DNA of 64,000 nucleotides from Nocardioides sp. IC4_145 (GTDB lineage Bacteria > Actinomycetota > Actinomycetes > Propionibacteriales > Nocardioidaceae), in assembly GCF_011250565.1 (NCBI RefSeq), contig NZ_JAANMS010000010.1, positions 31,200-95,199 on the forward strand, read 5' to 3'. Position numbers and translations under genes: made by a program. The notes beneath the pieces were generated by a model. That model worked only from the letters and a program-made list of their open reading frames with translations. It did not search any database and had not been told where the DNA came from. This document shows positions 1 to 64,000 of this stretch, in pieces. Every line of letters starts with the position of its first letter. Positions within the stretch are counted from its first letter, which is position 1.

Positions 1-249
1 GTAGAGCGCGCGGGCCTCGTCGAGCCCCTCGTAGCACTGCAGTCGGACCAGCTCGGCGCCGCTCGCGCGGGCGACGGCCTTCGCCAGCTCGGTCTTGCCG
101 ACACCCGCCGGCCCCTCCACGAGGAGCGGCTTCTCCAGGGCGCCGGCGAGGTACGCCGTCGTGGCGGTCGCCGGGTCGGCGAGGTAGCCGGTCGCCGCCA
201 ACCGCCCGGTCGCGTCGTCGGGCGAGGAGAACCAGTCGGCCGTCGTCAT
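1..249 (-). CDS. MoxR-family AAA+ ATPase, N-terminal part (runs off the window)
   Basis: Only the first 83 codons lie in the window. The translation has a Walker A loop GPAGVGKTE at residues 46-54, preceded by PLLVE and followed about 16 residues later by LQCYEGLDE. That combination is typical of MoxR/CoxD-type AAA+ ATPases, which act as chaperones that activate metal-dependent or VWA-domain partner proteins. The partner usually lies next to the ATPase, so it would be beyond base 1. An in-frame ATG nine bases upstream (base 258) is an alternative start. I chose 249 because a GAGG sits about ten bases before it but directly abuts the upstream ATG. Which MoxR subfamily this is cannot be decided from the fragment. 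Confidence 0.8.
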   Translation of the reverse strand, partial: MTTADWFSSPDDATGRLAATGYLADPATATTAYLAGALEKPLLVEGPAGVGKTELAKAVARASGAELVRLQCYEGLDEARALY

Positions 250-390
250 GCCGGCCATCCTCGCCCATCGCCCCCGGCGCGGCCCGGTCCAGAGATCTGT
301 CTCACGTGCGACGGGCGCACGTGACCGCCTCCGGGGCCGGTCGTTGTCCCGGCGTACCTGTCCCATCCCCACCGGCAGCGGGAGTCCGCG

Positions 391-762
391 ATGCGAACCA
401 CCAGCAGGCGAGCCCCGTCGCGGGCACAGGTCTCCTCGGTGCTGCTGGCCGTCAAGGCCGCCGTGCTGGGGGCGGTCCTCGCGCTGACCGTGACCACGGG
501 CGTCACCGCCTCGGGGACCACCGCCGCCCCGGACGCCCGGCCGCCGGTGTTCACCATGGACGCCTCCGCCCAGGTGGTGCAGCAGGTGATGAGCGAGCAC
601 AACTGCTCGAGCACCGGCTTCGCGCCCGGCACCCAGCCCGACTCCGCCCTGGTGCGCACCACGCGCGGCGAGCTGCGCGTCGTCAGCTTCGACCGCGGCT
701 GGGACGTCTTCACCGGCCGCTCGCCGGGCCTCCTCGTCGCGGTCTGCCTCGGCCGCCCCTGA
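391..762 (+). CDS. Small secreted protein of unknown function
   Basis: A 123-residue protein I do not recognise. Residues 1-15 are basic (MRTTSRR...), followed by a hydrophobic stretch around residues 16-45 (VSSVLLAVKAAVLGAVLAL) that looks like a Sec signal peptide or N-terminal anchor. The remaining roughly 80 residues contain two cysteines, in HNCSS and VAVCLG, which could form one disulfide outside the cell. A GGGAG ribosome binding site lies seven bases before the ATG. It stands alone, divergent from the MoxR-type gene and convergent with the carbonic anhydrase gene. Codon use matches the neighbours, so I take it as real, but no function can be assigned. Confidence 0.65.
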   Translation: MRTTSRRAPSRAQVSSVLLAVKAAVLGAVLALTVTTGVTASGTTAAPDARPPVFTMDASAQVVQQVMSEHNCSSTGFAPGTQPDSALVRTTRGELRVVSFDRGWDVFTGRSPGLLVAVCLGRP

Positions 763-781
763 GCCCAGCGCGCGCCGGCGT

Positions 782-1315
782 TCAGGCGGGGCGGGCGGTG
801 GCGGCGTGCCGCGTGGCGAGGTCGGCGTAGTACGGCGCGTTGGTGTCGACCCAGAACTGCGAGGACGTGCCCTCGATCGGCTTGGTCGCCTTGCACGGGA
901 CGCCGGCGGCGACGACGCCCGGCGGGATCTCGGCGCCGGGTGTGACCACGGACCCCGCGGCCACCAGCGTCCCGGCGCCGACCTTCGCGCCGTCGAGCAG
1001 GGTCGAGCCGTTGCCGACCAGAGCACGCTCGCCGACCTCGGTGCAGTGCACGACGCAGCCGTGCCCGACGGTGGCGTCGGGCCCGACGGTCAGCACCTGG
1101 TCCGGGCCGGCGTGCAGGACGCTGTTGTCCTGGACGTTGCTGCCGGCCCGCACCACGATCCGGCACACGTCGCCGCGGAGCACCGCGCCGTACCAGACGC
1201 TCGCGCCGGCCTCGATCGTCACGTCGCCGATGAGGGTCGCGGTGGGCGCGATCCAGGCGTCGGGGTGCACGTCGGGGCGCTTGCCCTCGAACTCGAAGAG
1301 GTTCACGCCGGTCAT
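782..1315 (-). CDS. Gamma-class carbonic anhydrase family protein (left-handed beta-helix)
   Basis: The 177-residue protein is built of hexapeptide repeats (IGDVTI, VGPDAT, VGHGCV, VGERAL, VGAGTL) that form a trimeric left-handed beta-helix. The three zinc-ligand histidines of the gamma-carbonic anhydrase family are present at H68 (VLHAG), H85 and H90 (GHGCVVHC). R47-G-D49 and Q62-D-N64 match conserved active-site positions. The family interconverts CO2 and bicarbonate, although many bacterial members (PaaY, YrdA) have weak activity or act as thioesterases, so the exact reaction is uncertain. The length is normal for the short family members, which lack the acidic loop. It sits 34 bases downstream of the UvrA-like gene on the same strand and is probably cotranscribed. 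Confidence 0.88.
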   Translation of the reverse strand: MTGVNLFEFEGKRPDVHPDAWIAPTATLIGDVTIEAGASVWYGAVLRGDVCRIVVRAGSNVQDNSVLHAGPDQVLTVGPDATVGHGCVVHCTEVGERALVGNGSTLLDGAKVGAGTLVAAGSVVTPGAEIPPGVVAAGVPCKATKPIEGTSSQFWVDTNAPYYADLATRHAATARPA

Positions 1316-1349
1316 CCCACACCACCCTGCTGGGGCGGCGCGAACCGGC

Positions 1350-3713
<2,364 letters not shown>

Positions 3714-3823
3714 CGGTCTCCGTCTCGTCGGGCAGGGCCAGCATGTCGGAGAGCACCGACAGCCGGCCACCGGTCGACGTAGCGACCCGGCAGGCACACC
3801 GGGCTCATCGGTCGAGGACCGGT

Positions 3824-4483
3824 TCAGGAGGCGGCGGCGACCCGCTCGGCGAGCCGGACGGCGGCGGTCAGCACCAGGTCCGCGGTCTCCGGGTCCGTCA
3901 CGGCCCGCTCGGGCACGAGGCCGCCGAGCAGCGCGGCCGGCTGCGTGAGCCACGCCCAGACCCGCCACGGGTCCATCCGTGCGGCGAGGAGCGGCTCGAG
4001 GACCGGGGCGAGGTCAGGGCGCAGCTCGCCCTCGTCGGTGAGCTGGAACGCCGGCACGAGGCTGCGCTCGTCGACGGGCACCACCAGCAGCCGGTGGGTC
4101 GAGGCGGCCTTGTGCACCGCGAACCGGGTCGCGTCGACCGACGTGCCGCGGACCTCGGCCAGGGCCGCGTAGTCGAACGTCGGCGTCGCCAGCAGCTCGA
4201 TCCGCAGCCGCGCGTGCCGGCGCAGCACCACCAGCGCGACGGGCACGGCGTGCTCGGGCTCGGTGCCCTCGTTGCGCAGCAGGCGCTCGACGTCCTGCAG
4301 CTGCGCCAGCGAGAGGTCCTGGCCGGTGCCGGGGTCGATCCAACGGGCGGCGCCGCCGCTCCCGGCACCGCCGTCGCGGCGGAACGTCGGCAGGCCGGCC
4401 TCGGTCAGGTGGCCCTCCAGCCCGAGCCGCTCGATCCAGGTCGCCAGCTCCTCGCCGAGCGTGGCCCGCTGCTCCTCCGTCAC
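3824..4483 (-). CDS. Conserved hypothetical protein with an MbcA/Xre-antitoxin-like C-terminus
   Basis: A 219-residue soluble protein with no signal peptide and a GTG start. The last 50 residues (MDPWRVWAWLTQPAALLGG followed by LVPERAVTDPE) resemble the toxin-binding domain of Xre/MbcA/ParS antitoxins: a tryptophan-rich helix, then LGG-x-P. The central part (residues 60-160) is unfamiliar. RES-type toxins that pair with such antitoxins are normally adjacent, but none is present; the neighbours are the UvrA-like protein and an RTX protein. It may therefore be an orphan member that binds another partner. The family assignment rests on a short motif and is tentative; the reading frame itself is convincing. 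Confidence 0.6.
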   Translation of the reverse strand: MTEEQRATLGEELATWIERLGLEGHLTEAGLPTFRRDGGAGSGGAARWIDPGTGQDLSLAQLQDVERLLRNEGTEPEHAVPVALVVLRRHARLRIELLATPTFDYAALAEVRGTSVDATRFAVHKAASTHRLLVVPVDERSLVPAFQLTDEGELRPDLAPVLEPLLAARMDPWRVWAWLTQPAALLGGLVPERAVTDPETADLVLTAAVRLAERVAAAS

Positions 4484-4511
4484 GGGTCCCAGCCTGCCGC
4501 ATCGGGCCGGG

Positions 4512-5753
4512 TCAGCCGCAGTCGCCGACCTCGAACGAGCGGCACCGGTCGGCCGCCGACCCGTTCAGCACCCGGTCCGTGCCCGACCCGCCACGGAGCA
4601 CGTCGGCCCCCGGACCGGCCGACACGCGGTCCCAGCCGCCCGCGAGCCGGGCGTCCACCGGACCGGTCGCCAGCGACGCGTCGACCACGTCACGCGCCGG
4701 CGAGCCGCGGTAGGTCCACCCGGCGCCGTACCAGAGCTCGAGCACCTCGGCCCCGGTGTACGTCGCCGTGCCGGCCGCCGTGGTGACCGTGCCGCGCCGC
4801 GCGTCCACCGCCACCTGCCGGGCGTGCTCGCCGCGGCCGCCGAACAGCCGCAGGCTGTCGCGGCCGCTGCCGGCGTCGAGGAGCCACCCGCCCGCGTCGG
4901 CGCGGACGTCGGCGAAGTCGTCGCCGCCGCCGAGGTCGACCACGACCGGCTCGGCGCCGAGCGCTCGCACGTAGTCGGTGCCGTCCGTGCCGGTCACCCG
5001 GTCGCGCCCGCCCTGGCTGACCACGGTGTCGTACCCGCCGGCCACCGTCGGGCCGAGGACCACCCGGTCGTCGCCGCCGCGGTCGGGCGCGCCGGCCGGG
5101 TCGGTCCGGACACGGTCGGTGCCCGCGCCGGCCTCGACGGTGTCGGACCCCGCGCCGGCCTCGAGGAGGTCGTCGCCGTCGGTGCCGACCACCGTGTCGT
5201 CGTGCGTGGACCCCTCGAACGTCACCGGCTGGCCGGCCACCACCAGCCGGTCGGTGCCCTCCCCGGTCACGGTCGCCGCCGGCAGGTCGATGCGCACCGG
5301 CGTCGGAGAGCCGGCGTACGTCACCCGGTCGGGGACCGCCGCCCCGTCGCCGTCGAGGTCGGCGCCCGGGTCCAGCAGGTCGTCGCCCGCCCCGCCGGTC
5401 AGGGTGTCGCCGAACGTGTCGACGGTGCGCGTGCGCTCCTCGCGGTCCTGGCCGCCGTGGAGCCGGTCGTCGCCGTTGCCGCCCTCGAGCCGGTCGGCGC
5501 CCTCCCCGCCGCACAGGACGTCGTCCCCACCCCGCCCGAGCAGCACGTCGTCGCCGCCGAGCCCCACGACCACGTCCGGCCCGGGCGTCGCCCGGATCGT
5601 GTCGTCGGTCGGCGTGCCGACGATCGTCGCGGTCAGACCTCGGCAGGTCGGCGGGGGCGCGGCCTGGCCGGGAGCGGCCGGTGCCGGTGACGGTGACGCG
5701 GCGAGGGCAGCCAGGAGGAGCGTGGGCGGGAGGAGGAGACGAACGGTGCGCAT
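4512..5753 (-). CDS. Secreted calcium-binding RTX-repeat protein
   Basis: The 413-residue protein begins with a Sec signal peptide (MRTVRLLLPPTLLLAALAAS, then an Ala/Pro-rich cleavage region at residues 20-35). The body is RTX repeats of the GGxGxDxx type, clearest at residues 62-105 (VGLGGDDVLLGRGGDDVL, GGEGADRLEGGNGDDRL) and again near residues 145, 210 and 380-400. Such repeats form a calcium-loaded parallel beta-roll outside the cell. No enzymatic domain is visible. The reading frame remains open upstream to 5906, but the signal peptide fixes the ATG at 5753. In Gram-negatives RTX proteins leave through type I secretion; here an ordinary Sec signal replaces that. Role unknown, perhaps surface or matrix. 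Confidence 0.85.
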   Translation of the reverse strand: MRTVRLLLPPTLLLAALAASPSPAPAAPGQAAPPPTCRGLTATIVGTPTDDTIRATPGPDVVVGLGGDDVLLGRGGDDVLCGGEGADRLEGGNGDDRLHGGQDREERTRTVDTFGDTLTGGAGDDLLDPGADLDGDGAAVPDRVTYAGSPTPVRIDLPAATVTGEGTDRLVVAGQPVTFEGSTHDDTVVGTDGDDLLEAGAGSDTVEAGAGTDRVRTDPAGAPDRGGDDRVVLGPTVAGGYDTVVSQGGRDRVTGTDGTDYVRALGAEPVVVDLGGGDDFADVRADAGGWLLDAGSGRDSLRLFGGRGEHARQVAVDARRGTVTTAAGTATYTGAEVLELWYGAGWTYRGSPARDVVDASLATGPVDARLAGGWDRVSAGPGADVLRGGSGTDRVLNGSAADRCRSFEVGDCG

Positions 5754-5796
5754 GTCTCGTACGACGCCGGGACGGCCGGCCTGGTTCGCGGAGGGC

Positions 5797-6060
5797 TCAG
5801 GCGTAGCGGTGGTTCTTCTCCGCGTGACCCGCGGGCCGGGTGCAGGTCCGCCCGCTGATCGCGCGGTGCCCGCAGGCCGCCTCCGCCGCCGGCGTGCTCC
5901 TGGCACCAGGGGCCGGCGCCACGGCGGCGTCCTTCGCCGGTCGGCGCGGAGCGGCGCGCCGGGCGGCCGGGGCGGTGCCGCCGCTCGTGGCGGTCCGGGC
6001 CGCCTTGTCCTGCTCGTAGCGGGCCTCGCGCAGCGCGCGCAGGTTGTCCATCTTGCTCAT
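5797..6060 (-). CDS. Small conserved protein with a Cys/His-rich C-terminal motif
   Basis: An 87-residue protein. The N-terminus is a short charged helix (MSKMDNLRALREARYEQDKA), the middle is Ala/Arg/Pro-rich and probably disordered, and the C-terminus is compact (CGHRAISGRTC followed by TRPAGHAEKNHRYA). That tail carries two cysteines and three histidines and could hold a zinc ion. The contrast between a low-complexity middle and a sharply patterned tail argues for a real gene rather than a shadow frame. It has no obvious ribosome binding site; a TAGGGT hexamer lies about 20 bases upstream of the ATG, so the leader is short. Function unknown. Confidence 0.6.
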   Translation of the reverse strand: MSKMDNLRALREARYEQDKAARTATSGGTAPAARRAAPRRPAKDAAVAPAPGARSTPAAEAACGHRAISGRTCTRPAGHAEKNHRYA

Positions 6061-6136
6061 CGGCGGTCCACGGGACGGACCCTACCCCGCCCCGGCCGGC
6101 CCGCTCCCCGCCGAACTGGCCCGGGTCGCGACCGCG

Positions 6137-6210
6137 CATGTAACGCGCCGTCCGCTGCTCTGTCTGCACGCTGCAACGTGCAGACAGAGTGGCGAACTGT
6201 CCGCTACATG
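6137..6210. repeat. Long imperfect inverted repeat (34-base arms, 6-base loop)
   Basis: The arms 6137-6170 and 6177-6210 mirror each other. The outer ends are CATGTA / TACATG, and the inner 13 bases CTCTGTCTGCACG / CGTGCAGACAGAG pair perfectly around the loop CTGCAA, with scattered mismatches between. It lies in the intergenic space between the small Cys/His protein and tRNA-Ser. The composition is less GC-rich than the surroundings. It looks like a dispersed palindromic or MITE-like repeat rather than a terminator, because it lies beyond the tRNA terminator and upstream of the next gene. Confidence 0.6.
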
Positions 6211-6266
6211 AACGGGTGGGGCTGGTGGGACGACGGCCCGACCCCGCCCGGAGGGCCCGGAGACAG

Positions 6267-6304
6267 CGACGAGCCCCGACCGGCATGCCGGTCGGGGCTC
6301 GTCG
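6267..6304 (-). terminator. Perfect palindrome downstream of tRNA-Ser, probable terminator
   Basis: A 38-base perfect palindrome (CGACGAGCCCCGACCGGCA and its complement) begins seven bases beyond the 3' end of the tRNA-Ser gene in its direction of transcription. No T-run follows, which is usual for hairpin terminators in very GC-rich actinobacteria. Confidence 0.7.
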
Positions 6305-6310
6305 TGAGGC

Positions 6311-6400
6311 TGGCGGTGGCGGTGGGATTTGAACCCACGGTGGGTTTGACCCCACACATCATTTCGAGTGATGCACCTTCGGCCGCTCGGACACGCCACC
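6311..6400 (-). tRNA. tRNA-Ser (anticodon CGA)
   Basis: Read on the minus strand, the gene has acceptor stem GGTGGCG/CGCCACC, a D-arm, an anticodon loop CTCGAAA with anticodon CGA, a long class II variable arm (TGTGTGGGGTCAAACCCACC), T-arm GTGGGTTCAAATCCCAC, discriminator G and a genomically encoded CCA at 6311-6313. It reads UCG serine codons. The palindrome immediately downstream is its likely terminator. Confidence 0.97.
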
Positions 6401-6449
6401 GCGGAGGAATGTACCGGAGCGCCGACGGGGCGGCGAAATCAGGCGCGGG

Positions 6450-6926
6450 TCAGGCGGGGCCGGGGTCGCGGTGCACGCGGAAGAAGTCCTCGAGGAGGGC
6501 GGCCGACTCCTCGGCGAGGACGCCGCCGACGACCTCGGGGCGGTGGTTGAGCCGGCGGTCGCGGACGACGTCCCACAGGCTGCCGACGGCCCCGGCCTTG
6601 GGGTCCCAGGCGCCGAGGACGACCCGCTCGACGCGGGCGAGGACGGCCGCGCCGGCGCACATCGTGCACGGCTCGAGAGTCACGACGAGGGTGCAGCCGT
6701 CGAGCCGCCACTCCCCGCGCGCCAGCGCGGCGGCCCGCAGGGCCACCACCTCGGCGTGACCCGTGGGGTCCGCCTGCGCCTCGCGGACGTTGCGGCCGGT
6801 GCCGATCACGGCGCCGGAGGGGTCGAGGACGACCGCACCGATGGGTACGTCGCCGGTCGCCAGCGCGGCGCGCGCCTCGGCCAGGGCGGTGAGCATCGGC
6901 TCCCGCCAGTCGGAGGGTCCGGTCAC
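6450..6926 (-). CDS. tadA: tRNA adenosine(34) deaminase TadA
   Basis: The 158-residue enzyme converts A34 to inosine in the anticodon of tRNA-Arg(ACG), which lets one tRNA read CGU, CGC and CGA. The catalytic zinc site is intact: H57-A-E59, with E59 as the proton shuttle, and PCTMC with C87 and C90. The N-terminal helix and the LARVERVVLGA segment fit the family and its usual length. It starts with GTG and overlaps the stop codon of the upstream gene (GTGA), so the two are translationally coupled. The upstream gene is the actinobacterial TadA-associated protein, which supports TadA over a generic cytidine deaminase. The tRNA-Arg(ACG) gene is also in this window, at 60611-60683. Confidence 0.96.
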   Translation of the reverse strand: MTGPSDWREPMLTALAEARAALATGDVPIGAVVLDPSGAVIGTGRNVREAQADPTGHAEVVALRAAALARGEWRLDGCTLVVTLEPCTMCAGAAVLARVERVVLGAWDPKAGAVGSLWDVVRDRRLNHRPEVVGGVLAEESAALLEDFFRVHRDPGPA

Positions 6927-7408
6927 GCCGAGGTGAGCCCCACCGCGTCGTCGAACAGCTCGCCGAACCCGAGCCGCCGCGCGACGTCGGACAGCACCTC
7001 GTCGGGGTAGGAGTCCGGGTCGTCGAGCAGCGCCGCGAGGTCGATCGCCGGCACGCCGAGGTCGGCGAGCAGGTCCAGGTCACCGGCCGGCACCTGGTCG
7101 TCGTCGTCCTCGGGCATCGGCAGGTGGAGGAACTCCACCGCGGAGGCGGCCAGCTCCCACTCGTCGGCGGCGGTGATGTCGGAGAGCAGGACCCGGGTGG
7201 TGGGCCCGGCGACGCGGACGAGCAGGAAGAAGTCCTCGTCCATCGCCACCAGCCCGACGGCACCGGCGTCGCCGGGGAGCCGCCGCAGGCCGCTGGCGAG
7301 GGCGGTCACGTCGTCGAGGTGGTCGTGGACGAGCTCCGCGACCGTCCAGGCGCCGTCCTCGCGGTACGCCGCCAGGGCGAAGTCGACGGCGTCGAGCTGG
7401 TCGGGCAT
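6923..7408 (-). CDS. Putative tRNA adenosine deaminase-associated protein
   Basis: A 161-residue acidic soluble protein of a family found in actinobacteria next to tadA. It has an N-terminal [12 protein letters not shown] start, a central beta-rich segment ([20 protein letters not shown]) and an acidic linker EDDDDQ near residue 110. No catalytic motif is visible. The four-base GTGA overlap with tadA suggests coupled production and a physical or regulatory partnership; its biochemical role is not established. A GAGGAG ribosome binding site precedes the ATG. Confidence 0.85.
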
Positions 7409-7531
7409 CTCGTCTCCTCAGGCGGCGGGCACTGCGGGCGGGACTGCTGGCTGGACTGCTGGCGGTACGGCGAGTCATCCAGCGTGGCAGACCGCCGCCG
7501 TCCGGCCAACCCCCTTTCCCGCGGCGACCTC

Positions 7532-7537
7532 TAGAGT
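7532..7537 (+). promoter_or_regulatory. -10 hexamer TAGAGT placing the upp transcript start at or next to its ATG
   Basis: TAGAGT ends seven bases before the upp ATG and there is no Shine-Dalgarno sequence between them. This spacing predicts transcription starting at the start codon itself, a leaderless mRNA. No clear -35 hexamer is seen. Confidence 0.55.
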
Positions 7538-7544
7538 TCGACCC

Positions 7545-8186
7545 ATGCGCACCCACGTCGTGGACCACCCGCTCGTCGCCCACAAGCTGACCGTCCTCCG
7601 CGACAAGAGCACCGACTCGCCGACGTTCCGGCACCTCGCCGACGAGCTGGTGACCCTGCTCGCCTACGAGGCGACGCGGGACGTCCGCGTGACCGACTAC
7701 GACATCGAGACCCCGGTCTCCCCCACCACCGGCGTCGCGCTGGCCTCGCCGAAGCCGCTGGTGGTGCCGATCCTCCGCGCCGGCCTCGGCATGCTCGACG
7801 GGATGATGCGGCTGCTCCCGACGGCCGAGGTCGGTTTCGTCGGCATGGTCCGCGACGAGGACACGCTGAAGGCGTCGACGTACGCCGAGCGGCTCCCCGC
7901 GGACCTGTCGGGACGCCAGTGCTACGTGCTCGACCCGATGCTGGCCACCGGCGGCACGCTGGCGGCGGCGATCACCTTCCTCACCGACCGCGGCGCCGAC
8001 CACATCACCGCGATCTGCCTGCTCGCCGCGCCGGAGGGCTGCGAGCGGCTCGAGCGCGAGCTCGAGGGCCTCGACGTGCCGGTGACGATCGTGACCGCGG
8101 CGCTGGACGAGCGGCTCAACGAGAAGGGCTACATCGTGCCGGGCCTCGGCGACGCTGGCGACCGGCTCTACGGCGTCGCGGGCTGA
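7545..8186 (+). CDS. upp: Uracil phosphoribosyltransferase
   Basis: The 213-residue enzyme salvages uracil by joining it to PRPP to give UMP. The PRPP loop is [12 protein letters not shown], near residues 126-137, and the C-terminal uracil-contacting segment [16 protein letters not shown] is present. [10 protein letters not shown] marks the conserved dimer and flap region. Length is normal. I chose the ATG at 7545 because family similarity starts with [12 protein letters not shown] right after it, although the frame is open much further upstream. A TAGAGT hexamer seven bases upstream points to leaderless translation. It is monocistronic, with palindromic repeats after its end. Confidence 0.97.
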
Positions 8187-8231
8187 CCTCCCGACGCGAC
8201 GACGCCTGGGGCGGCTCGGACAGGGTCACTC

Positions 8232-8273
8232 CGCGGCCATCGTGCGCACTTCGCGGGCATTGCGATGGCCGCG
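8232..8273. repeat. Inverted repeat between convergent upp and pntB
   Basis: Eleven-base arms CGCGGCCATCG-type (8232-8242) and their complement (8263-8273) enclose a 20-base centre. A second pairing, CTTCGCGG (8249-8256) with CCGCGAAG (8269-8276), competes with it. It lies directly before a second palindrome at 8275, in the junction of two convergent genes, so bidirectional termination is likely. Confidence 0.55.
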
Positions 8274-8274
8274 A

Positions 8275-8312
8275 AGCGTCAGCATCCCACGTTCACCTGG
8301 GATGCTGACGCT
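8275..8312. repeat. Palindromic repeat of the CAGCATCCCA family, copy 1
   Basis: Perfect 15-base arms AGCGTCAGCATCCCA (8275-8289) and TGGGATGCTGACGCT (8298-8312) flank an 8-base centre. The core CAGCATCCCA...TGGGATGCTG recurs at 20635 and, in part, at 20700. All copies sit between convergent genes, so they probably act as two-way terminators or are REP-like dispersed elements. Confidence 0.75.
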
Positions 8313-8338
8313 CGTCCCGACCCGTTGTCCACAGCCCG

Positions 8339-9736
8339 CTACAGCGCCTTGACCGCCGCCAGCAGCTTGGCGAGCGACTCCTTGGCGTCGCCGAAGAGCA
8401 GCGTGGTGCGGGGGTCGAAGAGCAGCTCGTTCTCGATGCCGGCGAAGCCGGGGCGCATCGACCGCTTGAGGAAGACCACCTGCCGCGCCTGGTCCACGTC
8501 GAGGATCGGCATCCCGTAGATCGGCGCCGACGGCGTCGTGCGTGCGGCCGGGTTCACCACGTCGTTCGCGCCGACGACCAGCACGACGTCGGTGTGCGGG
8601 AGCTCGGGGTTGATGTCGTCCATCTCGACCAGCTGCTCGTAGGGCACCTGCGCCTCGGCGAGCAGCACGTTCATGTGGCCGGGCATCCGGCCGGCCACCG
8701 GGTGGATCGCGTAGTCCACCCGCGCCCCGCGAGCGGCCAGGACCTCGACCAGCTCGCGGAGCGTGTGCTGGGCCTGGGCCACCGCGAGCCCGTAGCCGGG
8801 CACCACGACGACCCGCTCGGCGTACCCCAGCAGGATCGCGACGTCCTCCGGCCCCGCACTGCGCACCGGCCGGTCGGAGGCCTCGCCGGCACCGAGGGTC
8901 GACCCGCCGCGCAGCGCGCCGAAGAGGATGTTGGCGACCGAGCGGCCCATCGCCCGCGCCATGAGCAGGGTCAGGAACGTGCCGGAGGCACCGACCAGCG
9001 TGCCGGCGACGAGCAGCACGACGTTCCCGAGCACGTAGCCGCCGGCGGCGACCGTGAGGCCGGTGAGCGCGTTGAGCAGCGAGATGACGATGGGTACGTC
9101 GGCGCCGCCCACCGGCAGCACGAGCAGGACACCCACCGCCAGCCCGACGAGGGCCAGCGCGACCGCCCAGCCGACCGCGACCTCGGCGACGACCAGCCCG
9201 GCCAGCACCAGGGCTCCCACCAGGGCCGCACCGGCGGCGAGCGGCAGGCCGGGGAACACCACCGGCCGCGAGGTCATCAGCTCCTGGAGCTTGGCGAAGG
9301 TGACGACCGACCCGGCGAACGACACCGCGCCGACGGCCACCGTGAACGCCGTGGCGCCGACGTCGAAGGCCGGTGTCGCCGGGCCGAGGTGGTCGAGCTC
9401 GAGCAGCGCGACCAGCGCGGCGGCACCGCCGCCCACGCCGTTGAAGAGCGCCACCAGCTGCGGCATCTGGGTCATCTGCACGCGCTGCGCGCCGAGCGCA
9501 CCCACCACGCTGCCGACCACGATCGCGGCGAGGATCAGCGCGACGTGGTCGAGGTCGAGGTGGGCGAACGGCACGGCCACCGCGACCACCGCGGCCGTGG
9601 CGCCGACGAGGTTGCCCAGCCGCGCGGTGCGCGGGCCGGCCAGGCCCTTGAGCGCGAGGATGAAGCAGACCGCGCAGGCGAGGTAGACCAGCTGGACCCA
9701 CGTGGGGGTCATGGTGGAAGTCAGGGCGGGGGTCAC
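8339..9736 (-). CDS. pntB: NAD(P) transhydrogenase beta subunit
   Basis: A 465-residue membrane protein, the NADP(H)-binding subunit of the proton-translocating transhydrogenase that drives NADPH formation from NADH with the proton gradient. The N-terminal 280 residues contain about eight to nine hydrophobic helices. The C-terminal dIII domain has the NADP-binding VVVPGYGLAVAQAQH and ends with AKLLAAVKAL. Motifs HPVAGRMPGHMNVLLAEA and DDINPEL are typical of PntB. Start overlaps the end of the upstream subunit (four bases), so the three genes pntAA-pntAB-pntB form a coupled operon. The stop is 26 bases past the last palindromic repeat. Confidence 0.96.
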   Translation of the reverse strand: MTPALTSTMTPTWVQLVYLACAVCFILALKGLAGPRTARLGNLVGATAAVVAVAVPFAHLDLDHVALILAAIVVGSVVGALGAQRVQMTQMPQLVALFNGVGGGAAALVALLELDHLGPATPAFDVGATAFTVAVGAVSFAGSVVTFAKLQELMTSRPVVFPGLPLAAGAALVGALVLAGLVVAEVAVGWAVALALVGLAVGVLLVLPVGGADVPIVISLLNALTGLTVAAGGYVLGNVVLLVAGTLVGASGTFLTLLMARAMGRSVANILFGALRGGSTLGAGEASDRPVRSAGPEDVAILLGYAERVVVVPGYGLAVAQAQHTLRELVEVLAARGARVDYAIHPVAGRMPGHMNVLLAEAQVPYEQLVEMDDINPELPHTDVVLVVGANDVVNPAARTTPSAPIYGMPILDVDQARQVVFLKRSMRPGFAGIENELLFDPRTTLLFGDAKESLAKLLAAVKAL

Positions 9737-10041
9737 GAGCCGTCACCCCGCGGGCGGCGGGCCGGCTTGCGGCTGAACATCCGCAGCATCCGGTCGGTCA
9801 CCACGAACCCACCGACCATGTTGACCGTGGCCAGGACGGTGGCGACCAGGCCGACGACGAGGGTCAGCGTCGAGTCGGCGGTGCCGGTGACGAGCACCGC
9901 GCCGAGCAGGATGATCCCGTGGATGGCGTTCGCGCCGGACATGAGCGGGGTGTGCAGCGTCGAGGAGACCTTCGAGATCACCTCGACGCCGACGAAGACC
10001 GACAGCACGAAGATCGTCAGCCAGACGACGGCCTCGCTCAT
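9733..10041 (-). CDS. pntAB: NAD(P) transhydrogenase alpha subunit, membrane part
   Basis: A 102-residue protein with three predicted membrane helices (VVWLTIFVLSVFVGVEVI, GIILLGAVLVTG, LTLVVGLVATVLATVNMVGG) corresponding to the C-terminal membrane domain of PntA. TPLMSGANAIHGI is a hallmark of this domain. In this lineage the alpha subunit is split into a soluble NAD-binding protein and this membrane piece. Both junctions are four-base overlaps, which should keep the subunits stoichiometric. Confidence 0.94.
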   Translation of the reverse strand: MSEAVVWLTIFVLSVFVGVEVISKVSSTLHTPLMSGANAIHGIILLGAVLVTGTADSTLTLVVGLVATVLATVNMVGGFVVTDRMLRMFSRKPARRPRGDGS

Positions 10042-11162
10042 CGGACCCCCTCCAGCAGCTCGCGGGTCGGTGCGTGGCGCACGACGCCCTCGTGGGTGAC
10101 GCAGCAGGCGTCGAGGACCTCGTCGTCGAGGTCGGGCTCGAGCGTGCCGTCGGCGGTGAGCAGCTGGACGAGGCTGACGACGTTCTGGGCGTAGAGCCGC
10201 GACGCCGGCCCCGGCATCTGCGCGGGCACGTTGCGCCCGCCCCAGACCTGCGCGTGCCCGATCCGCACCACCTCCCCCGGCACCGAGCCCTCCACGTTGC
10301 CGCCGCTGTCGGCCGCCAGGTCGACGACCACCGACCCGGGCCGCATCGCCTCGACCATCGCCGCCGTCACGAGCACCGGCGCGGTCCGGCCGGGCACCGC
10401 GGCGGTCGTGATCAGGCCGTCGGCCGCCGCGACGTACGGCGCCAGCAGCTCACGCTGAAGCGCGGACCGCTCCTCCGACATCTCCCGGGCGTACCCGCCC
10501 GCGCCCTCGAGCGTCGGCAGGTCCAGCTCGATCGCCTGCGCGCCCATCGAGCGGATCTCCTCCGCCGCTGCGGCCCGCACGTCGTAGGCCTTGACCACCG
10601 CGCCCAGCCGCCGGGCCGTCGCGATCGCCTGCAGCCCTGCCACGCCGGCACCGAGCACGACCACCTGCGCCGGCGGGACCGTGCCGGCGGCGGTCATGTT
10701 GAGCGGGAAGAAGCGGCGCAGCAGCCCCGCGCACACGACCGCGCAGCGGTAGCCCGACACCAGCGACTGCGACGACAGCGCGTCCATCGCCTGCGCCCGC
10801 GAGATGCGCGGCACCAGCTCCATCGCGTACGCCGTGACGCCCAGGTCACGCAGGTCCGCCACGAGCGCGAGCTCCTGGCCGGGCGCCAGGAACGAGACCG
10901 TCGCCGCACCGCGCCGCAGCCGGCGGGCACTCGCCACGTCGAGCGGCTGGACCGCGAGCACCAGGTCGGCCTCCTCGAGCGCCCGCTCGTCGAGGGCGGC
11001 GCCGGCGGCGGCGTACTCCTCGTCGGCGTGCAGCGCCCCGAGGCCGGCCCCCGGCTCGACGAGCACCTCGTGGCCGGCCGAGACCAGGGCGGGCACGAGG
11101 TCGGGCACGAGCGCGACCCGCGTCTCGCCCTCCCGCGTCTCGCGGACCACCGCGACCCTCAC
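10038..11162 (-). CDS. pntAA: NAD(P) transhydrogenase alpha subunit, NAD-binding part
   Basis: A 374-residue cytoplasmic protein of the alanine dehydrogenase/PntA family. The Rossmann fingerprint VVVLGAGVAGLQAI at residues 167-180 binds NAD(H), followed by KAYDVR. The N-terminus VAVVRETREGETRVALVP and the mobile-loop region are typical of PntA rather than alanine dehydrogenase, as is the adjacency to pntAB and pntB. The start is GTG at 11162. This is the first gene of the operon; thpR lies 24 bases upstream on the same strand and may be cotranscribed. Confidence 0.95.
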   Translation of the reverse strand: MRVAVVRETREGETRVALVPDLVPALVSAGHEVLVEPGAGLGALHADEEYAAAGAALDERALEEADLVLAVQPLDVASARRLRRGAATVSFLAPGQELALVADLRDLGVTAYAMELVPRISRAQAMDALSSQSLVSGYRCAVVCAGLLRRFFPLNMTAAGTVPPAQVVVLGAGVAGLQAIATARRLGAVVKAYDVRAAAAEEIRSMGAQAIELDLPTLEGAGGYAREMSEERSALQRELLAPYVAAADGLITTAAVPGRTAPVLVTAAMVEAMRPGSVVVDLAADSGGNVEGSVPGEVVRIGHAQVWGGRNVPAQMPGPASRLYAQNVVSLVQLLTADGTLEPDLDDEVLDACCVTHEGVVRHAPTRELLEGVR

Positions 11163-11186
11163 GTGACCTGCCTCACGCTGGGCAAC

Positions 11187-11765
11187 CTAGCCCAGCTCGA
11201 CCCCCGCGAGCGGGAGCTCGGCGAGCGGTTCGTACCGGGGTCGGCGGCGCGGCCCCTCCCCGAGGTACGACGCGACGAGCGTGACCCGGTCCGCGGTCCA
11301 GGCCGGGCCGGCGTACGCGTCGAGCAGCCGCACCCAGCGCGTCACCTCCGCCGGCCGGCCGAGCCGCGCCACCGTGAGGTGCGGCCGGAACCGCTGCCCG
11401 TCGACCGCCACACCGCTCCTGGCGGCCGCCGCACGGCACCCCGTCGCGAGCCGCTCGATCTCGAGCGCGCCGGTCTCACCGGTCTCGAGGCCGGCCCACA
11501 GCACCCGCGCCCGGGCGACGTCGGGGAACGCGCCGCCGCCGGCCACCCGCACCTCGACGGGGGTACGCCGCCGGGCGGCCGTCCCCAGCCGCTCCACCAG
11601 CTCGTCGAGCGAGCGGTCCGCGACGTCGGCGTAGAAGGCGAGCGTCAGGTGGAGCTGCTCGGCCGCGGCCCAGCGGAACGCGCCCGCCTCCCGACGCGGC
11701 GCGAGGAACTCGTCGAGGTGCTCGACGGCATCCTCCGGCGGCACGAGGGCGGCGAACAGGCGCAC
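11187..11765 (-). CDS. thpR: RNA 2',3'-cyclic phosphodiesterase (2H family, LigT/ThpR)
   Basis: The 192-residue protein has both catalytic H-x-T motifs of the 2H phosphoesterase superfamily: H39-L-T41 in QLHLTLAFYADV and H129-L-T131 in RPHLTVARL. The N-terminus MRLFAALVPP is typical of bacterial ThpR. These enzymes hydrolyse 2',3'-cyclic phosphates at RNA ends; the physiological substrate is unclear. The GTG start at 11765 is preceded by TAGGGT with a six-base gap, suggesting a leaderless transcript. The gene is divergent from the alarmone synthetase. Confidence 0.93.
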   Translation of the reverse strand: MRLFAALVPPEDAVEHLDEFLAPRREAGAFRWAAAEQLHLTLAFYADVADRSLDELVERLGTAARRRTPVEVRVAGGGAFPDVARARVLWAGLETGETGALEIERLATGCRAAAARSGVAVDGQRFRPHLTVARLGRPAEVTRWVRLLDAYAGPAWTADRVTLVASYLGEGPRRRPRYEPLAELPLAGVELG

Positions 11766-11771
11766 GCCCCG

Positions 11772-11777
11772 ACCCTA
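11772..11777 (-). promoter_or_regulatory. -10 hexamer TAGGGT of thpR (leaderless)
   Basis: On the minus strand TAGGGT is followed by six bases and then the GTG start of thpR. No Shine-Dalgarno sequence fits in the gap. Confidence 0.5.
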
Positions 11778-11810
11778 GGCCGATCCTGGGCCGATCCTGG
11801 GCCGATCCCG
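11778..11810. repeat. Three 11-bp direct repeats in the thpR / alarmone-synthetase promoter region
   Basis: The unit GGCCGATCCTG occurs three times head to tail (the third is GGCCGATCCCG). It starts at the edge of the thpR -10 hexamer and fills the space where its -35 would be. An 11-bp period is one DNA turn, so the copies lie on the same face, as in multi-site protein binding; slippage duplication is the alternative. Confidence 0.6.
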
Positions 11811-11830
11811 GTCCGCCCTCCCCCTCCGCG

Positions 11831-11836
11831 TACGTT
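11831..11836 (+). promoter_or_regulatory. -10 hexamer TACGTT of the alarmone synthetase gene (leaderless)
   Basis: TACGTT is followed by seven bases and then the GTG start at 11844, with no Shine-Dalgarno sequence. Confidence 0.45.
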
Positions 11837-11843
11837 GTGGGGC

Positions 11844-12578
11844 GTGAGCGAGGGGGACTGGGACGACGTCGTTCGACGGTTCCTGCTCGAGCACCGCTTC
11901 GGCATGGACGAGGTCGTCACGAAGCTGTCGATCCTGCGCGACGAGTTCGCCCACCTGCACGACTACAACCCGATCGAGTCGGTCAGCTCGCGGCTGAAGT
12001 CGCCCGAGAGCCTGCTGGAGAAGATGGAGCGCCGGGGCATCGACCTCGACGGCCCCGACCCGCTGGCGCGGGTGCGCGAGGAGATCACCGACGTCGCCGG
12101 CGTCCGCGTGACCTGCAGCTTCGTCTCCGACGTCTACCACGTCGTCGACCTGCTCATGGCCCAGCCGGACGTCACCACGCTCGAGCTGCGCGACTACATC
12201 GCCGCCCCGAAGCCGAACGGCTACCGCAGCCTGCACGCGCTCGTCGAGGTGCCGGTGTTCCTCTCCGGCGGGTCGGTGCCGGTGGTGGTCGAGGTGCAGT
12301 TCCGCACCATCGCGATGGACTTCTGGGCGAGCCTCGAGCACAAGATCTACTACAAGTACCGTCGCGACGTCCCCGCCGACCTCCTCGCCGGTCTCAAGGA
12401 GGCGGCGGACACGGCGTACGCCCTCGACGCGACGATGGAGCGGCTGCACCAGGAGGTCCGCGGGCTCGACCCGCTCGACGACGGCGTCGTGCAGTCGCTG
12501 CGCGGCGCGCCCGGCTCGGTGCCGGCCTCCGAGCTCATCGACTCGCTGCGCCGGCTCGGCTCCCCGCCCGACGCCTAA
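11844..12578 (+). CDS. Small alarmone synthetase (RelA/SpoT synthetase domain only)
   Basis: The 244-residue protein carries the (p)ppGpp synthetase fold without the HD hydrolase, TGS or ACT domains of long Rel proteins. Family motifs are visible: the basic helix SVSSRLKSPESLLEKM, REEITDVAGVRVTCSFVSDVY, KPNGYRSLHALVEVP and VEVQFRTIAMDFWASLEHKI. Residues 200-244 are a short acidic tail. Small alarmone synthetases transfer pyrophosphate from ATP to GDP, GTP or GMP under stress, mostly controlled by transcription. The GTG start at 11844 is fixed by the leaderless-type promoter. Position alone does not tell whether it is of the RelP, RelQ or another subclass. Confidence 0.9.
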   Translation: MSEGDWDDVVRRFLLEHRFGMDEVVTKLSILRDEFAHLHDYNPIESVSSRLKSPESLLEKMERRGIDLDGPDPLARVREEITDVAGVRVTCSFVSDVYHVVDLLMAQPDVTTLELRDYIAAPKPNGYRSLHALVEVPVFLSGGSVPVVVEVQFRTIAMDFWASLEHKIYYKYRRDVPADLLAGLKEAADTAYALDATMERLHQEVRGLDPLDDGVVQSLRGAPGSVPASELIDSLRRLGSPPDA

Positions 12579-12584
12579 GGCCGG

Positions 12585-12896
12585 TCAGTCGACGGCGGTC
12601 GTGCGCGGCGCGCCGTACATCAGGTGGTGGTAGTCGGGGTGCCGCGCGATCCAGCCCTTGATGAACGGGCAGACCGGCAGGACCTGGCGGACGCCGTCGG
12701 CGCGGACGTCGTCGAGGGCGAACCGGGCCAGCGCCGAGCCGACGCCGCGGCCCTCGAAGCGGCGGTCCACCTCGGTGTGGGTGAAGACGATGATCTCGTC
12801 GGTGAGCTGGTACTCCGCGAAGCCGGCCGCCTCACCGTCCACCGTGGCCTCGTAGCGGCTCTTCCCCGGGTTGTGCGCGATCGCGACGCCAGTCAT
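12585..12896 (-). CDS. Small GNAT-type N-acetyltransferase (NATD1/YidJ-like)
   Basis: A 103-residue protein containing a minimal GNAT core. VDRRFEGRGVGSALARFAL at about residues 43-61 is the acetyl-CoA pyrophosphate-binding motif A (R/Q-x-x-G-x-G/A), followed by VRQVLPVCPFIKGWIARHPDY, a signature of the small YidJ/NATD1 subfamily. Substrate unknown. I start it at the ATG at 12896: TACGCT lies six bases upstream and no ribosome binding site is present, again a leaderless pattern. It is convergent with the alarmone synthetase, separated by six bases. Confidence 0.88.
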   Translation of the reverse strand: MTGVAIAHNPGKSRYEATVDGEAAGFAEYQLTDEIIVFTHTEVDRRFEGRGVGSALARFALDDVRADGVRQVLPVCPFIKGWIARHPDYHHLMYGAPRTTAVD

Positions 12897-12902
12897 GCCC
12901 CG

Positions 12903-12908
12903 AGCGTA
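12903..12908 (-). promoter_or_regulatory. -10 hexamer TACGCT of the GNAT gene (leaderless)
   Basis: TACGCT on the minus strand, then six bases, then the ATG. No Shine-Dalgarno sequence. Confidence 0.45.
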
Positions 12909-12909
12909 G

Positions 12910-12941
12910 GTGAGGGGCCCGGCAGGTGCCGGACCCCTCAC
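12910..12941 (-). terminator. Hairpin downstream of the acyl-CoA dehydrogenase gene
   Basis: Fifteen-base arms GTGAGGGGCCCGGCA / TGCCGGACCCCTCAC with one mismatch and a two-base loop, 22 bases past the dehydrogenase stop. A strong GC hairpin without T-tract. It also overlaps the upstream region of the GNAT promoter. Confidence 0.6.
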
Positions 12942-12963
12942 CCGACGCCGGTGGGAGAACCGC

Positions 12964-14109
12964 TCAGAGGCCGAGGTCGCGGCCGATGAGCTCCTTCATG
13001 ATCTCGTTCGAGCCGGCCCAGATGCGCGAGACGCGGGCGTCGCGCCAGGCGCGGGCGACGCGGTACTCGTTCATGAAGCCGTAGCCGCCGTGCAGCTGGA
13101 CGCAGTGGTCGAGGATCCGGTTCTGGATCTCGGAGGTCCACAGCTTCGCCTTGGCCGCGTCGACGGGGGTGAGCTCGCCCTTGTCGTGCATCTCGACGCA
13201 GCGGTCGATGAAGGCCTGGCTGACGTCGATCTGGGTGTCGATGTCGGCCATGAGGAACTTGTTGTGCTGGAACGTGCCGACCGGGGCGCCGAAGGCGGTG
13301 CGCTCCTTGGTGTAGGCGACGGTCTCCTCGAAGATCTGCTTGGCGTGGGCGAGGTTGGAGATCGCGCAGCCGAGCCGCTCCTGCGGGAGCTTCTGCATCA
13401 TGTGGATGAAGCCCATGTCGAGCTCGCCGACGATGTGGTCGTCGGAGAGGCGGACGTTCTCGAAGAACAGCTCCGCGGTGTCGGACTCGGGCTGGCCGAC
13501 CTTGTCGAGCTTGCGGCCGCGGCTGAAGCCCTCGGCGCTCGCCGGGATCGCGAACAGCGTGATGCCGCGCGCCTTCTTCTCCGGGCTGGTGCGGACCGCG
13601 GTGATGACCAGGTCGGCGGAGTAGCCGTTGGTGATGAAGGTCTTCGAGCCGTTGATGACCCAGTCGTCGCCGTCGCGGACGGCGGTGGTCTTCAGTGCGG
13701 CGAGGTCGGAGCCGCCGGAGGGCTCGGTCATGCCAATCGCGAGCAGGATCTCGCCGGAGGCGACGCCGGGTAGCCAGCGCTGCTTCTGCTCCTCGGTGCC
13801 GAGCTCGACGAGGTACGGCGCGGTGATGTCGGCGTGGATGCCCCAGCACGACCCCAGCGCGGCGTTGACCTTCGACAGCTCCTCGGCGATGACGGCGTTG
13901 AACCGGTAGTCGCCGGCGCCGGCCCCGCCGTGCTCCTCGGGGATCTCCAGGCCCAGGAAGCCCTGCTTGCCGGCCTCGAGCCAGAAGTCCCGCGGGATCG
14001 CCTTGGCCTCGGCGTGCTCCTCGACGTGGGGGATGACCGACCGCTCGAGGAACTCCCGGACCGAGCCGCGGAACGCCTCGTGGTCCTCGTCGTAGATGTC
14101 GCGCTTCAT
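12964..14109 (-). CDS. Acyl-CoA dehydrogenase (long-chain-type active site)
   Basis: A 381-residue FAD enzyme of fatty acid or acyl-CoA oxidation. It has the family N-terminal helical domain, the substrate/FAD motif AIGMTEPSGGSDLAAL (124-139) and the C-terminal HGGYGFMNEY. The position used as catalytic base in medium-chain enzymes (IYEGT) reads IWAGS here, with no glutamate. The helix QERLGCAI...QIFEETVAYTKER keeps a glutamate pair at 261-262, the place used by long-chain and isovaleryl enzymes. That supports an LCAD-like mechanism. The ATG at 14109 follows TAGGAT by seven bases, although AGGA could also act as a ribosome binding site. The exact substrate is unknown. Confidence 0.92.
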   Translation of the reverse strand: MKRDIYDEDHEAFRGSVREFLERSVIPHVEEHAEAKAIPRDFWLEAGKQGFLGLEIPEEHGGAGAGDYRFNAVIAEELSKVNAALGSCWGIHADITAPYLVELGTEEQKQRWLPGVASGEILLAIGMTEPSGGSDLAALKTTAVRDGDDWVINGSKTFITNGYSADLVITAVRTSPEKKARGITLFAIPASAEGFSRGRKLDKVGQPESDTAELFFENVRLSDDHIVGELDMGFIHMMQKLPQERLGCAISNLAHAKQIFEETVAYTKERTAFGAPVGTFQHNKFLMADIDTQIDVSQAFIDRCVEMHDKGELTPVDAAKAKLWTSEIQNRILDHCVQLHGGYGFMNEYRVARAWRDARVSRIWAGSNEIMKELIGRDLGL

Positions 14110-14116
14110 GGCGCTG

Positions 14117-14122
14117 ATCCTA
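14117..14122 (-). promoter_or_regulatory. -10 hexamer TAGGAT of the acyl-CoA dehydrogenase gene
   Basis: TAGGAT on the minus strand, seven bases before the ATG, predicting a leaderless start. The AGGA inside it is an alternative ribosome binding site, so the two readings cannot be separated by sequence alone. Confidence 0.4.
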
Positions 14123-14176
14123 CTCGCCGGTAGCACACCCGCAGAGGTGAAGGGTGTCCGGCGGGCGGAGTGGGTA

Positions 14177-14203
14177 ACGGGAGCGTCCTGGGGGCGCTCC
14201 CGT
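14177..14203 (+). promoter_or_regulatory. Hairpin in the leader of the glgX-treY-treZ operon
   Basis: Nine-base arms ACGGGAGCG (14177-14185) and CGCTCCCGT (14195-14203) enclose nine bases, about 58 bases before the glgX ATG. It could attenuate or stabilise the operon mRNA, or be an operator. No function is proven and no clear -10/-35 pair was found around it. Confidence 0.35.
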
Positions 14204-14261
14204 GCGCCCGCGGATTCGATCGATCCAACTCCTCACCGCACGCACCACGAAGGGCACCACC

Positions 14262-16451
<2,190 letters not shown>

Positions 16452-16453
16452 CC

Positions 16454-18859
16454 ATGCCCGGAGGCACGGAAGCCGCAGGAGGCCGGCACCGCGACGCCGG
16501 GCCCGCCGACGGCCAGCGGGTGCCGGTCAGCACCTACCGGTTCCAGGTCAGCGAGGACTTCGACCTGTTCGAGGCGGCCCGCCGGCTGCCGTACCTCCGC
16601 GAGCTCGGCGTCGACTGGGTCTACCTCTCCCCGCTCCTGGCGGCGGAGGAGGGCAGCACCCACGGCTACGACGTCGTGGCGCACGACCGGATCGACCCGG
16701 CGCGCGGCGGCGAGGAGGGGCTGGCCGCGCTCTCGGCGGAGGCCCGGCGGCTCGGGATGGGCGTGCTCGTCGACATCGTGCCCAACCACGTCGGCGTCGC
16801 GGCGCCCTCGGAGGACACCTGGTGGTGGGACGTGCTCAAGCACGGGCGCGAGTCCGAGCACGCCACGGCGTTCGACATCGAGTGGGCGGCCGGAGACGGC
16901 CGGATCAGGATCCCGGTCATCGGCGACGACGACCTCGACGGGTCCGGCGTCATCGCGAACCTCCGCGTGGTCGACACCCCCGACGGCGGCGAGCTGCTGT
17001 ACCACGACAACCACTACCCGGTGGCGCCCGGCACGTGGTCCGAGGGCGACGACGCGAACGACGTCCACGCCCGCCAGCACTACGAGCTCGTGCACTGGCA
17101 GGTCGCCGACGAGGGGCTGAACTACCGGCGGTTCTTCGCCGTCAACACCCTCGCCGCGGTCCGCGTCGAGGACCCCGAGGTCTTCGCCGAGTCGCACAAG
17201 GAGGTGCGGCGCTGGTTCGAGGAGGGCCTCGTCGACGGCCTGCGGGTCGACCACCCCGACGGCCTGCGCGACCCCAAGCGCTACCTCGACGACCTCGCCG
17301 AGCTCACCGGCGGCGCGTACGTGCTCGTCGAGAAGATCCTCGAGCCCGGCGAGGAGCTGCCCGAGACCTGGGCGACCGCCGGCACGACGGGGTACGACGT
17401 GCTCGCCCACGTCGACCGCGTGCTCACCGACCCCGCCGGGCAGGAGCCGCTCGACGCCCTCGAGGCGCGGCTGCGCGGCGGGCCCGTGGACTGGCACCGG
17501 ATGATCCACGGCACCAAGCGCGAGGTCGCCGACGGCATCCTCAACAGCGAGGTCCGCCGGATCACCCGCGAGGTCCGCCGCATCCTCCCCGCCGGGCCCG
17601 ACACCACGACCGACCGCGTCGTCGACGCGGTCGCGGAGCTGCTGGCCTGCTTCCCGGTCTACCGCTCCTACCTGCCCGAGGGCCGCGAGCACCTCGACCA
17701 GGCCTTCGCGGCCGCGCGCGAGGAGCGGCCCGACCTCGCGTCGACGTTGGACGTGCTGCTGCCGGTGCTCAGCGACCCGTGGACGCCGCCGGCCCGCCGC
17801 TTCCAGCAGACCAGCGGCATGGTCATGGCCAAGGGCGTCGAGGACTGCGCGTTCTACCGCTACTCCCGGCTGACCTCGCTCAACGAGGTCGGCGGCGACC
17901 CGAGCGTCTTCTCGCTCGACCCGGCGACGTTCCACGAGCACATGACCGTCCGCCAGGGCCGCTGGCCGCACGCGATGACGACGCTGTCCACCCACGACAC
18001 CAAGCGCGGCGAGGACGTCCGCGCACGGATCACCGCGCTGGCCGAGGTGCCGGCGGAGTGGGAGCGCACCCTCGACCGGCTGCTCGAGCTGGTGCCGCTG
18101 CCCGACCCCGGCTTCGCCTCGCTGCTGTGGCAGGCCGTCGTCGGCGCCTGGCTGCCCTCCGACCCCGACCTCCGCTCCCGCCTCCACGGGTACGCCGAGA
18201 AGGCGATGCGCGAGGCCGGCGACCGGACCACCTGGACCGACCCGGACGAGGCGTACGAGGCGGCCGTGCACGCCGCTGTCGACGCCGCCTTCGACCGCGA
18301 GGACGTCCGCGCCGCGATCGAGGGGCTCCTCCCCTCCGTCGTCGGCCCCGGCTGGGTCAACGCGCTGTCAGCGAAGCTGCTGTCGATCACGCTGCCCGGC
18401 GTGCCCGACGTCTACCAGGGCAGCGAGCTGTGGGAGCAGTCGCTCGTCGACCCCGACAACCGCCGGCCGGTCGACTTCGACGCCCGCGCGTCGCTGCTGC
18501 GCGCGGCCGACTGGTCGCCGCTCGGCGAGGCGCTCGACGACCCGGCCACCGCCAAGCTGCGGGTCGTCACCGCGGCGCTCACCCTGCGCCGCGAGCGGCC
18601 CGACCTCTTCGGCTCGTACGTCGCCGTGCCGGCGTCCGGCACGGCCGCCGACCACGTCCTCGCCTACGACCGCGGCGGCGCCATCGCCGTCGTCACCCGC
18701 CTGCCCGTCGGGCTGGCCGCCCGCGGCGGCTGGGGCGACACCCAGCTCGAGCTCCCGCCCGGCCGCTGGCGCGACGCCGTCGGCGACCGGCCGGCCTCCG
18801 CCCGGGTCGCCGACCTGCTCGGCTCCTACCCCGTCGCCCTGCTCGTCCAGGAGGACTGA
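16454..18859 (+). CDS. treY: Maltooligosyl trehalose synthase
   Basis: The 801-residue GH13 enzyme isomerises the reducing-end alpha-1,4 bond of maltodextrins to an alpha,alpha-1,1 bond. Diagnostic motifs are [15 protein letters not shown] at the start, [12 protein letters not shown], the nucleophile D266 in [10 protein letters not shown], acid/base E293 in [30 protein letters not shown] and [17 protein letters not shown] 16454 is preceded by AGGAG inside the end of glgX; an in-frame GTG at 16448 is a less likely start. Product goes to TreZ encoded two bases downstream. The TreY-TreZ route makes trehalose from storage glycogen as a stress protectant. Confidence 0.97.
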
Positions 18860-18860
18860 C

Positions 18861-20621
18861 ATGCACCAGCGCCGCGGCCCGTTCGACCTGTGGGCCCCGA
18901 AGCCGTCGCGCGTGCGGCTGGCCCTCGGGCCGGCCGACGCCACCGAGGTCGTCGAGATGGTCCGCGGCGACGACGGTTGGTGGACGCCGGCCGAGCCGGT
19001 GCCCACAGGCGGCGAGGTGGACTACGGCTACCTCGTCGACGACTCCGACACCGTGCTGCCCGACCCGCGCTCGCGCCGGCAGCCGCAGGGCGTCCACGAG
19101 CGGTCCCGCACCTACGACCCCACGGCGTACACCTGGGGCGACGGGGCGTGGACCGGTCGGCAGCTGCCCGGGTCGGTCATCTACGAGCTGCACCTCGGCA
19201 CGTTCACCCCCGAGGGCACGCTCGACGCCGCCATCGGCAAGCTCGAGCACCTGCGCTCGATCGGCGTGGACCTGGTCGAGCTGTTGCCGGTCAACGGCTT
19301 CAACGGCACGCACAACTGGGGGTACGACGGCGTGCTGTGGCACACCGTCGCCGAGCAGTACGGGGGGCCGGCGGCGTACCAGCGCTTCGTCGACGCCTGC
19401 CACCAGGCCGGCCTCGGTGTCGTGCAGGACGTCGTCTACAACCACCTGGGGCCGAGCGGGAACTACCTCCCCGTCTACGGGCCCTACCTGACCAGCGGGC
19501 GCAACACCTGGGGCGACTCGTTGAACCTCGACGGCGAGGGGTCCGCGGAGGTGCGCCGCTACATCCTCGACAACGTGACGATGTGGCTGCGCGACTACCA
19601 CGTCGACGCGCTGCGCCTCGACGCCGTGCACGCGCTCGAGGACACCTCCGAGGTGCACCTGCTCGAGGAGATGGCGGTCGAGGTCGCCGCGCTGTCCGCC
19701 CACCTGCGGCGCCCGCTGACGCTCATCGCCGAGTCCGACCTCAACGACCCGAAGCTGGTCACGCCCCGCGAGGCCGGCGGCTACGGGCTCGACGCGCAGT
19801 GGAGCGACGACTTCCACCACGCGGTGCACGTGGCGCTGACGCGAGAGACGACCGGCTACTACGCCGACTTCGAGCCGCTGTCGGCGCTGGCGAAGGTGTG
19901 CGAGAAGGGCTTCTTCCACGACGGGACGTGGTCGTCGTTCCGCGAGAGCGACCACGGCGTGCCGGTCGACACCGAGCACATGCCCACCTGGCGGCTCGTG
20001 GTCGCCAACCAGAACCACGACCAGATCGGCAACCGCGCCGTCGGCGACCGGATCGCCGAGGTGCTCGACGACGACCAGCTCGCCTGCGCTGCGCTGCTGA
20101 CGCTCGCCGGCCCGTTCACGCCGATGCTCTTCCAGGGCGAGGAGTGGGCGGCGTCGACGCCGTTCCAGTTCTTCACCTCCCACCCGGAGCCGGAGCTCGG
20201 CAAGGCCACCGCCGAGGGGCGGATCGCGGAGTTCGCGAAAATGGGCTGGGACCCGTCGGTCGTGCCCGACCCGCAGGACCCCGAGACGTTCCGGCGCTCC
20301 AAGCTGGACTGGACCGAGCTGTCGTCCGGCCGTCACGCCGTGCTGCTCGACGTCTACCGCCGGCTGGCCGCTCTGCGGCGCACGGTCCCCGCGCTGACCG
20401 ACCCCGCGTTCACCTCGGTCTCCTGCACCGCCGACGAGGGCACCCGCGTCTTCACGATGGCGCGCGCCGGCACGCGGATGGTGGTCAACTTCGGTGACGA
20501 GCCGGCCGACCTCACCGTCGACCCGGACCTCTCCGTCCTCTTCGCCACCCCCACCGGCGCCGAGCTCCTCCCCGGCGGCGCGCTGTCGCTGCCGCCGCAC
20601 GTGGGCGTGCTGCTCGGATAG
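18861..20621 (+). CDS. treZ: Maltooligosyl trehalose trehalohydrolase
   Basis: The 586-residue GH13 enzyme releases free trehalose from maltooligosyl trehalose. An N-terminal CBM48/E-set domain ([15 protein letters not shown]) precedes the barrel. The nucleophile is D254 in [12 protein letters not shown], the acid/base E291 in [10 protein letters not shown], and the third acid lies in [31 protein letters not shown] is typical of TreZ. AGGAGG at the end of treY is its ribosome binding site, ten bases before the ATG. The operon ends here; paired palindromic repeats follow within 15 bases and probably terminate transcription. Confidence 0.97.
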
Positions 20622-20634
20622 GGGCGGGGGGTAT

Positions 20635-20662
20635 CAGCATCCCAGGTTAACTTGGGATGCTG
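20635..20662. repeat. Palindromic repeat of the CAGCATCCCA family, copy 2
   Basis: CAGCATCCCAGGTTAACTTGGGATGCTG is palindromic end to end except one central pair, which would still pair as G-U in RNA. It lies 13 bases after the treZ stop, between convergent genes, and shares its core with copies at 8275 and 20700. Confidence 0.8.
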
Positions 20663-20699
20663 GAGGTTCTCTGCCGTCGCATCAGCCGCAGAGTGCGAA

Positions 20700-20721
20700 C
20701 ATCCCAGGTCTACTTGGGATG
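20700..20721. repeat. Palindromic repeat of the CAGCATCCCA family, copy 3
   Basis: CATCCCAGGTCTACTTGGGATG, 37 bases after copy 2. A small hairpin (CTCTGC...GCAGAG) lies between the two copies, giving a palindrome-hairpin-palindrome arrangement like bacterial interspersed mosaic elements. It ends 12 bases before the sirtuin stop. Confidence 0.75.
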
Positions 20722-20733
20722 CTGGCCATCCGG

Positions 20734-21426
20734 TCAACGCCGGACGAGCACCTCGTCCACCCACGCTGGCACGAGCTCGCCGGCGAGGCCCTGCCGGGTC
20801 TCGTCGAAGAGCGTGGTGACCTCGCTGGCCTGGAGGTTCAGCTCGAGGGTCCGGGCGCCGTACGCCGCCGCCTGCTGCACGAAGCCGGCGGCCGGGTAGA
20901 CCGCGCCGGAGGTGCCGATCGAGACGAACAGGTCGGCCGCCTCGAGCGCGAGGTAGATCCGGTCCATCTCGTAGGGGATCTCGCCGAACCACACCACGTC
21001 CGGTCGCAGGTCGGGCGTGCCGCAGCGCGGGCAGGGCGGCAGGTCGACGAGGTCCTGCTCCCAGCGCGACCGGCCGCGGCAGGCCCGGCAGACCGCCGAC
21101 AGCAGCTCGCCGTGCATGTGGAGGACGCGGCTGGAGCCGGCGCGCTCGTGCAGGTCGTCGATGTTCTGGGTGACGACGAGCAGGTCGTCGCCGAGGGCCT
21201 GCTCGAGCCGCGCGAGGGCGTGGTGCGCGGCGTTCGGCTCCACCGCCGCCAGCGCCTTGCGGCGGGCGTCGTAGAACCGGTGCACGACGAACGGCTGCGC
21301 GTCGTACGCCTCGGGCGTGGCGACGTCCTCGACCCGGTGCCCCTCCCACAGCCCGTCGGCGTCGCGGAAGGTCGGTACCCCGCTCTCCGCAGAGATCCCG
21401 GCTCCGGTCAGGACGACCACCTTCAC
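20734..21426 (-). CDS. cobB: Sirtuin NAD-dependent protein deacylase (class III, SIRT5/CobB-like)
   Basis: The 230-residue protein has the NAD-binding GAGISAESGVPTFRD (8-22), QNIDDLHERAGS (88-99), the catalytic H105 in HMHGEL and four zinc cysteines C113, C116, C132 and C135. Y52 and R55 in FYDAR form the Y-x-x-R pair that in class III sirtuins binds negatively charged acyl groups, so desuccinylation or demalonylation is expected besides deacetylation. The start is GTG at 21426; a seven-codon ATG frame (MEVEVL) overlaps it and probably has no meaning. It is convergent with treZ. Confidence 0.93.
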   Translation of the reverse strand: MKVVVLTGAGISAESGVPTFRDADGLWEGHRVEDVATPEAYDAQPFVVHRFYDARRKALAAVEPNAAHHALARLEQALGDDLLVVTQNIDDLHERAGSSRVLHMHGELLSAVCRACRGRSRWEQDLVDLPPCPRCGTPDLRPDVVWFGEIPYEMDRIYLALEAADLFVSIGTSGAVYPAAGFVQQAAAYGARTLELNLQASEVTTLFDETRQGLAGELVPAWVDEVLVRR

Positions 21427-21479
21427 AGCACTTCCACCTCCATGCGGCGAGTGTGTCACCTGGGGCCGCCCTGCGGGGG

Positions 21480-21992
21480 TCAGCCCACGAGGCGGTACCG
21501 GATCCGCACGTCGAGCCCCTCGACCCGGTGCACGGTCGCCGTGACGCCGGCACGCCGCCCGCCGTCCGGTGGCGCGGCCCGGCACGCCACCGACTCGCCC
21601 ACCACGCCGACCAGCTCGGCCTCGCAGGCGACCTCGCCCACGACGTACTCGTCCGCGACCAGCGCACGCAGCACGGTCCGGGCGACCCGGCCCGCCGCGA
21701 CGACCGGCACGGTCTCGAACATCGGGCCCTCGTCGGACTCCTCGGTCACCGTCGCGCGGACCGTCACGACGTCGCGGCGCACCGCCACCCGGCAGTCCTG
21801 CGTGGCGCCCAGCTCGCCGGCGAGCGGACCGGCGCAGCGGACGTCGACGCGGGCGTCGCCGGCCGCCGGGTAGAGCGCCGCGACCTCGGCGGCCAGTGCG
21901 TCCGCCGACAGGTCCCCGGTCGTGGTGCCGCCGCAGGCGACCAGCAGCAGCGCCGGGGCCAGCCCGGCGGCGCGGAGCAGGGGACGTCGCAC
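21480..21992 (-). CDS. Lipoprotein with DUF4333-like repeats
   Basis: The 170-residue protein starts at GTG 21992 with a short lipoprotein signal ending in the lipobox LLLVAC-G (cysteine 20), so it should be lipid-anchored outside the membrane. Two related halves follow: VDVRCAGPLAGELGATQDC and VACEAELVGVVGESVAC, each with a cysteine, then G-x-x/S and another cysteine. This resembles DUF4333 domains of actinobacterial lipoproteins, which have no known function. It begins 23 bases after menB on the same strand, so it is probably cotranscribed, though no functional link is evident. Confidence 0.72.
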   Translation of the reverse strand: MRRPLLRAAGLAPALLLVACGGTTTGDLSADALAAEVAALYPAAGDARVDVRCAGPLAGELGATQDCRVAVRRDVVTVRATVTEESDEGPMFETVPVVAAGRVARTVLRALVADEYVVGEVACEAELVGVVGESVACRAAPPDGGRRAGVTATVHRVEGLDVRIRYRLVG

Positions 21993-22015
21993 GGGCGGCC
22001 GGTGCCCGGGTCGCC

Positions 22016-22951
22016 TCAGTAGTACCAGGGGTAGTCCGACCAGTCCGGGTCGCGCTTCTCGAGGAACTGGTCGCGACCCTCCTGGGCCTCGTCGGTCATG
22101 TAGGCCAGGCGGGTGGTCTCGCCGGCGAAGAGCTGCTGGCCGACCAGGCCGTCGTCGATGGCGTTGAAGGAGTACTTCAGCATCCGCTGCGCCGTCGGGC
22201 TCTTGCCGTTGACGATCCGGCCCCACTCCAGCGCGGTCGCCTCGAGCTCGGCGTGCGGCACCGCGCGGTTGACCGTGCCCATCCGGACCCCGTCCTCGGC
22301 GGAGTACTCCTGGCCGAGGAAGAAGATCTCGCGGGCGATCTTCTGGCCGACCTGGCGGGCGAGGTACGCCGACCCGAACCCGCCGTCGAACGACCCCACG
22401 TCGGCGTCGGTCTGCTTGAACCGCGCCTCCTCCGCGCTGGCCAGCGTCAGGTCGCACACCACGTGCAGGCTGTGGCCGCCGCCGGCCGTCCAGCCGGGGA
22501 CGACGCAGATGACGATCTTCGGCATGAACCGGATCAGCCGCTGCACCTCGAGGATGTGCAGGCGACCGAGCTTGGCCTTGTCGACCACGGTCTCGGCGGT
22601 CTCGCCCTCCGCGCGGTGCTGATCCTGATACATGTAACCGGCGCGCCCGCGGATCCGCTGGTCGCCACCCGTGCAGAACGCCCACTTGCCGTGCCGCTCG
22701 CCGGGACCGTTGCCAGTGAGCAGGACGCAGCCGACGTCGCTGGTGGTCCGGGCGTGCTCGAGCACCCGCAGCAGCTCGTCGACGGTGTGCGGGCGGAACG
22801 CGTTGAGCACGTCGGGGCGGTCGAACGCGACGCGGACGGTGCCGTGCGCCTTCGCCCGGTGGTAGGTCAGGTCGGTCAGGTCCTCGAAGCCGGGGACGAC
22901 GTCCCACAGCTCGGCGTCGAAGATCTCCGACACCCCGTCGATCGCGCTCAT
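22016..22951 (-). CDS. menB: 1,4-dihydroxy-2-naphthoyl-CoA synthase
   Basis: The 311-residue crotonase-fold enzyme closes the ring of O-succinylbenzoyl-CoA in menaquinone synthesis. Typical MenB features are VRVAFDRPDVLNAFRPHTVDEL, FCTGGDQRIRG with the oxyanion region, the inserted loop GYMYQDQHRAEGE, PGWTAGGGHSLHVVCDL, KQTDADVGSFDGGFGSAYLA with catalytic residues, and the C-terminal DPDWSDYPWYY. Length and N-terminal extension fit actinobacterial MenB. TAGGGT eight bases before the ATG suggests a leaderless transcript. No other men genes are in the window. Confidence 0.97.
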   Translation of the reverse strand: MSAIDGVSEIFDAELWDVVPGFEDLTDLTYHRAKAHGTVRVAFDRPDVLNAFRPHTVDELLRVLEHARTTSDVGCVLLTGNGPGERHGKWAFCTGGDQRIRGRAGYMYQDQHRAEGETAETVVDKAKLGRLHILEVQRLIRFMPKIVICVVPGWTAGGGHSLHVVCDLTLASAEEARFKQTDADVGSFDGGFGSAYLARQVGQKIAREIFFLGQEYSAEDGVRMGTVNRAVPHAELEATALEWGRIVNGKSPTAQRMLKYSFNAIDDGLVGQQLFAGETTRLAYMTDEAQEGRDQFLEKRDPDWSDYPWYY

Positions 22952-22959
22952 GGCGACCG

Positions 22960-22965
22960 ACCCTA
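22960..22965 (-). promoter_or_regulatory. -10 hexamer TAGGGT of menB (leaderless)
   Basis: TAGGGT on the minus strand, eight bases, then the menB ATG. No Shine-Dalgarno sequence. Confidence 0.5.
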
Positions 22966-23022
22966 GCCGCGGCGCGCCGGCACCCGGGAAGAGGACCGCG
23001 CCGGAATGGGTTCCGGTAGGTC

Positions 23023-23475
23023 ATGGACCTCTTGGACGGTGAGTACGAGCCCAGCCCCAGCGAGTGGGTGCGCAACCAGGTCGAGACCTACGAGCGCACC
23101 GGCGGGCGCGAGGCACACACGCTGATGGACAAGCCGGAGTGGCCGATCGTGGTCATCACCTCGAAGGGCGCGAAGTCCGGCAAGCTCCGCAAGAACCCGG
23201 TGATGCGCGTCGAGCACGAGGGCGTGTACGCCGCCGTCGCGTCGAAGGGCGGCGACCCGGAGCACCCCAGCTGGTACGCCAACTTCCTCGCCCATCCCGT
23301 CGTGCAGCTCCAGGACGGCCCCGAGCCGGCCCTCTACCGCGCCCGGGTCGCCACCGGCGTCGAGCGCGCGGAGTGGTGGGACCGGTGCGTCGCCCAGTAC
23401 GCGCCGTACGCGGAGTACCAGGAGAAGACCGACCGGGAGATCCCCGTCTTCCTCCTCGAGCGCGTCGAGGACTGA
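23023..23475 (+). CDS. Deazaflavin (F420)-dependent nitroreductase-family oxidoreductase
   Basis: A 150-residue single-domain protein of the DDN/AclJ split-barrel family (flavin/deazaflavin oxidoreductase B). WPIVVITSKGAKSGKLRKNP is the cofactor phosphate-binding strand-loop, followed by VMRVEHEGVYAAVASKGGDP and HPSWYANFLAHPVV, all family signatures. Such enzymes use reduced F420 to reduce quinones or other acceptors; the natural substrate is unknown. Its neighbour menB makes menaquinone, a plausible acceptor, but the genes are divergent and the link is only suggestive. Confidence 0.9.
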   Translation: MDLLDGEYEPSPSEWVRNQVETYERTGGREAHTLMDKPEWPIVVITSKGAKSGKLRKNPVMRVEHEGVYAAVASKGGDPEHPSWYANFLAHPVVQLQDGPEPALYRARVATGVERAEWWDRCVAQYAPYAEYQEKTDREIPVFLLERVED

Positions 23476-23496
23476 GGCGGCGGGACCGAGCGCGCG

Positions 23497-24108
23497 TCAG
23501 CCGACGCGGGCGATGGTCTGGGCGAGCCCGACGAGGTGGTCGAGCCGGGCCAGCTCGGAGTCGAGGAACTCCGGCCCGCCCCGGCGACCGATGACGATGA
23601 TCTGGTTGCCGTCGAGGCGGGTCGCGGCGTAGATCGTCACGTCGTCGCCCTCGACCTCCAGCCGCTCGGTGTGCTCGATCTCGACGAACGGCAGCTCGTC
23701 GGGCGCGGCCTCGGTCCGGTGCCGGGTGCCGTGGGCGCGGTGGATCCGGGCAGCCCAGTCGGCGCGGAAGGTGACCGGCAGCAGGTCGACGCAGCGGTCG
23801 ACGGCCTCGGCAGGGGTCGCGGTCAGCTCCTCGACGGCCTCGAGGTCGAGGACGAGGTTGCCGCCTGCGGCGTACCGGCTGATCCAGACCACGCTGACGC
23901 CCTCGATCTGGTTGCAGGCCGAGACCACCGAGTCGGGCATCGCGCCGCCGGACATCTCCAGCAGGACGTCGTCCAGCGCGGTCCCGTCGTGCCGCTTCTC
24001 GACGATCTCGATCGCCTCGATGTCGCCGCCGGCCTCACCGATCGCGGTCGCCAGCCGCCCCAGCGAACCGGGGACGTCGGGCAGCTCGACGCGCAGCAGG
24101 AAGGGCAT
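23497..24108 (-). CDS. ACT-domain regulatory protein
   Basis: A 203-residue soluble protein with an N-terminal ACT domain (residues 1-75: FLLRVELPDVPGSLGRLATA, then GGDIEAIEIVEKRHDG), a fold that usually binds amino acids. The second half (EIEHTERLEVEGDDVTIYA, NQIIVIGRRGGPEFLDSEL) looks like a GAF-type or sensor beta-sheet. There is no enzymatic domain attached, so it may act as a stand-alone amino acid sensor. TAGGGT seven bases before the ATG suggests leaderless expression. No neighbour indicates the pathway. Confidence 0.75.
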   Translation of the reverse strand: MPFLLRVELPDVPGSLGRLATAIGEAGGDIEAIEIVEKRHDGTALDDVLLEMSGGAMPDSVVSACNQIEGVSVVWISRYAAGGNLVLDLEAVEELTATPAEAVDRCVDLLPVTFRADWAARIHRAHGTRHRTEAAPDELPFVEIEHTERLEVEGDDVTIYAATRLDGNQIIVIGRRGGPEFLDSELARLDHLVGLAQTIARVG

Positions 24109-24115
24109 GCTCGCG

Positions 24116-24121
24116 ACCCTA
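24116..24121 (-). promoter_or_regulatory. -10 hexamer TAGGGT of the ACT-domain gene (leaderless)
   Basis: TAGGGT on the minus strand, seven bases, then ATG. No Shine-Dalgarno sequence. Confidence 0.5.
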
Positions 24122-24153
24122 GTGGGCCGAGGTTGCGACGCGGTTTCTCCGTG

Positions 24154-25971
24154 TCACGTCCCGGACCCGTTCCCGGACCCACCTGCGCGGGCCGCCTGGA
24201 GGCGCTGCCGCAGGCCGGTCGCGCGCTGGGCCCGGGTCCCCACCGCGGCGCGCACCGCAGCCTCGGAGCCGACCACGCGCACGTGCTCCTGGGCCCGCGT
24301 GGCCGCGGTGTAGAACAGCTCGCGGCTCAGCAGCCGCGACCCCTCCTCGGGCAGCAGCACGGTCACCCGGCGGGCCTGGCTGCCCTGGCTCTTGTGGATC
24401 GTCATCGCGTGCATCGTCTCCACGGCGTCGAGCCGTCCGGGAGCGAAGTCCTGGAGCCCCCGCGACCCGGAGATCCACGCCCGGACGCGGCCGTCGGCAC
24501 CGAGCACCACCGCGCCGGTCTCGCCGTTGTAGACCTCCAGCGCGTGGTCGTTGGTGGTCACCAGCAGCGGGCGGCCGACGTACCACTCCTGCCGCAGGTC
24601 CTGCCCGAGCGCCTCGCCGAGCCACTGCTCGACGTGCCGGTTCCAGACGCGTACACCGTACGGACCCTCGCGGTGCGCGCACAGCAGCCGGTGCTCGTCG
24701 AGAGCGCGTACGGCGCCGGCGGCGTCGCCCTGCTCGGCGGCCCGGCGCACGGCGAGCGCGGAGGCCAGCGTGTCCGCGCGCAGCACGCTCGCGGGGTCGT
24801 CGGTCTCGACGTACTCAACCTCCGACGACGGCGTCCGCAGCGCGGCCAGCACCTCGTCGGCCGTGCCGGTGCGCAAGGCCTCGGCGAGGGTCTTGATGTC
24901 CTCGGTGGAGCGGTAGTTCTCGGTCAACGACACCACCGGGGTGGCCGGATCGCCCTCGTGGCCCGCGACCAGGTCGGAGAGGACCGCGCCCGCGCCGACC
25001 GAGGTGAGCTGCCGCGGGTCGCCGACGAGGAGCAGCCGGGCCTGCGGGCGGACCGCCTCGAGCAGCCGCGCCATCAGGGTCAGCTCGACCATCGAGGACT
25101 CGTCGACGACGACCACGTCGTGGGTGAGCCGGTTGGTCCGGTCGTGCCGGAAGCGGGTGGCGTTGTCGGCCCGCCACCCCAGCAGCCGGTGCAGCGTCAT
25201 CGACTCGATCGCGAGCCGGCCGCGGTCCTCGGCCGGCAGCGTCGCCAGCTCGGCGTCGACCGCCTCCTGGAGCCGCGCCGCCGCCTTGCCGGTCGGAGCA
25301 CTCAGGGCGACCGACAGCCGGCGGCCGGGCGCACCCGGCCGGGCGCTGCCCGCCGCTGCGTCCTGCGCGGCCGCCTGGTCGGCGAGCACGGCGAGGATCC
25401 GGGCGACCGTCGTGGTCTTGCCGGTGCCGGGCCCGCCGGTCAGCACGGTCGTCCACTGCCGCACGCTGCGCTCGGCAGCCTCGCGCTGCTGCTCGCTCAG
25501 CCGGCCGCCACCGACCCGCTCGAGCGCCGTGGCCAGCGCGGCCTCGTCGACCTGGGGCGGTTCCTGGCGGGCGCGGGCGACCAGGTCGCTGCAGACCTGC
25601 TGCTCGAGGCGGGCGTAGCGGTCGAGGTAGACGAGACCGTGCTCGAGGCGGAGCGCCCCCTGCTCGACCAGCGGCGAGCGGCCGACCGCGCGCAGCCAGG
25701 CGTCCGGCTCCGGCCAGGCCAGGCCCGGGGCGATCTCGGGCACGGTGGCGAGGTCGACGGCCACCGACCCGTGCCGGACCGCCCGCACGGCCAGCGCGAG
25801 GGCGAGCAGCGCGTCGTCGTCGGCCCCGCCGGCGAGGTCGGCGACCCGGGTGGCGACGTGCAGGTCGCCGGCCTCGAGCAGGCCGGCCCGGTTGAGGTCC
25901 GCGAGCGCCCCGGTCGCCGTGAGGGCGATCCGGTGGTCGTGGTCGCCGACCGGCTCGAACAGCTCGGTCAT
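24154..25971 (-). CDS. recD: Exodeoxyribonuclease V alpha chain (RecD helicase)
   Basis: The 605-residue SF1B 5'-3' helicase of the RecBCD complex. Walker A is LTGGPGTGKTTT at residues 177-188. Motif II is VVVDESSMVEL, then LVGDPRQLTSVGAG (motif III) and SLTENYRS (motif IV). The C-terminal AMTIHKSQGSQ and FYTAATRAQEHVRVVG are motifs V-VI. The N-terminal 150 residues correspond to the RecB-contacting domain. Its ATG overlaps the recB stop (ATGA), so recC-recB-recD are made as one coupled unit. RecBCD resects double-strand breaks and degrades linear foreign DNA. Confidence 0.96.
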   Translation of the reverse strand: MTELFEPVGDHDHRIALTATGALADLNRAGLLEAGDLHVATRVADLAGGADDDALLALALAVRAVRHGSVAVDLATVPEIAPGLAWPEPDAWLRAVGRSPLVEQGALRLEHGLVYLDRYARLEQQVCSDLVARARQEPPQVDEAALATALERVGGGRLSEQQREAAERSVRQWTTVLTGGPGTGKTTTVARILAVLADQAAAQDAAAGSARPGAPGRRLSVALSAPTGKAAARLQEAVDAELATLPAEDRGRLAIESMTLHRLLGWRADNATRFRHDRTNRLTHDVVVVDESSMVELTLMARLLEAVRPQARLLLVGDPRQLTSVGAGAVLSDLVAGHEGDPATPVVSLTENYRSTEDIKTLAEALRTGTADEVLAALRTPSSEVEYVETDDPASVLRADTLASALAVRRAAEQGDAAGAVRALDEHRLLCAHREGPYGVRVWNRHVEQWLGEALGQDLRQEWYVGRPLLVTTNDHALEVYNGETGAVVLGADGRVRAWISGSRGLQDFAPGRLDAVETMHAMTIHKSQGSQARRVTVLLPEEGSRLLSRELFYTAATRAQEHVRVVGSEAAVRAAVGTRAQRATGLRQRLQAARAGGSGNGSGT

Positions 25972-28900
25972 GCGGTCACCTCCTCCGACACCTCGACCGG
26001 CACGCGGCCGTCGAGCAGGTCGGAGAGCTCCTCGACCAGTGCCACGGGCGGGCGCCAGGTGAAGACGCCGCACGGTCGGCCGTCGACCAGGGGGGTGTCC
26101 GGGCCGCACATGCCGCGCAGGTAGAGGTAGAGCACCCCGCCGAGGTGGACCTCCGGGTCGTAGCCGGGCTGGCGCCACCGCAGGAACCGGTGCAGCACGG
26201 CGGCGTACAGCAGCGCCTGCAGCGGGTAGTCGGAGTGGCCCATGGCGGCGTCCAGGGCCTCGGGGCGGTAGGCGTGCGCGGTCAGCGGCTCGTCGGCCGG
26301 GCCGAGCCAGTTGGTCTTGTAGTCGACCACCACGTAGCGCGGCCGGTCCTGCTCGTCGCGCAGGCGCAGCACCACGTCGACCGAGCCGGTCAGGTAGCCG
26401 CGCAGGCTCTGCCCGCCGAGCGCGGCCTGGTCGAGCTGCTCGGCGTAGCCGCGGACCGGGTCGCCCTCGGGCAGGTGGCGGCGCAGCAGCGGCGCCAGGT
26501 CCGCCAGGCGGGCCTCCCGGCCGGCGGGGCCGGCGAGGTCGCCACCCGAGAGCGGCAGCTCGAACTCCATCTCCCGCAGGCGGTCGCGCAGCGGCACCCG
26601 GCGCAGCGTGGTCGGCACGACGGTGCCGCCGACCGATCCGAGCGGGGAGTCGCAGACCGCGACCAGGGCGTCGGCGAGCTCCTCGGCGTCGACCGGCACC
26701 GGCCAGCGCACGAGCTGCTCGCGCACGTGCCCGAGCAGCTCAGCACGCAGGTCCGGCGCGTCCGGGTCGGCGTGCTCGAGCACGGCGTGGACCAGCGAGC
26801 CGAAGGTCGCGCCGACCGGCAGGGCGGCCATCGGGGAGGGCACCGAGTGCTCGGCCGGGGCGGCGACCGGCACCGGCACGTCCGGCTCGTCCTGCTTCGC
26901 GACGGTCTCCGGCTCGCTGGTGACCCCACCGGGACCGGGGAGCGCGACGACGTCGACCCGGGTGAGCGCGGAGTACGACGTGCGGCGCCACGCGACGTCG
27001 ACGTCGCGGTCGAAGCGGCGGACGGCGAGGGCCGGCGGCTCCGGACGCACGGGTTCGGCACCTGGGTCGGCGTGGTCGGCGGGCTCGACGGTCGGTCCGC
27101 CCGCGGCCTGCCAGCGGGCGAGGAAGTCCGCGGCCTCGTCGTCGGTGAGCGTGCGGAACTCGGCCGGCACCTCGGCCATCCCCGGCCGGCGGCCCAGCAA
27201 CATCCGGTGCAGCGGCGAGCACGGTGTGTTGCGGGTCGGCGACCACCAGGCGACGACCTGGGAGCGGGCGCGGGTGAGCGCGACGTACAGCAGGCGGAGG
27301 TGCTCGGCGGCCTCCTCCTCGGACCACCGGCGCACGTGGTCGTCCCAGTCGTCCCCGCCCGGCCCGCCGACCGCGAGGCACCGGGTGCCCCCGGCGTCGT
27401 GGAACAGCGGCGTGGACGGCTTCGGCACGTTCCGGTCGGCGAGCGCGGGCAGGTAGACGACGGGGTACTCCAACCCCTTGCTCGCGTGGATCGTCACGAG
27501 CTGCACGGCGGCGGCGTCGGAGTCGAGGCGGCGGGTGCGCTCGGTGCCGCGACCCTCCTCGGCGTCGGCCACCTGCCCGCGCAGCCAGGCGAGCATCGCG
27601 ACCAGGCCGAGCCGCTCGGTCAGCGCGACCTCGTGCAGCGCCTCGCCGATGTGGCGCAGGTCGGTGAGCCGCCGCTCGCCGCCGACCTCGGAGAGGACGC
27701 GGGCGGGCAGGCCGGCGACGTTCGCGGCCTCGAGCACCGCGGCCACCCCGCGACGGGTGAACACCTCGACCCACGAGCGCAGGGTGTCGGCCACCTCGTC
27801 GGTGAGCCGGTCGCCCCCGGCGTCGAGCTCCGCGGCGGTGTGGCCGAAGAAGCACGTGAGCGCGGCCGTCCGCACCCGCGTGCTGCGGTGCGGCTGCTCG
27901 AGCGCCTCCAGGAGCTCGAGCCACTCGGTCGCGGCCGGGGTGGCGAAGACGCTGCCGCCGCCCGCGATGACCGCCGGCACCCCGACCTCGTGCAGGGCGG
28001 CGCGGCAGGCCGCGAGGTCGGCGTGGCGGTAGGCGATGACCGCGACGTCGCGCGGCTCCAGCGGACGTCCCTCGAACGTGGCGCCCGAGGCGAGCAGCCG
28101 CCGGACGTCGAGCGCGAGGTCGCGGGCGACGTGCGGGCGGACCTGGGAGACGTAGAGCGGGGCCGAGCCCCGCCGGCGGACGTGGTCGCGACGCACCACC
28201 CGGAGCCGGAACGGCGCGGTGCTCGGCGCACCCTCGAGCCGGGACCCGTCGTGGTGGTGGGTGACGTCGTGGACCACGATCCGGGGGTCACCCAGCTCGG
28301 CCCCGCGGAGCACCGTCTGGAACGACTCGAGCAAGCGCTCGTCGCTGCGCCAGTTGACCGGCAGCGTCTTGGTCGTCGTCGCGGTCGCGGCGGCCTGGAG
28401 GTAGGTGGTGACGTCGCCGCCGCGGAAGGCGTAGATCGCCTGCTTCGGGTCGCCGATGAGCACCATCGTGGCGTGACCGGTGAACGCCCGGTCCAGGACC
28501 TGCCACTGCACGGGGTCGGTGTCCTGGAACTCGTCGACCAGCACGATGCTCCACCGCTGCCGCATCCGGACCCGCGCCGGCGCGTCCGGGTGCTCGAGCG
28601 CGCCGGCGAGCTGGGCGAGCAGGTCGTCGTACGACAGCACGCCGAGCCGCCGCTTGCGGCGCTCCATCTCGGCGCGGACGGCGTGCGCGAACGCGACCCG
28701 ACGGCCGGCGGGGGTGGAGCGGTCCTGGTGGGCCGGCTCCAGCCGGGCCTGCGGGTCGCCCATCACCGTGCGGGCGATGCCCATCGCCTCGGCCCGGCTG
28801 AACGTCGGGTCGGTCCCGGCGAAGGCGAACGCCCGCAGGTAGAGGTCGTCGACGACCTCGGTGAGCAGCTCGTCGAGGTCCTCGACCAGCCGGGCGCGGG

Positions 28901-29357
28901 CGTCGGTGTCGCCGGCGACGCCGAGCGAGCCGAGCACCATCGAGCAGAACTGGTGGGTCGTCGCGATCGTCGCTCCGTCGAACCCGGCCAGCGCCTCGGT
29001 CACCCGCCGGTGCCGCAGCGCCCGCTCGGCCTCGTCGCAGTCGAGGAGCAGCGCGATGAGCGCGGAGGGCTCCTGCGGCGCCAGCGTGGGGTCGTCGGCG
29101 AGGGCGCGCTCGGCCTCGACCAGCTGCGCCCGGACGCGCTCGCGGAGCTCCTGGCTGGCCGCGCGGCCGAAGGTGACGACGAGCATCCGCTCCAGCGAGC
29201 AGACCCCCTCGGCGACGTACCTCGTCACGAGCGCGCCGATGGTCCAGGTCTTGCCGGTGCCCGCACTGGCCTCGAGCAGCGTGGTGCCGGTCGGCAGCGC
29301 GTCGCGGATGTCGAAGGCGGTCGGGCCGGTCGTCCGGTCGAGGGAAGGGGCGGTCAC
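25968..29357 (-). CDS. recB: Exodeoxyribonuclease V beta chain (RecB helicase-nuclease)
   Basis: The 1,129-residue protein joins a UvrD-type SF1A helicase to a nuclease. Walker A is SAGTGKTWTI at residues 31-40. Motif II is IVLVDEFQDTDPVQW, motif III VLIGDPKQAIYAFRG, and later motifs include TIHASKGLEYPVVYLPAL and LLYVALTRARS. The RecB-family nuclease at the C-terminus shows PRYVVVDYKTNW, with the catalytic D-Y-K. GTG at 29357 overlaps the recC stop as GTGA; the frame stays open upstream but that part is a shadow of recC. Length is typical. Confidence 0.96.
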   Translation of the reverse strand: MTAPSLDRTTGPTAFDIRDALPTGTTLLEASAGTGKTWTIGALVTRYVAEGVCSLERMLVVTFGRAASQELRERVRAQLVEAERALADDPTLAPQEPSALIALLLDCDEAERALRHRRVTEALAGFDGATIATTHQFCSMVLGSLGVAGDTDARARLVEDLDELLTEVVDDLYLRAFAFAGTDPTFSRAEAMGIARTVMGDPQARLEPAHQDRSTPAGRRVAFAHAVRAEMERRKRRLGVLSYDDLLAQLAGALEHPDAPARVRMRQRWSIVLVDEFQDTDPVQWQVLDRAFTGHATMVLIGDPKQAIYAFRGGDVTTYLQAAATATTTKTLPVNWRSDERLLESFQTVLRGAELGDPRIVVHDVTHHHDGSRLEGAPSTAPFRLRVVRRDHVRRRGSAPLYVSQVRPHVARDLALDVRRLLASGATFEGRPLEPRDVAVIAYRHADLAACRAALHEVGVPAVIAGGGSVFATPAATEWLELLEALEQPHRSTRVRTAALTCFFGHTAAELDAGGDRLTDEVADTLRSWVEVFTRRGVAAVLEAANVAGLPARVLSEVGGERRLTDLRHIGEALHEVALTERLGLVAMLAWLRGQVADAEEGRGTERTRRLDSDAAAVQLVTIHASKGLEYPVVYLPALADRNVPKPSTPLFHDAGGTRCLAVGGPGGDDWDDHVRRWSEEEAAEHLRLLYVALTRARSQVVAWWSPTRNTPCSPLHRMLLGRRPGMAEVPAEFRTLTDDEAADFLARWQAAGGPTVEPADHADPGAEPVRPEPPALAVRRFDRDVDVAWRRTSYSALTRVDVVALPGPGGVTSEPETVAKQDEPDVPVPVAAPAEHSVPSPMAALPVGATFGSLVHAVLEHADPDAPDLRAELLGHVREQLVRWPVPVDAEELADALVAVCDSPLGSVGGTVVPTTLRRVPLRDRLREMEFELPLSGGDLAGPAGREARLADLAPLLRRHLPEGDPVRGYAEQLDQAALGGQSLRGYLTGSVDVVLRLRDEQDRPRYVVVDYKTNWLGPADEPLTAHAYRPEALDAAMGHSDYPLQALLYAAVLHRFLRWRQPGYDPEVHLGGVLYLYLRGMCGPDTPLVDGRPCGVFTWRPPVALVEELSDLLDGRVPVEVSEEVTA

Positions 29358-32300
29358 AGCGCGGCCACCTTCTCGCCGAGGGTGAGGACGGGCTCCCACA
29401 CCGTCCAGGCGTACGTCGCCAGCCCGGCGTCGAGGAGGTCCGACAGCGGGGCGCGCTCGCCCCACACCCGCACGTGGTGCGGGTCGGCGTCCTCGCGCTC
29501 GATGCCCCAGCTGTTGCCCGGGTCGGTGCGCCACTCCCGCTCGGCGGCCTGCTCCGGGGACCGGTCGTTGCCCATCAGCTCGAGCAGCCGCGCCTCGGCC
29601 CACGCGTGGGCGGTCAGCACCGGGACCGGCAGCGGCCGGGTCAGGCCGAGGTCCCGCAGCTCGACCAGCTGGCGCAGCCAGTCGACGGCCCGGTGGTCCA
29701 GCGGCCCGGCCAGCGCGCGCTTGGGGCCGGCCTTGTCACGGCCGACCGCGTGCGCGGTCCAGTGCTCGTCGGGGCGGCCGGCGCTGAGCGCGAGCAGGTC
29801 GACCCAGGAGGCGAGCCGCTGCTTGGCCTTGAGCCGGGAGTAGCTCAGCGACACCACGCGGGTGCCGTGGACGCGCTGCACGACGCCGCTGAGCCGACGG
29901 CCGTCGCCGAGCGCCACGTCGACGTCGATGCTGCGGGCCGCGCCGACCCGCAGCTCGGCGGTGCGGTTCCAGAGCTTCTCGGACTCCTGCGCGACCTCGG
30001 ACAGCTTCTGGTGGCCGAGCCGGCCCGGGGGAAGCGACCCGCGCAGCTGCTCGGCGGTCATCACCGAGGCGGCGTCCTGGCCGGCGAGCAGCTCGTTCAG
30101 CAACCGGTCGCCGACCTCCCAGGACCGCAGCCCGTCGAGGTCGACCGGGATCGCGTCGCTGACCTCCTCCGCGGAGCGCGGGGCCCCGACGTCGAGCCGC
30201 CGGCGCAGGAACGCGCGGACCGGGTGGCGCAGGAAGTCGTGGAGGTCGGCCAGCGCGACGTCCTCGGTGTCGCGCTCGGCCAGGGGCGCGGCCAGGAACA
30301 CCGGGCGCGGGGTGCGCTCTCCGATCACCGCCCGGGCGCCGGCGAGGGCCGGCTCGTCGAACGCGAAGGGCCCGGGCACGCCGAGCGCGCCGTCGGCGAA
30401 GCTGCGCACGTCGTACGGCTGGAGCGGGTGGCGCACGAGCACCTGCTCGCGCACGGGACCGGCCGCGGTCCGGTCGAGCGCGTCGAGCACCTCGCCCAGC
30501 GGCACGGCCGGCGGCCGCGCGGCGCCGGAGTGCTCGTTGGCGCCGGTGTAGGTGACCACCAGGGTCTCGGTCGTGGCCATCACCGCGTCGAGCAGGAGCT
30601 GGCGGTCCTCGCTGCGGGGGTCGCGCTCACCGGTCAGCGGTCGGCGGGCCAGGACGTCGTCGCCGTCCACCGTGGCGTTGCGCGGGAAGACGCCGTCGTC
30701 GAGGCCGACCAGGCACACCACCCGGTGCGGCACCGAGCGCATCGGCACCATCGTGCAGACCGTCAGCGTCCCGGTGCGGAAGTTCGCACGCGTCGGCCGG
30801 CCGGCCAGGCGGGACTCCAGCAGCGCGCGCACGTCGGCCAGCCGGAGCGCCACGTCCGCGCCGTCGCCCGCGGACTCCACGGCCCGGGCCAGCTCGCGCT
30901 CGAGCTGCGGCAGCTGCCAGGCGTCCTCGAGGGGCACGTCGGTCAGCGCCCGCACCCCGTCGTGGAGCGCGGCCATCCACTCGCCCACCTGCACGGCCGC
31001 GTCGAGGGCGCGCAGGCAGTCCTCGAGCCGTGACATGAGCTCGGCGAAGCGGCCGACGAGGTCGATGTCGCTGCTGCCGACGTCGTCGAGCGGGAGCCCG
31101 CGGCCGAGGTGGCGGTGGTCGTCGCCGCTCATCACGACGCCGAGCAGCAGGCGGTCGAGGCCGGCGCGCCAGGTGTTGTGCTCGAAGCGGTCCATGGCGA
31201 AGCCCGCACGGCCCTCCGCGTCCAGCCCCCAGCGGATGCCTGCGTCGCCGACCCAGCGGGTCGCCCGCGCCAGCTCGTCGTCGGTCAGCCGGAACCGCGC
31301 CCGCACCGGCTCGGCGGACATCAGGTCGAGCACCTCGCTGGCCCGGACCCGGCCGCCGGCGAGCTCGACCACGCGGGCGGCCACCGCGAGCAGGGGGTTG
31401 GTGCTGGTCAGGGCGCGGTCGGCCAGCCGCACGCGGAGCCGGTGCGCCGGGTGGCCGCGGTCGTCGGGGACCACGTCGGCCAGGCCGAACCCCGCGGAGA
31501 CCAGGGGCGCGTAGGTCTCGATGTCGGGGCACATCACGAGGATGTCGCGCGGCTCGAGGGTCGGGTCGTCGGCGAGCAGCCCCACGAGCACCTCGCGCAG
31601 GACGTCGACCTGCCTCGCCGGCCCGTGGCAGGCGTGCACCTGGACGCTGCGGTCGCCGGCGGCCGGCCGGCGGGCGTCGCGGGTGGCGACGTCGGGGGCG
31701 GCGTTGGCACGCAGGTCGTGCTGGAGCCAACCGAGCAGCGTGGTCGCCGGCTCCTCGGAAGGGGGGTCCTCGTGCTCCTCGGCCGGCACCGGTGCGAGCG
31801 TCCGCCGCAGCTCGCGGGTGTCCCGGCCGAGGGAGGCCAGCAGCGGGTGCCCCACGCGGGCGGTGGTGTCGTCCTCCGCCCGGACCACCGGGCCCCCGAC
31901 GTCGGCGAGCGCCCGCCACAGGCCCGGCGACGGCTGCGGGAGCCACAGGTGGACCTCGCGTGACTCCCCCAGCGCGCCCAGCAGCTCGACCTCGGTGACG
32001 GGAAGTCGCGTGTGACCGAAGAGGGACAGCCGGTCGGGCAGGTCGAGCCCACGCCCGCCGTCCCGCAGGGCCGCCAGCGTCCGCTCGTGCCGCACGTCCG
32101 GCGGGTCGACGGGCACCCGGGTCAGCAGCCGGCGCCACAGCTCGGCCTGCCAGCGGAGGTCCTCGTCGAGCGGGCCGCCCGCACCGTCGGTGTCGCGACC
32201 CGCCCGCCAGTCGGCGACCAGCGACGGCCGCTGCACGGCGTACGACGTGTAGAGGCCCGCGAGCCGGCGCGCCACCGACCAGCGCCGGTTGCGCCGCAGC

Positions 32301-32695
32301 ACGGCCTCCTCGCCCTCCAGCCCGTGGCCGAGGTGGGCCGCCAGTGTCGCGCACCACGGCTCGTCGAGGCTGTCGTCGATGACGCCCAGCAGCGGCCACA
32401 CCAGCCGGTCGGGGTCCCACGCGTCGTCACGGTCGCGGTCGAGCAGCAGCCCCACCAGCGAGCGCGGGCTCAGGAAGCGCACCCCGGCGCAGACCCCGTC
32501 GGACCCGCCCGGCGACGTGCCGAGCCGGTGGGAGAGCCGCTGGGTCAACCAGCGCTCCACGCCCTTCGCGGGGACGGCCACGACCTCCTCCGCGAACGGG
32601 TCCGCCAACGGGCGCGACAGCAGCTCGCCGAGCGCGTCGGCGAGCCGGTCGGTCCGCGGTGCGGAATGGAGGTGGAGAGGCACGCGGCGCAGCAT
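29354..32695 (-). CDS. recC: Exodeoxyribonuclease V gamma chain (RecC)
   Basis: The 1,113-residue protein is the Chi-recognition subunit. It starts LHLHSAPRTDRLADALGELL and has VPAKGVERWLTQRLSHRLG, FGHTRLPVTEVELLGAL, CPDIETYAPLVSAGF and VVCLVGLDDGVFPR, all characteristic RecC blocks. It is an inactivated helicase-nuclease, and no intact Walker A is visible, as expected. First gene of the recC-recB-recD operon. The actinobacterial Chi sequence read by this protein is unknown. Upstream lies a run of 11-bp tandem repeats rather than a clear promoter, so transcription may partly come from the PQ-loop gene. Confidence 0.95.
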   Translation of the reverse strand: MLRRVPLHLHSAPRTDRLADALGELLSRPLADPFAEEVVAVPAKGVERWLTQRLSHRLGTSPGGSDGVCAGVRFLSPRSLVGLLLDRDRDDAWDPDRLVWPLLGVIDDSLDEPWCATLAAHLGHGLEGEEAVLRRNRRWSVARRLAGLYTSYAVQRPSLVADWRAGRDTDGAGGPLDEDLRWQAELWRRLLTRVPVDPPDVRHERTLAALRDGGRGLDLPDRLSLFGHTRLPVTEVELLGALGESREVHLWLPQPSPGLWRALADVGGPVVRAEDDTTARVGHPLLASLGRDTRELRRTLAPVPAEEHEDPPSEEPATTLLGWLQHDLRANAAPDVATRDARRPAAGDRSVQVHACHGPARQVDVLREVLVGLLADDPTLEPRDILVMCPDIETYAPLVSAGFGLADVVPDDRGHPAHRLRVRLADRALTSTNPLLAVAARVVELAGGRVRASEVLDLMSAEPVRARFRLTDDELARATRWVGDAGIRWGLDAEGRAGFAMDRFEHNTWRAGLDRLLLGVVMSGDDHRHLGRGLPLDDVGSSDIDLVGRFAELMSRLEDCLRALDAAVQVGEWMAALHDGVRALTDVPLEDAWQLPQLERELARAVESAGDGADVALRLADVRALLESRLAGRPTRANFRTGTLTVCTMVPMRSVPHRVVCLVGLDDGVFPRNATVDGDDVLARRPLTGERDPRSEDRQLLLDAVMATTETLVVTYTGANEHSGAARPPAVPLGEVLDALDRTAAGPVREQVLVRHPLQPYDVRSFADGALGVPGPFAFDEPALAGARAVIGERTPRPVFLAAPLAERDTEDVALADLHDFLRHPVRAFLRRRLDVGAPRSAEEVSDAIPVDLDGLRSWEVGDRLLNELLAGQDAASVMTAEQLRGSLPPGRLGHQKLSEVAQESEKLWNRTAELRVGAARSIDVDVALGDGRRLSGVVQRVHGTRVVSLSYSRLKAKQRLASWVDLLALSAGRPDEHWTAHAVGRDKAGPKRALAGPLDHRAVDWLRQLVELRDLGLTRPLPVPVLTAHAWAEARLLELMGNDRSPEQAAEREWRTDPGNSWGIEREDADPHHVRVWGERAPLSDLLDAGLATYAWTVWEPVLTLGEKVAAL

Positions 32696-32733
32696 GCCAC
32701 CCGGCTCCGACAGTGCCGGTCGGCACCGGTCGG

Positions 32734-32766
32734 GCCCAGGTCAGGCCCAGGTCAGGCCCGGGTCAG
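32734..32766. repeat. Three 11-bp tandem repeats covering the stop codon of the PQ-loop gene
   Basis: The unit GCCCAGGTCAG occurs three times (the third is GCCCGGGTCAG). On the minus strand each unit contains TGA, at 32741, 32752 and 32763. The innermost is the real stop. Since 11 is not a multiple of three, the three TGAs fall in all three reading frames. Confidence 0.75.
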
Positions 32767-33452
32767 GCGACCAGGCTGAGCTCGTCGGTGGTGACACCGG
32801 GCGTGACGCGGGCGGTGGCACCGAGCGGGCCGGCCGGCGCGGGCAGCCGGACCAGGCGGGCGTGGACGTGCGGCGGGACGCCGACGCGCAGGAGGACGGC
32901 CAGCGAGCCGGTGACGGCGACGGCGCCGTAGATGACGTTCGCGTCCACGCCGGCCAGCACGCCGTACGCCCCGGCCAGCAGCGCGTCGACGACCAGCATC
33001 ACCCAGCCGGACACCGCGATGGCGGCCACGTCGGAGCTGCGCCAGGCGGTCAGCGCCGCCGGCGTGACGAGCAGCGCGACCGAGCAGCCGAGCACGACCG
33101 TCACCGGGCCGTGCCCGACCCAGAGGGCGGACAGCGCGGCGGCCGACACGACCGCCGCCCAGACGACCGGCAGCCAGAGCCGCTCACGGGCGCCGCCCCG
33201 GTGCCAGGCGAGGACCAGGGCACCGGCCGTCGCGGGGATGCTGACCGCGGCGGGAAGCGCGACCCAGACGTCCCGCTCGAACGTGCCGTACGCCGTCCAC
33301 GCCACGTTGCTGATGCTCGAGCAGCCGAGCGCGGCGATGCTCACCCCGGCCGCGGAGGTCGTGCGACGCAGCTTGCGGAACTGCGGCACGGTGTAGCCGA
33401 AGGCGAGCAGGGTGGCGGCGAGCCCGATGAGGGTCGTCAGCTCGAGAGGCAC
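32763..33452 (-). CDS. PQ-loop (SWEET/SemiSWEET-like) membrane transporter
   Basis: A 229-residue integral membrane protein with about seven hydrophobic helices. The first PQ-loop is clear: TVPQFRKLRRTTSAAGVSI at residues 21-39. The second half repeats the layout in degenerate form (TPAALTAWRSSDVAAIAVSG, with PQ replaced by PA). This suggests a SWEET-like protein formed from two SemiSWEET units; known members move sugars by facilitated diffusion, and other PQ-loop proteins carry amino acids. The substrate is not predictable. GTG start at 33452. The C-terminal 35 residues are soluble. Confidence 0.78.
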   Translation of the reverse strand: MPLELTTLIGLAATLLAFGYTVPQFRKLRRTTSAAGVSIAALGCSSISNVAWTAYGTFERDVWVALPAAVSIPATAGALVLAWHRGGARERLWLPVVWAAVVSAAALSALWVGHGPVTVVLGCSVALLVTPAALTAWRSSDVAAIAVSGWVMLVVDALLAGAYGVLAGVDANVIYGAVAVTGSLAVLLRVGVPPHVHARLVRLPAPAGPLGATARVTPGVTTDELSLVA

Positions 33453-33628
33453 TGCGGGTCCGTCCGTTCTGGTGCGCGGATGGCGCGCACGTACGACGCG
33501 GCCGGCCCGCCGTTGGCAGGACGACCGCGTGAGGGTCTGTTCGGGAAGGCGGAGCGCGATCAGCCGGCGGATGGTCAGCCGGGCCGCTCCGCCGGAAATC
33601 TTACCGCTTCAGGACAGGTGCTCCGGAC

Positions 33629-33688
33629 GATCTCCGGCCTGCCGGGCCCCGATCGGAGGTGATCTCCGGCACACCGGGCGCCTAACCT
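33629..33688 (+). promoter_or_regulatory. Pair of 19-bp direct repeats and -10 hexamer upstream of the coiled-coil protein
   Basis: GATCTCCGGC-nnn-CCGGGC occurs at 33629-33647 and 33661-33679, 32 bases apart (three helical turns). A TAACCT hexamer at 33683-33688 fits a -10 box; the second copy covers its -35 position. The site looks like a double operator for the gene starting at 33742. The regulator is unknown. Confidence 0.45.
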
Positions 33689-33741
33689 GGACGGCGCCCG
33701 CTCGTTGTACCGACGCCCGCCCGCCTCGTCCAGGAGTCGCC

Positions 33742-34431
33742 ATGTCGCACCCCGCCCTCCGCCCGCTCCTGACCGCGCTCGCGGCCGTCGCCCTCCTCGT
33801 CGGCTCCGTCGTCGGCGGCGCGGTGCTGCTCACCTCCGCCGGCACCGCGAGCGCGTCCGCCGCGCCGCCCGGGTGCATCGCCGAGCAGAACAGCTACGAC
33901 GACGAGGTCGCGCGCGTCGGCCGGTTGGAGCGGCAGCTCGCGAAGAAGTCGGCGAACGTGACGAAGGCGCGGAAGGCCTACCAGAAGACCGAGCAGGGCT
34001 CGAAGCAGCGGGCGAAGGCGAAGAAGAAGCTCGAGCAGCGCAAGGCCGCGAAGAAGCGCACCAAGGCCGACCTGGTCCAGGCGCGGGCCGACCGCGCCGC
34101 CGCCCGGCAGGACCTCGAGGACTGCCGCTACCTCGCCACCGCGACCGCGACCGGCACCCCCACCACCGGCGGCCCGACCGCGACCGTGACGGTCAGCCCC
34201 AGCCCGTCCTGCTCCCCGTCACCCAGCCCGTCGAGCCCGACGAGCCCGACGAGCCCGACGAGCCCGGCGAGCACCCCGAGCACCCCGGGCCTGCCGGGCG
34301 TCCCCGGCCTGCCGACGCCGTCGTCCAGCCCGACCGCCAGCCCCACCGCCGACCCCTGCGAGGGCGGCGGCAGCCCGCTCGACCCCCTCTGCGACATCCT
34401 CCCCATCCCGATCCTCTGCTCGCTGCCCTGA
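33742..34431 (+). CDS. Secreted coiled-coil protein with Ser/Thr/Pro-rich tail
   Basis: The 229-residue protein begins with a Sec signal peptide (hydrophobic residues 8-40, cleavage near SASAAPPGC). Residues 48-130 are strongly charged, rich in Lys, Arg, Glu and Ala, and predict one long alpha-helical coiled coil bounded by two cysteines (GCIAEQN and EDCRYL), which could form a disulfide-closed hairpin. From residue 135 onward the chain is Thr/Ser/Pro repeats (SPTSPTSPTSP), a likely glycosylated or wall-spanning linker. The end, LDPLCDILPIPILCSLP, has two more cysteines. AGGAG precedes the ATG. No enzymatic domain; perhaps a cell-envelope structural protein. Confidence 0.72.
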   Translation: MSHPALRPLLTALAAVALLVGSVVGGAVLLTSAGTASASAAPPGCIAEQNSYDDEVARVGRLERQLAKKSANVTKARKAYQKTEQGSKQRAKAKKKLEQRKAAKKRTKADLVQARADRAAARQDLEDCRYLATATATGTPTTGGPTATVTVSPSPSCSPSPSPSSPTSPTSPTSPASTPSTPGLPGVPGLPTPSSSPTASPTADPCEGGGSPLDPLCDILPIPILCSLP

Positions 34432-34435
34432 CGCT

Positions 34436-34519
34436 CCGCTGGTCGAGCAGGGAGGCGCCCCGGCGCCGGCCGTGTCGAGACCCGTGCCGGACGCACGGCC
34501 TTCGCTGCTCGACCAGCGG
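34436..34519. repeat. Inverted repeat element with GGTCGAGCAG ends
   Basis: Perfect 15-base ends CCGCTGGTCGAGCAG (34436-34450) and CTGCTCGACCAGCGG (34505-34519) flank an 84-base element. Inside are GGCGCCCCGGCGCC and GGCCGTGTCGAGACC...GCACGGCC, which can form nested hairpins. From general experience such GGTCGAGCAG/TCGAGACC elements recur in intergenic regions of Nocardioides-like genomes; only one copy is seen here. It separates two convergent genes. Confidence 0.65.
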
Positions 34520-34529
34520 CGAGGGCGCT

Positions 34530-35006
34530 TCAGGCGGTGTGATCGGCGCGGTCGATGTCGCGCTCGAGGGCGGCGACGGCCTTGGGGTTGCCGTGGAAGC
34601 GGCGGTAGCTGTAGACGATCAGGGCCAGGGCGACGAGGCCGGAGACGATCTGGGTGATGCCGGTGGCGAGGCCGCCGGGGAGCCAGAGGGAGTCCGCGAG
34701 GGTCCACCACGAGGGCACGTCGGGCTTGATGATCCACAGGACGCCCGCAGCGACGAGCAGCAGCGCCCCGGAGACGGAGAGGGCGATCCGCAACGGGGTC
34801 TCGACGGAGTCGGCGGCGCCCTTGAGCGCGCGGTACTTGACGGGGTCGAGCCGCCGCTCGGCCCAGTCGTACTGCTGGCTGAGCACCGCCAGTCCACCGA
34901 AGAGCATGAGCAGCCCGGGCCCGGGCAGCACCAGCGCGGCGATGCCCGCCACGACGAGCAGCCAGCCGACGACCTCGAGGGTCACGCGCCGGGCCGCACC
35001 CTTCAC
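34530..35006 (-). CDS. PGPGW-type small membrane protein, copy 2 of a tandem pair
   Basis: A 158-residue membrane protein. The first hydrophobic segment runs into the family hallmark LPGPGLLMLFGGLAVLSQQYDWAERRL (about residues 25-51), followed by two or three more helices including the C-terminal ITQIVSGLVALALIVYSYRR. The family (putative transmembrane PGPGW/TIGR02611) has no known function. It starts at GTG 35006, overlapping the stop of its upstream paralogue by GTGA. Relative to that copy it has a longer loop (KPDVPSWWTLADSL) in the third segment. Confidence 0.75.
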   Translation of the reverse strand: MKGAARRVTLEVVGWLLVVAGIAALVLPGPGLLMLFGGLAVLSQQYDWAERRLDPVKYRALKGAADSVETPLRIALSVSGALLLVAAGVLWIIKPDVPSWWTLADSLWLPGGLATGITQIVSGLVALALIVYSYRRFHGNPKAVAALERDIDRADHTA

Positions 35007-35458
35007 GACTCGCTTCCCGGCGGTGGGGCGCTGGCGGGTTCCATGACGTCCAGCATCCCAGAACGACGCAACTCCGGCTCGAGACCCCGGGCCCGACGGG
35101 TGTGTCCGCGGCGCTCGACGAGCAGCAGCACGAAGGCCCCGAGGCCGGAGACGAGCTGGGCGACGCCGGCCCACGGACCGCCGGGCAGCCACGACCAGGC
35201 CGGCCAGATCCACAGCAGGCCGGCGAGGGCGAGGACGAGGGTGCTGCCGATGCTCAGGGCCGACCGGACCGGGCTGCTGACCGCGTGCCGGCCGGCGACC
35301 GCGCGGGCGCGGCGCAGCTGCCGGTCCGCCCAGTCGTACCGCTCGGCGAGGACCACGAGACCAGCCACGAGCAGCAGCAGCCCCGGGCCGGGCAGCGGGA
35401 GCAGCACCAGGCCGGCGACGACCAGGACCCAGCCCACCGGTTCCACGAGCACCCGCAC
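35003..35458 (-). CDS. PGPGW-type small membrane protein, copy 1 of a tandem pair
   Basis: A 151-residue protein homologous to the next gene: VGWVLVVAGLVLLPLPGPGLLLL and VLAERYDWADRQLRRA align with the same blocks there, and both share QLVSGLGAFVLL/QIVSGLVALALI near the end. This points to a tandem gene duplication. Start at GTG 35458. A CAGCATCCCAG segment at 35051-35061 inside its 3' end matches half of the palindromic repeat family seen at 8275 and 20635, probably by chance or as a repeat remnant. Confidence 0.72.
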   Translation of the reverse strand: MRVLVEPVGWVLVVAGLVLLPLPGPGLLLLVAGLVVLAERYDWADRQLRRARAVAGRHAVSSPVRSALSIGSTLVLALAGLLWIWPAWSWLPGGPWAGVAQLVSGLGAFVLLLVERRGHTRRARGLEPELRRSGMLDVMEPASAPPPGSES

Positions 35459-35523
35459 CGGGCCGGTTGTACCGATCCCGGCCGAACCCCGGGTGAATGC
35501 GCGGCCTCGCCCAGCCGGCTGAC

Positions 35524-35567
35524 GGTTGTCAGCCGGTTGTCAGCCGGTTGTCAGCCGGTTGTCAGCC
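35524..35567. repeat. Four 11-bp tandem repeats covering the stop codon of the SnoaL-like gene
   Basis: The unit GGTTGTCAGCC occurs four times in perfect tandem, with a decayed copy before it. On the minus strand each contains TGA, at 35529, 35540, 35551 and 35562. The innermost is the genuine stop codon. The 11-base period places stops in all three frames. The array sits upstream of the PGPGW pair. Confidence 0.8.
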
Positions 35568-36071
35568 GGCCGTTGGGCTCCCGCCGTACGTCGCGACGTA
35601 CGCCCGTCCCTCGTCGTCGAGCCGGCCGTGCGCCTCGGCGATCGCCGCCCAGCGCAGCGTCGTCCGCAGGAACCGCAGCGGGTTGTAGACGTCCTCCTCG
35701 CGCGAGAACAGGCCGTCGCCGGCGTAGGTCATGATCGTGAGGTTCGACTCGGAGTGCTGCGAGCCGTCGCCGGGGTCGGGCATCGGGTTTCCGACCTCGC
35801 AGATGAGCCTCGAGCGCTCGAGGTCGACGGTCTGCCAGGCGATGGGGAAGCCGGTCATCAGCCGGCCGGGGAAGCTGGTCATCGTCCTGACCGACCACCG
35901 GCGGATCTCCTCGCGACCGCGGAAGGTGCCGTAGGCGTGCTCCACGTACGTCGCGTCCTCGGTGAACAGGTCGGCGTAGCCGTGCCAGTCGCCGCTCGCG
36001 GTGAAGCCGGCGACCTGCTGGTGGAAGCCGGCGTAGGCCTCGGTGATCTCCTCGGCGCTGAACCTGGGCAT
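35562..36071 (-). CDS. SnoaL/NTF2-like protein at the end of the Pst operon
   Basis: A 169-residue protein with the NTF2-like cone fold pattern: EEITEAYAGFHQQVAGFTASGDW, then HGYADLFTEDATYVEHAYGTFRG and later WQTVDLERSRLICEV. SnoaL-like members are cyclases, isomerases or binding proteins; no specific catalytic residues can be assigned. It has no signal peptide. The ATG shares its A with the stop codon of the transglycosylase gene (TGATG), so it is the last coupled gene of the phosphate operon. Why a small-molecule-type protein sits there is unclear. Confidence 0.75.
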   Translation of the reverse strand: MPRFSAEEITEAYAGFHQQVAGFTASGDWHGYADLFTEDATYVEHAYGTFRGREEIRRWSVRTMTSFPGRLMTGFPIAWQTVDLERSRLICEVGNPMPDPGDGSQHSESNLTIMTYAGDGLFSREEDVYNPLRFLRTTLRWAAIAEAHGRLDDEGRAYVATYGGSPTAG

Positions 36072-36862
36072 CAGGCCGTCCTCTCGGCGTAGGCGGTGGC
36101 GGCGGCGTGGACGGCGGCGACGTACTCCTCGCTGTGGTTGTAGGAGAAGACCGCCGCCGACCACCCGGCACCGGTGGTGAGGTCGTGGCCGTCGGCGCAC
36201 AGGTAGCGCGCCGCGGCGAGGGCGGCGTCGTCGAGGTCGTTGGGGTCCTCCGTGCCGTCGCCGTCGCCGTCGGCGGACCACCGGTCCCAGGACGACGGGA
36301 TGAACTGGAGCGGTCCGACGGCGTGGTCCCAGTCGGGGTTGCCGTGCCAGCGGCTGGACCGCGGCGTGGCGGGGATCGCGGCGAAGTCGCGGCCGTCGAG
36401 GGCCGGGCCGAGGATCGGCTCGGAGGAGTGGCCGTCCTCGCCGATCGTGCGGCCGTCGATGGTGCCGTGCTGGGACTCGACCCAGCCGATGCCGGCGAGC
36501 GTGGTCCACCCGAGCGCGCAGCCCTCGGGCGCCATGAGGCTCGCCCGGCCGTACGCCGTCAGGGCCGGCAGCGGGATGCCCGCGCGCTCGGCGGTGGAGG
36601 CGGCCCAGGCCGGGTCGACGACGGGTACGCCGCCGGCGGCCGTGCGAGCGGCGCCGCGCGCGGTCCCCGCTGAGCGCTCCGGGGCGAGCACGGCCTCGGG
36701 AGCCGCCGTTGCTCCGCCCGGTGACCGGGTGCTCGCGTCCGCGGGCCGGTTGCTGGCCGGGTCGAGCACCCGCTGCTGGGCCCAGAACGCGGTGCCGGAG
36801 AGCACCGCGAGGGCGAGCAGGAACCCGAGGGCCGCGGGCAGCGCGCGGACGCGACCGGTCAT
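36071..36862 (-). CDS. Membrane-anchored lytic transglycosylase (MltB/SLT type)
   Basis: The 263-residue protein has an N-terminal membrane helix (VRALPAALGFLLALAVLSGTA), an Ala/Pro/Thr-rich spacer to about residue 85, and a lysozyme-like domain. The catalytic glutamate lies in GIGWVESQHGTI, followed by HAVGPLQFIPSSWDRW and DGDGDGTEDPNDLDDAALAAARYL, a calcium-site-like loop typical of actinobacterial MltB-like enzymes. It cleaves peptidoglycan glycan strands non-hydrolytically. Its ATG overlaps the pstB stop (ATGA), so it belongs to the Pst operon. I infer it makes room in the wall for the large anchored proteins encoded upstream. Confidence 0.85.
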   Translation of the reverse strand: MTGRVRALPAALGFLLALAVLSGTAFWAQQRVLDPASNRPADASTRSPGGATAAPEAVLAPERSAGTARGAARTAAGGVPVVDPAWAASTAERAGIPLPALTAYGRASLMAPEGCALGWTTLAGIGWVESQHGTIDGRTIGEDGHSSEPILGPALDGRDFAAIPATPRSSRWHGNPDWDHAVGPLQFIPSSWDRWSADGDGDGTEDPNDLDDAALAAARYLCADGHDLTTGAGWSAAVFSYNHSEEYVAAVHAAATAYAERTA

Positions 36863-37710
36863 CCGAACCGGCCGTTGACGTAGTCGCTCGTGCGCTGGTC
36901 GCGCGGAGAGCCGAACATCGCGCGGGTGTCGCCGTGCTCGACGATGACGCCGGGCGTGCCGTGCGAGGCGAGGAAGAAGGCGCACTGCGTCGAGACGCGT
37001 GCGGCCTGCTGCATGTTGTGCGTGACGATGACGATGGTGACCTCCCGGGCGAGCTCCAGCATGGTCTCCTCGATGACGCGTGTCGAGGTCGGGTCCAGCG
37101 CGGAGCACGGCTCGTCCATCAGCAGCACCCGCGGCTTGACCGCGAGCGAGCGGGCGATGCACAGCCGTTGCTGCTGACCGCCGGACAGGCCGCCGCCGGG
37201 GGCGTCGAGGCGGTCGCGCACCTCGGTCCACAGCCCGGCCTTGGTCAGGCAGGACTCGACGAGCTCCTCCTTGACCGACCGCGAGGCGCGCGTGCCCGTG
37301 AGGCGCAGGCCCGCGAGGACGTTCTCCCGGATCGACATCGCGGGGAAGGGGTTCGGCTTCTGGAACACCATCCCGATCGCCCGCCGGGCGTCGATGAGCC
37401 GCCGGTCGGGGTCGTAGACGTCCTGGCCGTCCAGCAGCACCTCGCCGGCCAGGCGGGCCGAGGGCACCAGCTCGTGCATCCGGTTGAGGATGCGCAGGAA
37501 CGTGGACTTGCCGCAGCCCGAGGGCCCGATGAGCGCGGTGATCCCACCCGCCGGCATGGTCAGGGAGACCCGGTCGAGCACCTTCCGCTCGCCGAACCAG
37601 GCGGTGATGTCGCGTGCCTCGAGCTCGGCGAGCGGGGCGCCGGGCGCGGGCGGGCCGGCGGGGACGGGCGGCAGGACGGCGGTCTCGTCGGTCGCGGCGG
37701 CGTGGGTCAT
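36859..37710 (-). CDS. pstB: Phosphate ABC transporter ATP-binding protein
   Basis: A 283-residue ABC ATPase. Walker A is IGPSGCGKSTFLR, Q-loop FQKPNPFPAMSIREN, signature LSGGQQQRLCIARSL, Walker B VLLMDEPCSALDPTSTRV and the switch histidine in VIVTHNMQQAARV. The QKPNPFPMS-like Q-loop and DEPCSALDP are PstB hallmarks. The first 25 residues are an Ala/Pro-rich extension. ATG 37710 follows GAGGAG. It energises PstCA, although here it is separated from pstC/pstA by four genes of surface proteins, an unusual order. Confidence 0.95.
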   Translation of the reverse strand: MTHAAATDETAVLPPVPAGPPAPGAPLAELEARDITAWFGERKVLDRVSLTMPAGGITALIGPSGCGKSTFLRILNRMHELVPSARLAGEVLLDGQDVYDPDRRLIDARRAIGMVFQKPNPFPAMSIRENVLAGLRLTGTRASRSVKEELVESCLTKAGLWTEVRDRLDAPGGGLSGGQQQRLCIARSLAVKPRVLLMDEPCSALDPTSTRVIEETMLELAREVTIVIVTHNMQQAARVSTQCAFFLASHGTPGVIVEHGDTRAMFGSPRDQRTSDYVNGRFG

Positions 37711-37791
37711 GGTCTGGTCTCCTCGCTGGTCGACCACGCGGCGCCGGGCGGCCGTCGTACGACGACCGCCCGGTGCTGGTGGTGCGGGGGG

Positions 37792-39336
37792 TTACTTCTG
37801 GGTGATGGTGAAGGACTTGCTGGAGCCGACGGCGACGCCGTTGCCGCCCCAGACCGCACGCAGGACGTGCTTGCCGCGCGGGAGCTTCGGCAGCTTCACG
37901 GTGGCCTTGCCGCTCTTCAGCTTGGCGGAGGCCAGGGTCGTGGCGCCCTTCTTGATCGTCACCTTGCCGGCGGCGGTGCTGCTGACGCCGGTGAGGGTGA
38001 CGGTGACGGTGCCCTTGGCCTTCTTCCCCTTCTTGACGGTGGTCGGGAAGGTGGTGGCGACCGCCGAGCCGGCCTTGACGACGACCGAGGTGGTCGCGGT
38101 CGAGCCCTCGAACGCCGAGCCCTGCGCCGGCACGAACTCCGCGGCGAAGCTGCGGCTGCCGAGGGGGAGGCCGGTCGCGGTGTACGTCGCACGACCCGAC
38201 ACGAGCGGGACGCCGGTGGCCAGGGTGGTGCCACCGGAGGTGAAGGTCACGGTTCCCTGGGGGGCGGTGCTGCCGGAGACCTGGGCGACCAGTGTGGCCG
38301 CCTTCGCCTTGGCGCTCGAGCCGCTCAGCGCCAGCGTGGTCTCCACGGCCTCGTTGAGGGTGAAGTTGCTGGTGGCGCTCTGGGTGGCCTGGCCGCAGGC
38401 GCCGCCGCGGGCCGGGGTGGCCAGCTGCTTGAAGCCGGCGCGCTCGATCAGCCCACGGGCGTCGGAGGAGCACAGGTAGCCGTTCTCGCCGAAGAGGCCC
38501 TGCACGGCTGCGGTGCCGAGGTCCGCGCCGCGCACGACGTTGTAGAGGGCGCGGTCGGCGCGGAAGCCGGACTGCAGGCGCAGGGTCTTCCCGAGCAGGC
38601 CGGCGCGGCCCTCGGAGAAGGGCGCCACGGCGTTCGGGTCGCCCTTGACCGCGGTGTCGTCGTGCTCCTGCACCTCGGCCACGGACTTGGCGAGGGTCAC
38701 CGCGACGCCGCCGTTGGCGGCCTGCAGCTGGGAGGTGAAGAAGCTGCGGGTGCCCGAGCCGGCCTGCGGGATGAGCGGCTTGATGATGCCGTCCTTGCCG
38801 CCGACCTGCGACCAGTTGGTGACGGTCCCGTCGTAGATGTCGACGATCTGGTCCTTGGTCAGCGACGCGGGCGCGTTCGACGCCGTGTTGCCGGAGACCG
38901 CCATGACCAGGGTGTCGAGGGCGAACGGGAAGTTCTGCAGGCCGGCCTGGACCTCGGCGGTCGAGGGGCCGGAGGAGGACCGGGCGAAGTCGATGTCGGC
39001 GTTGTTGCCGGCGCCGTAGAGCAGCGCCTTGCCCGCACCGGAGCCGTTGGGCCGCTTGATCGCGCCGGAGGGCAGCGTGATGTCCCCGCCGCCGGTCGCG
39101 GCGAAGGACGCCAGGCGGGCCGCCGGCGACGTGGCGTTCCACCCGTCGGCGAGCAGCCTCATGGCGTGCTGGCTGGTGTCGGAGCCGACGCCGACCAGGT
39201 CCGCGGCGACCGGCGTGAACGTCGTGTCGTCGGGGTCCACGGCAGCGGTCGCCGGGGTGGCCGTGACCAGGAGGGTCGAGCCGGTGAGGGCCGCGACCGC
39301 GAGGCCGGCGAGGGACGTGCGTACAGACATCTCCAC
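37792..39336 (-). CDS. Secreted PstS-like phosphate-binding protein with Ig-like repeats
   Basis: A 514-residue protein with a signal peptide (LAGLAVAALTGSTLLVTATPATA). Residues 35-340 resemble PstS: VGVGSDTSQ, DIDFARSSSGPST, PLIPQAGSGTRSFFTSQL with the S-G-T-R phosphate contact, and a typical hinge layout. The C-terminal 170 residues are two Ig-like beta-sandwiches (GTVTFTSGGTTLATG, KGTVTVTLTGVSSTAAGKVT) ending KSFTITQK, of the kind found on wall-exposed proteins. No lipobox. Start either GTG 39336 or ATG 39330; neither has a good ribosome binding site. It is the third binding-protein-like product of the operon. Confidence 0.82.
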   Translation of the reverse strand: MEMSVRTSLAGLAVAALTGSTLLVTATPATAAVDPDDTTFTPVAADLVGVGSDTSQHAMRLLADGWNATSPAARLASFAATGGGDITLPSGAIKRPNGSGAGKALLYGAGNNADIDFARSSSGPSTAEVQAGLQNFPFALDTLVMAVSGNTASNAPASLTKDQIVDIYDGTVTNWSQVGGKDGIIKPLIPQAGSGTRSFFTSQLQAANGGVAVTLAKSVAEVQEHDDTAVKGDPNAVAPFSEGRAGLLGKTLRLQSGFRADRALYNVVRGADLGTAAVQGLFGENGYLCSSDARGLIERAGFKQLATPARGGACGQATQSATSNFTLNEAVETTLALSGSSAKAKAATLVAQVSGSTAPQGTVTFTSGGTTLATGVPLVSGRATYTATGLPLGSRSFAAEFVPAQGSAFEGSTATTSVVVKAGSAVATTFPTTVKKGKKAKGTVTVTLTGVSSTAAGKVTIKKGATTLASAKLKSGKATVKLPKLPRGKHVLRAVWGGNGVAVGSSKSFTITQK

Positions 39337-39382
39337 ATCGCTTTCTTGAGGTGGTGCAGGTGGTGGTGGGTGGGTGGATGGG

Positions 39383-40333
39383 TCAGAGGACGTTCGGCAG
39401 GAGCCGGACGGCCACGTCGGTGGTCGCCCACGACACGGCGAGGGCGAGGGGGCAGGCGACGAGCCAGACGACGGCGGTCGACCACCGCTGGCGGGCGGCG
39501 AGGACGCCGAGGACGAGCGCGACGAGCACCGCCAGGTGCAGCGCGAGGAGCGGGAGCGCGGCGGGGTCGCTGGCGAGCGCCCGTTCGGAGTCCGGCACCG
39601 CCGTGGGCCGTCCCGGCGGCGCGGGGAAGCCCTCGGCCGCCTCGGCGTCGAGGTAGACGGCGTCGCGCGGACGGACCGCCCCGAACCGGCCGTCCCCCTC
39701 GGCCGTCACGAGCGTGAGGCGGGCGGCGCCGGCCGCTGCCGGGGGCGGCAGCGGGTCACCGGCGCGCCGCAGGCCGATGACGTCGAACGTCACCGAGCCC
39801 TGCGCCATGGTCACCTCGACGGCGTCACCGACGCGCAGCTCCGGCAGGTCCCGGAAGGGCCCGCCGTACGTCGCCGCGCGGCCGTAGACCACCGAGGTGC
39901 CGACCTGCCCGGGGAGCACGGTGTCGCGCCGGTGACCCGGGCCGGCGGTCGTGTCGCCGGACGCGGTCCCCTCGATCACGACCTCCTCGAGCCCGAGCCG
40001 CGGGATGCGCACCAGCGCGACGGGATCGCCGGCCGGCACGACCGGGCCGACGGGCGCGGTGGCGGCGGCGAGCTGGGTGCGGAGGTCCCGGTAGAGCAGC
40101 TCCTGGGCGCGCTCGTGGGTGAGGGAGCCGAGGAACAGCAGCTGGGCCGCGGGCCACAGGCACACCAGCGCGAGCATCGTCAGGGCCGAGGCGAGCGGGG
40201 CGACGCGCTCGTCGGGCCGCGTCGCCGGTCTCGGCGCGCGACGAGGTGCGCGCGGTCGCGACGGGGCGGTCGTCGGACCGGCCGTCGGACCGGTCGTCGG
40301 GGCGGTCGTCGGGCCGACCGTGGGCGCGCTCAT
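39383..40333 (-). CDS. Sortase-fold membrane protein lacking the catalytic His and Cys (pseudo-sortase)
   Basis: A 316-residue protein: cytoplasmic Pro/Thr/Arg-rich residues 1-45, membrane helix 47-72, sortase-like domain about 100-225, then two C-terminal membrane helices (259-280 and 285-303). The domain aligns with class E/F sortases: LVRIPRLGLEEVVIEG, GPGHRRDTVLPGQVGTSVV, YGGPFRDLPELRVGDAVEV. The position of the catalytic histidine (GHR in active enzymes) is GRA, with R152, and the catalytic cysteine position (TLTTC) is TLVTA, with A211. Transpeptidation should therefore be impossible. ATG overlaps the stop of the preceding gene. I infer a scaffold or recruiting role for the surface proteins of this operon. 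Confidence 0.82.
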   Translation of the reverse strand: MSAPTVGPTTAPTTGPTAGPTTAPSRPRAPRRAPRPATRPDERVAPLASALTMLALVCLWPAAQLLFLGSLTHERAQELLYRDLRTQLAAATAPVGPVVPAGDPVALVRIPRLGLEEVVIEGTASGDTTAGPGHRRDTVLPGQVGTSVVYGRAATYGGPFRDLPELRVGDAVEVTMAQGSVTFDVIGLRRAGDPLPPPAAAGAARLTLVTAEGDGRFGAVRPRDAVYLDAEAAEGFPAPPGRPTAVPDSERALASDPAALPLLALHLAVLVALVLGVLAARQRWSTAVVWLVACPLALAVSWATTDVAVRLLPNVL

Positions 40334-42951
40334 CGCGGCACCCGCACGAAGAAGCGCAGCCCGCCCGCGCCCGCCACGGCCAGGAGCCCGACGAGCACCA
40401 GCGCGGGCAGGAGGCCCCCGCCGAGGCGGGAGGAGACCGGCTCCGTCCCCGGCATGGCCGGGACGGCGGTCGGCTGGGCTTCCACGTCGGCGCCCGGCGC
40501 GGCCTCCTCGGCCGGGAGCTCGGCGGAGGGCACGTCGCCGCCCGGCACGCCCCCGCCGCTGCCGCCGGCCGGCCCGCCGGAGGTGTCGCCACCGGGGCCG
40601 CCGGGGCCTCCGCCGCCCGGGCCGTCCCCGCCGGCCGGGGCACGCTGGGCGGCCACGGCGTCGGCGACGTCCTGGGCGGAGGCGAAGAGCTTCGCGGTGA
40701 CGCCGGTCCGGCGGATCGGGAGGAAGCCCTCGGGCAGCTCGCCGTTGCCGCTCCCGCGCCGCTGGCCCTCGGTGGTCGACACGCGGATGAACTGCGCGAC
40801 CTTCGCCGCGTCGGCCTTCGGGAGGTTCCGCAGGCGGGCGGCGGTGTAGACGACCATCGTGCCGGGGTAGGCCGACCCGGCCTTGCGGACGTCGGCCTGG
40901 TCGAGCACGAACGGTGCGCGGGGTCGCTCCTGGCGGGCCAGCCGGACGGCGGCCCCGAGCGAGGCGTCGCTCGGCGCGACGTACGTCCCCGGCCGGGTCT
41001 GCAGCGCCGCCGAGCGCAGGCCGTAGCGCGCGGCGTCGCCCAGGCTCGTCACGCCCAGCAGGAACCGCGACCCGAAGGACTGCCGGTCGACCCGGCCGAG
41101 CTTGTACTGCTGGGTCGAGGCGTCGAGCTCGCAGCGGGTCTGGACGTTGGGCCAGGCGTCGAGCAGGGCCTCGGAGATCTTGCGGAGGGCCGTGACCGGC
41201 GCGGCCAGCTGGGTGAAGTAGACGGCCGGGTTCTCCTTGCGGCAGGTGTTCTCCGTCGCCGGCACGTAGGTGTCGAGCAGCGGCCACTCCGAGCGGGGCA
41301 GCTCGATGTCCTCGTACTCGGGGTTGACCTTCATCCCCCACGGGTCGGCCTTGCCGGACACGAAGGCGCGGGCGTCCGGGTCGGCGGCGATGTACGCCGT
41401 GAGCTGCTCGACGACGTCGGAGGACTCCGAGAGCGACAGGAGCGTCGCGCCGGCCTCCTGGGTGGTGGTGCTGAGCCCGGGGTTCAGCTCCTGGAACTCG
41501 GGGTCGTTCATGATCGCGAGCGGGTTGCCGGCCATGCCGGGGTGTCCCCGGCCGAGGTCGGAGCCGAGGTAGCTCTGGGTGAGGAGCTTGGCCAGGAGCC
41601 GCGCGTTCAATCTCAGCCGGGTCCGCTCGCCGCCGTTGTCGGGCTCGTCGACCACGTAGGCGATGGAGAAGCCGGTCACCGCGGTCGGCGCGTAGCCGAC
41701 CGGGTCGCTGCCGCGACGCTCGTGCTCCGAGGAGACCGCGGCGGCCACGCCGCCGCCAGAGGACATCAGTGCGAAGCCGGCCTCGTCGGACATCTGGTTG
41801 AGCTGGAACTTGAACCGGTCCTCGGCCAGGCAGTACGCCGGCGCCCACTGGGTGGCGGCCTGGGCCAGGAGCTCCGAGCCGTAGAAGCCCGTCGGCGGAC
41901 GGGGGTCGCGGATGTCGCAGGTGTCCGGGGGCAGGCCGAAGGTGATCGGGATCGTGAAGCGGTTGCGCCAGTTCGACTCCGACCACCACAGCGCCGGGCC
42001 CACGGCCTGGTCGATGCCCTCGCCGCTGAAGTTGCTGGAGCCGGGGGCGAAGCGACCGCCCTTGCGGCACGCCTGGTCCCCGGCGGTGGGCGGCTGGGAC
42101 GGCGCGTCGCAGCTCAGCCCGACGATCGGGATGACGACGACGGAGCAGGCGACCCGGTGGTTGCAGCCCAGGGACTCGTTCTCGGTCTCGCTGCGGACCT
42201 CGAGCTGCACGCTGCCGGTGCCGTTCGCCTCGGTGAACGCCGCGATCTCGGCCGGCGGGAAGGCCGCGCCGACGGCCGCCTCGGGCGCCATGTGCGCGGC
42301 GTCGCAGGCCAGGTGGGTCCGCCCACCGCGCGCCACGAACGGCGTCAGGCGGGTGGCGTAGGGCTCGATGTCCGCGGTCGGGCACTCCTGCGCGCCGGGG
42401 AACGGCGTGACGCCGGACGTGCGCTGCTTGGCCGCGTCGTCGGCGTACAGGTCGTGGCGCCAGGTGGCCTCGCCCTCCGAGCGGCTCACCTGCGAGCGCT
42501 GGGCGACCGAGGCGGTCCAGCACGTCTCCGGGCGGACCCGCTTGGCAACGGGGACCGACGCCCCGTCGACGCCGCGGCACTGCAGGACGACGACGGGGTA
42601 CTCCTGCGCCAGGCCGTTCTCGCCGTAGGGGTTGCTGGCACGACCGCCGCTCGGCTGGGCGCCCTTCCAGCTGATCCGGATCCGCTGCCGGCCGCGCAGG
42701 TTCTCGGTCTTGTCGGCGGTGACGGTCACCCGGTAGGTGGGGAAGGAGTACGTCGTGCCGTCGGCGTTCGCGAAGACGCGGGTCAGCTCCCTGGTCGCCC
42801 GGTAGCCGTCGTCACCCTCGGCGGCGGCCCGAGCCGGTGCGGCCTGCGCCGGTGCGGCCTGCGCCGGGCCCGCGACCTCCGCCGGCACCGCGAGCCCGAG
42901 TGCCGCGATCCCCAGCGCGGCCAGCGCGGCGAGGGCTCGGCGCGCGCTCAC
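40330..42951 (-). CDS. Large secreted, C-terminally anchored protein of the Pst operon
   Basis: An 873-residue protein starting at GTG 42951. It has a signal peptide (ALAALAALGIAALGLAVPA), a long extracellular region with many cysteines (VLQCRG, PETCWT, QECPTAD, LSCDAP, DTCDIRD, TRCELD), and a Gly/Pro-rich linker near residues 735-790. The end is MPGTE, about nine residues, a hydrophobic helix LLPALVLVGLLAVAGAGG and RFFVRVPR, resembling a sorting signal without a true LPxTG. Parts such as YPGTMVVYTAARLRNLPKAD recall periplasmic-binding-protein C-lobes, so a divergent substrate-binding fold is plausible. Four-base overlaps on both sides tie it to pstS and the pseudo-sortase. No precise function known to me. 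Confidence 0.75.
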   Translation of the reverse strand: MSARRALAALAALGIAALGLAVPAEVAGPAQAAPAQAAPARAAAEGDDGYRATRELTRVFANADGTTYSFPTYRVTVTADKTENLRGRQRIRISWKGAQPSGGRASNPYGENGLAQEYPVVVLQCRGVDGASVPVAKRVRPETCWTASVAQRSQVSRSEGEATWRHDLYADDAAKQRTSGVTPFPGAQECPTADIEPYATRLTPFVARGGRTHLACDAAHMAPEAAVGAAFPPAEIAAFTEANGTGSVQLEVRSETENESLGCNHRVACSVVVIPIVGLSCDAPSQPPTAGDQACRKGGRFAPGSSNFSGEGIDQAVGPALWWSESNWRNRFTIPITFGLPPDTCDIRDPRPPTGFYGSELLAQAATQWAPAYCLAEDRFKFQLNQMSDEAGFALMSSGGGVAAAVSSEHERRGSDPVGYAPTAVTGFSIAYVVDEPDNGGERTRLRLNARLLAKLLTQSYLGSDLGRGHPGMAGNPLAIMNDPEFQELNPGLSTTTQEAGATLLSLSESSDVVEQLTAYIAADPDARAFVSGKADPWGMKVNPEYEDIELPRSEWPLLDTYVPATENTCRKENPAVYFTQLAAPVTALRKISEALLDAWPNVQTRCELDASTQQYKLGRVDRQSFGSRFLLGVTSLGDAARYGLRSAALQTRPGTYVAPSDASLGAAVRLARQERPRAPFVLDQADVRKAGSAYPGTMVVYTAARLRNLPKADAAKVAQFIRVSTTEGQRRGSGNGELPEGFLPIRRTGVTAKLFASAQDVADAVAAQRAPAGGDGPGGGGPGGPGGDTSGGPAGGSGGGVPGGDVPSAELPAEEAAPGADVEAQPTAVPAMPGTEPVSSRLGGGLLPALVLVGLLAVAGAGGLRFFVRVPR

Positions 42952-44609
42952 CGCACGCTCCGGCGGCGCTTGAGCGAGGCGACGTACAGCCCGGGGAGCA
43001 GGACCAGCGCGATGAGCTCGACGGCGGCCAGCCAGCCGAACGCCTGGGTGTCGGCCGCCCGGCCGGCGACCAGCTCCGTGGGGTTCGCGTAGATCGCAGC
43101 ACCGTCCGCGGAGGTGGCCGCGACGTCGCCGCCGACCACCGCGCCGGTCTCGGGGTCGATCACCGGCGCGGCGTCACCGCCGGGCGCTCCGACGCTGCCA
43201 CCGGCCGTGCCTCCGGCGCCCCCGGCTCCTCCCCCGCCCGCGGTGCCGCCGCCCGCGGCGGGGCCGCCGCCCTCGCCGCCGCCCGCGGCCCCGGGGTCGT
43301 CGGTCGACGGGGTGCCCGTGCCGGTCGCGGTGCCGCAGGGGCCGGCTCCGACCTTGTCGCACGCCGCCGGCTGCGGCGCGATCTGGGCCAGCTTGTTGCC
43401 GGCGAGGTTCTTGCCGTCGAAGGTGGGGTTGTTGCAGGACTTCACGTCGCGCGAGGTGAGGTCGACCGCGCTGTCGGCCTGCTTGAGCTTGGCGATCTGC
43501 TGGAAGCCCGCCTGCACGAGGTTGAGCGGCAGGGGCGAGTAGCCGTACGGACCGGCCTTGGACTGGCCCGAGCACAGCGAGTAGTACAGGAAGTCGGCGA
43601 GCGTCTGCCGCTTCGCGGTCGACATGCGCGGGTCGTTCCGGCCGGTCGGGATGACCATGTAGCTGTACGAGGAGAGCGGGTAGGCGCGCGGGTCGGTCGC
43701 GGTGTAGACGCCGTCGAGGACCTGGGTCAGGTAGAGCTGGGAGCTCTTGTCCTGGTTGATGCGCGCCTTGGTCAGCGCGACCGCCACGTTGTACTGCGTC
43801 GGCTCGACGTAGTAGCCGCCCTTGTTGAGGACCTTGACGACCGGGTAGTCCTTGTTGACCGGGTAGGAGTACTCGACGTAGCCGATGCTCCCGTTGCCCG
43901 CGAAGCCGGCGATGGTGTTCATGACCTGGTCCGAGCCGGCCTGGCCGACCGCGCGGCCCTTGCGCGGGTAGTAGGACGTCAGCCCGGAGCGGCCGAAGAA
44001 CGGCCGCCAGATCGAGGGGTACTGGTGGTCCATCCAGGTCGTGAACTGCGCGGTGGTGCCCGACCCGTCCGACCGGACGACCGGGGTGATCGGCAGCGAC
44101 GGGAACGACCGGCCGTTGTTGTCCTCGGCGATCGCCGGGTCGTTCCAGTTGGTGATCTGGTTGGTGAAGATCTTGGCGATCGTCTCGCCCGACAGCCGCA
44201 GGTTGCGCACCAGCTGGTCCCCGACCTTGAGCTGGTAGGTGAAGGCCGTCCCGCCCGCCACGACCGGCAGGTAGGCGAACTCCCGCCCGTTGCTGGTGTC
44301 GGCGTTGCCCGCCTCGTCGACGCCCTGGTACGGGATCTCGGAGATGGCGAAGTCGGTGCTCGCCTGAGCGAAGTCCTTGCGGCCCTTGGACGAGCCGCCG
44401 CCGGTGTAGACGACCTTCATGCCGTTGCTGTCGACGTCGGAGATCCACTGCTGGACGATCAGCTCCGACCAGGTGGAGCCGGTGCCCTCGATCTGGGCGT
44501 AGGCCGCGGCGGAGGCGGTGCCGGGCAGGGTGGCCACGGAGCCGAGGGCCAGGAGGACGGCGACCCACGTGCGGGTCCAGCGCGGGATCGCGCGACGAGC
44601 GGTGTTCAA
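42948..44609 (-). CDS. pstS: Phosphate-binding protein PstS with a C-terminal membrane anchor
   Basis: A 553-residue protein starting with TTG at 44609 (AGGAG nine bases upstream), overlapping the pstA stop as TTGA. After a signal peptide, residues 35-400 are a PstS fold: IEGTGSTWSELIVQQW, VVYTGGGSSKGRKDFA, TDFAISEIPY, VRSDGSGTTAQFTTWM and GSIGYVEYSYP. Then comes a roughly 100-residue Gly/Ala-rich linker and a C-terminal helix WLAAVELIALVLLPGLYVA followed by SLKRRRSVR. Ordinary PstS in Gram-positives is held by an N-terminal lipid; here there is no lipobox, and the anchor is at the C-terminus. Confidence 0.9.
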   Translation of the reverse strand: MNTARRAIPRWTRTWVAVLLALGSVATLPGTASAAAYAQIEGTGSTWSELIVQQWISDVDSNGMKVVYTGGGSSKGRKDFAQASTDFAISEIPYQGVDEAGNADTSNGREFAYLPVVAGGTAFTYQLKVGDQLVRNLRLSGETIAKIFTNQITNWNDPAIAEDNNGRSFPSLPITPVVRSDGSGTTAQFTTWMDHQYPSIWRPFFGRSGLTSYYPRKGRAVGQAGSDQVMNTIAGFAGNGSIGYVEYSYPVNKDYPVVKVLNKGGYYVEPTQYNVAVALTKARINQDKSSQLYLTQVLDGVYTATDPRAYPLSSYSYMVIPTGRNDPRMSTAKRQTLADFLYYSLCSGQSKAGPYGYSPLPLNLVQAGFQQIAKLKQADSAVDLTSRDVKSCNNPTFDGKNLAGNKLAQIAPQPAACDKVGAGPCGTATGTGTPSTDDPGAAGGGEGGGPAAGGGTAGGGGAGGAGGTAGGSVGAPGGDAAPVIDPETGAVVGGDVAATSADGAAIYANPTELVAGRAADTQAFGWLAAVELIALVLLPGLYVASLKRRRSVR

Positions 44610-45874
44610 CGGTGCTCCTGGGAGATGGACGGGGCCTGGCGCAGGCGGGTGAGGACGCGGGACCGGAGCGAGGACTTGGTGCCACGCGGCCGGGCGAGCA
44701 GGCGCGCGACCACGAACAGCAGCAGCACCAGGCCGAGCAGCACCGCGGCAGCGCCGTACGCCCGGGTGATCGCGGTGGGCTCGCCGGAGCGCACCAGCGA
44801 GAAGATGTAGAGCGGCAGGGAGTTCATCGCGCCGTCGGTGGGGTCGGTGACCAGGAAGGCCGCCGCGCCCGACGTCAGCAGCACCGGGCTGGTCTCGCCG
44901 ATGCCGCGCGCGACGCCGAGGATGACGGCGGTCGCCAGGCCCGGGCGGGCGGTGGGCAGCACGACGCACCAGACCGTCCGCCAGCGGCTGGCACCCAGCG
45001 CCAGGCTCGCCTCCCGCAGGCCCGACGGCACGACCCGCAGCACGACGTCGGCGGCGCGGGCGATGATCGGGAGCATCATCACCGCGATCGCGAGCGCGGC
45101 GGCCAACCCCGAGCGGGGGTAGCCGAGCGTGCGGATGAGCACGGTGTAGATGAACAGGCCGGCCACGATCGAGGGCAGCGCGGTCATGGCCTCGACCACG
45201 GTGCGCACGACCGTGGCGAACCGGCCACCCACCTCGGTCATGAACACCGCGGTGCCGATGCCGAGCGGCAGGGTGATCACCAGGGCGATCCCGAGCTGGA
45301 TCAGCGAGCCGACGATCGCGTGGGCGACGCCGCCGCGGTCGAAGGCGTCCTTGGGGCCGACCCCGGCCATGTCGTCGACGAGGAAGTTGAGGTGGGTGAG
45401 CGGGCGCCAGCCCTGCGAGACCACGTCGTAGACGGTGGTCACCAGGACGCCGGCGACGACCAGGGCGCCACCGGTGACGACCGCCTCCGCGAGCCGGTCG
45501 CGGACCTCCGTCGATCCGCCCGTCATGGCGGCCGCGGTGGCGGTCAGGGCGAGGCCGAGCCCGAACCACACGACGACGAACCAGGGCAGGCCGGCCATCG
45601 GCAGCAGCCGCTGGGTCACCAGCCAGGCCAGGGCGAGCGCCGCGACCCACGGGCCGACGCGGAGGAACCGCTCGTCGGGGCTGAGCCGCCCCAGGCTGGC
45701 CCGCGGCACGGCCGGCGCGACGGCGTCGTCGTACGTCGGCAGGTGGGTCGTGCCGGCGTACGCCCCGCCCGCGGTCATCGGCGTCGACCCGATGTGGGTG
45801 CCGGGGATGGGCTCTGCCGGGGCTGCCGGGGCTGCCGGGGCTGCCGAGGTCGCCGGCTGGACGGTCGCGGTCAC
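44606..45874 (-). CDS. pstA: Phosphate ABC transporter permease PstA
   Basis: A 422-residue permease, longer than usual PstA (about 290). The N-terminal 60 residues are Ala/Pro-rich and soluble, with a 9-base DNA repeat (GGGGCTGCC) encoding AAPAAPAAP. Two extra helices near residues 78-120 precede the core. The core shows TLPLGIGTAVFMTEV, MTALPSIVAGLFIYTVLI and the coupling loop ASLALGASRWRTVWCVVLP (EAA motif). It starts with GTG 45874 overlapping the pstC stop. With PstC it forms the channel through which phosphate from PstS enters. Confidence 0.94.
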   Translation of the reverse strand: MTATVQPATSAAPAAPAAPAEPIPGTHIGSTPMTAGGAYAGTTHLPTYDDAVAPAVPRASLGRLSPDERFLRVGPWVAALALAWLVTQRLLPMAGLPWFVVVWFGLGLALTATAAAMTGGSTEVRDRLAEAVVTGGALVVAGVLVTTVYDVVSQGWRPLTHLNFLVDDMAGVGPKDAFDRGGVAHAIVGSLIQLGIALVITLPLGIGTAVFMTEVGGRFATVVRTVVEAMTALPSIVAGLFIYTVLIRTLGYPRSGLAAALAIAVMMLPIIARAADVVLRVVPSGLREASLALGASRWRTVWCVVLPTARPGLATAVILGVARGIGETSPVLLTSGAAAFLVTDPTDGAMNSLPLYIFSLVRSGEPTAITRAYGAAAVLLGLVLLLFVVARLLARPRGTKSSLRSRVLTRLRQAPSISQEHR

Positions 45875-46881
45875 GCGTCGGTCCCCGCTCCGGAGCGGCT
45901 GCGCGCGACCACGACGGCCGCCAGCGTGTTGACGACCAGGGTGATGAGGAAGAGCACGAAGCCGGCGGCGAGGAGGGCGGAGAGCTGCGCGTCGCTCGCC
46001 TCGCCGAAGCGCCCGGCGATCAGGGCGCTGACGGTGCTGGTCCCGATCTCCAGGACGTTCCACTTCAGCTCGAACGCCGGGGAGACGATGAGGAAGACCG
46101 CGATGGTCTCGCCCAGTGCCCGGCCCAGGCCGAGCATCGTGCCACCGATGATGCCGCCGCGACCGAAGGGCAGGACGACCGTGCGGATCATCCCCCAGCG
46201 GGTGGAGCCCAGCGCCAGCGCGGCCTCCTTCTCCCCCGGTGGGGTCTGGGAGAAGACCTGGCGCATCACCGCGCACGCCATCGGCATCACCATCGCCGCC
46301 ACCGCGATGCCGGCGCAGAACGCGCTGGCGGTGTAGCGGCTGGCGTCCCAGACCGCGGCGTCCGGGTCCGAGCCGCGGACGTCGAAGAAGGGGATCCACC
46401 CGAGGTTGCGGTGCAGCCACAGCGCGAGCTCGGCGGCGTGCGGCATCACCAGCGAGAAGCCCCAGAGGCCGTAGACGATCGAGGGGATCGCGGCCATGAG
46501 GTCGACGAGCGAGACCAGGGTCGCGCGGATCCGGGCCGGTGCGTACTCGCTGATGTAGAGCGCCGTCAGCAGGGCGAGGGGGAAGGCGAAGATCATGGCG
46601 ACGAGCGCGACCGCGGCCGTGCCGGCGAGGACGGCCGCGATGCCGACGACGTCGGCCTCCGGCTGCCACTGGACCTCGGTGAAGAAGGACCAGCCGTAGC
46701 GGTCGAGGGTCGGGTACGCCTGCCAGGCGAGGAACACACCGACGCCGCCGGTCACGACGAGCACCGAGGCACCGACGGCGCGGCTCGCGTGCTCGAAGAC
46801 CGCGTCCGCTCCGGTGGAACGGCGGGAGATGCGGCGGGGACGGACGTCGTCCGGCGCGCCGGGCATCGGGAGGGTGGTCAC
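45871..46881 (-). CDS. pstC: Phosphate ABC transporter permease PstC
   Basis: A 336-residue inner-membrane permease with about six helices. FAFPLALLTALYISEYAPARI, MAAIPSIVYGLWGF and the coupling loop KEAALALGSTRWGMIRTVVLPFGRGGIIGG are PstC signatures, as is RALGETIAVFLI. It starts with GTG at 46881, the first gene of the operon, about 80 bases downstream of the PHO box. The stop overlaps pstA by four bases. No phoU or two-component genes are in this window. Confidence 0.95.
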   Translation of the reverse strand: MTTLPMPGAPDDVRPRRISRRSTGADAVFEHASRAVGASVLVVTGGVGVFLAWQAYPTLDRYGWSFFTEVQWQPEADVVGIAAVLAGTAAVALVAMIFAFPLALLTALYISEYAPARIRATLVSLVDLMAAIPSIVYGLWGFSLVMPHAAELALWLHRNLGWIPFFDVRGSDPDAAVWDASRYTASAFCAGIAVAAMVMPMACAVMRQVFSQTPPGEKEAALALGSTRWGMIRTVVLPFGRGGIIGGTMLGLGRALGETIAVFLIVSPAFELKWNVLEIGTSTVSALIAGRFGEASDAQLSALLAAGFVLFLITLVVNTLAAVVVARSRSGAGTDA

Positions 46882-47183
46882 GGGTGGTCCTGCTCTGCTG
46901 GGACGCGCGGCCGGGGTGACCGCGCGGCTCGAATGCTGGAGACCACTGAGGAACGGATGCCGCTCCCCCGGTGAACGGCGGGGGAACTCGTCCGCGGCCT
47001 TTCCCGAACAGGTCAGGCGCCGCCGTCATCGCTGGTCACAACGGACTATCCGCCTTCCCCTCGGCATGGCCCGAACGGGCCAGGGGTGCCTCGGGCGACG
47101 CTGCCCGCGCCGGCCGGCGCCGCGCCCGCCCGGCGGCCGACCCGGTCGACCACTGCGTCGGCGCCGTCGGCCACCATGGGCGC
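46882..47183. other. Intergenic region between divergent pstC and FAD-dehydrogenase genes
   Basis: About 300 bases without a gene. It holds the PHO box (46964-47007) and a 16-base palindrome TGGCCCGAACGGGCCA at 47067-47082. I find no secure -10/-35 pair for either gene; CACCAT six bases before the dehydrogenase ATG is a weak candidate. Confidence 0.6.
46964..47007 (-). promoter_or_regulatory. PHO box: 11-bp direct repeats upstream of pstC
   Basis: Read on the minus strand, 47007-46964 splits into four 11-bp units: GTTCGGGAAAG, GCCGCGGACGA, GTTCCCCCGCC and GTTCACCGGGG. Three begin GTTC at the correct 11-base phase. The last contains GTTCACC, the core of the actinobacterial PhoP direct-repeat unit. 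Location 83 bases before the pstC start fits activation by PhoP during phosphate starvation. Confidence 0.75.
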
Positions 47184-48857
47184 ATGAGCGGAGCTCCGGG
47201 AGACCTGCGGGCCGACCTCGTCGTCGTGGGCGCCGGCCTCGCCGGCCTGGTGGCGGCGGCCGAGGCCGCGGACGCCGGCCGCAGCGTGCTGCTGCTGGAC
47301 CAGGAGGGCGGGCAGAACCTCGGCGGCCAGGCGTTCTGGAGCCTCGGCGGGCTCTTCCTCGTCGACAGCCCGGAGCAGCGCCGGATGGGCGTCAAGGACA
47401 GCCTCGAGCTGGCCCGGCAGGACTGGTTCGGCAGTGCGCAGTTCGACCGGCCCGAGGACCGCTGGCCGCGCGCGTGGGCGGAGGCGTACCTGCAGTTCGC
47501 GGCCGGCGAGAAGCGCTCCTGGCTGCGGCAGATGGGCCACCGCCTCTTCCCGGTCGTCGGCTGGGCCGAGCGCGGCGACGGCACGGCCGGCGGCCACGGG
47601 AACTCGGTCCCCCGCTTCCACATCACCTGGGGCACCGGCCCGGGCGTCGTCGAGCCGTTCGAGCGGCGGGTGCGCGAGCACGTCGCGGCCGGACGCATCC
47701 GGCTCGCGTTCCGCCACCGCGTCGACGGGCTGCTCGTCGAGGGCGGAGCGGCCGTCGGCGTACGCGGCTCGCTGCTGGCGCCCACCGACGTCGACCGCGG
47801 CCGCCCGAGCAGCCGCACGGTGGTCGGGGACTTCGAGGCCCACGGGTCGGCGGTCGTGGTGACGAGCGGCGGCATCGGCGGCGACCACGACCTCGTGCGC
47901 CGCAACTGGCCGGAGCGGCTCGGCACCCCGCCGAGGCGGATGGTCGCGGGCGTGCCCGCGCACGTCGACGGTCGGATGCTGCGGATCACCCAGGACGCCG
48001 GCGCGAACGTCGTCAACCCCGACCGGATGTGGCACTACGTCGAGGGCCTGCGCAACTGGGACCCGATCTGGGACAACCACGGCATCCGGATCCTGCCCGG
48101 CCCGTCGTCCCTGTGGCTCGACGCCGAGGGCAACCGGCTGCCGGCGCCGTGCTTCCCCGGCTTCGACACGCTCGGCACGCTGCGCCACCTCCGCGCGACC
48201 GGCCACGACTACTCCTGGTTCGTGCTGACCCAGCGGATCATCGAGAAGGAGTTCGCACTGTCGGGCTCCGAGCAGAACCCCGACCTCACCGGCAAGGACG
48301 TCAGGCTGCTGCTCTCGCGGGTCAAGAAGGGCGCGGCCGGACCGGTCGAGGCGTTCAAGCAGCACGGCGAGGACTTCGTCGTCGCCGACACCCTCGAGGA
48401 GCTCGTCACCGGCATGAACCGGATCGGCGACGACGACGTGCCGCCGATCGACGCCGCCCGCGTCCGCAGCATCGTCGAGGCGCGCGACCGGGAGATGGAC
48501 AACACCTTCAGCAAGGACGCGCAGGTGACCGCGATCCACGGCGCCCGGACCTTCCTCGGCGACAAGCTCATCCGCGTCGCCCGGCCGCACAAGCTGCTCG
48601 ACCGCGCCGCCGGCCCGCTCATCGCCGTGCGGCTCAACATCCTCTCCCGCAAGACCCTCGGCGGCCTCGAGACCGACCTCGACGGTCGCTGCCTGCGCGC
48701 GGACGGCACGCCGTACCCCGGCCTGTACGCCGCGGGCGAGGTCGCCGGCTTCGGCGGCGGCGGGATGATGGGCTACAACGCGCTGGAGGGGACGTTCCTC
48801 GGGGGCTGCCTCTTCTCCGGCCGCGTCGCCGGACGGGCCGCAGCCGCCGCGACGTAG
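47184..48857 (+). CDS. FAD-binding dehydrogenase (fumarate reductase/succinate dehydrogenase flavoprotein family)
   Basis: A 557-residue flavoprotein. The N-terminal dinucleotide-binding motif is VVVGAGLAGLVAAAEAADAG (residues 13-32), followed by LLLDQEGGQNLGGQAFWSLG. The C-terminal PGLYAAGEVAGFGGGGMMGYNALEGTFLGG block is the FAD ribityl-binding end. It resembles a conserved actinobacterial group (Mycobacterium Rv0785-like, from memory) related to 3-ketosteroid dehydrogenases, but the substrate is not known. ATG at 47184 has no clear ribosome binding site. The extensive upstream open frame is not conserved-looking. It is convergent with the HAD gene; a 20-bp tandem duplication fills the junction. 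Confidence 0.88.
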   Translation: MSGAPGDLRADLVVVGAGLAGLVAAAEAADAGRSVLLLDQEGGQNLGGQAFWSLGGLFLVDSPEQRRMGVKDSLELARQDWFGSAQFDRPEDRWPRAWAEAYLQFAAGEKRSWLRQMGHRLFPVVGWAERGDGTAGGHGNSVPRFHITWGTGPGVVEPFERRVREHVAAGRIRLAFRHRVDGLLVEGGAAVGVRGSLLAPTDVDRGRPSSRTVVGDFEAHGSAVVVTSGGIGGDHDLVRRNWPERLGTPPRRMVAGVPAHVDGRMLRITQDAGANVVNPDRMWHYVEGLRNWDPIWDNHGIRILPGPSSLWLDAEGNRLPAPCFPGFDTLGTLRHLRATGHDYSWFVLTQRIIEKEFALSGSEQNPDLTGKDVRLLLSRVKKGAAGPVEAFKQHGEDFVVADTLEELVTGMNRIGDDDVPPIDAARVRSIVEARDREMDNTFSKDAQVTAIHGARTFLGDKLIRVARPHKLLDRAAGPLIAVRLNILSRKTLGGLETDLDGRCLRADGTPYPGLYAAGEVAGFGGGGMMGYNALEGTFLGGCLFSGRVAGRAAAAAT

Positions 48858-48895
48858 CCCGCCCTCGCCTCCGCCAGCCCGCCCTCGCCTCCGTC
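48856..48895. repeat. Two 20-bp tandem repeats between convergent stop codons
   Basis: AGCCCGCCCTCGCCTCCGCC (48856-48875) is followed directly by the same sequence with one change (48876-48895). The array reaches exactly from the TAG of the FAD dehydrogenase to the TGA of the HAD hydrolase. Confidence 0.75.
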
Positions 48896-49706
48896 AGTCC
48901 GTCGGCGGCGGCGGCAGGGTCTGACCGCGGGCCAGGTCGACGAGGTCGGCGATCGAGTCGACCACCCGGGTCGGGCGGTACGGGAACGTCTCGACCTGCT
49001 CGGGCCGGGTCGACCCGGTCAGCACGAGCACGGTCCGCAGGCCGGCCTCGAGGCCGCTGACGACGTCGGTGTCCATCCGGTCGCCGATCATCACCGCCGA
49101 CTCCGAGTGCGCGTCGAGCCGGTTGAGCGCCGAGCGCATCATCAGCGGGTTCGGCTTGCCGACGAAGTACGGCGAGCGACCGGTCGCGGTGCTGATCAGC
49201 GCCGCGACGGAGCCGGTCGCGGGCAGCTTGCCCTGCTGGCTCGGCCCGCTCGGGTCGGGGTTGGTCGCGATGAACCGTGCCCCGGCGTCGATGAGCCGGA
49301 TCGCCCGGGTGATCGCCTCGAAGGAGTAGGTCCGGGTCTCGCCGAGCACCACGTAGTCGGGGTCGTGGTCGGTCAGCACGTAGCCGATGTCGTGCAGGGC
49401 GGTCGTCAGCCCGGCCTCGCCGACGACGTAGGCCCGTCCGGCCGGACGCTGGTCGGCGAGGAACTGCGCGGTGGCCAGCGCCGAGGTCCAGATCGACTCC
49501 TCGGGCACGTCGATGCCGCTGGCGAGCAGCCGCGAGCGCAGGTCGCGCGGGGTGTAGATCGAGTTGTTGGTGAGGACGAGGAACTTCCGGCCCGACGCCC
49601 TGAGCGCCTCCAGGAAGTCGCTCGCGCCCGGGATCGGCTCCTCCTCGTGCACGAGGACGCCGTCCATGTCGGTCAACCAGTACTCGATCGGGCGGTCCTC
49701 GGTCAT
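48894..49706 (-). CDS. HAD-IIA family phosphatase (NagD-like)
   Basis: A 270-residue haloacid dehalogenase-type hydrolase. Motif I is [13 protein letters not shown] with nucleophile D13 and D15, motif [10 protein letters not shown], and motif III/IV K-P-N-P with the metal site [19 protein letters not shown]. The C2B-type cap between motifs II and III (residues 80-200) assigns it to the NagD/PNPase group, which dephosphorylates nucleotides or sugar phosphates. The natural substrate is unknown. It lies 23 bases before the hydrolase gene stop on the same strand but downstream, so the two may be cotranscribed. Confidence 0.93.
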
Positions 49707-49728
49707 GGTGCCGAGTGTGGCAGGCGGG

Positions 49729-50637
49729 CTACTCCGCGAGCACCCGCCGGACGAGCGCCTCGACGTCCGCGGCCGTCATGCCTGTGGCGCGGACGGCGCG
49801 GACGGCCGCCGCGAGGTCGTCGACCTCCGGCGGCGGGACGTCCTCCTCGGGGCCGAGGGCGTGCTCGCGGACGAGCCGGGCGACCTCCTCAGGCGCCTCG
49901 GCGGGAGCGAGGTGGCCGACGCCGTCGAGCTCGACGAAGGCACCGCCGGTCAGGGTGGCGAGCTCGCGCAGCAGGCCGGGCGGGGTGGGTACGTCGTGCG
50001 AGCCGGCCACCGCCAGCACCGGGACCGTGACCTCCGCGGCGCGCAGCCGGTCGCGCACGTCGAAGCGGTCCAGCGCGCCGCACACCACGGCGTACGCCTC
50101 GTCGTCGGCCTCGGTCAGCGCCCGGAGCAGCGCGGAGGCACGCTCGGGATCGCGCTCGACGAACCCCGGCCCGAACCAGCGGCGGGTCGAGGTCTCCACG
50201 AGCGCCTCGGTGCCGCGCTCGCGGACCACCGCCGCGCGCTCGGCCCACAGCGCCGGCGCGCCGAGCCGCGCGCCGGTGCAGAGCAGAGCCGCGGACTCGA
50301 CCCGGTGCGGCGCGTCGAGCAGCAGCTGGAGCCCGACGGCCCCTCCGACGGAGTCGCCGGCGTAGTGGAACGAAGGGGCGTGCAACCCCTGGGACATGGT
50401 GTCGACGAGGTCGAGCACGCCGCCGGCGAGGCCCGCCACGGTGAGCGGCTCCTCGACGGCGGCGCGGTTGGTGCCGTGCCCCGGCAGGTCCCAGGCCACG
50501 ACCTGGAAGTCGCGGGCGAGGTGGCGGGCGCACTCGCCCCACAGCGAATTCGCCGACGTGCCGAGCGACGGGCCGAGGACCAGCAGGGGGCGGTCGGGTC
50601 GGCCGCCCAGGCGGACGGCCGTCAGCGAGGCGGTCAG
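49729..50637 (-). CDS. Alpha/beta-fold hydrolase with unclear start codon
   Basis: About 300 residues of alpha/beta hydrolase similar to 3-oxoadipate enol-lactonase-type enzymes. The oxyanion strand is [16 protein letters not shown], the nucleophile serine lies in [15 protein letters not shown], the acid in [11 protein letters not shown] and the histidine in [13 protein letters not shown]. No ATG, GTG or TTG begins the domain. An upstream GTG at 50712 would add a His/Arg-rich stretch that is merely the other frame of a hydrophobic peptide gene. A CTG at 50637 overlapping that gene's stop (CTGA) is my preferred start, by translational coupling. The substrate is unknown. Confidence 0.8.
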
Positions 50638-50705
50638 AGGACGAGCAGGGCCAGGACGATGACGGCGATGATCAGGGCGATGACGGCGATGGTGCGAGTG
50701 TTCAT
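50634..50705 (-). CDS. 23-residue hydrophobic membrane peptide
   Basis: ATG at 50705, preceded by GAAAGGTGA with a five-base gap, the best ribosome binding site in the neighbourhood. It encodes MNTRTIAVIALIIAVIVLAL plus three hydrophobic residues and a TGA: a short polar/basic N-terminus and one membrane helix. It is too short for routine gene callers. Its stop overlaps the probable CTG start of the hydrolase gene, so it may be a leader that couples translation, a membrane-acting small protein, or both. Confidence 0.6.
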   Translation of the reverse strand: MNTRTIAVIALIIAVIVLALLVL

Positions 50706-50767
50706 GGTTCACCTTTCTCGGGGATGACGGGCTGGTGCCCGACCCTCCGGCCGCACAAACCCCCAGG

Positions 50768-51409
50768 TCAGCGCTGGTCCGGTCCGGTCCCGCCGCCGAC
50801 CAGCAGCGCGAGCACCCGGCCCATGAGGTCGTCGGGCACCGCGGCGGGGTCGGTCATCCGCTCGATCGCCAGCCCGTTCGACAGCGCCAGCAGCAGCGTC
50901 GCGACCGACGCCGCCGGCAGGGGCAGCTCGGCCCCGGCCTGCTCGGCGTGGGCGGCGACCGCCTCGGCGACCGCGGCGCGCAGCTCGCCGTGGCGCCGGA
51001 CGAAGGAGTCGTCGGTCCGGCCGGTGCGGACGGCGCGCTGCCACAGCTCGAGGAAGAGCAGGTGCCAGTCGTGCTGCTCGTCGCTCGCGGCGGTCAGCCG
51101 GTCGCCGAGCGCCCGCGCGCGCTCCGGGAGCGTCGCGGCGGGGTCGTCGACGGCGGCGAGGCCGAGGTCGAGGTACGCCGAGACGCGGTCGTCGACGAGC
51201 GCCGCGACCAGGCCCTCCTTGCTGCCGAAGTTGGAGTAGACCGCGCCCTTGGTGAACCCCGCGGCGGCCGCCACGTCGTCGAGGCTGGCCCCGTCGATGC
51301 CCTGCCGGGCGAACGTCCGGGCCGCGGCGTCGAGCAGCGCGCGGCGTACCTCGTCCCGCGGCGGGCGGCGCCGTGCCGCCGCCGGCAGCGCCGTCGGTCC
51401 CGTTGACAT
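50768..51409 (-). CDS. TetR/AcrR family transcriptional repressor
   Basis: A 213-residue regulator. The N-terminal TetR helix-turn-helix runs from about residue 19 to 66: VRRALLDAAARTFARQGIDG, ASLDDVAAAAGFTKGAVYSNFGSKEGLVAAL, with the AGFTKGAVYSNF recognition helix. The C-terminal ligand-binding domain is divergent. It faces the P450 gene across 69 bases containing four GATACC/GGTATC half-sites starting 11 bases from its ATG, so it most likely represses itself and the P450 until a ligand, possibly the P450 substrate, binds. Confidence 0.93.
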   Translation of the reverse strand: MSTGPTALPAAARRRPPRDEVRRALLDAAARTFARQGIDGASLDDVAAAAGFTKGAVYSNFGSKEGLVAALVDDRVSAYLDLGLAAVDDPAATLPERARALGDRLTAASDEQHDWHLLFLELWQRAVRTGRTDDSFVRRHGELRAAVAEAVAAHAEQAGAELPLPAASVATLLLALSNGLAIERMTDPAAVPDDLMGRVLALLVGGGTGPDQR

Positions 51410-51419
51410 GACCCGGGAC

Positions 51420-51453
51420 GATACTCGAAGGTATCGGATACCGCCCGGTATCC
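51420..51453. promoter_or_regulatory. Operator with four GGTATC half-sites between TetR and P450 genes
   Basis: GATAC (51420), GGTATC (51430), GATACC (51437) and GGTATCC (51447) alternate in orientation. They make two perfect palindromes, GGTATCGGATACC (51430-51442) and GGATACCGCCCGGTATCC (51436-51453), which share a half-site. This is a typical TetR-dimer binding layout placed to shut both divergent promoters. Confidence 0.75.
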
Positions 51454-51478
51454 GCCCCCGTCCCTCCAGGAGGACTCC

Positions 51479-52840
51479 GTGCTGCTCCGCACCACGCCCC
51501 GGCCGGTCGCGCGCACGACCGAGGCCCTGCGCTCCGCCGCCCGCCCGGCCGTCCGCTGGGGGCTGGCCCACGCGCTGCCCCGGACCGTCATGGGCGCGGC
51601 GGCCCGCCGCGGCGACCTGCACGGGCAGCTCCTCGTCGCCTCGAGCACCAGCGCGGACGCGCCGATCGAGCTCTTCGACGCGATCCGCGCCCAGGGGCCC
51701 ATCCACCGCTCCCGCTACGCCTACGTCACCGCGAACCTCCCCGTCGTCCGCGAGGTGCTCGCCAACCCCGACGTCCGCGCCGGCGTCGACCTCGGCACCG
51801 GCGCCGGGCCGCTGGGCCGGCTCGGCACGTGGGCGCACCGGACGACCCCCATGGGCCCGCTCACGCCGCCGTCCTTGCTGGTCACCGAGCCGCCGGACCA
51901 CACCCGGATGCGCAAGCTCGTCACCCGGGTCTTCTCGGTCAAGGCCGTCCAGCGACTGCGCGACCGGACCGAGGAGATCGCCGACGACCTGCTCACCTCG
52001 TTGGAGCAGCAGGCCCGGGAGGGCCGGCCGGTCGACCTGGTCGAGGCGTACTGCGCGCTGCTGCCGGTGACCGTCATCGCCGAGATCCTCGGCGTCCCGG
52101 ACTCCGAGCGGCACACCGTCCTGGAGTTCGGCACCGCGGCGGCGCCGAGCCTCGACCTCGGGCTGTCCTGGGGCCGGTTCCGCACCGTCGAGCGCGCCCT
52201 GTCCTCGTTCGAGCGCTGGCTGGTCGAGCACATCGAGGCCAAGCGCCGCGACCCGGGCGACGACCTGCTCAGCCAGATGGTCGCCGCCCGCGACGACGAC
52301 GGCGTCGCGCTCACCGACAAGGAGCTGATCGCCACCGCCGGGCTGGTGCTGGCGGCGGGCTTCGAGACGACCGTCAACCTGCTCTCGAACGGCATCGCGC
52401 TGCTCCACGAGCACCCCGAGCAGCGCGCTCTCCTGGCCGCCGACCCCGACCGCTGGCCGAACGCCGTCGAGGAGGTGCTGCGCCACGACCCGCCGGTCCT
52501 GCTCACCGGCCGCACGGTCGTCCGCGACACCGAGATCGCCGGCACGCGCGTCCCGCGGGGCGCCGTGGTCACCACGCTGCTGGCCGGCGCCAACCGGGAC
52601 CCCGAGGTCTTCGCCGACCCGCACCGCTTCGACGTCACCCGGGAGAACGCCGCCGACCACGTGTCGTTCTCCGCCGGCCGGCACTTCTGCCTCGGCGCCG
52701 CGCTGGCGCGGATGGAGGGCCAGGTCGGGCTCCAGCGGGTGACCGAGCGGTTCCCCGACCTGCGGCTGACCCCGGGGGCCACCCGTCGCGACACCCGCAT
52801 CCTGCGCGGCTTCCACACGCTGCCGGCCGTGCTCGGCTGA
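51479..52840 (+). CDS. Cytochrome P450
   Basis: A 453-residue soluble bacterial P450. The heme thiolate is C404 in FSAGRHFCLGAALARME; the I-helix oxygen-activation motif is LAAGFETTVN; the K-helix ExxR lies in VEEVLRHDPPVLLTGR as E-x-x-x-R region (EEVLR). PPDHTRMRKLVTRVFS is the C-helix heme-propionate segment. It starts with GTG at 51479 with AGGAGG five bases upstream. The N-terminal 40 residues are Arg/Ala-rich but contain no clear membrane anchor. Substrate unknown; the divergent TetR regulator suggests induction by a xenobiotic or lipid. No ferredoxin gene is adjacent. Confidence 0.95.
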   Translation: MLLRTTPRPVARTTEALRSAARPAVRWGLAHALPRTVMGAAARRGDLHGQLLVASSTSADAPIELFDAIRAQGPIHRSRYAYVTANLPVVREVLANPDVRAGVDLGTGAGPLGRLGTWAHRTTPMGPLTPPSLLVTEPPDHTRMRKLVTRVFSVKAVQRLRDRTEEIADDLLTSLEQQAREGRPVDLVEAYCALLPVTVIAEILGVPDSERHTVLEFGTAAAPSLDLGLSWGRFRTVERALSSFERWLVEHIEAKRRDPGDDLLSQMVAARDDDGVALTDKELIATAGLVLAAGFETTVNLLSNGIALLHEHPEQRALLAADPDRWPNAVEEVLRHDPPVLLTGRTVVRDTEIAGTRVPRGAVVTTLLAGANRDPEVFADPHRFDVTRENAADHVSFSAGRHFCLGAALARMEGQVGLQRVTERFPDLRLTPGATRRDTRILRGFHTLPAVLG

Positions 52841-52881
52841 CGAGGACGCGCCCAGGCGCCCCGGACGCCCCGGAACGCACA

Positions 52882-52912
52882 GCGGGCCCCGCCGAGGATC
52901 GGCGGGGCCCGC
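52882..52912. terminator. Bidirectional terminator between P450 and proX
   Basis: Thirteen-base perfect arms GCGGGCCCCGCCG / CGGCGGGGCCCGC with a five-base loop, between the convergent stops at 52840 and 52929. No T-tract. Confidence 0.75.
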
Positions 52913-52928
52913 GGCGTACGTCGGGTGG

Positions 52929-53849
52929 TCAGCCCTGCAGCGCCTCCAGCACGTCGGGGTTCTCCTCGAGCCAGGCCTCGACGGCCTCGTCCTCGCGGCC
53001 CTCGCCGTACTCGTTGACGACCAGGTTCTCCAGCGAGCCGTACTGGTCGTCGTCGAGGGTCAGGTTGCCCATCATCTCGGCGACCTCCGGGTGCTCCTCG
53101 GAGAAGCCGGCGGTGGCGATCGCGTTCAGCGTCTCGGCCTCACCCAGCGCGCCCTCGGGGTCCTCGAGGTCCCTGACCGGGAACTCGGAGTTGGCCCAGA
53201 ACGGCTTCCACAAGGTGACGACGATCGGCTCCTCCGCGTCGGTCGCCTTGCGCAGCTCGGCGAGCATCGCCGTGGTGGAGGACTCGACGAGCTCGAACTC
53301 CTCGTCCAGGCCGTACGCCGGCATGACCGACTCCTTGGTGACCTTGGTCAGCCCGGCGCCCGGCTCGATGCCGATGATCTCGCCGTCGTACTCCGAGGCC
53401 TTGCCCTGGAGGTCGGCGATCGAGGTGAGGTCGCTGTACTCCGGCACCGCGAAGGTCAGCTTGGCGCCCTCGTAGTAGGCGCCGAGGTCCTCGAGGTCCT
53501 CCCCGAACTGCTCCATGTAGGCCTCGTGGGTGACCTGGGGCCAGGCCGAGGGGTAGACGTCGATGTCGCCGTTGGCGACGCCGGTGTAGAGCGGCGCGGC
53601 CTCGGAGATCTCGGTGATCTCGACCGTGTAGCCCTCGTCCTCGAGCACGTTCTTCCACAGGTGGGCGGTGCTCAGCCCGTCGGTCCAGGAAGGGATGATC
53701 CCCAGGTTGATCGTCTTGTCCCCGCCGCCGCTTCCGGCGGTGGTGTCGTCGTCGGATGCGTCGTCGGAGCCGCACGCGGTCGCCGTCGCCCCCAGGGTGA
53801 GGAGGCTGGCCGTCGCGACGGCCCGGCGCAGTGCCCGCTTGCTGTTCAT
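52929..53849 (-). CDS. proX: Glycine betaine/proline ABC transporter substrate-binding lipoprotein
   Basis: A 306-residue protein of the OpuAC/ProX family. The signal ends in the lipobox ATATAC-G (cysteine 26), followed by an acidic linker, so it is a lipid-anchored binding protein on the outside of the membrane. Binding-domain features are INLGIIPSWTDGLSTAHLW, GDIDVYPSAWPQVTHEAY and VVTLWKPFWANSEFP, whose tryptophans and tyrosines would make the aromatic cage for quaternary amines. It is the third gene after proV and proW, with 99 bases between proW and itself, so it may also have its own promoter. Confidence 0.93.
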   Translation of the reverse strand: MNSKRALRRAVATASLLTLGATATACGSDDASDDDTTAGSGGGDKTINLGIIPSWTDGLSTAHLWKNVLEDEGYTVEITEISEAAPLYTGVANGDIDVYPSAWPQVTHEAYMEQFGEDLEDLGAYYEGAKLTFAVPEYSDLTSIADLQGKASEYDGEIIGIEPGAGLTKVTKESVMPAYGLDEEFELVESSTTAMLAELRKATDAEEPIVVTLWKPFWANSEFPVRDLEDPEGALGEAETLNAIATAGFSEEHPEVAEMMGNLTLDDDQYGSLENLVVNEYGEGREDEAVEAWLEENPDVLEALQG

Positions 53850-53948
53850 TCGTCGTTCCTCTCGTCGTGCACGTGTCTGCCCGGTCGACCGGGCCCCGAG
53901 ACTCCGGCGGGCTGTGCGGTCCCGCCGGGTGGCTTGGTGGAGGTGCGG

Positions 53949-54968
53949 TCAGGCCCGGGCGTCCTCCGGCTCCGCCGCCGCAGGGGCACCCGGGCCGTCG
54001 ACGGCGGGTGCGGGCGTGCGGCCGGCGGCGTCCGCGGTGGCGCGGCGCCGGGCGAGCAGGGCGCGGGCACGCCCGCGCTGTCCCGGCGTACGCCGTCCGG
54101 CGGAGGCGGTGACCCGGTCCAGGTAGACCGCGAGGACCACGACGGAGAGACCGGCCTCGAAGCCCAGGCCGATGTCGAGCCGCGAGATCGAGCTGGTCAC
54201 GGCGCCGCCGAGCCCGCCGCCGCCGACGAGGCCGGCGATGACGGCCATCGACAGCGCCAGCATGATCACCTGGTTGACGCCCGCCATCACGGTGGGCAGG
54301 GCCAACGGCAGCTGGGTCTCGCGGAGGATCTGCCGCGGCGTCGCGCCGAACGCGTGCCCCGCCTCGACCACCTCGGCGTCGACCTGGCGGATGCCGAGCT
54401 CGGTGAGCCGCACCGCCGGGGGCAGCGCGAAGATCACCGTCGCGACGAGCGCCGGGGGCGACCCGATGCTGAAGAGCATCACGACCGGCACCAGCCAGAC
54501 GAAGGCCGGCATGGTCTGCATCAGGTCCATCACCGGCCGCACGACGCGGCTGAAGCGGTCGGAGCGGGCGGCGAGCACGCCGAGCGGGATGCCGATCACC
54601 AGCGCGACGAGCGTCGCGACCAGGACGAGGGACAGCGTGGCCATCGCGTTCGTCCACTGCTCGACGCCGATGATGCCGGCCAGCCCGACGAACGAGCCGA
54701 GGGCGAGCTTCCAGTCCTTGGCCAGCCACGCGATGAGCGCCAGCACGGCGGCCGTCACCAGCGGGGCGGGGCCGTCGAGGAGGTCGGTGAGGCCGTCGAC
54801 GGTCGTCTCGGTGAGGTCGGCGACCGCGTCGAGCACGCCGCCGAGGTGGTCCTGCACCCACTCGAAGCCGTCGAGGATCCAGTCCCCGAGCGGGATGCGC
54901 GGCACGCCGTCCACGCGCTCCCAGTCCTCGGCCGCCAGCGGGAGGACCGCCTGGTCGATGACGCTCAT
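53949..54968 (-). CDS. proW: Glycine betaine/proline ABC transporter permease
   Basis: A 339-residue permease. An amphipathic N-terminal region (1-65) is followed by about seven helices. The coupling EAA loop is EVVEAGHAFGATPRQILRETQLPLALP, and AVIAGLVGGGGLGGAVTSSI is a hallmark of ProW/OpuAB. The C-terminal 45 residues are Ala/Arg/Pro-rich and cytoplasmic. ATG overlaps the proV stop (ATGA). It forms the channel that takes up compatible solutes under osmotic stress. Confidence 0.94.
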   Translation of the reverse strand: MSVIDQAVLPLAAEDWERVDGVPRIPLGDWILDGFEWVQDHLGGVLDAVADLTETTVDGLTDLLDGPAPLVTAAVLALIAWLAKDWKLALGSFVGLAGIIGVEQWTNAMATLSLVLVATLVALVIGIPLGVLAARSDRFSRVVRPVMDLMQTMPAFVWLVPVVMLFSIGSPPALVATVIFALPPAVRLTELGIRQVDAEVVEAGHAFGATPRQILRETQLPLALPTVMAGVNQVIMLALSMAVIAGLVGGGGLGGAVTSSISRLDIGLGFEAGLSVVVLAVYLDRVTASAGRRTPGQRGRARALLARRRATADAAGRTPAPAVDGPGAPAAAEPEDARA

Positions 54969-56197
54969 GCCTGAACTCCTTCCTCGATGAGCACCGGGTG
55001 CGCGGCCTCGGCCGCCTCCGGCCCGGCACCGCTGCCCAGCGCGGCGAGCAGGGTGACCCGCGGGATCACCCCGAGCAGGCGCCCGCGCTCGTCGATCACG
55101 GCGAGCGCGGTGGCGCTGTCCGCCGAGGCGCCGAAGAGGTCGGCGACCGCGGTGTCGGGCCCGACGGAGATCGCGGCCTCCATCACCCCCGTGAGGTCGT
55201 CGCGCCCGGTGCGCACGGCCTCCGCGGCCGCGGCCTCGGTCACGACGCCACGGAGGCGCCGGTCCCGGTCGACGACCATGACGGCGGCGAGCTGGTGCTC
55301 CCGGATCAGCTTGTGCGCGGCGCGCGGGCCCTGGCCGGCGCCGATGACCGCGACCGGCGGCTCCATCACCGACGAGGCGGTGAGCACGCGCGTGCGGTCG
55401 ACGTCCTGGACGAACTGGGCGACGTAGTCGTTCGCGGGGTCGTTGAGGATCTGCTCCGCCGTGCCCTGCTGGACGATCCGGCCGTCGCGCATCATCGCGA
55501 TCCGGTCGCCGAGCCGCATCGCCTCGTTGAGGTCGTGGGTGATGAAGAGGATCGTCTTGCCCAGCTCGTGCTGGAGCTCGACGAGCTGGTCCTGCATCTC
55601 GCGGCGGATGAGCGGGTCGAGCGCGCTGAACGCCTCGTCCATCAGCATCACGTCGGTCTCGGCGGCGAGCGCGCGGGCCAGGCCCACCCGCTGCCGCATG
55701 CCGCCGGACAGCTCACCGGGCAGCGAGCCGCCCCAGCCGCCGAGGCCGACCAGGTCCAGGGCGCGCTCGGCGCGGCGCTCGCGGTCGGCGCGGTTCACGC
55801 CGCGGATCTTCAGGCCGTACGCCGCGTTCTGGCCGACGGTGCGGTGCGGCAGCAGCGCGAAGTGCTGGAAGACCATGCTCACCCGCTCGCGCCGGACCCG
55901 GCGCATGCCGCGGGCGTCGAGCGCGGTGAGGTCCTCCCCGCCCACCCGGACCGTGCCGGAGGTCGGGGGGAGCAGGCCGTTGACCGTCCGGATCAGCGTG
56001 GACTTGCCCGAGCCGCTGAGGCCCATGACGACGAAGATCTCGCCCTCGGACACCTCGAAGGAGGCGTCGATGACGGCCGCCGTCCAGCCCTCCGCCCGCA
56101 GCTCGTCGCGGCTCGCGCCGGCCCGCAGCCGGTCGACGGCACGTTCGGGACGGCGTCCGAAGACCTTGAAGACCTCGTGCGCCTCGATGACTGGCAC
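54965..56197 (-). CDS. proV: Glycine betaine/proline ABC transporter ATPase with CBS domains
   Basis: A 410-residue ABC ATPase. Walker A is MGLSGSGKSTLIR, signature ELSGGMRQRVGLARAL, Walker B VMLMDEAFSALDPLIRREM. The C-terminal 120 residues form two CBS domains (AHKLIREHQLAAVMVVD, VADLFGASADSATALAVID), the ionic-strength or c-di-AMP-sensing module of OpuA-type transporters. I prefer the GTG at 56197 because GGAGGAG lies nine bases upstream; the frame is open to a GTG at 56272. The leader RNA includes a perfect hairpin CGGACGC...GCGTCCG (56282-56302). Confidence 0.9.
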   Translation of the reverse strand: MPVIEAHEVFKVFGRRPERAVDRLRAGASRDELRAEGWTAAVIDASFEVSEGEIFVVMGLSGSGKSTLIRTVNGLLPPTSGTVRVGGEDLTALDARGMRRVRRERVSMVFQHFALLPHRTVGQNAAYGLKIRGVNRADRERRAERALDLVGLGGWGGSLPGELSGGMRQRVGLARALAAETDVMLMDEAFSALDPLIRREMQDQLVELQHELGKTILFITHDLNEAMRLGDRIAMMRDGRIVQQGTAEQILNDPANDYVAQFVQDVDRTRVLTASSVMEPPVAVIGAGQGPRAAHKLIREHQLAAVMVVDRDRRLRGVVTEAAAAEAVRTGRDDLTGVMEAAISVGPDTAVADLFGASADSATALAVIDERGRLLGVIPRVTLLAALGSGAGPEAAEAAHPVLIEEGVQA

Positions 56198-56365
56198 CTG
56201 GTGCTGCTCCTCCACCGTGGGCGCCGACCTGTCGTCGGCACCGCTCACCTGCAGCCGGACGACGCACACCACGACACCACGCGGACGCCAGTGGTGCGTC
56301 CGGGGCGGATCGCGGGCTACGAAGGCAGGACGCCCGAACGCCCCGCGGTCTCGAGCCGCCCCGGC

Positions 56366-56394
56366 AACCTAGCGGGGATCACCCGGAGGTCCAA
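56366..56394 (-). promoter_or_regulatory. Promoter of the proV-proW-proX operon (TTGGAC-17-TAGGTT)
   Basis: On the minus strand TTGGAC (56394-56389) and TAGGTT (56371-56366) are separated by 17 bases, the best -35/-10 match in the window. It predicts a 5' leader of about 160 bases before proV. Confidence 0.65.
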
Positions 56395-56400
56395 GAACGG

Positions 56401-56416
56401 GTTACGGATCGGTAAC
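56401..56416. promoter_or_regulatory. Inverted repeat GTTAC-N6-GTAAC next to the proV promoter
   Basis: GTTACGGATCGGTAAC lies seven bases upstream of the -35 hexamer. The position fits an activator or osmosensitive regulator site; the protein is unknown. Confidence 0.5.
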
Positions 56417-56459
56417 AACCCTCCGGGATCGCTGCGGCACTGGTACGGAGGGCCCGTGC

Positions 56460-58010
56460 TCAGCAACCGACACCGGTGACGTCGCCGTCGGAGCGACGGT
56501 CGTCCCCACGGCCGAGGTCGTAGGCCGAGCAGTAGTAGAAGCTCAGCAGCGGGTCCCGCTGCAGCCGGATCGCGCGACGGCCGTTGCCGGCGGTGGGCTC
56601 GAGGTAGCGGAAGGACTGCTTCAGCAGCGCCTGCGGGCCGCCGCGGTGCTTGAGGTAGCGGTCGAGCCACCGCTGCACGTAGACGCTGGTCAGCGCTTGG
56701 CCGTGCCGACTTGCCGGGAGCACCAGCGGGATGTCGGTGTAGTCGAGGTGGGTCGAGGCGCGCGGCACGACCAGCATCGCGTCGTGACGGCTCTTGGCCC
56801 AGCGGTCGTAGCCGGCCTGCCGCTCACGCCTCGGGTCCGGGCCGCCCGGCGTCGGCGCCGGGACGAGGGAGGAACCGGCGGCGAGGAGGTACGGCGCCAC
56901 GGTGAACCCGTACTCCGACTGCACCGCCAGCGCCGGCACCCGCGGCACCGTCTCGTTGACCGGCACCGACGGGATGGTGCCGCCGTCCTTTCCGGCGAAC
57001 AGCTTGTCCAGCGCGACGACGGTCGCGACCCGCTCGTCGGTGCCCTGGACCTCCGAGACCGCCCGGGCGCCCATCGAGTGGCCGATGATCGCGAGCCGCG
57101 TGGTCCGGCCAGGCGTCGCCGTACGCCGGTCGGGGCTGCGGTCGAACAGCCGCCAGAACGGGTTGAACGCGTCGGGCCTCGTGCCCGCCGAGCCGGGGTT
57201 GGCGTAGGGCTTCGCGGGGGTGGAGACGAAGAAGTCGATGGCGTCCTCAGTGCCGACGATGAAGTTCGAGACCTGCTGGAACGGCACGCCCGGGCAGCCG
57301 AGCGCCTCCCGGTCCCGGGGCGGCGCGAAGGGGTTGCAGAACGGAAGGGCGTCGACCTGGTCCCCCGGCAGGGGCAGCGGCTCGTGGGGCAGGGTCTCGC
57401 TGCGGCCCTGGCCCTGCACGTCGTAGGTGAGCACGACGTACCCACGCTCGGCGAGGTCCTGCGCCAGCCAGCGGTACATCCCCTCCGACCCCTGCACCGA
57501 CCCCGGCGTGACCACGACGCCCGGGAACGGCCCGCGCAGCGGCGCGCCGGTGTAGGGGTCCTTCGCGCCCGGCAGCGGTCGGTACACCGTGCCGCGCAGC
57601 AGCGCGCCGTAGCGGTTGGTGAACGACACGTCGCGCATCCGCCCGCGGGTGCCCTCCCAGCCGGCCCGCAGCGGGTTGCCGACGTTCCAGCCGGGCACGA
57701 CCTGGCCCGCGGTCAGCGCGAGTCGGGTCGGGCTCGCGACCTGCGCGAGGAGCTGCGTCACCGACGTCGCGGACGCCTGCTGCACCAGCGCAGGGAGGTA
57801 CGCCGGGTCGCGCAGCTGGCCGCCCGGCCCGGTGATCCGGCCGTAGGCGTCGGCGATGTTCTGCAGGTCCCGCGCGACGTACGCCGGCGAGTGGACGCCC
57901 GGCCCGTCCTCGGCCCGGACCGCGGCGCCCGGTGGTGCGACGGCGACCGTCGCCCCCAGGAGCGCGGTCGTCAGCAGGGCCAGGGCACGGGCGGTCCGGG
58001 TACGTCGCAC
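56460..58010 (-). CDS. Secreted alpha/beta hydrolase
   Basis: A 516-residue protein starting at GTG 58010 with an R-R-T-R-T signal peptide (ALALLTTALLGATVAVAPPG). The mature part is a large alpha/beta hydrolase. FPGVVVTPGSVQGSEGMYRW is the oxyanion region, LAIIGHSMGARAVSE carries the nucleophile serine, and the catalytic histidine is probably in PRASTHLDYTD. Four or more cysteines (LPFCNPF, LGCPGV, YYCSAY, GVGC) suggest disulfides. It resembles secreted lipase/PAF-acetylhydrolase-like enzymes, but no specific substrate is predicted. The 260-base gap to proV holds the proV promoter. Confidence 0.82.
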   Translation of the reverse strand: MRRTRTARALALLTTALLGATVAVAPPGAAVRAEDGPGVHSPAYVARDLQNIADAYGRITGPGGQLRDPAYLPALVQQASATSVTQLLAQVASPTRLALTAGQVVPGWNVGNPLRAGWEGTRGRMRDVSFTNRYGALLRGTVYRPLPGAKDPYTGAPLRGPFPGVVVTPGSVQGSEGMYRWLAQDLAERGYVVLTYDVQGQGRSETLPHEPLPLPGDQVDALPFCNPFAPPRDREALGCPGVPFQQVSNFIVGTEDAIDFFVSTPAKPYANPGSAGTRPDAFNPFWRLFDRSPDRRTATPGRTTRLAIIGHSMGARAVSEVQGTDERVATVVALDKLFAGKDGGTIPSVPVNETVPRVPALAVQSEYGFTVAPYLLAAGSSLVPAPTPGGPDPRRERQAGYDRWAKSRHDAMLVVPRASTHLDYTDIPLVLPASRHGQALTSVYVQRWLDRYLKHRGGPQALLKQSFRYLEPTAGNGRRAIRLQRDPLLSFYYCSAYDLGRGDDRRSDGDVTGVGC

Positions 58011-58050
58011 GGCCGGACCAACGACCGGCCCGGCCAGAGGGTTACCGCCC

Positions 58051-58569
58051 TCACACCAGGTGGTTGTCGTGTCGGGCGCAGAAGTCGAGGTACTCCTCCT
58101 GGCTGACCTCGCGCCCCGAGGTGAACATGTCGACCAGGCCCTCGAAGTAGGCCTCGCGTGGGGCGCCGGGGGTGAAGAGGATGAGCATCGACGCCGGCTC
58201 GCCGGACTCGTTGCGGAACGCGTGGACCGATCCTTCCGGCACGTGGCAGAAGTCCCCCGGCCCGGCGTCGGACCAACCGCGCCCGTCGTGGAGGCGGACG
58301 GTCCCGGACAGCACGAAGAACGCCTCGGACATCGTGCGGTGGAAGTGCGGGGCCGGACCGCCCGGCTGAGGACCCATGTCCCAGCGGTACAACCCGTAAC
58401 GCCCGTCTGTCGTGGCGCCGGTCGCCAGGTAGTGGGCGAAGCCACCCAGCGTGTCGAGGTCTGCTGGCGCGTCGGCCCGCCGGAGCCGGGCAGCCGCCTC
58501 CGGCTCGGCGGCGACGTACTGCTCGGGCGGGTAGGTCGCGCCCACGATCCAGGGGTCCGGGTGCGTCAT
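58051..58569 (-). CDS. Cupin-domain protein
   Basis: A 172-residue protein with a single conserved cupin barrel. Motif 1 is GGPAPHFHRTMSEAFFVLSG (two histidines and a glutamate as metal ligands), and motif 2 is PGDFCHVPEGSVHAFRN with the last histidine ligand. Such proteins are dioxygenases, isomerases or small-molecule sensors; nothing here narrows that. ATG 58569 marks the start of the conserved part. It is 41 bases upstream of the secreted hydrolase start on the same strand and may be cotranscribed with it. Confidence 0.85.
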   Translation of the reverse strand: MTHPDPWIVGATYPPEQYVAAEPEAAARLRRADAPADLDTLGGFAHYLATGATTDGRYGLYRWDMGPQPGGPAPHFHRTMSEAFFVLSGTVRLHDGRGWSDAGPGDFCHVPEGSVHAFRNESGEPASMLILFTPGAPREAYFEGLVDMFTSGREVSQEEYLDFCARHDNHLV

Positions 58570-58709
58570 CCCCCGACGGTGGCACCTCTGCGTCGCCGCC
58601 GCACCCCTGGACGGCTCCCCGCTCCCGCGCATCCCCAGAATCGGGTATTCGCCGGCCGCCGCACGCGTGCTGCACTGGGCTCCCGTTCCTCGTCCCCCGG
58701 AGGTCCCTC

Positions 58710-59561
58710 GTGCGTTCCCGTCTCCCTGCCCTGCTCATCACGGCCGCCACCGCCCTCGCCCTGGTCGCGCCGTCCGGCGCCGCCTCCGCGAGCACCGGTG
58801 GCACCGTCGACACCGCCAACCGCTACTCCGGCGTCGCTCTCATCACGTTCTACGACGACGGCACCCGCTACCGGTGCTCGGCCACGCTCGTCAGCCCGAC
58901 GGTCCTGCTCACCGCCGCGCACTGCACCGACAGCGTGGAGGGGCTGACCGCGGTGACGTTCGAGCCTCTCGTCGATGACGCTCCCCCGGCCGACCTGCCG
59001 GTCGCATCCGACCCCGCCGCCGGGTACACCGCCGCCGACATCACCACCGCGGGCTTCCTCCCCGGCGAGGGCGAGACCCACCCGGCGTACTCCGGCTTCA
59101 GCGACCTGGACAACTGGAACGACGTGGGCGTCGTCGTCCTGGAGGAGCCGGTGACCGGCGTCGACATCACGCCGATCGCGACCGTGGGCACGCTCGACGC
59201 GATCCCGCGCCGGGACCTGCGCTCGACGCTGTTCCGCGCGGTCGGCTACGGCACCGAGGTCCGCAAGGCCGACTCCGGTCCGCAGACCCCCACGCCGATG
59301 AGCTACCCGATCGTGCGCCGCTACGTCGACATGCCCGGGCAGAAGCTCACCCCCCAGGTCCTGCAGACGAACGGCAACGAGAAGGACAACGCAGGCACGG
59401 GTGGCACGTGCTTCGGCGACTCGGGCGGCCCGCTGCTCCTCGACGGCCAGATCGTCGGCGTCACCAGCTACGGCTACACCGCGAACTGCCGCTACATCGG
59501 TGGCTACCAGCGGGTCGACATCGCGGTGGTCCAGGACTGGTTGGCGCAGTTCGGGCTCTGA
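58710..59561 (+). CDS. Secreted trypsin-like serine protease (family S1)
   Basis: A 283-residue protein with a Sec signal peptide (LPALLITAATALALVAPSGAASA). The catalytic triad is in LLTAAHC (His), NWNDVGVVVL (Asp) and TCFGDSGGPLLLDG (Ser). The cysteine pair flanking the histidine (RCSAT/AAHC) matches the S1 disulfide. There is no clear propeptide, as in some actinobacterial S1 enzymes. Start GTG 58710 follows GGAGG. The acid in the S1 pocket six residues before the catalytic serine is a glycine-threonine region (GTGGTC), so trypsin-like specificity is not assured. Confidence 0.92.
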   Translation: MRSRLPALLITAATALALVAPSGAASASTGGTVDTANRYSGVALITFYDDGTRYRCSATLVSPTVLLTAAHCTDSVEGLTAVTFEPLVDDAPPADLPVASDPAAGYTAADITTAGFLPGEGETHPAYSGFSDLDNWNDVGVVVLEEPVTGVDITPIATVGTLDAIPRRDLRSTLFRAVGYGTEVRKADSGPQTPTPMSYPIVRRYVDMPGQKLTPQVLQTNGNEKDNAGTGGTCFGDSGGPLLLDGQIVGVTSYGYTANCRYIGGYQRVDIAVVQDWLAQFGL

Positions 59562-59627
59562 CCGCACCGCTCGGCGGGGTCGTGTGCCCGATCGGGTCGG
59601 ACCCGCTCCCGCGACGGAGGGAGGCGA

Positions 59628-60416
59628 TCAGCCGCCGATGCGGATCGTGACCTCGTCGAGCTCGGCGCGGTACTGGTCGTTGCTGGCGGAGGTGGCGTTC
59701 TTGCCGCCGATCCGCAGGGGCGCGGCGTTGGCAAGCACGCCGGCCACGGCCGCGCGGCGGGCGCGCACGACGCCGTCGACAAGGACCGACACGTGGGACG
59801 CGGTCCGCACGCAGGCGACATGGTGCCAGGCGCCGTCGGCGACATCGGCCGTCGTGGAAGTCGCCTCGACGAGCACCCGCCCGCGGCTGGACCTGATGAC
59901 ACAACTGGGCCGGCCGTAGTCGACCTGCAGCTTGTACTGGCCGCCGGTCTCGTTGGAGTAGCCCTTCTGCACGACGTTCATCGTCCGCCGACTCTCTTCC
60001 CGGGTCATCCGCACGTCCACGGCCACCTCGAGGTCGCCTGTGCCGGGGTCGAGCGCCGGGTCGTCGGGCACCTCGACGACGACCCGCCCGCAGGTCGCGC
60101 ACGGGTACCGGACCCCGCGCCCGGAGCCGCCCCCGACCGAGGTCAGCGTGCCTCGGCCGACCACCGTGCCCCGCGCCGACCCGGCGCCGTCGAGCACGAC
60201 CGAGCCCGACCGCCACGACACCTGCTCGTCGAAGGTCAGGCGAAGCACCGGGGTCGCGGCCAGCGCCGTCGGGACGGCGGCCGCCGCCGGACCGTCGGGG
60301 TGCGGTGCCGCCCCGGTGGTGCCTGCGAGCGCGGCCACTGCGGCCAGCACCGCCGCGCCGGCGGCGAGGTGCGGCGTACGTCGTCGGGTCCGTCGGCCGG
60401 GTCGGTGCTGTGGCAT
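59628..60416 (-). CDS. Secreted LamG/concanavalin A-like domain protein
   Basis: A 262-residue protein. ATG 60416 is preceded by GGGAG with a five-base gap. An arginine-rich start (MPQHRPGRRTRRRT) leads into a hydrophobic signal (LAAGAAVLAAVAALAGTTGAA). Residues 60-262 form a jelly-roll LamG-type domain: LRLTFDEQVSWRSGSVV, WHHVACVRTASHVSVLVDGV and LRIGGKNATSASNDQYRAELDEVTI. A CATC pair (YPCATCG) may bind metal or form a disulfide. Such domains bind carbohydrates; no catalytic site is seen. It is convergent with the protease gene. Confidence 0.8.
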   Translation of the reverse strand: MPQHRPGRRTRRRTPHLAAGAAVLAAVAALAGTTGAAPHPDGPAAAAVPTALAATPVLRLTFDEQVSWRSGSVVLDGAGSARGTVVGRGTLTSVGGGSGRGVRYPCATCGRVVVEVPDDPALDPGTGDLEVAVDVRMTREESRRTMNVVQKGYSNETGGQYKLQVDYGRPSCVIRSSRGRVLVEATSTTADVADGAWHHVACVRTASHVSVLVDGVVRARRAAVAGVLANAAPLRIGGKNATSASNDQYRAELDEVTIRIGG

Positions 60417-60572
60417 CGCTGCTCCCCTCGCGCGGCCGACGGCCCGCGCCGCGGCCCTCGCGACTCTCGCACGGGGGCGATGCTCCCGCATCCCTCGTTC
60501 GCGGTAACCCGGCAGCCCGGCGACGCGGGACGGCCGCAGGGAACGCAAACCGACCGACCCCCAGAACGACGA

Positions 60573-60601
60573 AGCGGCCCCCACCGCCGGTGGGGGCCGC
60601 T
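60573..60601 (-). terminator. Terminator of tRNA-Arg
   Basis: Thirteen-base arms AGCGGCCCCCACC / GGTGGGGGCCGCT with a three-base loop, ten bases past the tRNA 3' end. Confidence 0.75.
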
Positions 60602-60610
60602 CACGTCCTG

Positions 60611-60683
60611 CGCGCCTGTAGGGATTCGAACCCCAAACCTTCTGATCCGTAGTCAGATGCTCTATCCGTTGAGCTACAGGCGC
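60611..60683 (-). tRNA. tRNA-Arg (anticodon ACG)
   Basis: Minus strand: acceptor GCGCCTG/CAGGCGC, D-arm with AGCTCAACGGATAGAGC, anticodon stem-loop CTGACTACGGATCAG with anticodon ACG, T-arm GGGGTTCGAATCCC and discriminator G. The CCA end is not encoded (the next bases are CAG). A34 must be deaminated to inosine by TadA for it to read CGC, the preferred arginine codon in such genomes. Confidence 0.97.
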
Positions 60684-61015
60684 CCGTCCACCTCGCGGCG
60701 GACAAGGGAAGACCTTAGCCGACGCGGCCGGCGAAGCCGAAATCTCGACCCCGTCCTGCACGGGGTGTGACGTGGCCCACGAGGCGTTGAACGATCCAAT
60801 ACTCGGCCCCGGAGGGCGGGGGTACATTCAGCGGACCCGCAGGTGGCGGCGCGCATTGTGCCGCCCACCGGGGCACTCACAAAAGTCGCCGACAACGAGG
60901 CCGCGCGATCCACATCAGCTCCACGACACACCGTCGATACGCTCGACGGCCGGCGGCGCCGAGGACGACCCGAGGCGACCACCGCGAATGCGCGAGAGGG
61001 AACGGAACTTCAGGC
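60684..61015 (+). other. Long upstream region of the PEP carboxykinase gene
   Basis: About 330 bases without a gene, less GC-rich than the rest. It holds a perfect inverted repeat CCGTCGA-TACGC-TCGACGG at 60931-60949 (operator-like) and a TACATT at 60823-60828 that could be a -10 box but lacks a matching -35. A long controlled leader is plausible for a gluconeogenic gene; no known riboswitch was recognised. Confidence 0.4.
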
Positions 61016-62824
61016 ATGACCGCCGAGACGCAGGCACCGACCACCCACCGAGGCATCGCCGACTTCGTCGAGAAGTGGGCCGCCATCATGCAGCCGGACA
61101 GCATCCACTGGTGCACCGGCGACGACCAGGAGTGGGACGAGCTGACCCGAGCGCTCGAGTCCACGGGCACCTTCACGCGGCTCAACCCGCAGCTCAAGCC
61201 GAACTCCTTCTACGCCGCCTCCGACCCGATCGACGTCGCGCGCGTCGAGGACCGCACCTACATCTGCTCCGTCGACGAGAAGGACGCCGGGCCCACCAAC
61301 AACTGGATGGCGCCCGACGACATGAAGTCCCTCATGAACGGCCTCTACGAGGGCTGCATGAAGGGCCGCACCATGTACGTCATCCCCTTCGTCATGGGCC
61401 ACCTCGAGTCCGAGCGCCCGATGTTCGGCATCGAGATCACCGACTCGGCGTACGTCACCGCCTCGATGCGCGTCATGGCCCGCATGGGCACCAACGTCCT
61501 GCGCAGGATGGAGGAGCTCGACGCCGACTTCGTCGAGGCCGTCCACTCCGTCGGCCACCCCCTCGCCGAGGGCGAGAAGGACGTCGCGTGGCCGTGCAAC
61601 GACACCAAGTACATCGTGCACTTCCCCGAGGAGCGCTCGATCTGGTCCTTCGGCTCCGGGTACGGCGGCAACGCGCTGCTCGGCAAGAAGTGCTACGCCC
61701 TGCGCATCGCGAGCGTCATGGCCCGCGACGAGGGCTGGCTCGCCGAGCACATGCTGATCCTCAAGCTCACCAGCCCCGAGGGCGTCGTGAAGTACATCGC
61801 CGCGGCCTTCCCCAGCGCCTGCGGCAAGACCAACCTCGCGATGCTCGAGCCGACCATCCCCGGCTGGAAGGTCGAGACCCTCGGCGACGACATCGCCTGG
61901 ATGCGGGTCGGCGAGGACGGCCGACTGTGGGCGGTCAACCCCGAGTACGGCTTCTTCGGCGTCGCGCCGGGCACGAACTACCACACCAACCCGAACGCGA
62001 TGAAGACCATCGAGAAGGGCAACTCGGTCTTCACCAACGTCGCGCTCACCGAGGACGGCGACGTCTGGTGGGAGGGCCTGGAGAACCCGCCGGCCAAGGC
62101 CACGTCCTGGAAGGGCGAGCCGTGGACCCCGGACTCCGAGGAGCTCTCCAGCCACCCCAACAGCCGCTACTGCACCCCGATCAAGCAGTGCGACATCCTC
62201 GCGGCGGAGTACGACGACCCGCGCGGCGTCCCGATCGACGCGATCCTCTTCGGCGGCCGCCGCAAGACGACCGTCCCGCTGGTCTTCGAGGCACGCGACT
62301 GGACCCACGGCACCTTCCTCGGCGCGACGCTCTCTTCGGAGACCACCGCGGCCGCGGTCGGCGCGGTCGGCGTCGTGCGTCGCGACCCGATGGCGATGCT
62401 GCCGTTCATCGGCTACAACGCCGGCGACTACTTCAACCACTGGATCACCGTCGGCAAGGACAACGACGCGGCGAAGCTGCCGAAGATCTTCTACGTCAAC
62501 TGGTTCCGCCGCGACGACGAGGGCGGCTTTCTGTGGCCCGGCTTCGGCGAGAACAGCCGCGTGCTGAAGTGGGTCGTCGAGCGCATCGACGGCCAGGCGG
62601 CCGCGGAGGAGACCGCGATCGGCCACGTGCCCGCGCCGGGCTCCCTCGACGTCGACGGCCTCGACATGTCCGAGGAGGCCCTGCGCGCCGCCCTCGCGGT
62701 CGACCCGGAGGAGTGGAAGGCCGAGATCCCGCAGATCCAGGAGTGGTTCGAGAAGTTCGGCGACGACCTGCCGGCCGTCCTCTGGACCGAGCTCGACGGC
62801 CTCAAGGCGCGTCTCGGCGTCTGA
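61016..62824 (+). CDS. pckG: Phosphoenolpyruvate carboxykinase (GTP)
   Basis: A 602-residue cytoplasmic enzyme that makes PEP from oxaloacetate and GTP, the entry step of gluconeogenesis. The P-loop-like kinase-1a motif [15 protein letters not shown] lies near residues 262-276, kinase-2 is [30 protein letters not shown], and [16 protein letters not shown] and the guanine-binding [25 protein letters not shown] follow. The hyper-reactive cysteine of the GTP class is the one in SACGKTN. GGAAC and a short gap precede the ATG. Length and motifs are standard; a strong terminator follows. Confidence 0.98.
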
Positions 62825-62861
62825 CCCGCCCGGGCAGCAGCCCGAGCCAGCCAGAACAAGA

Positions 62862-62897
62862 CCGAAGGCCCCGTCCCTCACCGGACGGGGCCTTCGG
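62862..62897 (+). terminator. Terminator of pckG
   Basis: Fifteen-base perfect arms CCGAAGGCCCCGTCC / GGACGGGGCCTTCGG with a six-base loop, 38 bases past the pckG stop. Confidence 0.85.
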
Positions 62898-62957
62898 CGT
62901 GTGTGGGAGCATGGGCTCGGTCTCGGGGGCCGGGCAGAGGGAAGCAAGGGGAGGTCC

Positions 62958-63944
62958 GTGGCCGAGCACGACCTGCACGACCGGCGGCTCTTCGAGCAGG
63001 TGGCCGCCCCGCTCTACGAGGAGCTGCTGGCCGAGTCCGGACTGGCCGCCGACGACCCCCGGACCAGCGAGGACGTCGTGCGCCGCGCGCTCGACCTGCT
63101 GCTGGACCTCGGGCTGGTGCGCCTCGACGCCGAGGCCGGCCGCTGGCTGCCCGAGGACCCCGCCGGCGCGACCTCCCGCGTCGTGTCGCCGCTGGGCCGC
63201 GAGGGCGCCCGGCTGCTGGAGGAGTCGGCCGCCTGGTTGACGACCCTCTCCGCGCTCGGGCAGGCCTGGCGCCGTACGCCGCAGGCGGCCGAGACCGGCC
63301 CGTTCACCTACCTGCGGGCCGAGGCCATCGAGCCCTTCCTCGCCGCGCTCGTCGCGGAGTGCCAGGAGGAGGCGCTCACCGCGCAGCCGCAGGCCGGCCG
63401 CGACCCGAAGCTGCTCGCCGTCGGGATGCAGCGCGACAGCGCCCTGCTCGAGCGCGGGGCGCGGATCCGCACGCTCTACCAGCACAGCGCGCGGCGCAGC
63501 AGCACCACCCGCGAGTACGTCGCCGCAGTGACCGCCCGCGGCGCGGAGGTCCGGACCCTCGACGAGTTCTTCAACCGGATGATCGTCATCGACCGGCAGG
63601 TGGCGGTCATCCCCAGCGGGGATGACCTCAGCGTGGCGCTCGCCGTCCGCGAGCCGTCCGTCGTGGCGTACCTCGTCGACGTCTTCGAGCGCTCCTGGGA
63701 GCGGGGCCGGCCCTTCACCAGCCGCAGCGCCACGATGCTCAAGGACATCGCCGCCGAGCAGCGGGCGATGACCCTGCGGATGCTCATCGAGGGCCACCCC
63801 GACCCGGTCTCGGCCAAGCGGCTCGGCGTCAGCCCGCGGACGTACGCCGGCTACGTGGCCGACCTGAAGAACGAGTTCGAGGCCGAGACCCGCTTCCAGC
63901 TCGGCTACACGATCGGGCAGCAGGGGATCTCAGGCGAGGAGTGA
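62958..63944 (+). CDS. Helix-turn-helix (LuxR/TrmB-type) transcriptional regulator
   Basis: A 328-residue protein. Residues 1-60 look like a winged-helix segment (EDVVRRALDLLLDLGLVRLD). The middle, about 100-250, is a sensor-like region (ALLERGARIRTLYQHSARRS, ATLDEFF-type, VIDRQVAVIPSGDD) often seen in actinobacterial TrmB/LuxR regulators. The C-terminus has a LuxR-like HTH: LRMLIEGHPDPVSAKRLGVS then PRTYAGYVADLKNEF. The GTG at 62958 follows AAGGGGAGG, a strong ribosome binding site. It stands alone between two terminators, so its targets cannot be read from context. Confidence 0.82.
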   Translation: MAEHDLHDRRLFEQVAAPLYEELLAESGLAADDPRTSEDVVRRALDLLLDLGLVRLDAEAGRWLPEDPAGATSRVVSPLGREGARLLEESAAWLTTLSALGQAWRRTPQAAETGPFTYLRAEAIEPFLAALVAECQEEALTAQPQAGRDPKLLAVGMQRDSALLERGARIRTLYQHSARRSSTTREYVAAVTARGAEVRTLDEFFNRMIVIDRQVAVIPSGDDLSVALAVREPSVVAYLVDVFERSWERGRPFTSRSATMLKDIAAEQRAMTLRMLIEGHPDPVSAKRLGVSPRTYAGYVADLKNEFEAETRFQLGYTIGQQGISGEE

Positions 63945-63949
63945 AGACG

Positions 63950-63991
63950 CTCGAGGCCAGCGACGTGGGGGGACGTCGCTGGCCTCGAGCG
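63950..63991 (+). terminator. Terminator of the HTH regulator gene
   Basis: Eighteen-base perfect arms GCTCGAGGCCAGCGACGT / ACGTCGCTGGCCTCGAGC with a GGGGGG loop, starting six bases after the stop. Confidence 0.85.
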
Positions 63992-64000
63992 GCTCGGGGG

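Follow-up and report, generated by a model that had tools for sequence, protein, structure and literature searches.

Pst phosphate importers are textbook systems that operate with a single soluble or lipid-anchored binding protein, PstS. Why, then, would a row of pst genes in Nocardioides sp. IC4_145 also encode further PstS-related proteins and a relative of sortases? The window analyzed here, a stretch of 64,000 nt from this genome (GCF_011250565.1, contig NZ_JAANMS010000010.1, positions 31,200 to 95,199, forward strand), contains nine intact genes, all on the minus strand, at 35562-46881 (Table 1). Gene identities were assigned by Pfam and NCBIfam profile searches. The original prediction had described nine genes on one strand, from pstC to a SnoaL-like gene, joined mostly by start/stop overlaps, and this description is accurate: neighboring genes overlap by 4 or 1 nt at six of the eight junctions and lie 46 and 81 nt apart at the remaining two. 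A consensus scan detected no terminator-like sites in 35400-47200, and the Pfam and NCBIfam profiles identified no phoU or phoR among the nine genes. Judged from its sequence, the row is a conserved version of Pst with three PstS-related proteins, two of which end in hydrophobic tails, plus a dedicated relative of sortases that lacks the catalytic His and Cys. No description of such a combined system was found in open-licence PMC text, among the matches listed.

Table 1. Features of the pst row, in window coordinates
Feature	Position	Strand	Description
pstC permease	45871-46881	-	336 aa, GTG start; TIGR02138 245.8 bits, cut-off 196.45
pstA permease	44606-45874	-	422 aa, GTG start; overlaps pstC by 4 nt; TIGR00974 218.5 bits, cut-off 193.45
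PstS1 (anchored PstS)	42948-44609	-	PF12849; TIGR00975 186 bits, below cut-off 205; PDB PstS matches
p873 (873-aa protein)	40330-42951	-	Cys-rich N-domain, ~50-348; predicted PstS-fold domain, 349-768; linker; C-terminal hydrophobic helix and basic end
Pseudo-sortase	39383-40333	-	Class-E-like sortase domain, PF04203 48.2 bits; Arg152 for His, Ala211 for Cys
PstS2	37792-39336	-	PBP-like domain (PF12849), then Big_3_5 Ig-like matches (PF16640); PDB matches
pstB ATPase	36859-37710	-	TIGR00972 334.3 bits, cut-off 343.2; full length
MltB-like lytic transglycosylase	36071-36862	-	PF13406; accessory
SnoaL-like protein	35562-36071	-	PF12680
PHO-box-like array	46944-47009	-	GTTC units at 47009, 46987, 46976, and 46954, upstream of pstC

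The row is likely a second Pst-type phosphate importer of this genome, as predicted from its gene families. PstC and PstA both exceed their curated NCBIfam cut-offs, and the TIGR00972 match of PstB covers residues 2-248 with a score under the cut-off; the canonical PstB of the same genome scores 367.6 and belongs to an ordinary lipoprotein PstSCAB encoded elsewhere. The row resembles the PstSCAB importers of E. coli and Streptomyces in combining PstC, PstA, PstB, and a PstS with phosphate ligand positions with a PHO array in front. It differs from them in that its first gene is pstC rather than pstS, and in its inserted genes, which encode a pseudo-sortase and two additional PstS-related proteins.

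These additions are stable among relatives, for which we assembled a set of 72 loci. Among the 57 loci long enough to show it, 56 share the gene order pstC-pstA-pstS1-p873-sortase-pstS2-pstB; thus, the inserted genes for the anchored PstS, p873, the pseudo-sortase, and PstS2, whose conservation with pst genes the original prediction had proposed to check, do accompany the importer genes. The lytic transglycosylase and SnoaL genes had been listed in the operon as well, but they are lineage-specific, occurring in 32/60 and 1/60 related loci, respectively, and we dropped them as core members. Alignments comprised the window's sequence together with 21 of 120 listed homologs (A1), 49 of 69 loci (A2), 23 of 66 (A3), 21 of 69 (A4), or 36 loci and 100 further proteins (A7).

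Phosphate control was predicted on the basis of GTTCACC-type repeats in front of the row. The GTTC repeats are present, but only one is an exact GTTCACC copy (46970-46976); it and the three other GTTC units all share one 11-nt register. GTTCACC by itself is weak evidence because 18 copies are spread throughout the window (shuffle mean, 5.0), and counts of this heptamer alone were therefore set aside. The register is more telling. At least two in-register GTTC units lie upstream of pstC in 54 of 63 relatives' loci (those of the 72 with a pstC match and enough upstream DNA; the window itself was excluded), compared with 54/3640 random windows and 8/828 upstream regions of other genes, so the array part of the claim extends across the ortholog group. 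PHO boxes of Streptomyces coelicolor are defined, in a passage of PMC4415409, as 11-nt direct repeats with GTTCACC. The window's GTTC units match this 11-nt register, although its second and fifth units have no match there, and the array is best called a putative PhoP site.

Outside the ortholog group the picture differs. Among 15 regions from other-family and paralogous clusters, the array was found in one, itself a window-type copy, in a scan that covered GTTC units upstream of pstC and could miss another consensus or promoter. Because of this low count, the wider family as a whole may not be under phosphate control. Some of these clusters also have altered PstS1 ligand positions (L099, L106, and L108; in part L100, L103, and L104). 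Since they mostly lack the array and some have altered ligands, phosphate may not be what the shared assembly is linked to.

Within the window's group, PstS1 has the residues expected of a phosphate-binding protein. Positions T/S46, S73, E91, R179, S183, G184, and T185, placed using the ligand residues of E. coli PstS, are kept in 67 of 68 rows, the remaining row being gapped. PstS1 differs from canonical PstS at one ligand, where the Asp is replaced by Glu (E91) in all 67 rows bearing a letter. PstS1 departs from this genome's canonical PstS in two further respects: it has no lipobox (its first 45 residues contain no Cys), and it ends in a hydrophobic tail. A Gly/Ala-rich linker, which carries DPETG at residues 485-489, leads to this C-terminal hydrophobic helix and its basic end. 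p873 has a tail of the same layout, and because both consist of a hydrophobic helix with a basic end, they suggest membrane tethering. PstS2, inspected by eye, has a signal peptide and lacks an anchor.

The third PstS-related protein, p873, was recognized from its predicted structure. It has no sequence match in the PDB, no Pfam match above cut-off, a score of 20.1 bits against TIGR00975 (cut-off, 205), and no profile match to PstS2; nine further members likewise gave no match at E 0.01. An AlphaFold2 model built from 137 sequences has a pLDDT of 89.2 (a 22-sequence run, at 48.2, was set aside) and predicts a PstS fold for residues 349-768. Its identity to M. tuberculosis PstS-1 and PstS-3 (1pc3, 7dm1, 4lvq) is 13 to 17%, and it departs from both in its additional Cys-rich N-domain of ~300 residues and C-terminal hydrophobic tail. 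It also lacks their RSDGSGTT phosphate loop; of these residues, only SD is widely conserved in the aligned stretch. An apparent PstS1-p873 fusion in one relative (L095) is an artifact of a stop-to-stop frame.

The sortase-like protein is homologous to sortases (PF04203, 48.2 bits against 26.6; best E value to PDB sortases, 4.6e-17), and its earlier designation as a pseudo-sortase is borne out by Arg152 and Ala211, which occupy the positions of His and Cys in two genuine sortases encoded by this genome. In an alignment of 69 loci and the window, the catalytic His position holds Arg in 68 loci and Lys in 1, and in 12 further copies it holds Arg in 11 and Lys in 1; the His is present in one of three upstream paralogs. 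No catalytic Cys occurs in any of the 69 loci, the 12 further copies, or the three upstream paralogs. The catalytic Arg was not seen at the expected strand of the window copy and was seen by eye in L100. The protein shares the GPGH...LPG.xG...G.xxTYGxPF motifs of class E sortases such as S. coelicolor SrtE1 (5cuw), and its best NCBIfam match is NF033747, yet the score of 61.0 bits falls below the cut-off of 160. It differs from class E sortases in the replacement of His and Cys in all 69 loci and in its extra C-terminal hydrophobic segments (one N-terminal and two C-terminal segments by eye). Directly after GPGH, Tyr is found in 14 of the 19 genuine rows that have a letter there; all 69 pseudo-sortases instead have Arg, Leu, Gln, Lys, or Val, followed in 68 of them by Arg136. 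A survey found a match in 213/396 genomes; the 30 loci inspected comprised 10 pseudo-sortases, including the window's, and 20 of genuine type. Term searches of open-licence PMC text found no paper on a pseudosortase or catalytically inactive sortase pseudoenzyme.

How might these parts work together? The reading we favor, to which we give roughly even chances, is a Pst importer induced by phosphate starvation, in which transmembrane tails, in place of lipid anchors, tether the binding proteins and a noncatalytic sortase relative holds them. The tethering, the holding, and the phosphate-starvation control of the row are all inferred. Phosphorylated PhoP would bind the conserved 11-nt GTTC array and switch the row on. 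PstC, PstA, and PstB, by virtue of their families, would supply channel and motor, and PstS1, with its full ligand set and long linker, would swing phosphate to PstCA if that linker is flexible. p873 and PstS2 might enlarge the zone of phosphate capture, position it, or monitor occupancy. The pseudo-sortase would hold without cleaving because its catalytic His and Cys are missing; its conserved groove could clamp PstS1 and p873 by their tails or linkers and thereby keep the complex together, a role proposed from the retained fold and the linkage. Several observations weigh against this reading: the scores of PstB and PstS1 below their curated cut-offs, the scarcity of the array in other-family and paralogous clusters, the small share of genomes with a p873-type match, and the His retained by one paralogous sortase copy.

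The row could instead be an ordinary second Pst importer in which the pseudo-sortase and p873 are passengers of duplication and decay with no joint role in uptake. PstC, PstA, PstB, and PstS1 would suffice for a Pst importer, and both putative passengers lack key residues, p873 the phosphate loop and the pseudo-sortase the catalytic pair. Against this, the sortase-like gene adjoins p873 in 70 of 71 loci, and mean column identity reaches 61% in an alignment of 50 pseudo-sortases and 25% in one of 137 p873-type proteins. The pseudo-sortases also form one clade in a tree that excluded L147-L151 and copies already included (L128-L134, L136). Decay would yield many broken copies; among the 72 loci, broken frames are seen in L063 and L072, where assembly errors are likely because several genes are broken at once. 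We consider passengers rather improbable. About equally improbable, in our judgment, is a row that serves mainly as a phosphate sensor, in which p873 and the pseudo-sortase inform the PhoR system of PstS occupancy; transport would be secondary, given the canonical PstSCAB elsewhere in the genome. Binding proteins are known to have turned into sensors, and p873, whose predicted PstS fold has an altered site, would fit such a conversion; against a sensor stand the full transporter, ATPase included, kept in 56/57 loci, the intact PstS1 ligand positions, and the lack of phoU and phoR among the nine genes.

Two further readings seem less probable still. The pseudo-sortase might assist a genuine sortase, such that p873 and PstS1 become covalently attached to the wall in the wall-spanning assembly of the original prediction. 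The genome does encode two genuine sortases, and many p873 tails have the layout of a sorting signal (motif, hydrophobic stretch, and basic end). However, the genuine sortases lie on other contigs, and the wall-sorting motif [LMVIA][PA]xTG occurs near the helix in only 2 of 69 p873 tails (of 72 loci; L002, L063, and L072 excluded) and 6 of 63 PstS1 tails (of 67; L005, L063, L064, and L072 excluded). By eye, xPxTG and xAxTG are absent directly before the C-terminal helix of both window proteins. We regard wall attachment as very unlikely. Similarly slight is the chance that the row imports a phosphate ester, or an oxyanion other than phosphate: the invariant Glu of PstS1, a Pro in PstS2 where 1twy has its loop Arg, and the ligand positions lost in some paralogous clusters all point that way, but PstS1 retains its other ligand positions, and the window's group keeps the PHO array.

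A more specific version of the tethered importer, which we offer as doubtful but slightly ahead of these alternatives, makes the groove of the pseudo-sortase a peptide receptor that clasps [VI]DPxTG of the PstS1 linker without cutting it, a tether that would place the three PstS-related proteins over the importer. LPXTG-type recognition would thus have been turned into tethering: [VI]DPxTG resembles a sorting signal, and two arginines would give the groove a basic character, Arg152 where the catalytic His should be and Arg136 next to the site of the lost recognition Tyr. DPxTG is present in 60 of 65 rows (window included; L063, L064, and L072 excluded) and is the sole conserved stretch between PstS1 residues 431 and 512 in a 24-sequence alignment. 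It sits further upstream than the expected place of a sorting motif and, as a common beta-turn, may be just structural. The p873 tails were dropped as a universal clamp target, since [LMVI]PxT occurs in only 36 of 69.

If the favored model is correct, it would provide a function for the pseudo-sortase family and for more than 1000 mostly unannotated surface proteins, and a testable model of how thick-walled bacteria keep binding proteins beside a transporter. The peptide-receptor version, if true, would make the sortase fold a nonenzymatic scaffold spread across Actinomycetota. Among 396 Actinomycetota genomes sampled, only 10 have a p873-type match, as do 58 of 198 genomes of the family. The 1148 scored matches mostly bear, among the names seen, the label "hypothetical protein", and such proteins are also found in Streptomyces. 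Sixteen regions picked for p873 matches contained a p873-like gene in 13 cases, a sortase-like gene in 12, and both in 10.

The row is intact throughout: its nine minus-strand genes, in the order pstC, pstA, pstS1, p873, pseudo-sortase, pstS2, pstB, lytic transglycosylase and SnoaL-like, are as described in the original prediction. PstC and PstA score above the curated NCBIfam cut-offs, and PstB and PstS1 match along their lengths at scores below theirs (334.3 bits against 343.2 and 186 bits against 205, respectively). Judged from the coordinates, six of the eight junctions are 4- or 1-nt overlaps, and the remaining two are gaps of 46 nt (pseudo-sortase/pstS2) and 81 nt (pstS2/pstB). Because the junctions overlap or have short gaps and a consensus scan of the row and its margins found no terminator-like site, the nine genes are likely carried on one transcript.

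Features of the window and of related loci, with coordinates
Feature	Position	Strand	Remark
Nine-gene row	35562-46881	-	all genes intact
pstS1	42948-44609	-	includes residue 91
GTTC units of the array	47009, 46987, 46976, 46954		common 11-nt register
Flavoprotein dehydrogenase-like open frame	46971-48857	+	by eye; divergent from pstC
Region scanned for terminator-like sites	35400-47200		none found
Extra genes, Cellulomonas	L058:14590-18877		between pstS2 and pstB
Extra genes, Cellulomonas	L064:15970-17526		between pstS2 and pstB

The row is probably a Pst importer, a known kind of system, in a new variant, and it seems to contain an undescribed protein family; among the matches listed in the open-licence literature, neither this gene set nor a pseudo-sortase was described. 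The evidence best supports a second Pst importer that would serve in phosphate starvation, in which the binding proteins would be tethered to the membrane and a relative of sortases would act as a non-catalytic holder. Observed directly are gene order, the array, ligand positions, protein tails and missing catalytic residues. Such a system would be induced at phosphate starvation and would take up phosphate, the pseudo-sortase would clamp or hold the binding proteins without catalysis, and both p873 (an 873-residue protein with a predicted PstS-fold domain) and PstS2 would take part. The wall-crossing assembly originally proposed is possible. On contig C31, the 4.27-Mb genome also encodes a distinct pstS-pstC-pstA-pstB set, whose PstS has a lipobox, and the row is therefore an additional system. 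No Cys occurs within the first 45 residues of any of the row's three PstS-related proteins, so none of them has a lipobox.

The PstS1 profile matches solved PstS structures. By the ligand numbering of E. coli PstS, the residues aligned with phosphate ligands are T46, S73, E91, R179, S183, G184 and T185. These positions are kept in 67 of 68 PstS1 rows (one with Ser for Thr), the last row being gapped. Residue 91 is Glu in place of the canonical Asp in all 67 rows with a letter there; this position corresponds to canonical PstS Asp56, a residue known for phosphate discrimination. A Gly/Ala-rich linker follows the binding domain, and after it comes a hydrophobic helix that ends in basic residues. 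In a 24-sequence alignment, the sole conserved stretch of residues 431-512 is D-P-x-T-G, which is present in 60/65 PstS1 rows and preceded by Val or Ile in 54 of these. PstS2 consists of a PBP domain and Ig-like repeats and, by eye, has a signal peptide and lacks an anchor. SDT, S99, RSS and SGT are retained in it, but Pro190 takes the place of the loop Arg of 1twy.

The pseudo-sortase matches sortase family PF04203 and PDB sortases. Across 69 loci, its catalytic His column holds Arg in 68 and Lys in 1, and its Cys column holds Ala in 50, Ser in 10, Gly in 8 and Val in 1; both residues are also absent from all of another 12 copies, half of them taken from other families and half from paralogous clusters. 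Two genuine sortases encoded elsewhere in this genome, on contigs C37 and C81, have His and Cys at these columns. A phylum search gave a match in 213/396 genomes. Among 30 loci fetched from it, 10, including the window's own, lack both residues, and the other 20 are genuine-type sortases (His in 17/17 and Cys in 15/15 rows with a letter there). Immediately behind GPGH, Tyr stands in 14/19 genuine rows with a letter there versus 0/69 pseudo-sortase loci, and the position that follows is Arg (Arg136) in 68/69 of the latter. In SrtE1, a Tyr beside His228 is the proposed LAXTG-recognising residue (PMC5148588). A tree of 43 sequences, whose alignment included the two trait columns, places 26 pseudo-sortases on one side of a branch and 17 genuine sortases apart (support 95/85; found in 94% of 200 bootstrap trees). 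Since the catalytic residues are missing across copies and the pseudo-sortases share one branch, their loss of catalysis looks old and kept rather than a product of decay. One paralogous sortase copy, adjoining L011, has the His and lacks the Cys.

With its units in one 11-nt register, the array has the layout of PHO boxes, which are direct repeats of 11 nt and have the sequence GTTCACC in S. coelicolor (PMC4415409). At least two in-register units precede pstC in 54/63 relatives' loci, versus 54/3640 random windows and 8/828 other-gene upstream regions; for at least three units the counts are 25/63, 2/3640 and 0/828. This enrichment over both controls is strong comparative evidence for putative PhoP control of the row in its ortholog group. 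The genome's canonical pstS is also preceded by two in-register units. In other-family or paralogous clusters, two units lie upstream of pstC in only 1/15 regions, the sole one being a window-type copy, in a scan for GTTC upstream of pstC that could miss another consensus or promoter; this count argues against array control as a general rule there. Ligand positions of PstS1 are altered in three of these clusters (L099, L106, L108), which also lack the array, and are altered in part in L100, L103 and L104. L096, L097, L098, L105 and L109 are without two in-register units yet keep most or all ligand positions, so array and ligand set are not always paired. The divergent flavoprotein dehydrogenase-like frame shares a short intergenic region with the array and may be under the same control as the row.

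The closest p873 relative listed, 86% identical, carries the name Nocardioides. When named genomes were scanned once with the alignment of p873, 72 loci were found, mostly in Nocardioides and also in Pimelobacter, Aeromicrobium, Mumia, Janibacter, Kribbia, Cellulomonas and MAGs. The predicted gene set held in its core: pstC, pstA, pstS1, a sortase-like gene, pstS2 and pstB surround p873 in 56 of the 57 loci with sufficient DNA flanking both sides, the exception being L058 (Cellulomonas), where pstB is farther away. It did not hold for the last two genes, as the lytic transglycosylase is found in 32/60 loci and SnoaL in 1/60. Counting paralogs, p873-type matches occur in 58/198 sampled genomes of the family and 10/396 of the phylum. 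In 10 of 16 regions (L095-L110) picked from paralogous clusters or other families, pst genes are accompanied by both a p873-like and a sortase-like gene, and the gene order varies. By protein searches, relatives of p873 occur in Streptomyces, Planotetraspora and Acidimicrobiales; among the names listed for them, most are "hypothetical protein", some are "PBP domain-containing" and a few are "ABC-type phosphate transport system substrate-binding protein". In L011, L021, L023 and L029, the main cluster is directly preceded, on its upstream side, by parts of a second, paralogous one, which contain sortase-like, PstS2-like or pstB genes, with pstC, pstA and pstS1 additionally in L021. The extra genes of the two Cellulomonas loci look secreted or anchored by eye.
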